Shown piece by piece: positions 1 to 9,819 of a stretch of DNA of 9,819 nucleotides. The stretch lies in NCBI GenBank assembly GCA_021802595.1, contig JAJZRT010000092.1:1-9819 (forward strand), read 5' to 3'. The stretch comes from Pseudomonadota bacterium. GTDB taxonomy: Bacteria > Pseudomonadota > Gammaproteobacteria > Burkholderiales > Thiobacillaceae. The translations under genes and the position numbers were made by a program. The notes below the pieces were generated by a model, which was not told the origin of the DNA, ran no database searches, and saw only the letters and a program-made list of their open reading frames with translations. Each line of letters opens with the position of its first letter. Position 1 is the first letter of the stretch.

Positions 1-653
1 GACACCAGCTCGGCCTCGAGGTACGTGGTGAAGATGCGCGCCGAGGTGTCGCCGCGCGCGCCGGCGAGCGCCCGCCCCTTGAGCGGCGCATACACATGGA
101 TACTACCGTCGGCGATCACTTCCGCGCCGGGGTTGACCGCGGCCAGCACGACAATGTCGCCGCCCGCCGCGTAGACCCGCTGGCCGGAGCGCAGTGGCTT
201 GTCGATGATGCGGGTGGGGGCGGCGGGTTTCGGTACAGGTTCGGTTGCCGGGGCCGGTCCGGGAACCGGTTCAGGTTCCGGCGCGGGTTCCGGTTCGGCA
301 GCGGCGATGGCCGGTGCAGGCGCGGCATCGTTCAGCACCAGCAGCCCCGCTTTCCTGGCGCTGGCGGCCAGGCTGGCCGAGGCGTTCTGCACCGCGAACG
401 GGTTCAGTCCCCGGCTTTTCAGTTCCTGCGTCAGCCAGGCCCAGTCGGGCGGGGGCGCGTTGGCAGGCAGGCGCCCGCATTCGAACACGGCAGCCTCCCC
501 GCCGAAAAAATCCGGCGTCGCGGCAAACAGCGTGGAGATGTGGGTGTCCAGCGCGGCATGCTCGGCGCTGTTGAGGATGACCTGGATCCCGGCGAACCGC
601 GTGGTCTTCAGTTCCAGCGCGGGCGCAGGGCGGGGCTCACGTCGGCGCGGCAT
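1..653 (-). CDS. minC: Septum site-determining protein MinC (3' end outside window)
   Basis: MinC is the FtsZ antagonist of the Min system. With MinD and MinE it prevents division-septum formation at the cell poles. The visible 217 codons show the N-terminal FtsZ-inhibitory domain (residues about 13-105, beginning [15 protein letters not shown]), an Ala/Pro/Glu-rich linker (about 115-140), and most of the C-terminal beta-helix domain that binds MinD. Family hallmarks seen in the latter are [21 protein letters not shown] and [10 protein letters not shown] followed by ARIF. The final 20-40 residues lie beyond the left edge. The ATG at 653 is the only ATG after an in-frame stop at 675-677. The sequence upstream is not purine-rich, so the Shine-Dalgarno is weak. 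minD and minE would be expected further left; that is inference. The gene has its own putative promoter (708-736), so it is probably a separate unit from the nitrate genes to its right. Confidence 0.95.
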
Positions 654-707
654 GGCGGGCAGAGGGCTGGAAATTCACGAAACGGACGGTTCGAAGGCAA
701 CCCAGAG

Positions 708-736
708 AGTCTAGCCGCACCTGCCTTACGGGGCAA
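708..736 (-). promoter_or_regulatory. Putative sigma-70 promoter of minC
   Basis: On the minus strand a -35-like TTGCCC (731-736) and a -10-like TAGACT (708-713) are separated by exactly 17 bases. Each hexamer matches 4 of 6 consensus positions. The predicted start near 701 would give a leader of about 48 nt before the minC ATG. This is a motif match only. No intrinsic terminator is visible between the upstream gene's stop (817) and this site, so read-through from the nitrate operon into minC remains possible. Confidence 0.4.
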
Positions 737-816
737 CTGCAATGCTCGCAAATGGTTCGGCGGCGCGCCCAGGGACGCTGGTTTTCCATCCAGGCCCGGG
801 CGAGTGGAAGGCGCGT

Positions 817-1785
817 TCAATCAGTCCTGATCGTGTTTTTTCTCGCTTTCTGACTCAGGAGCAAATGCTCGGCGCGCGCACCCAGGTAGACGTACAAGCC
901 CAGCCCCACCAGGAGCCCGACAGCGGTTGCCATCATCCATACGCCGTCGAGCACACGCTCACCGGTGCCCACGGCAGATTTGAACATGAGCAGCAGGCCC
1001 TCGATCGACACCGCGATCAGGATGGCCGCCATGAAGCGCGTGATGGTGCGGCGCGTGGAGCTGTGGCGGTACACGTCCTTGTGCATCAGCACTTCCTCTT
1101 CGAGGATGGTCTTGCCGAGATCGAACACGGCCAGCCCCAGGGTGAGGAAGATGATCACGCCGAAGGGCTTGAGGTGCAGGTCGGACGCGTGGCCGGCCGA
1201 GCCGAAGATTTCCGTCAGTTCCACCAGCGCGGCATAGCCCAGCAGCACGACCACCGCGAAGAGCCCAGCGACGATGACGCTGTATACGCCCTTGAAGAAG
1301 GGCACGAAGCGCTTGCGCGAGGCGTCGCCCATGAGGAAGGCCACGGCCTCGGCGAGGTCGATGTCGAGCACCAGATAACCCGATTCCTGGCCGTGGTGGA
1401 TGCGCACGATGGCGGTGATGCAGAGCAGTCCGCTGGCATTCGACAGGTAGGGCGCGGTGATCGCGACGCCGTCGGGCTGCGCGTGCGCCAGCACGAAGTA
1501 GGGACGCGGGGCGCGGCTGGTGCCGAGGCCCAGGCCGCCGGCCGGATGGTTCTTGCGCACCGGCAGGTTGGGCGTGATCTGCACGCCGGCGGCGTCGAGC
1601 AGATACAGCAGGTCGACGAAGGGGTAATGGCGACCGGCGCAGCGCACCGCCTCGTCGCGCGCAGCCGCGTCGTCGAACAGCGCCGGACTGGCGATGCCGG
1701 TGACGATGGACGCGATCAGTTCGTTCAGCGCGTACCGATATTCCTCGTAGCGCTCGATGATCGCGAACGTGCTGGCGTTCGCCAT
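817..1785 (-). CDS. PDC/Cache-like sensor-domain membrane protein, last gene of the nitrate transport operon
   Basis: The 322-residue protein begins with a soluble region of about 160 residues. The segment around 95-145 (RPYFVLAHAQPDGVAIT, APYLSNASGLLCITAIVRI, GYLVLDIDL) resembles the C-terminal half of a PDC/Cache ligand-sensing domain, in which Y..N..G..CIT and G.LVLDID are typical. Four hydrophobic segments follow, at about 165-188, 207-224, 252-268 and 281-303. There is no signal peptide or N-terminal membrane anchor, and the basic SRKR stretch just before the first segment suggests the sensor domain is cytoplasmic. No kinase, GGDEF or HAMP domain is present. The ATG lies 7 bases after the nrtD stop, so it is very probably cotranscribed. 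Similar proteins are often called PDC-sensor or 'general glycosylation pathway' proteins in databases (from memory). A role in sensing nitrate or an anion is inferred from position only. Confidence 0.7.
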   Translation of the reverse strand: MANASTFAIIERYEEYRYALNELIASIVTGIASPALFDDAAARDEAVRCAGRHYPFVDLLYLLDAAGVQITPNLPVRKNHPAGGLGLGTSRAPRPYFVLAHAQPDGVAITAPYLSNASGLLCITAIVRIHHGQESGYLVLDIDLAEAVAFLMGDASRKRFVPFFKGVYSVIVAGLFAVVVLLGYAALVELTEIFGSAGHASDLHLKPFGVIIFLTLGLAVFDLGKTILEEEVLMHKDVYRHSSTRRTITRFMAAILIAVSIEGLLLMFKSAVGTGERVLDGVWMMATAVGLLVGLGLYVYLGARAEHLLLSQKARKNTIRTD

Positions 1786-1792
1786 CCGGGGA

Positions 1793-2590
1793 TTACGCGG
1801 CTTCCTTCGGCCGCATCTGCCGGCTGTAGAGGAATTCCAGAACCTGGCTGCGCAGCTCGTGGTACTTCGGATCGTGCGCCAGTTGCAGACGCTCGCGCGG
1901 ACGTGGCAGATCGACCGCGAGGATGTCGCCGATGGTCGCTGCCGGGCCGTTGGTCATCATCACGATGCGATCGCTCAACAATACCGCCTCGTCGACGTCG
2001 TGGGTGACCATGATGACCGTGCTCTGCGTCGCGGCGACGATCTTCATCAGCTCGTCCTGCAGGTGGGCGCGGGTCAGCGCGTCGAGCGCACCGAAGGGTT
2101 CGTCCATCAGCAGGACTTTCGGCTCCATCGCCAGCGCGCGGGCAATGCCGACGCGCTGTTTCATGCCGCCGGAGATTTCGCCCGGCAGCTTGGCTGCGGC
2201 ATGGGTCAGGCCCACCAGTTCCAGCGCGGCTGTGGTGCGTGCCTTCAGTTGCGCTTTCGATTCGCTGGCGCCAAACACTTTTTCCACCGCGAGATAGACG
2301 TTCTCGAATGCGGTGAGCCAGGGCAGCAGCGAGTGGTTCTGGAACACCACCGAACGCTCCGGCCCCGGTCCCCTGATCTCCTTGTTGGCGAGCAGCAGGA
2401 CCCCTTCGGTGGCGTCGAGCAGGCCTGCCACGAGATTCAGCAGCGTGGACTTGCCGCAGCCCGAATGGCCGATCAGCGCAATGAACTCGCCCTGCTCGAT
2501 GTTGAGGTTGATGTCGGTGAGCGCGGTGAACTTGCCTTTCTTGGTGCTGAACACCATGCCGGTGTTTTCGATCTGGACGTAGCTTTGCAT
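1793..2590 (-). CDS. nrtD: Nitrate/nitrite ABC transporter ATP-binding protein NrtD-type
   Basis: This is the cytoplasmic ATPase that powers nitrate/nitrite import with the NrtB permease. All ABC motifs are intact in the 265 residues: Walker A GHSGCGKST (41-49), Q-loop glutamine in VVFQNH (Q84), signature ISGGMKQR (139-146), Walker B VLLMDEPFGALD (159-170) and H-loop histidine in VTHDVDEA (H197). The length and the ISGGMKQR signature fit the NrtD/CmpD/SsuB/TauB group. There is no C-terminal NrtA-like fusion as in cyanobacterial NrtC, so one polypeptide probably forms a homodimer. The start is the ATG at 2590, with GGAG six bases upstream. It is preceded by a 111-bp spacer rich in heptanucleotide repeats and followed 7 bases later by the PDC-domain gene. 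Specificity for nitrate rather than another anion is inferred from nrtA and the regulator. Confidence 0.9.
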   Translation of the reverse strand: MQSYVQIENTGMVFSTKKGKFTALTDINLNIEQGEFIALIGHSGCGKSTLLNLVAGLLDATEGVLLLANKEIRGPGPERSVVFQNHSLLPWLTAFENVYLAVEKVFGASESKAQLKARTTAALELVGLTHAAAKLPGEISGGMKQRVGIARALAMEPKVLLMDEPFGALDALTRAHLQDELMKIVAATQSTVIMVTHDVDEAVLLSDRIVMMTNGPAATIGDILAVDLPRPRERLQLAHDPKYHELRSQVLEFLYSRQMRPKEAA

Positions 2591-2603
2591 TTCTTTCTCC
2601 GAA

Positions 2604-2702
2604 AGCGGTGAGCGGGGAGCGATAAACGGTAAACGGTAAACGGTAAACGGTGAGGGGTGAGCCGCGCGCGGTTTTTCCGCTCACTGCTCCCCGCTTACCG
2701 CT
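2604..2702. repeat. Period-7 degenerate repeat array with inverted halves between nrtB and nrtD
   Basis: From 2605 the sequence runs in strict 7-base phase: GCGGTGA, GCGGGGA, GCGATAA, three ACGGTAA, ACGGTGA, GGGGTGA. After two degenerate units it reads in the opposite orientation in the same phase (TTCCGCT, CACTGCT, CCCCGCT, TACCGCT). The ends 2604-2620 and 2686-2702 form a 17-base inverted repeat with one mismatch, so the nrtB-nrtD mRNA can fold into a long hairpin. The right arm overlaps the nrtB stop codon. There is no U-tract, so it is not a typical terminator. Confidence 0.85.
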
Positions 2703-3616
2703 CACTCATAACTAAACCTTCTCGCCAGCAGCATCAGCCCCTGTTCGAGCAAGAGCCCGACGATGCCGACGATGAAGATCGCGATGATGATGTGGGCGAC
2801 GTTGAGGTTGTTCCATTCGTCCCAGACCCAGAAGCCGATGCCGACGCCGCCGGTGAGCATCTCGGCCGCGACGATCACCAGCCAGGCGACGCCGATCGAC
2901 AGCCGCACGCCGGTGAGCACATAGGGCAGCACGGCCGGGAACAGGATCCTGGTGAAGACCTTGAGCTCGGACAGGTTGAGCACGCGCGCGACGTTCATGT
3001 AGTCCTGCGGGATGCGCTGCACGCCGGCGGCGGTGTTCAGCACCATCGGCCAGATGCTGGAGATGAAGATCACCCAGATCGATGCCGGCTCGGCCTTCTG
3101 CAGCACCAGCAGCCCGATCGGCAGCCAGGCCAGCGGCGACACCGGACGCAGGATGCTGATGATGGGCGACAGCATGCGGTTGAGAAAGTCGAAACGGCCG
3201 ACCATGAAGCCGAGCGGAATGCCCACCAGGGCGGCTGCGCCGAAGCCCATGCCGACACGATACAGCGAGTTGAGGATGTTCCAGCCGATGCCCTGGTCGT
3301 TGGGGCCCTTGTTGTAGAACGGATCGGAAAAAAGTTCTACCGCCGAGTGCCAGGTCTCGGCGGGGCCGGGAATGTTCTTGACGCTATGGGAGATCAGCCC
3401 CCACAGGCCGATGAACAGAAGCATGCCGAGCAGGGGCGGGATGGCATTCCTGAACAGGGTCAGCGTGCCCTCGATGAGGCGCTTGCCCGATTCGGTCTCG
3501 AAATAGGGGATGCGGCGGGCGGGGCCGGCCGCCGCCGGCACCGGGACTGCCGGGACGATATCTTCGCCCGACAGGATGTCGTTCAGATTTTCGGTGGTTG
3601 CATTGACTGCGCTCAT
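2702..3616 (-). CDS. nrtB: Nitrate/nitrite ABC transporter permease NrtB
   Basis: NrtB is the integral membrane subunit of the nitrate/nitrite importer. The 304 residues comprise a non-conserved N-terminal tail rich in Ala and Pro (1-40) and about six hydrophobic segments (roughly 59-78, 120-140, 160-173, 178-195, 240-256, 275-298). The EAA-type loop that contacts the ATPase is at about 208-237 (NVARVLNLSELKVFTRILFP). The sequence fits the binding-protein-dependent permease family of NrtB/CmpB/SsuC. The ATG at 3616 is preceded by AGGAG seven bases upstream, a good Shine-Dalgarno. It starts 17 bases after the globin stop and is followed by the repeat-rich spacer before nrtD. Substrate assignment rests on the adjacent nrtA and the ANTAR/NtrC control elements. 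Confidence 0.92.
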   Translation of the reverse strand: MSAVNATTENLNDILSGEDIVPAVPVPAAAGPARRIPYFETESGKRLIEGTLTLFRNAIPPLLGMLLFIGLWGLISHSVKNIPGPAETWHSAVELFSDPFYNKGPNDQGIGWNILNSLYRVGMGFGAAALVGIPLGFMVGRFDFLNRMLSPIISILRPVSPLAWLPIGLLVLQKAEPASIWVIFISSIWPMVLNTAAGVQRIPQDYMNVARVLNLSELKVFTRILFPAVLPYVLTGVRLSIGVAWLVIVAAEMLTGGVGIGFWVWDEWNNLNVAHIIIAIFIVGIVGLLLEQGLMLLARRFSYE

Positions 3617-3633
3617 GTCGCACTCCTGAGTGT

Positions 3634-4047
3634 TTACGCGGCGGCGGTCGCCGCCTGCTTCATGGTGGAGGCCAGCGTGTCATAGGCTTCTGCCCACGCC
3701 GCCTGGACGGCCGGGGTGAAATGGTCGCCCAGGCCTGTTCCCAAGGTCCAGATCAGCGCGCTGCCGACGGTGTCGTAGTGCGCTTCGGTCACACCGTAGG
3801 CGACGTGGCGGCGTCCCAGGTCCTCGATCGCGCCAAGCATGGGCCCGAGCCGGTCGAGGCTCATGACGACCGTGTTGATCATGGTCATCAGCTTGCGTCC
3901 CTGTTCGGCCATGTCGCCCCTGAACAGCTGGCGCAACGACGGGTCCAGCTCGAACAGGCGGCCATAGAAGAGTTCGGCGGCAGCCTTCTGGATGGGCAGG
4001 ACCTGCTGCCAGCTGGTTTTCACCAGGGCGATGTTTTCGGGTGTCAT
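3634..4047 (-). CDS. Single-domain bacterial haemoglobin (Vitreoscilla/flavohaemoglobin-type globin)
   Basis: The 137 residues form one three-over-three globin domain without the reductase half of flavohaemoglobin. By comparison with Vitreoscilla haemoglobin, the haem-pocket residues are present: B10 tyrosine Y28 (in FYGRLF), CD1 phenylalanine F42, a likely E7 glutamine Q49 (in AEQGRKLM) and proximal F8 histidine H81 (in RRHVAYGV). The conserved HYDTVG follows at 90-95. Such proteins bind O2 and NO and can act in NO detoxification with a separate reductase. The ATG at 4047 begins 17 bases after the nrtA stop, and the gene ends 17 bases before nrtB, so it sits inside the transporter operon. 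That placement suggests a role during nitrate or nitrite use, such as removal of NO; this is inference. A longer reading frame running upstream in phase overlaps nrtA out of frame and is not credible. Confidence 0.92.
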   Translation of the reverse strand: MTPENIALVKTSWQQVLPIQKAAAELFYGRLFELDPSLRQLFRGDMAEQGRKLMTMINTVVMSLDRLGPMLGAIEDLGRRHVAYGVTEAHYDTVGSALIWTLGTGLGDHFTPAVQAAWAEAYDTLASTMKQAATAAA

Positions 4048-4064
4048 GGTGGGTCCCTTTCCCG

Positions 4065-5336
4065 TCAGGCCTTGATCTTGAAGCTGTCGGCATAGGCCTT
4101 GGGGTTCTTGCCGTCCCATACCACGCCGTCGATCAGCTTGCTGCTGCGCATGTCGGATTTCGGCAGCGGCGTCTTGGTCATCGCGGCGGCCTGCTTGTAG
4201 ATGTCGATGCGATTGACCTTCTTCGCCACCGCCAGGTAATCCGGATGCGCCTTCAGCAAGCCCCAGCGCTTGTGCTGGGTGAGGAACCACATGCCGTCGG
4301 ACAGGTAGGGGAAGCCCACCAGGCCGTTGTTGTAGAACTTCATGTAGTTGGGGTCGGTCCACTTCCTGCCGATGCCGTTGTCGTACTGGCCGAGCATGCG
4401 GTCCTCGATCGAGTCGAAGTCGGTGTTGACGTAGGACTTGGCCGAGATGATCTTGGCGACTTCGGAGCGGTTGCTCATGGTGTCGATGTACTTCGACGCG
4501 TCGAGGATCGCCGCCACCATCGCGCGCGCCGTGTTCGGATACTTCTGTACGAACTCGGCGGTGGTGCCGAGCACCTTCTCCGGGTGGTCCTTCCAGATGT
4601 CCTGCGTCGTCACCGCGGTGAAGCCGATGTTGTCGCGGATCGCGCGCGCGTTCCATGGCTCACCCACGCAATAGCCGTCCATGTTGTCGACGCGCATGTT
4701 GGCGACCATCTGCGGCGGCGGCACGGTGATGACCTTGGCCTGGGTGAAGGGGTTGATCCCGTACGCCGCCAGCCAGTAGTACAGCCACATCGCGTGGGTG
4801 CCGGTGGGGAAGGTCTGGGCGAAGGTGTACTCCTTCGGTTCGGCGGCGACCAGCTTGGCGAGCGAGGCGCCGTCGGTCACGCCCTTGGCCTTGAGCTGGT
4901 TCGACAGCGTGATCGCCTGGCCGTTGTTGTTGAGCGTGGCGAGCACCGCCATGTCCTTCTTCGGCCCGCCGATGCCCATCTCCACGCCGTAGATCAGGCC
5001 ATACAGCACGTGTGCGGCGTCGAGCTCGCCGTTCACCAGCTTGTCGCGCACCGCCGCCCACGAGGCTTCCTTGCTGGGCGTGATCGTGAGGCCGTATTTC
5101 TTGTCGAAACCCTTGACCGAGGCCATTACGACGCTGGCGCAATCGGTCAGCGGAATGAAGCCGATGTTGAGACTGGGTTTTTCGGGAGCGTCGGAACCGG
5201 CGGCCCAGGCACCCTGGCGCACGCCGGGTGGCACCATGGCCATGAGGGCGGCGGCGACGGAAAGTCCGGTGGTCTTTTTCATGAAGTCACGCTTGCTCTG
5301 GTCTAGTACGAGGGGTTGGTCCTGGCTGTCGCTCAC
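4065..5336 (-). CDS. nrtA: Periplasmic nitrate/nitrite-binding protein NrtA (CmpA/NrtA family)
   Basis: NrtA captures nitrate or nitrite in the periplasm and delivers it to NrtB. The 423 residues begin with an export signal: charged region with SKRDFMKK (14-21), hydrophobic stretch LSVAAALMAMV, and a likely cleavage site near AWA-AGSD (44-48). The K-R-D-F motif resembles a twin-arginine signal with Lys for the first Arg. There is no lipobox cysteine. The mature part opens with LNIGFIPLTDCASVVMA and contains the NrtA/SsuA-type lobes (ASWAAVRDKLVNGELDAAH, CVGEPWNARAI). I chose the GTG at 5336, with GGAG eight bases upstream, over in-frame starts further up, because those would translate through the leader terminator. 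It is the first gene of the operon; the globin follows 17 bases after its stop. A cytoplasmic NasS-type sensor is excluded by the signal peptide. Nitrate versus nitrite or cyanate preference cannot be read directly. Confidence 0.9.
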   Translation of the reverse strand: MSDSQDQPLVLDQSKRDFMKKTTGLSVAAALMAMVPPGVRQGAWAAGSDAPEKPSLNIGFIPLTDCASVVMASVKGFDKKYGLTITPSKEASWAAVRDKLVNGELDAAHVLYGLIYGVEMGIGGPKKDMAVLATLNNNGQAITLSNQLKAKGVTDGASLAKLVAAEPKEYTFAQTFPTGTHAMWLYYWLAAYGINPFTQAKVITVPPPQMVANMRVDNMDGYCVGEPWNARAIRDNIGFTAVTTQDIWKDHPEKVLGTTAEFVQKYPNTARAMVAAILDASKYIDTMSNRSEVAKIISAKSYVNTDFDSIEDRMLGQYDNGIGRKWTDPNYMKFYNNGLVGFPYLSDGMWFLTQHKRWGLLKAHPDYLAVAKKVNRIDIYKQAAAMTKTPLPKSDMRSSKLIDGVVWDGKNPKAYADSFKIKA

Positions 5337-5348
5337 GGTGTGTTCTCC

Positions 5349-5384
5349 AAATAAAAAGGCGTCGCCTTCAGGGCGGACGCCTTT
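5349..5384 (-). terminator. Intrinsic terminator in the nrtA leader (attenuator)
   Basis: On the minus strand AAAGGCGTC (5384-5376) pairs with GACGCCTTT (5363-5355). With one bulged C, GCC (5374-5372) pairs with GGC (5366-5364), closing a five-base loop. The U-rich tail TTTTTATTT (5357-5349) runs directly into the GGAG of nrtA. It lies entirely between the predicted transcription start and the start codon, so it can only act as an attenuator. Its 5' arm is shared with hairpin P2 of the ANTAR element. Confidence 0.85.
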
Positions 5385-5444
5385 GTCCATTGATAAAAAG
5401 AGTTTGACGATCACGCTGAAAGCCACATCGTTGCGACTGTTCAG
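5374..5444 (-). promoter_or_regulatory. Two-hairpin ANTAR (NasT/NasR-type) antitermination element in nrtA leader
   Basis: P1 (5416-5444): CTGAA pairs with TTCAG and AGTCGC with GTGGCT (two G-U pairs, one bulged C), presenting the six-base loop AACGAT (5432-5427). P2 (5374-5389): TGGAC pairs with GTCCG around the six-base loop AAAGGC (5384-5379). Both loops have A at position 1 and G at position 4, the signature recognised by ANTAR proteins such as NasR, NasT and EutV. P2 and the downstream terminator share bases 5374-5384 and exclude each other, so binding should favour read-through into nrtA. The ANTAR protein gene lies immediately upstream. Confidence 0.82.
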
Positions 5445-5453
5445 TTCAGGTTT

Positions 5454-5470
5454 AGCAACCGTTGTGCCAG
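5454..5470 (-). promoter_or_regulatory. Sigma-54 (RpoN) promoter of the nrtA operon
   Basis: The minus strand reads CTGGCACAACGGTTGCT, a near-perfect match to YTGGCACG-N4-TTGCW with the GG and GC doublets exactly 10 bases apart. Transcription is predicted to start at about 5443-5444, which is the first base of hairpin P1. That agreement supports both assignments. Confidence 0.85.
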
Positions 5471-5545
5471 CTGCCAAAGCGCCTTGTATTGCATGGATTT
5501 TCAGGAAACCGGGCGGATCATGGGCCCACGCATGCCGTCCATTCG

Positions 5546-5562
5546 TGCACCCGTGCAGTGCA
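5546..5562 (-). promoter_or_regulatory. NtrC (NtrC/GlnG) binding site upstream of nrtA
   Basis: TGCACTGCACGGGTGCA has the perfect dyad arms TGCAC-N7-GTGCA, the same arms and spacing as the NtrC site of enteric glnA promoters (TGCACC-N5-GGTGCA). Its centre is about 111 bases upstream of the predicted start, a normal enhancer distance for sigma-54 activation. A weak second half-site may adjoin it (TGCAC-N7-CGGCA, 5533-5549). Confidence 0.75.
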
Positions 5563-5596
5563 TGCTTTCAATGCCGTGCACCAATCAGGAGGCGCC

Positions 5597-6163
5597 TCAC
5601 GCCAAGGGTTTTTGCAGGATCTGCCGCGCGATGTCCGCCAGCTTCAGGCCGCGATCCATCGCCGCGCGCCGCATCTCGCGATACACCTCGGGTTCCGATG
5701 CGCCGGTTTGTTTGATGAGCAATGCCTTGGCCTGGTCGATCAGCTTGCGTTCCGACAGTTCGAGGCGCGTCTGTTCGAGCTGGTCGTGCAAGGCCTGGTA
5801 GGCTTCGAAGCGCGATACCGCGACGTCGAGAATGGGGCGTATGCGCGCAGGGTCGAGGCCGTCGACCACGTAAGAGGTCACGCCCGCCTGCGTTGCCGCG
5901 CGGATCGCCTCGGTGCTGCCGTCGCCGGTGAACATCACGATCGGGCGCGGACAATCCTGGTTCGCCACGCAGATGTGCTCCAGCGTGTCGCGGTCGGGCG
6001 AGTCGGTGGCGATGATCACCACGTCGGGACGCAGCGCCTGGATCTGCACGTCCAGGCTGCGCGCGGAATTCAGCGTGGCCGTCACCACGCAGCCCGCCGC
6101 TTCCAGCGCAGGTACCAGCATCGCCAGCCGCTCGGGCTGGTTTTCAACAATCAATACGCGCAT
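5597..6163 (-). CDS. nasT: ANTAR-domain antiterminator, NasT-like nitrate response regulator
   Basis: This is an RNA-binding antiterminator expected to act on the nrtA leader. The 188 residues comprise a receiver-like domain (1-115, starting MRVLIVENQPERL), a helical coiled-coil linker (about 116-138) and an ANTAR domain (about 138-185: ERKLIDQAKALLI, YREMRRAAMDRGLKLADIARQIL). The position equivalent to the phosphorylated Asp is alanine (A52 in IIATDSP) and the first acidic-pocket residues are E7-N8, so this is a pseudo-receiver. That fits NasT proteins, which are controlled by binding NasS rather than by phosphorylation. No nasS-like gene is visible in the window. I chose the ATG at 6163 because the domain begins exactly there; upstream in-frame extension to 6412 would cross a terminator. 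GAAG five bases upstream is a modest Shine-Dalgarno. The gene is followed by the nrtA control region on the same strand, with no terminator seen. Confidence 0.88.
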   Translation of the reverse strand: MRVLIVENQPERLAMLVPALEAAGCVVTATLNSARSLDVQIQALRPDVVIIATDSPDRDTLEHICVANQDCPRPIVMFTGDGSTEAIRAATQAGVTSYVVDGLDPARIRPILDVAVSRFEAYQALHDQLEQTRLELSERKLIDQAKALLIKQTGASEPEVYREMRRAAMDRGLKLADIARQILQKPLA

Positions 6164-6191
6164 GTCTGCTTCATGTATCCGGTGGCCCCCC

Positions 6192-6218
6192 AAAAAAGGC
6201 GGCCTCCGGAGAGGCCGC
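6192..6218 (-). terminator. Intrinsic terminator in the leader of the nasT-like gene
   Basis: On the minus strand GCGGCCTC pairs perfectly with GAGGCCGC around the loop TCCG, followed by CTTTTTTG. It ends 28 bases before the nasT-like ATG and lies downstream of a sigma-54-like promoter, so it may attenuate that gene. An alternative pairing is available: CCTCCG (6229-6224) with CGGAGG (6208-6203). This would destroy the terminator. It could instead simply end transcription arriving from the DUF4124 gene, although that gene has its own candidate terminator. Confidence 0.75.
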
Positions 6219-6279
6219 AAAATCGGAGGAGACTGCCTGAGCAACCTGGCCTTGCGGTTTGGATACTCATTCTGGATGT

Positions 6280-6296
6280 AGCAGGGGGCGTGCCAG
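6280..6296 (-). promoter_or_regulatory. Sigma-54 (RpoN) promoter of the nasT-like gene
   Basis: The minus strand reads CTGGCACGCCCCCTGCT. It matches YTGGCACG-N4-TTGCW at all but one base, with the GG and GC doublets 10 bases apart. The predicted start is about 6269, giving a leader of about 105 nt that contains the terminator hairpin. Confidence 0.72.
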
Positions 6297-6360
6297 CTTT
6301 GAGAGTGGTTAATTATCAAATGCTTATGCGTTTTCCGGCGGGGCGGGACGCGGATCGCGG

Positions 6361-6377
6361 TGAACGGTTGTGGTGCA
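6361..6377 (-). promoter_or_regulatory. NtrC-like site upstream of the nasT-like gene
   Basis: The minus strand reads TGCACCACAACCGTTCA, arms TGCAC-N7-GTTCA, one base away from the perfect NtrC palindrome. Its centre is about 100 bases upstream of the predicted sigma-54 start, close to the spacing seen at nrtA. Confidence 0.6.
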
Positions 6378-6379
6378 CG

Positions 6380-6397
6380 GAGCCGGAAAACCGGCTC
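6380..6397. repeat. Perfect hairpin without U-tract
   Basis: GAGCCGG and CCGGCTC form a 7-bp stem around a 4-base A/T loop. Neither strand has a T-run directly after it. It lies between the candidate terminator of the DUF4124 gene and the NtrC-like site, and may be part of the same termination region. Confidence 0.5.
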
Positions 6398-6416
6398 AAA
6401 ACGGGGCGCCACCCCG
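6398..6416 (-). terminator. Candidate weak terminator after the DUF4124 gene
   Basis: On the minus strand CGGGG (6416-6412) pairs with CCCCG (6406-6402) around a 5-base loop, followed by TTTT (6401-6398). The stem is short and GC-rich and the T-run is only four bases, so termination is plausible but not certain. It lies about 34 bases after the stop codon of the DUF4124 gene. Confidence 0.4.
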
Positions 6417-6449
6417 GGCCTCTGCCGTGCTTCGACGCGGGGCCGGCAT

Positions 6450-6863
6450 TCAGCGTGAGGGGTGGCGGGACTTGTCGAGATGCCGCCGCGGGGCCATTCT
6501 GACAGGCGGGTAGTAGATCGGCTGGGGCACGTACACCGGCTTTTCGATTACGATCGGCGCCGGTGGGGGCTGCCTCATCGCGCGCAGCCTGGCTTCCTCG
6601 GCTTCCTGCGCAAGGCGCCGGGCTTCCATTTCGCTGGCCTGTTCCCGCATCCGTTTCAGCCGCGCCTCGGCCTGCCGGGTTTCTTCGGCGGAGGGCTGCG
6701 GCGGCAGTTCGACGGCCCGCGCCCGGGTTCCCGCAGGGGGCGGGGCGGAGGAATAGGTCACCTGCCCCGCACGATCCACCCATTTGTAGAGCGGAGCGGC
6801 GCTGGCTGTCTGCCAGACGAGTCCGGCGAGCAGCCAGGGCCAGGGCAGGGCATGGGCTGGCAT
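6450..6863 (-). CDS. Exported DUF4124-domain protein
   Basis: A small exported protein of unknown function, 137 residues. Residues 1-23 form a signal peptide ending at SAA. The start of the mature protein, APLYKWVDRAGQVTYSSAPP (24-43), is the characteristic DUF4124 motif (YKWVD..G.V.YS). A charged helical, probably coiled-coil segment rich in Glu, Arg and Ala follows (about 58-98). The C-terminal tail is Pro/Tyr-rich (PAPIVIEKPVYVPQPIYYPP) and ends very basic (RRHLDKSRHPSR). I chose the ATG at 6863; a TTG directly before it is also in frame, and GGAGG lies nine bases upstream of the ATG. DUF4124 proteins are common in betaproteobacteria and have no established role. The gene lies about 100 bases after the hydrolase gene on the same strand and need not be functionally linked to the nitrate genes. 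Confidence 0.85.
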   Translation of the reverse strand: MPAHALPWPWLLAGLVWQTASAAPLYKWVDRAGQVTYSSAPPPAGTRARAVELPPQPSAEETRQAEARLKRMREQASEMEARRLAQEAEEARLRAMRQPPPAPIVIEKPVYVPQPIYYPPVRMAPRRHLDKSRHPSR

Positions 6864-6966
6864 CAACGTGATCCTCCCCAGCCCGGCTCGGGGGGATGGA
6901 AAAGGGGGTATGCCCTTTCCTTCCCGGGAGATGGACGCCCGCTGCCGGGCCTGCGCCGGTGCGTCA

Positions 6967-7761
6967 TCATGTGCAGCGCATCTCCGGCGTCAACTTCATC
7001 CACTTCATCAGCCACGCCTTCGCCCGTGCGCGCGCATGCCGCGTGGCGATCTTTTCTTCCGGCGTCTGGTCCGGACGGAAGTCGAACGCACGCCGCGCCA
7101 TCGGATATTCCTGCCATTCGACCGGCACGCCGCGTTCCCACAGCGCATAGAACGCGCGGCCGCCGTTCATGCGGCGCAGTTCGTAGTCGGCGTCGCCGAT
7201 GAGATAGAGGACCGGCGTGGTGATCTGCATGATCTCGGGCGCGACGCGGAACAGCTGGTCGGGCTCGGGCGCATTGGGGTTCTGCATGTGGCCGTAGTAG
7301 CTGACGATGGCGGCGATGTCGGGGCCGCGCCTGGCGGCCAGCCGGATCGCGTAGTAGGGGCCGCGCGACAGGCCGACGATACCGACCGGCTGCTTGCAGA
7401 CGTTGGACAGCGATTTCAGGTAGTCCAGCCCGGCTTCCACGTCCATTTCGGTATCGGGATTGTGCGCCGAGGGCCAGCGCTCGATGAAGCGGCCGCTCTG
7501 CCAGTCGGGGGCGACGACCAGGAAGCCCTGTTCGGCGAGCTCGCGTACGTGGGCGCGCTCGTCGCCTTCGTAGCCGCGCTTGGCGTGGATGAACAGCACG
7601 GGCGGGAAAGGCCCCTTGCCCCCGGGGGTGGCGACCTCGACCGGCACCTCGGTGCCGTCGGCGGATTTGATCGTGGTCTTGCTCAGTTCGACCGCCTGGC
7701 CGAAGGACGGCACGCCCAGCGCCGATGCTAAGATGGCGGCCGCGATGACACGTCTTTTCAT
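6967..7761 (-). CDS. Exported dienelactone-hydrolase-family alpha/beta hydrolase
   Basis: A predicted periplasmic esterase-like protein of 264 residues. Residues 1-24 form a signal peptide (basic MKRR, hydrophobic core, AxA-like end at GQA-VE). The alpha/beta-hydrolase core starts near 52 (PPVLFIHAKRG). The nucleophile elbow is GLSRG with Ser132, where classical dienelactone hydrolase has Cys. An acid residue is available in LIGDADYEL (D190 or D192). In DLH proteins the catalytic His sits in a motif like YPGAxHAF; here the aligned sequence is YPMARRAFDF, with Arg224 at that place. H242 (ATRHARA) is the only nearby histidine. The enzyme may therefore be altered or inactive, or use another His. 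The ATG at 7761 has GGGAG seven bases upstream. The reading frame stays open upstream across the repeats, but there is no homology there. Substrate is unknown. Confidence 0.8.
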   Translation of the reverse strand: MKRRVIAAAILASALGVPSFGQAVELSKTTIKSADGTEVPVEVATPGGKGPFPPVLFIHAKRGYEGDERAHVRELAEQGFLVVAPDWQSGRFIERWPSAHNPDTEMDVEAGLDYLKSLSNVCKQPVGIVGLSRGPYYAIRLAARRGPDIAAIVSYYGHMQNPNAPEPDQLFRVAPEIMQITTPVLYLIGDADYELRRMNGGRAFYALWERGVPVEWQEYPMARRAFDFRPDQTPEEKIATRHARARAKAWLMKWMKLTPEMRCT

Positions 7762-7833
7762 GGTCTTCTCCCGTCGTTTTTCTGGCCTCCATTCTAGGCC
7801 AGCGCACCCGATTTCCCGTGCAGTCAAAACGTA

Positions 7834-7861
7834 CCCGGATGGGTATGCATACCCATCCGGG
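7834..7861. repeat. Perfect 28-bp palindrome in the divergent intergenic region
   Basis: The half CCCGGATGGGTATG (7834-7847) is followed without spacer by its exact reverse complement (7848-7861). It lies between the divergent hydrolase and tonB-like genes and merges into the first tandem repeat unit. It could be an operator for a dimeric regulator or a cruciform; no known regulator consensus is recognised. Confidence 0.9.
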
Positions 7862-7950
7862 CATGAATACCCTGAAGGGCATGAATACCCTGAAGGGCAT
7901 GAATACCCTGAAGGGCATGAATACCCTGAAGGGCATGAATACCCACCGGG
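7843..7950. repeat. 18-bp tandem repeat array (six units, four identical)
   Basis: Four identical units of GCATGAATACCCTGAAGG occupy 7861-7932. They are flanked by a diverged unit on each side (7843-7860 and 7933-7950) that keeps ATG/ATACCC in phase. Each unit contains the small dyad CCCTGAAGGG. The array ends 12 bases before the tonB-like ATG, so it spans that gene's promoter or leader region. In the tonB frame each perfect unit carries a TGA, so it is not part of that protein. Confidence 0.92.
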
Positions 7951-7962
7951 GCATGGACGGCC

Positions 7963-8712
7963 ATGAGCGTTTCCTTCGACGAACCGACCATCCCGCCGCG
8001 ACTGCGTCGCCCGCTGGCGGCGATCTGGATTTCGCTGGGCCTGCATGCGGTGGTGATTGCGCTGGTGCACGTGGTGCCGCCTGCGGGCGTCAACGCCGAA
8101 GAACCCGTGATCGAGGTGCGGCTGGCATCGCCACATGCGGCGGCGCCAGCCATCGACACGCCGCCTTCGCCGGACGCCGCGCCGGAGCCGGAGGTTGCAC
8201 CGCTTGCGAGGCTCGCGCCGAGTCCCTCGGCCGAGGCACCGCCCGTTGCCAAGCCTGTCGCACCGCCGCCACCGGCGGTGCCGAACATCGCCGAAAAGCC
8301 GGTTGCCACGCCCACCCCTGCCGCCGCCGAGCCTGCCCCGCAGGCAGATGGGGCTCCCGCGCGCGCGCCGGCGCCGGAGGCGGCGCTCACCAGCTCGGTC
8401 GATCTCAACTATTACACCGCGCGCGAACTCGATGTGCAGCCGCATGCGTTGCGTATCATCCAGCCGGACTACCCGGTTGAGGCAGACCGCCAGAGGCTGT
8501 CCGGCAGCTTGCGTCTGCAGCTGAAACTGGAGGCCGATGGCCGCGTCAGTGATATCAGCGTCGTGAGCGCGACCCCGCCCGGCGTGTTCGAGCAATCGGC
8601 GATCAGGGCGTTTCGCGATGCACGCTTCGTGCCGGCGCAGAAGAACGGCCGCCCGGTGCGGTCACTGATCGTGATCGAGGTGGTATACGACTGGGCAGGG
8701 CAGATCCACTGA
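7963..8712 (+). CDS. TonB-family energy transducer-like protein
   Basis: TonB proteins span the periplasm and pass proton-motive-force energy from ExbB/ExbD to outer-membrane receptors. The 249 residues have the full layout: a short basic cytoplasmic start, one membrane helix (about 18-38) containing the S-x3-H pattern (S24, H28) used for ExbB/ExbD contact, a long Pro/Ala-rich linker (about 55-145), and a C-terminal TonB domain (about 160-245). The last includes IIQPDYPVEADRQRLSGSLR, ADGRVSDISVVSA and QSAIRAFRDARFVPA. The ATG at 7963 is the only good start because an in-frame TGA lies at 7936. The upstream Shine-Dalgarno is poor (GGACGG). No exbB, exbD or receptor gene is adjacent, so the receptor served is unknown. 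It converges with cueR 28 bases after its stop. Confidence 0.85.
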   Translation: MSVSFDEPTIPPRLRRPLAAIWISLGLHAVVIALVHVVPPAGVNAEEPVIEVRLASPHAAAPAIDTPPSPDAAPEPEVAPLARLAPSPSAEAPPVAKPVAPPPPAVPNIAEKPVATPTPAAAEPAPQADGAPARAPAPEAALTSSVDLNYYTARELDVQPHALRIIQPDYPVEADRQRLSGSLRLQLKLEADGRVSDISVVSATPPGVFEQSAIRAFRDARFVPAQKNGRPVRSLIVIEVVYDWAGQIH

Positions 8713-8740
8713 GCGCGCGGCGGCCAGCAGGCTCCCCGTA

Positions 8741-9126
8741 TCAGGGGGCGGCGAGGCCCTGCAGGATCGGGCAGTCGGGACGGTGGTCGCCGTGACAGGC
8801 CTGTGCCAGCGTGACCAGGGTGGTGCGCATCTCGGTCAGCGCCGCGATGCGGGCGTCGAGGTTGGCAATATGGGCCTCGGCCAGGCGCTTGACGTCGGCG
8901 CTGGCGCGGTCGGGATCGTCCCAGAGCGACAGCAGCTGCCGGATCTGTTCGAGCGGGAAGCCGAGGTCGCGTGCGCGGCGGATGAAGCGCAGCAGATGGA
9001 CATCGCGTTCGTGATACTGGCGGTAGCCGGCCAGGGTGCGGTGGCTTGCGCGGAGGAGGCCGATGCTTTCGTAGTGGCGGATCATCTTGGCCGACACGCC
9101 GCTGACGTGGGCGACTGCGCCGATGT

Positions 9127-9130
<4 letters not shown>
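8741..9130 (-). CDS. cueR: Cu(I)-responsive MerR-family regulator CueR/HmrR
   Basis: CueR senses cytoplasmic Cu(I), Ag(I) or Au(I) and activates copper-export promoters by DNA distortion. The 129 residues show an N-terminal MerR winged helix (MNIGAVAHVSGVSAKMIRHY, 1-20; AGYRQYHERDVHLLRFI, 34-50), the dimerisation helix (about 78-110) and the metal loop ACHGDHRPDCPIL. The two cysteines C112 and C120, and the serine S77 in the motif ASADV, fall at the same residue numbers as in E. coli CueR. S77 distinguishes monovalent-ion sensors from Cys79-type divalent sensors. The ATG overlaps the copA stop codon (ATGA), so it is cotranscribed and probably translationally coupled with copA. Its target operator in the copA promoter lies outside the window. 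Confidence 0.93.

Positions 9131-9819
<689 letters not shown>

Follow-up and report, generated by a model that had tools for sequence, protein, structure and literature searches.

The DNA analysed here, a stretch of 9,819 nt from a bacterium of the family Thiobacillaceae (hereafter, the window), carries on its minus strand, in the gap between a nasT-type gene (6163–5597) and nrtA (5336–4065), a leader which, with a probability of roughly 0.87 judged from sequence comparison, is activated by nitrogen starvation and operates by NasT antitermination, binding of NasT and read-through into nrtA being predicted. The leader is known in kind and does not represent a new kind of switch. What is apparently new is its setting, namely, a sensor seemingly gone in most relatives, an altered NasT receiver and, in series with the first leader, another that resembles an attenuator. 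The initial annotation of this region, which proposed an ANTAR two-hairpin antitermination switch, is supported as largely right about the leader.

Architecture of the nrtA leader

All features of the leader lie on the minus strand. A sigma54 −24/−12 promoter (TGGCACAACGGTTGCT, 5469–5454) matches the box pattern without mismatches, and boxes with up to two mismatches are not rare in the window (6 versus 5.05 expected). A sigma54-dependent transcript starts, by the usual spacing rule, twelve bases beyond the −12 C, which puts the predicted start at ~5443, within one base of 5444, the 5′ base of the first hairpin, with which the initial annotation had equated it. Further upstream, 93 nt from the box, there is an exact NtrC-like palindrome, GCAC-N7-GTGC (5561–5547); with up to one mismatch, such palindromes occur 7 times in the window versus 10.5 expected, that is, not above chance, so the weight of this site derives from its steady position in relatives rather than from rarity. 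A search of 5200–6300 for a sigma70 promoter gave none.

The first ANTAR hairpin, P1 (5444–5416), lies at the 5′ end of the predicted transcript. Its core (5438–5421) consists of AGTCGC (5438–5433), the hexaloop AACGAT (5432–5427) and GTGGCT (5426–5421), and is lengthened beyond a bulged C by CTGAA/TTCAG (5444–5440/5420–5416); in folding, the outermost A and U of the hexaloop pair with each other, which leaves P1 with a tetraloop. The second hairpin, P2 (5388–5375), comprises GGAC (5388–5385), the hexaloop AAAGGC (5384–5379) and GTCC (5378–5375). In both loops the first base is A and the fourth is G (A1 and G4), as originally described. P2 is followed by an intrinsic terminator (5384–5353), the 5′ arm of which is formed by the loop and the 3′ arm of P2: the stem, 5384–5372 with 5366–5355, begins within the P2 loop and leads into a T-run (5357–5353). 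Bases 5384–5375 are thus common to P2 and the terminator, so that both cannot form together, and the terminator stops just short of the nrtA GGAG (5348–5345), which precedes the GTG start codon at 5336. The overlap of P2 with the terminator and the abutment of the latter on the ribosome binding site, both claimed at the outset, are accordingly borne out.

This arrangement is unlikely to be fortuitous: the window has a single double hairpin with terminator, none of 200 dinucleotide shuffles has one, and a terminator-overlapping hairpin by itself appears 0.03 times per shuffle on average. The terminator fold (5387–5355; −18 kcal/mol, z −5.17) was equalled in stability by none of 200 shuffles; for the 66 nt that span P1 and half of P2, stability does not exceed that of shuffles (z −0.38). 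Folding with and without the hairpin constraint, suggested initially as a check, favoured the terminator: the leader reaches −29.1 kcal/mol when free versus −21.1 kcal/mol with P1 and P2 forced, and the terminator beats P2 on energy alone.

Conservation in the Thiobacillus group

A protein search of genome contigs with NasT yielded 34 loci encoding proteins 89%–97% identical, many of them titled Thiobacillus or Hydrogenophilales, which together with the window make up the 35 loci compared. Conservation of the two loops in orthologous leaders had been set beforehand as a test, and each hairpin is kept in 34 of the 35 loci: P1 with A1/G4 and at least four pairs in all save L020, by the rule used, and the P2 core GGACAAAGGCGTC in all save L015. 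The GGCA-N6-TTGCT box is found at the corresponding position in 34/35 loci and the terminator, under a strict rule, in 32/35, with L015, L021 and L025 failing. Loop 1 begins at a nearly constant distance from the −12 C (23 nt in 33 loci and 24 nt in one), which puts P1 at the 5′ terminus of the predicted RNA. An NtrC-like site (GCRC-N7-GYGC) precedes the box in 28/35 loci, mostly by 92–94 nt, and is missing from the other seven.

Two loci depart from the common organization. In L025, the P2 core sits before nrtA, about 3.4 kb further on, and the box before nrtA reads TGGCACAGGCATTGCT (L085). Between nasT and nrtA of this locus (4227–7302) lie genes for a PilJ-Hpt-HATPase kinase, for a response regulator and for a CheX protein; they have their own sigma54-like box and their own leader with a P2-like GGGC-AAAGGC-GTCC, in which no P1 was seen. 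In L015, P2 and the terminator were not found though NasT is 95% identical. The nrtA of this locus is 65% identical and its KR motif is changed to SRQDF; in L015 the system may be degenerating.

An alignment of the leaders (A2; 33 rows, 29 of them distinct, L015 and L025 excluded) has 98.3% of the pair cells paired, compared to at most 55% when the partner is shifted by 1–3 positions. For P1, 97.1% of the pair cells are paired across the 29 distinct rows; its variation is mostly one-sided, and a two-sided change is confined to a single pair, a result matched by 67 of 500 shuffles. P2 is invariant across the 29 distinct rows, and covariation is therefore uninformative for this hairpin, which may be frozen by the double duty of its bases in P2 and terminator.

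Predicted mechanism and targets of NasT

The presumed regulator is encoded alongside: as initially annotated, the gene at 6163–5597 on the minus strand encodes an ANTAR protein, in which Pfam identifies both the receiver (Response_reg, 34.3 bits) and the ANTAR domain (60.5 bits). The antitermination mechanism would then run as follows. The sites suggest that NtrC and sigma54 start the transcript at ~5443; by default, the terminator (5384–5353) would form and transcription would end before nrtA. NasT supplied by the adjoining gene presumably binds P1 and P2 through the A1 and G4 loop bases, and P2 held by NasT would occupy the 5′ arm of the terminator, allowing the polymerase to continue into nrtA. 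Provided that the cluster is a single operon, read-through would also reach the minus-strand genes for a single-domain globin (4053–3634; Pfam Globin, 63.3 bits), the permease NrtB (3616–2702; TIGR01183, 254.2 bits, above cut-off) and an NrtD/NtrCD-type ATPase (2590–1793; TIGR01184, 345.5 bits, above cut-off). Of the 35 loci, some of which end early, 16 (the window among them) have the globin at more than 200 bits, and L001 has it at 43 bits.

Each of nine relatives' genomes encodes exactly one ANTAR protein, and our leader model, R1, has one strong match in eight of them and none in G004, the genome of L015; no further target above 22 bits was found in the nine genomes. In the family sample, 25/80 genomes match R1 at E ≤0.01, with one match apiece, 19 of these at 45 bits or more. 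In most of these genomes, nrtA thus appears to be the sole target of NasT, with the qualification that leaders unlike R1 may escape the search. A strict pattern of box plus P2 was found in just one of the nine genomes, its permitted gap (at most 60) probably being too short for the others. A second ANTAR-like leader is present in genomes G005 and G006 before an oxidoreductase gene (L096, 4135–4230, and L097, 3843–3950, both on the plus strand); it has a sigma54-like box, with loop 1 again 23 nt on, and its P1 and P2 loops are only 23 nt apart. The gene behind it in G005 (L096) encodes a Pyr_redox/BFD (Pfam) oxidoreductase. The nasA gene of G001 has a sigma54-like box near the ATG and no ANTAR motif by the rule used.

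A second leader RNA before nasT

The nasT gene itself is preceded by a sigma54-like box (TGGCACGCCCCCTGCT, 6295–6280, minus strand, one mismatch), and a GGCA[CT]-N6-TGCT box is found in all 34 loci compared and in L032 too. For COG3707, the ANTAR group to which NasT belongs, 66 sigma54 promoters have been predicted (PMC12316311), and an NtrC site is reported before nasT in Paracoccus denitrificans (PMC5424462). Between the box and the gene, we identified a conserved 78-nt structured RNA with a strong terminator (6269–6192, minus strand), ending 28 nt ahead of the nasT ATG and consisting of a 5′ hairpin (6268–6239), the mostly unpaired GGCAGUCUCCUCCGA (6237–6223) and a terminator stem (6218–6199). 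It is present in 34/35 loci, with inserts in L022, L028 and L033, and missing from L032, which was excluded from the corresponding alignment (A5). In A5, 99.0% of the cells are paired and six cells are changed on both sides, as many as in none of 500 shuffles; these changes are confined to two pairs, a number reached by 31 of 500 shuffles, and relatedness among the rows inflates counts of this sort. Once the terminator is removed, the fold of the remaining 50 nt is no better than that of shuffles (z −0.70). The leader contains an anti-Shine-Dalgarno-like UCUCCUCC, and pairing of CCUCCG with the CGGAGG of the terminator, yielding an antiterminator, is conceivable.

The distribution of this RNA is narrow. 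An Rfam scan gave no gathering-level match, the best being RF02278 at 22.9 bits (gathering score 50). A widespread riboswitch class was considered and rejected: among 399 genomes of the order, 37 pass E 0.01 with R2, the model of this leader, and only G001, G288 and G299, all three of which carry the nrtA leader as well, exceed 80 bits, the next match having 38.7 bits; this order-wide search used strict filters and few candidates per genome, so that weak relatives may escape. Ten other matches viewed as alignments chiefly involve the terminator. A more distant set of 31 nasT loci, 29 from a class sample and two from plasmid records, examined over 3.5 kb in most cases (L101–L130 represent the best 30 of the 57 genomes, out of 274, that gave a match), contained no R2 match, the best score being 14.4 bits (L121), and the plasmid and phage collections gave no relative of this leader except for a 26-base match in an Azospirillum plasmid. 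The open-licence literature, represented largely by titles and the beginnings of abstracts, yielded neither such a nasT leader RNA nor a case of NasT without NasS. The nasT leader thus looks lineage-specific, seen so far in the Thiobacillus group only, and is a candidate attenuator or small RNA.

The input to NasT

NasS, a cytoplasmic protein resembling NrtA, is described as keeping NasT bound until nitrate becomes available (PMC3795266). This nitrate sensor, which normally controls NasT, seems to be missing in the close relatives. With a profile built from eight signal-less NasS proteins and a cut-off of 546 bits, NasS-level matches (546–711 bits) were obtained in 13 of 23 hand-picked genomes, seven of which had contributed rows to the profile; nothing above 432 bits was found in the other ten, which include G001, G003, G007 and G009 of the Thiobacillus group. 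One of the 13, G064, encodes a NasS-level protein with a Tat-like signal. In the family sample, 10/80 genomes reach at least 546 bits, and 17 of the 19 genomes with a strong leader have no NasS-level match, genome completeness not being stated; the remaining two, G005 and G006, have proteins of 611–618 bits, both with a KR-type signal, and the N-termini of the remaining family matches were read only for those among the 35 loci. Absence of NasS from the strain of the window itself is an extrapolation from these relatives.

The receiver of NasT is altered as well. Residue 52, the phospho-Asp position, is Ala in all 35 loci, so that the window protein does not have the phospho-accepting Asp expected of an EutV-type receiver; in the 31 more distant NasTs the position is occupied by Asp (29) or Asn (2). 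Nine relatives at 57%–59% identity, outside of these 31, have Ser (eight) or Ala (one), suggesting that loss of the phospho-Asp may reach beyond the Thiobacillus group. Because most relatives gave no NasS and the phospho-Asp is lost, the input to NasT would fall outside the known scheme. The initial description of this locus as a clean test case conceals a puzzle, since the NasS expected to control NasT did not turn up in most of the relatives searched.

What would then inform NasT? The supply of free NasT, set by the sigma54-like promoter and the attenuator-like leader of nasT, is regarded as the likeliest input, albeit tentatively. In a related proposal, possible although less than probable, NasT without NasS and phospho-Asp is a constitutive antiterminator, and the leader reports NtrC and NasT dose rather than nitrate; this concerns the input only and is compatible with antitermination at nrtA. 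Such constitutive action is consistent with the constitutive nas expression reported for nasS mutants of P. denitrificans (PMC3795266), with the missing NasS-level match in 17/19 strong-leader genomes and with Ala52 in 35/35 loci. However, G037, G178 and G030, outside the group, have no NasS-level match yet keep Asp52, indicating that loss of NasS and loss of the Asp need not coincide, and an always-on switch has no obvious need for so conserved a leader.

The NrtA encoded next to the leader offers another potential input. The nrtA product (5336–4065, minus strand; NMT1_2, 359 bits; best solved relative, NrtA 2g29, 301 bits) is a nitrate-binding protein with a KR-type Tat-like signal, SKRDFMKK. 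Its hydrophobic N-terminal stretch is present in 35/35 loci and the KR[DY]F motif with an upstream in-frame start in 31/35, the exceptions being L014 (no start before the motif), L015 (as above) and L016 and L018 (KRDS); if stop-to-stop frames are considered without requiring a start, the motif is found in 32/35. Among the NrtA-family proteins listed for the nine genomes, a list that omits the weakest PF13379 matches, all save the L015-type nrtA product have a twin-basic motif before the hydrophobic stretch. A tree was computed for 54 binding proteins, leaving out four rows that were duplicates or cut; in it, the window NrtA groups (100/100) with signal-less proteins encoded beside nasT in G142, G255, G171 and two Burkholderiaceae records, with the caveats that long branches meet and that the fork joining the NasS clade is weak (81/55). 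The NrtAs of L019, L024 and L027 have signal regions close to those of other Thiobacillus NrtAs but score only ~360–370 bits against the window NrtA; the tree, which does not include L027, places those of L019 and L024 on the side of NasS, possibly reflecting domain exchange.

Given that the Tat pathway exports folded proteins, NrtA might double as NasS, its precursor folding in the cytoplasm, binding NasT and releasing it upon nitrate binding or export. This reading, likewise restricted to the input, is in line with the position of NrtA in the tree and with the KR motif and in-frame start in 31/35 loci, but the interface and the binding are putative, the motif is KR rather than the classic RR, it is missing or untranslated in L014, L015, L016 and L018, and the mature part belongs to another clade in L019 and L024; we consider it rather unlikely. 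A wider scenario, in which Thiobacillus rebuilt NasS-NasT nitrate sensing by losing NasS and the phospho-site, keeping a Tat-exported NrtA as the sole NasS-family partner of NasT, with its folded precursor reporting nitrate, and placing two attenuators in series, such that nasT is made only when the second, lineage-specific and sigma54-driven one opens, seems unlikely.

Comparison with known leaders

Antitermination by NasT at the nrtA leader also fits its kinship with described RNAs. The covariance-model scan advised in the initial annotation did align two Rfam families at the leader, but both below the gathering score: P11 (RF00625) with 25.4 bits against 70 and narK RNA (RF03032) with 21.4 bits against 43.2. 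Both alignments place the sigma54 box and P2 on the correct bases of the window; the P1 hairpin of the P11 model is aligned to bases other than P1, and the narK alignment skips its middle part. The P11 consensus contains the hexaloop AACGau and GGACAAAGGCGUCC, and that of narK contains the sigma54 box, GGcagCC-AACGGC-GGcugCC and CGAC-AAAGAC-GUCG, with A1 and G4 in each loop of both families. The leader near nasT in L117 matches narK with 55.1 bits, the sole gathering-level match in 14 loci scanned. Of the 31 more distant loci, 11 have a sigma54-like box, double hairpin and T-run, a count made without a shuffle control, and by the same rule 20 have no such leader within the stretch examined; the rule of a P2 overlapping a terminator, without the box, holds in 14 of the 31, with a few of these seemingly fortuitous. 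The P11 and narK families probably consist, wholly or partly, of NasT-type ANTAR leaders, and P11 probably corresponds to NalA.

NalA of Pseudomonas is reported to have a sigma54 start, NtrC dependence, a terminator, NasT binding and read-through (PMC12830290; PMC3973561). That the window leader is chiefly a stand-alone small RNA ended by the terminator, with nrtA expressed by leakage and the ANTAR likeness a by-product, is highly improbable: P11, weakly aligned here, is filed as an sRNA in Rfam and NalA was described as a small RNA (PMC3973561), but the A1/G4 hexaloops are kept in 34/35 loci near an ANTAR gene and, even for NalA, a leader function under NasT control is reported (PMC12830290).

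With the nrtA leader, NasT antitermination gains a well-supported member; the leader also suggests that P11 and narK in Rfam describe leaders of one ANTAR kind. Its setting raises the question of how an ANTAR regulator that has neither a phospho-site nor, apparently, its usual sensor learns of nitrate, a question that one regulator with one strong target in most genomes searched makes easy to test.

The closest counterpart, the NalA leader of nirBD in Pseudomonas, resembles the window leader in its sigma54 promoter and terminator, and NasT control is reported for it, whereas the window leader precedes nrtA, scores 25.4 bits against the gathering score of 70 and occurs in a group that seemingly lacks NasS. 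The narK RNA shares the sigma54 box and the two A1/G4 hexaloop hairpins, with the window again below the gathering score (21.4 versus 43.2 bits). The dual hairpin with A1 and G4 was defined for EutV, and was noted also for nasF and amiE (PMC3369931); the Enterococcus eut leaders likewise have two small A1/G4 hexaloop hairpins that are exclusive with a terminator (PMC3369931), but EutV responds to phosphorylation, whereas the window NasT has Ala at the phospho-site. Finally, the NasS-NasT pair of P. denitrificans parallels the window in that a NasT-family receiver-ANTAR protein is encoded beside an NrtA/NasS-family protein; in the window, however, this NrtA neighbour has a signal-like N-terminus, and a cytoplasmic NasS was not found in most of the relatives searched.
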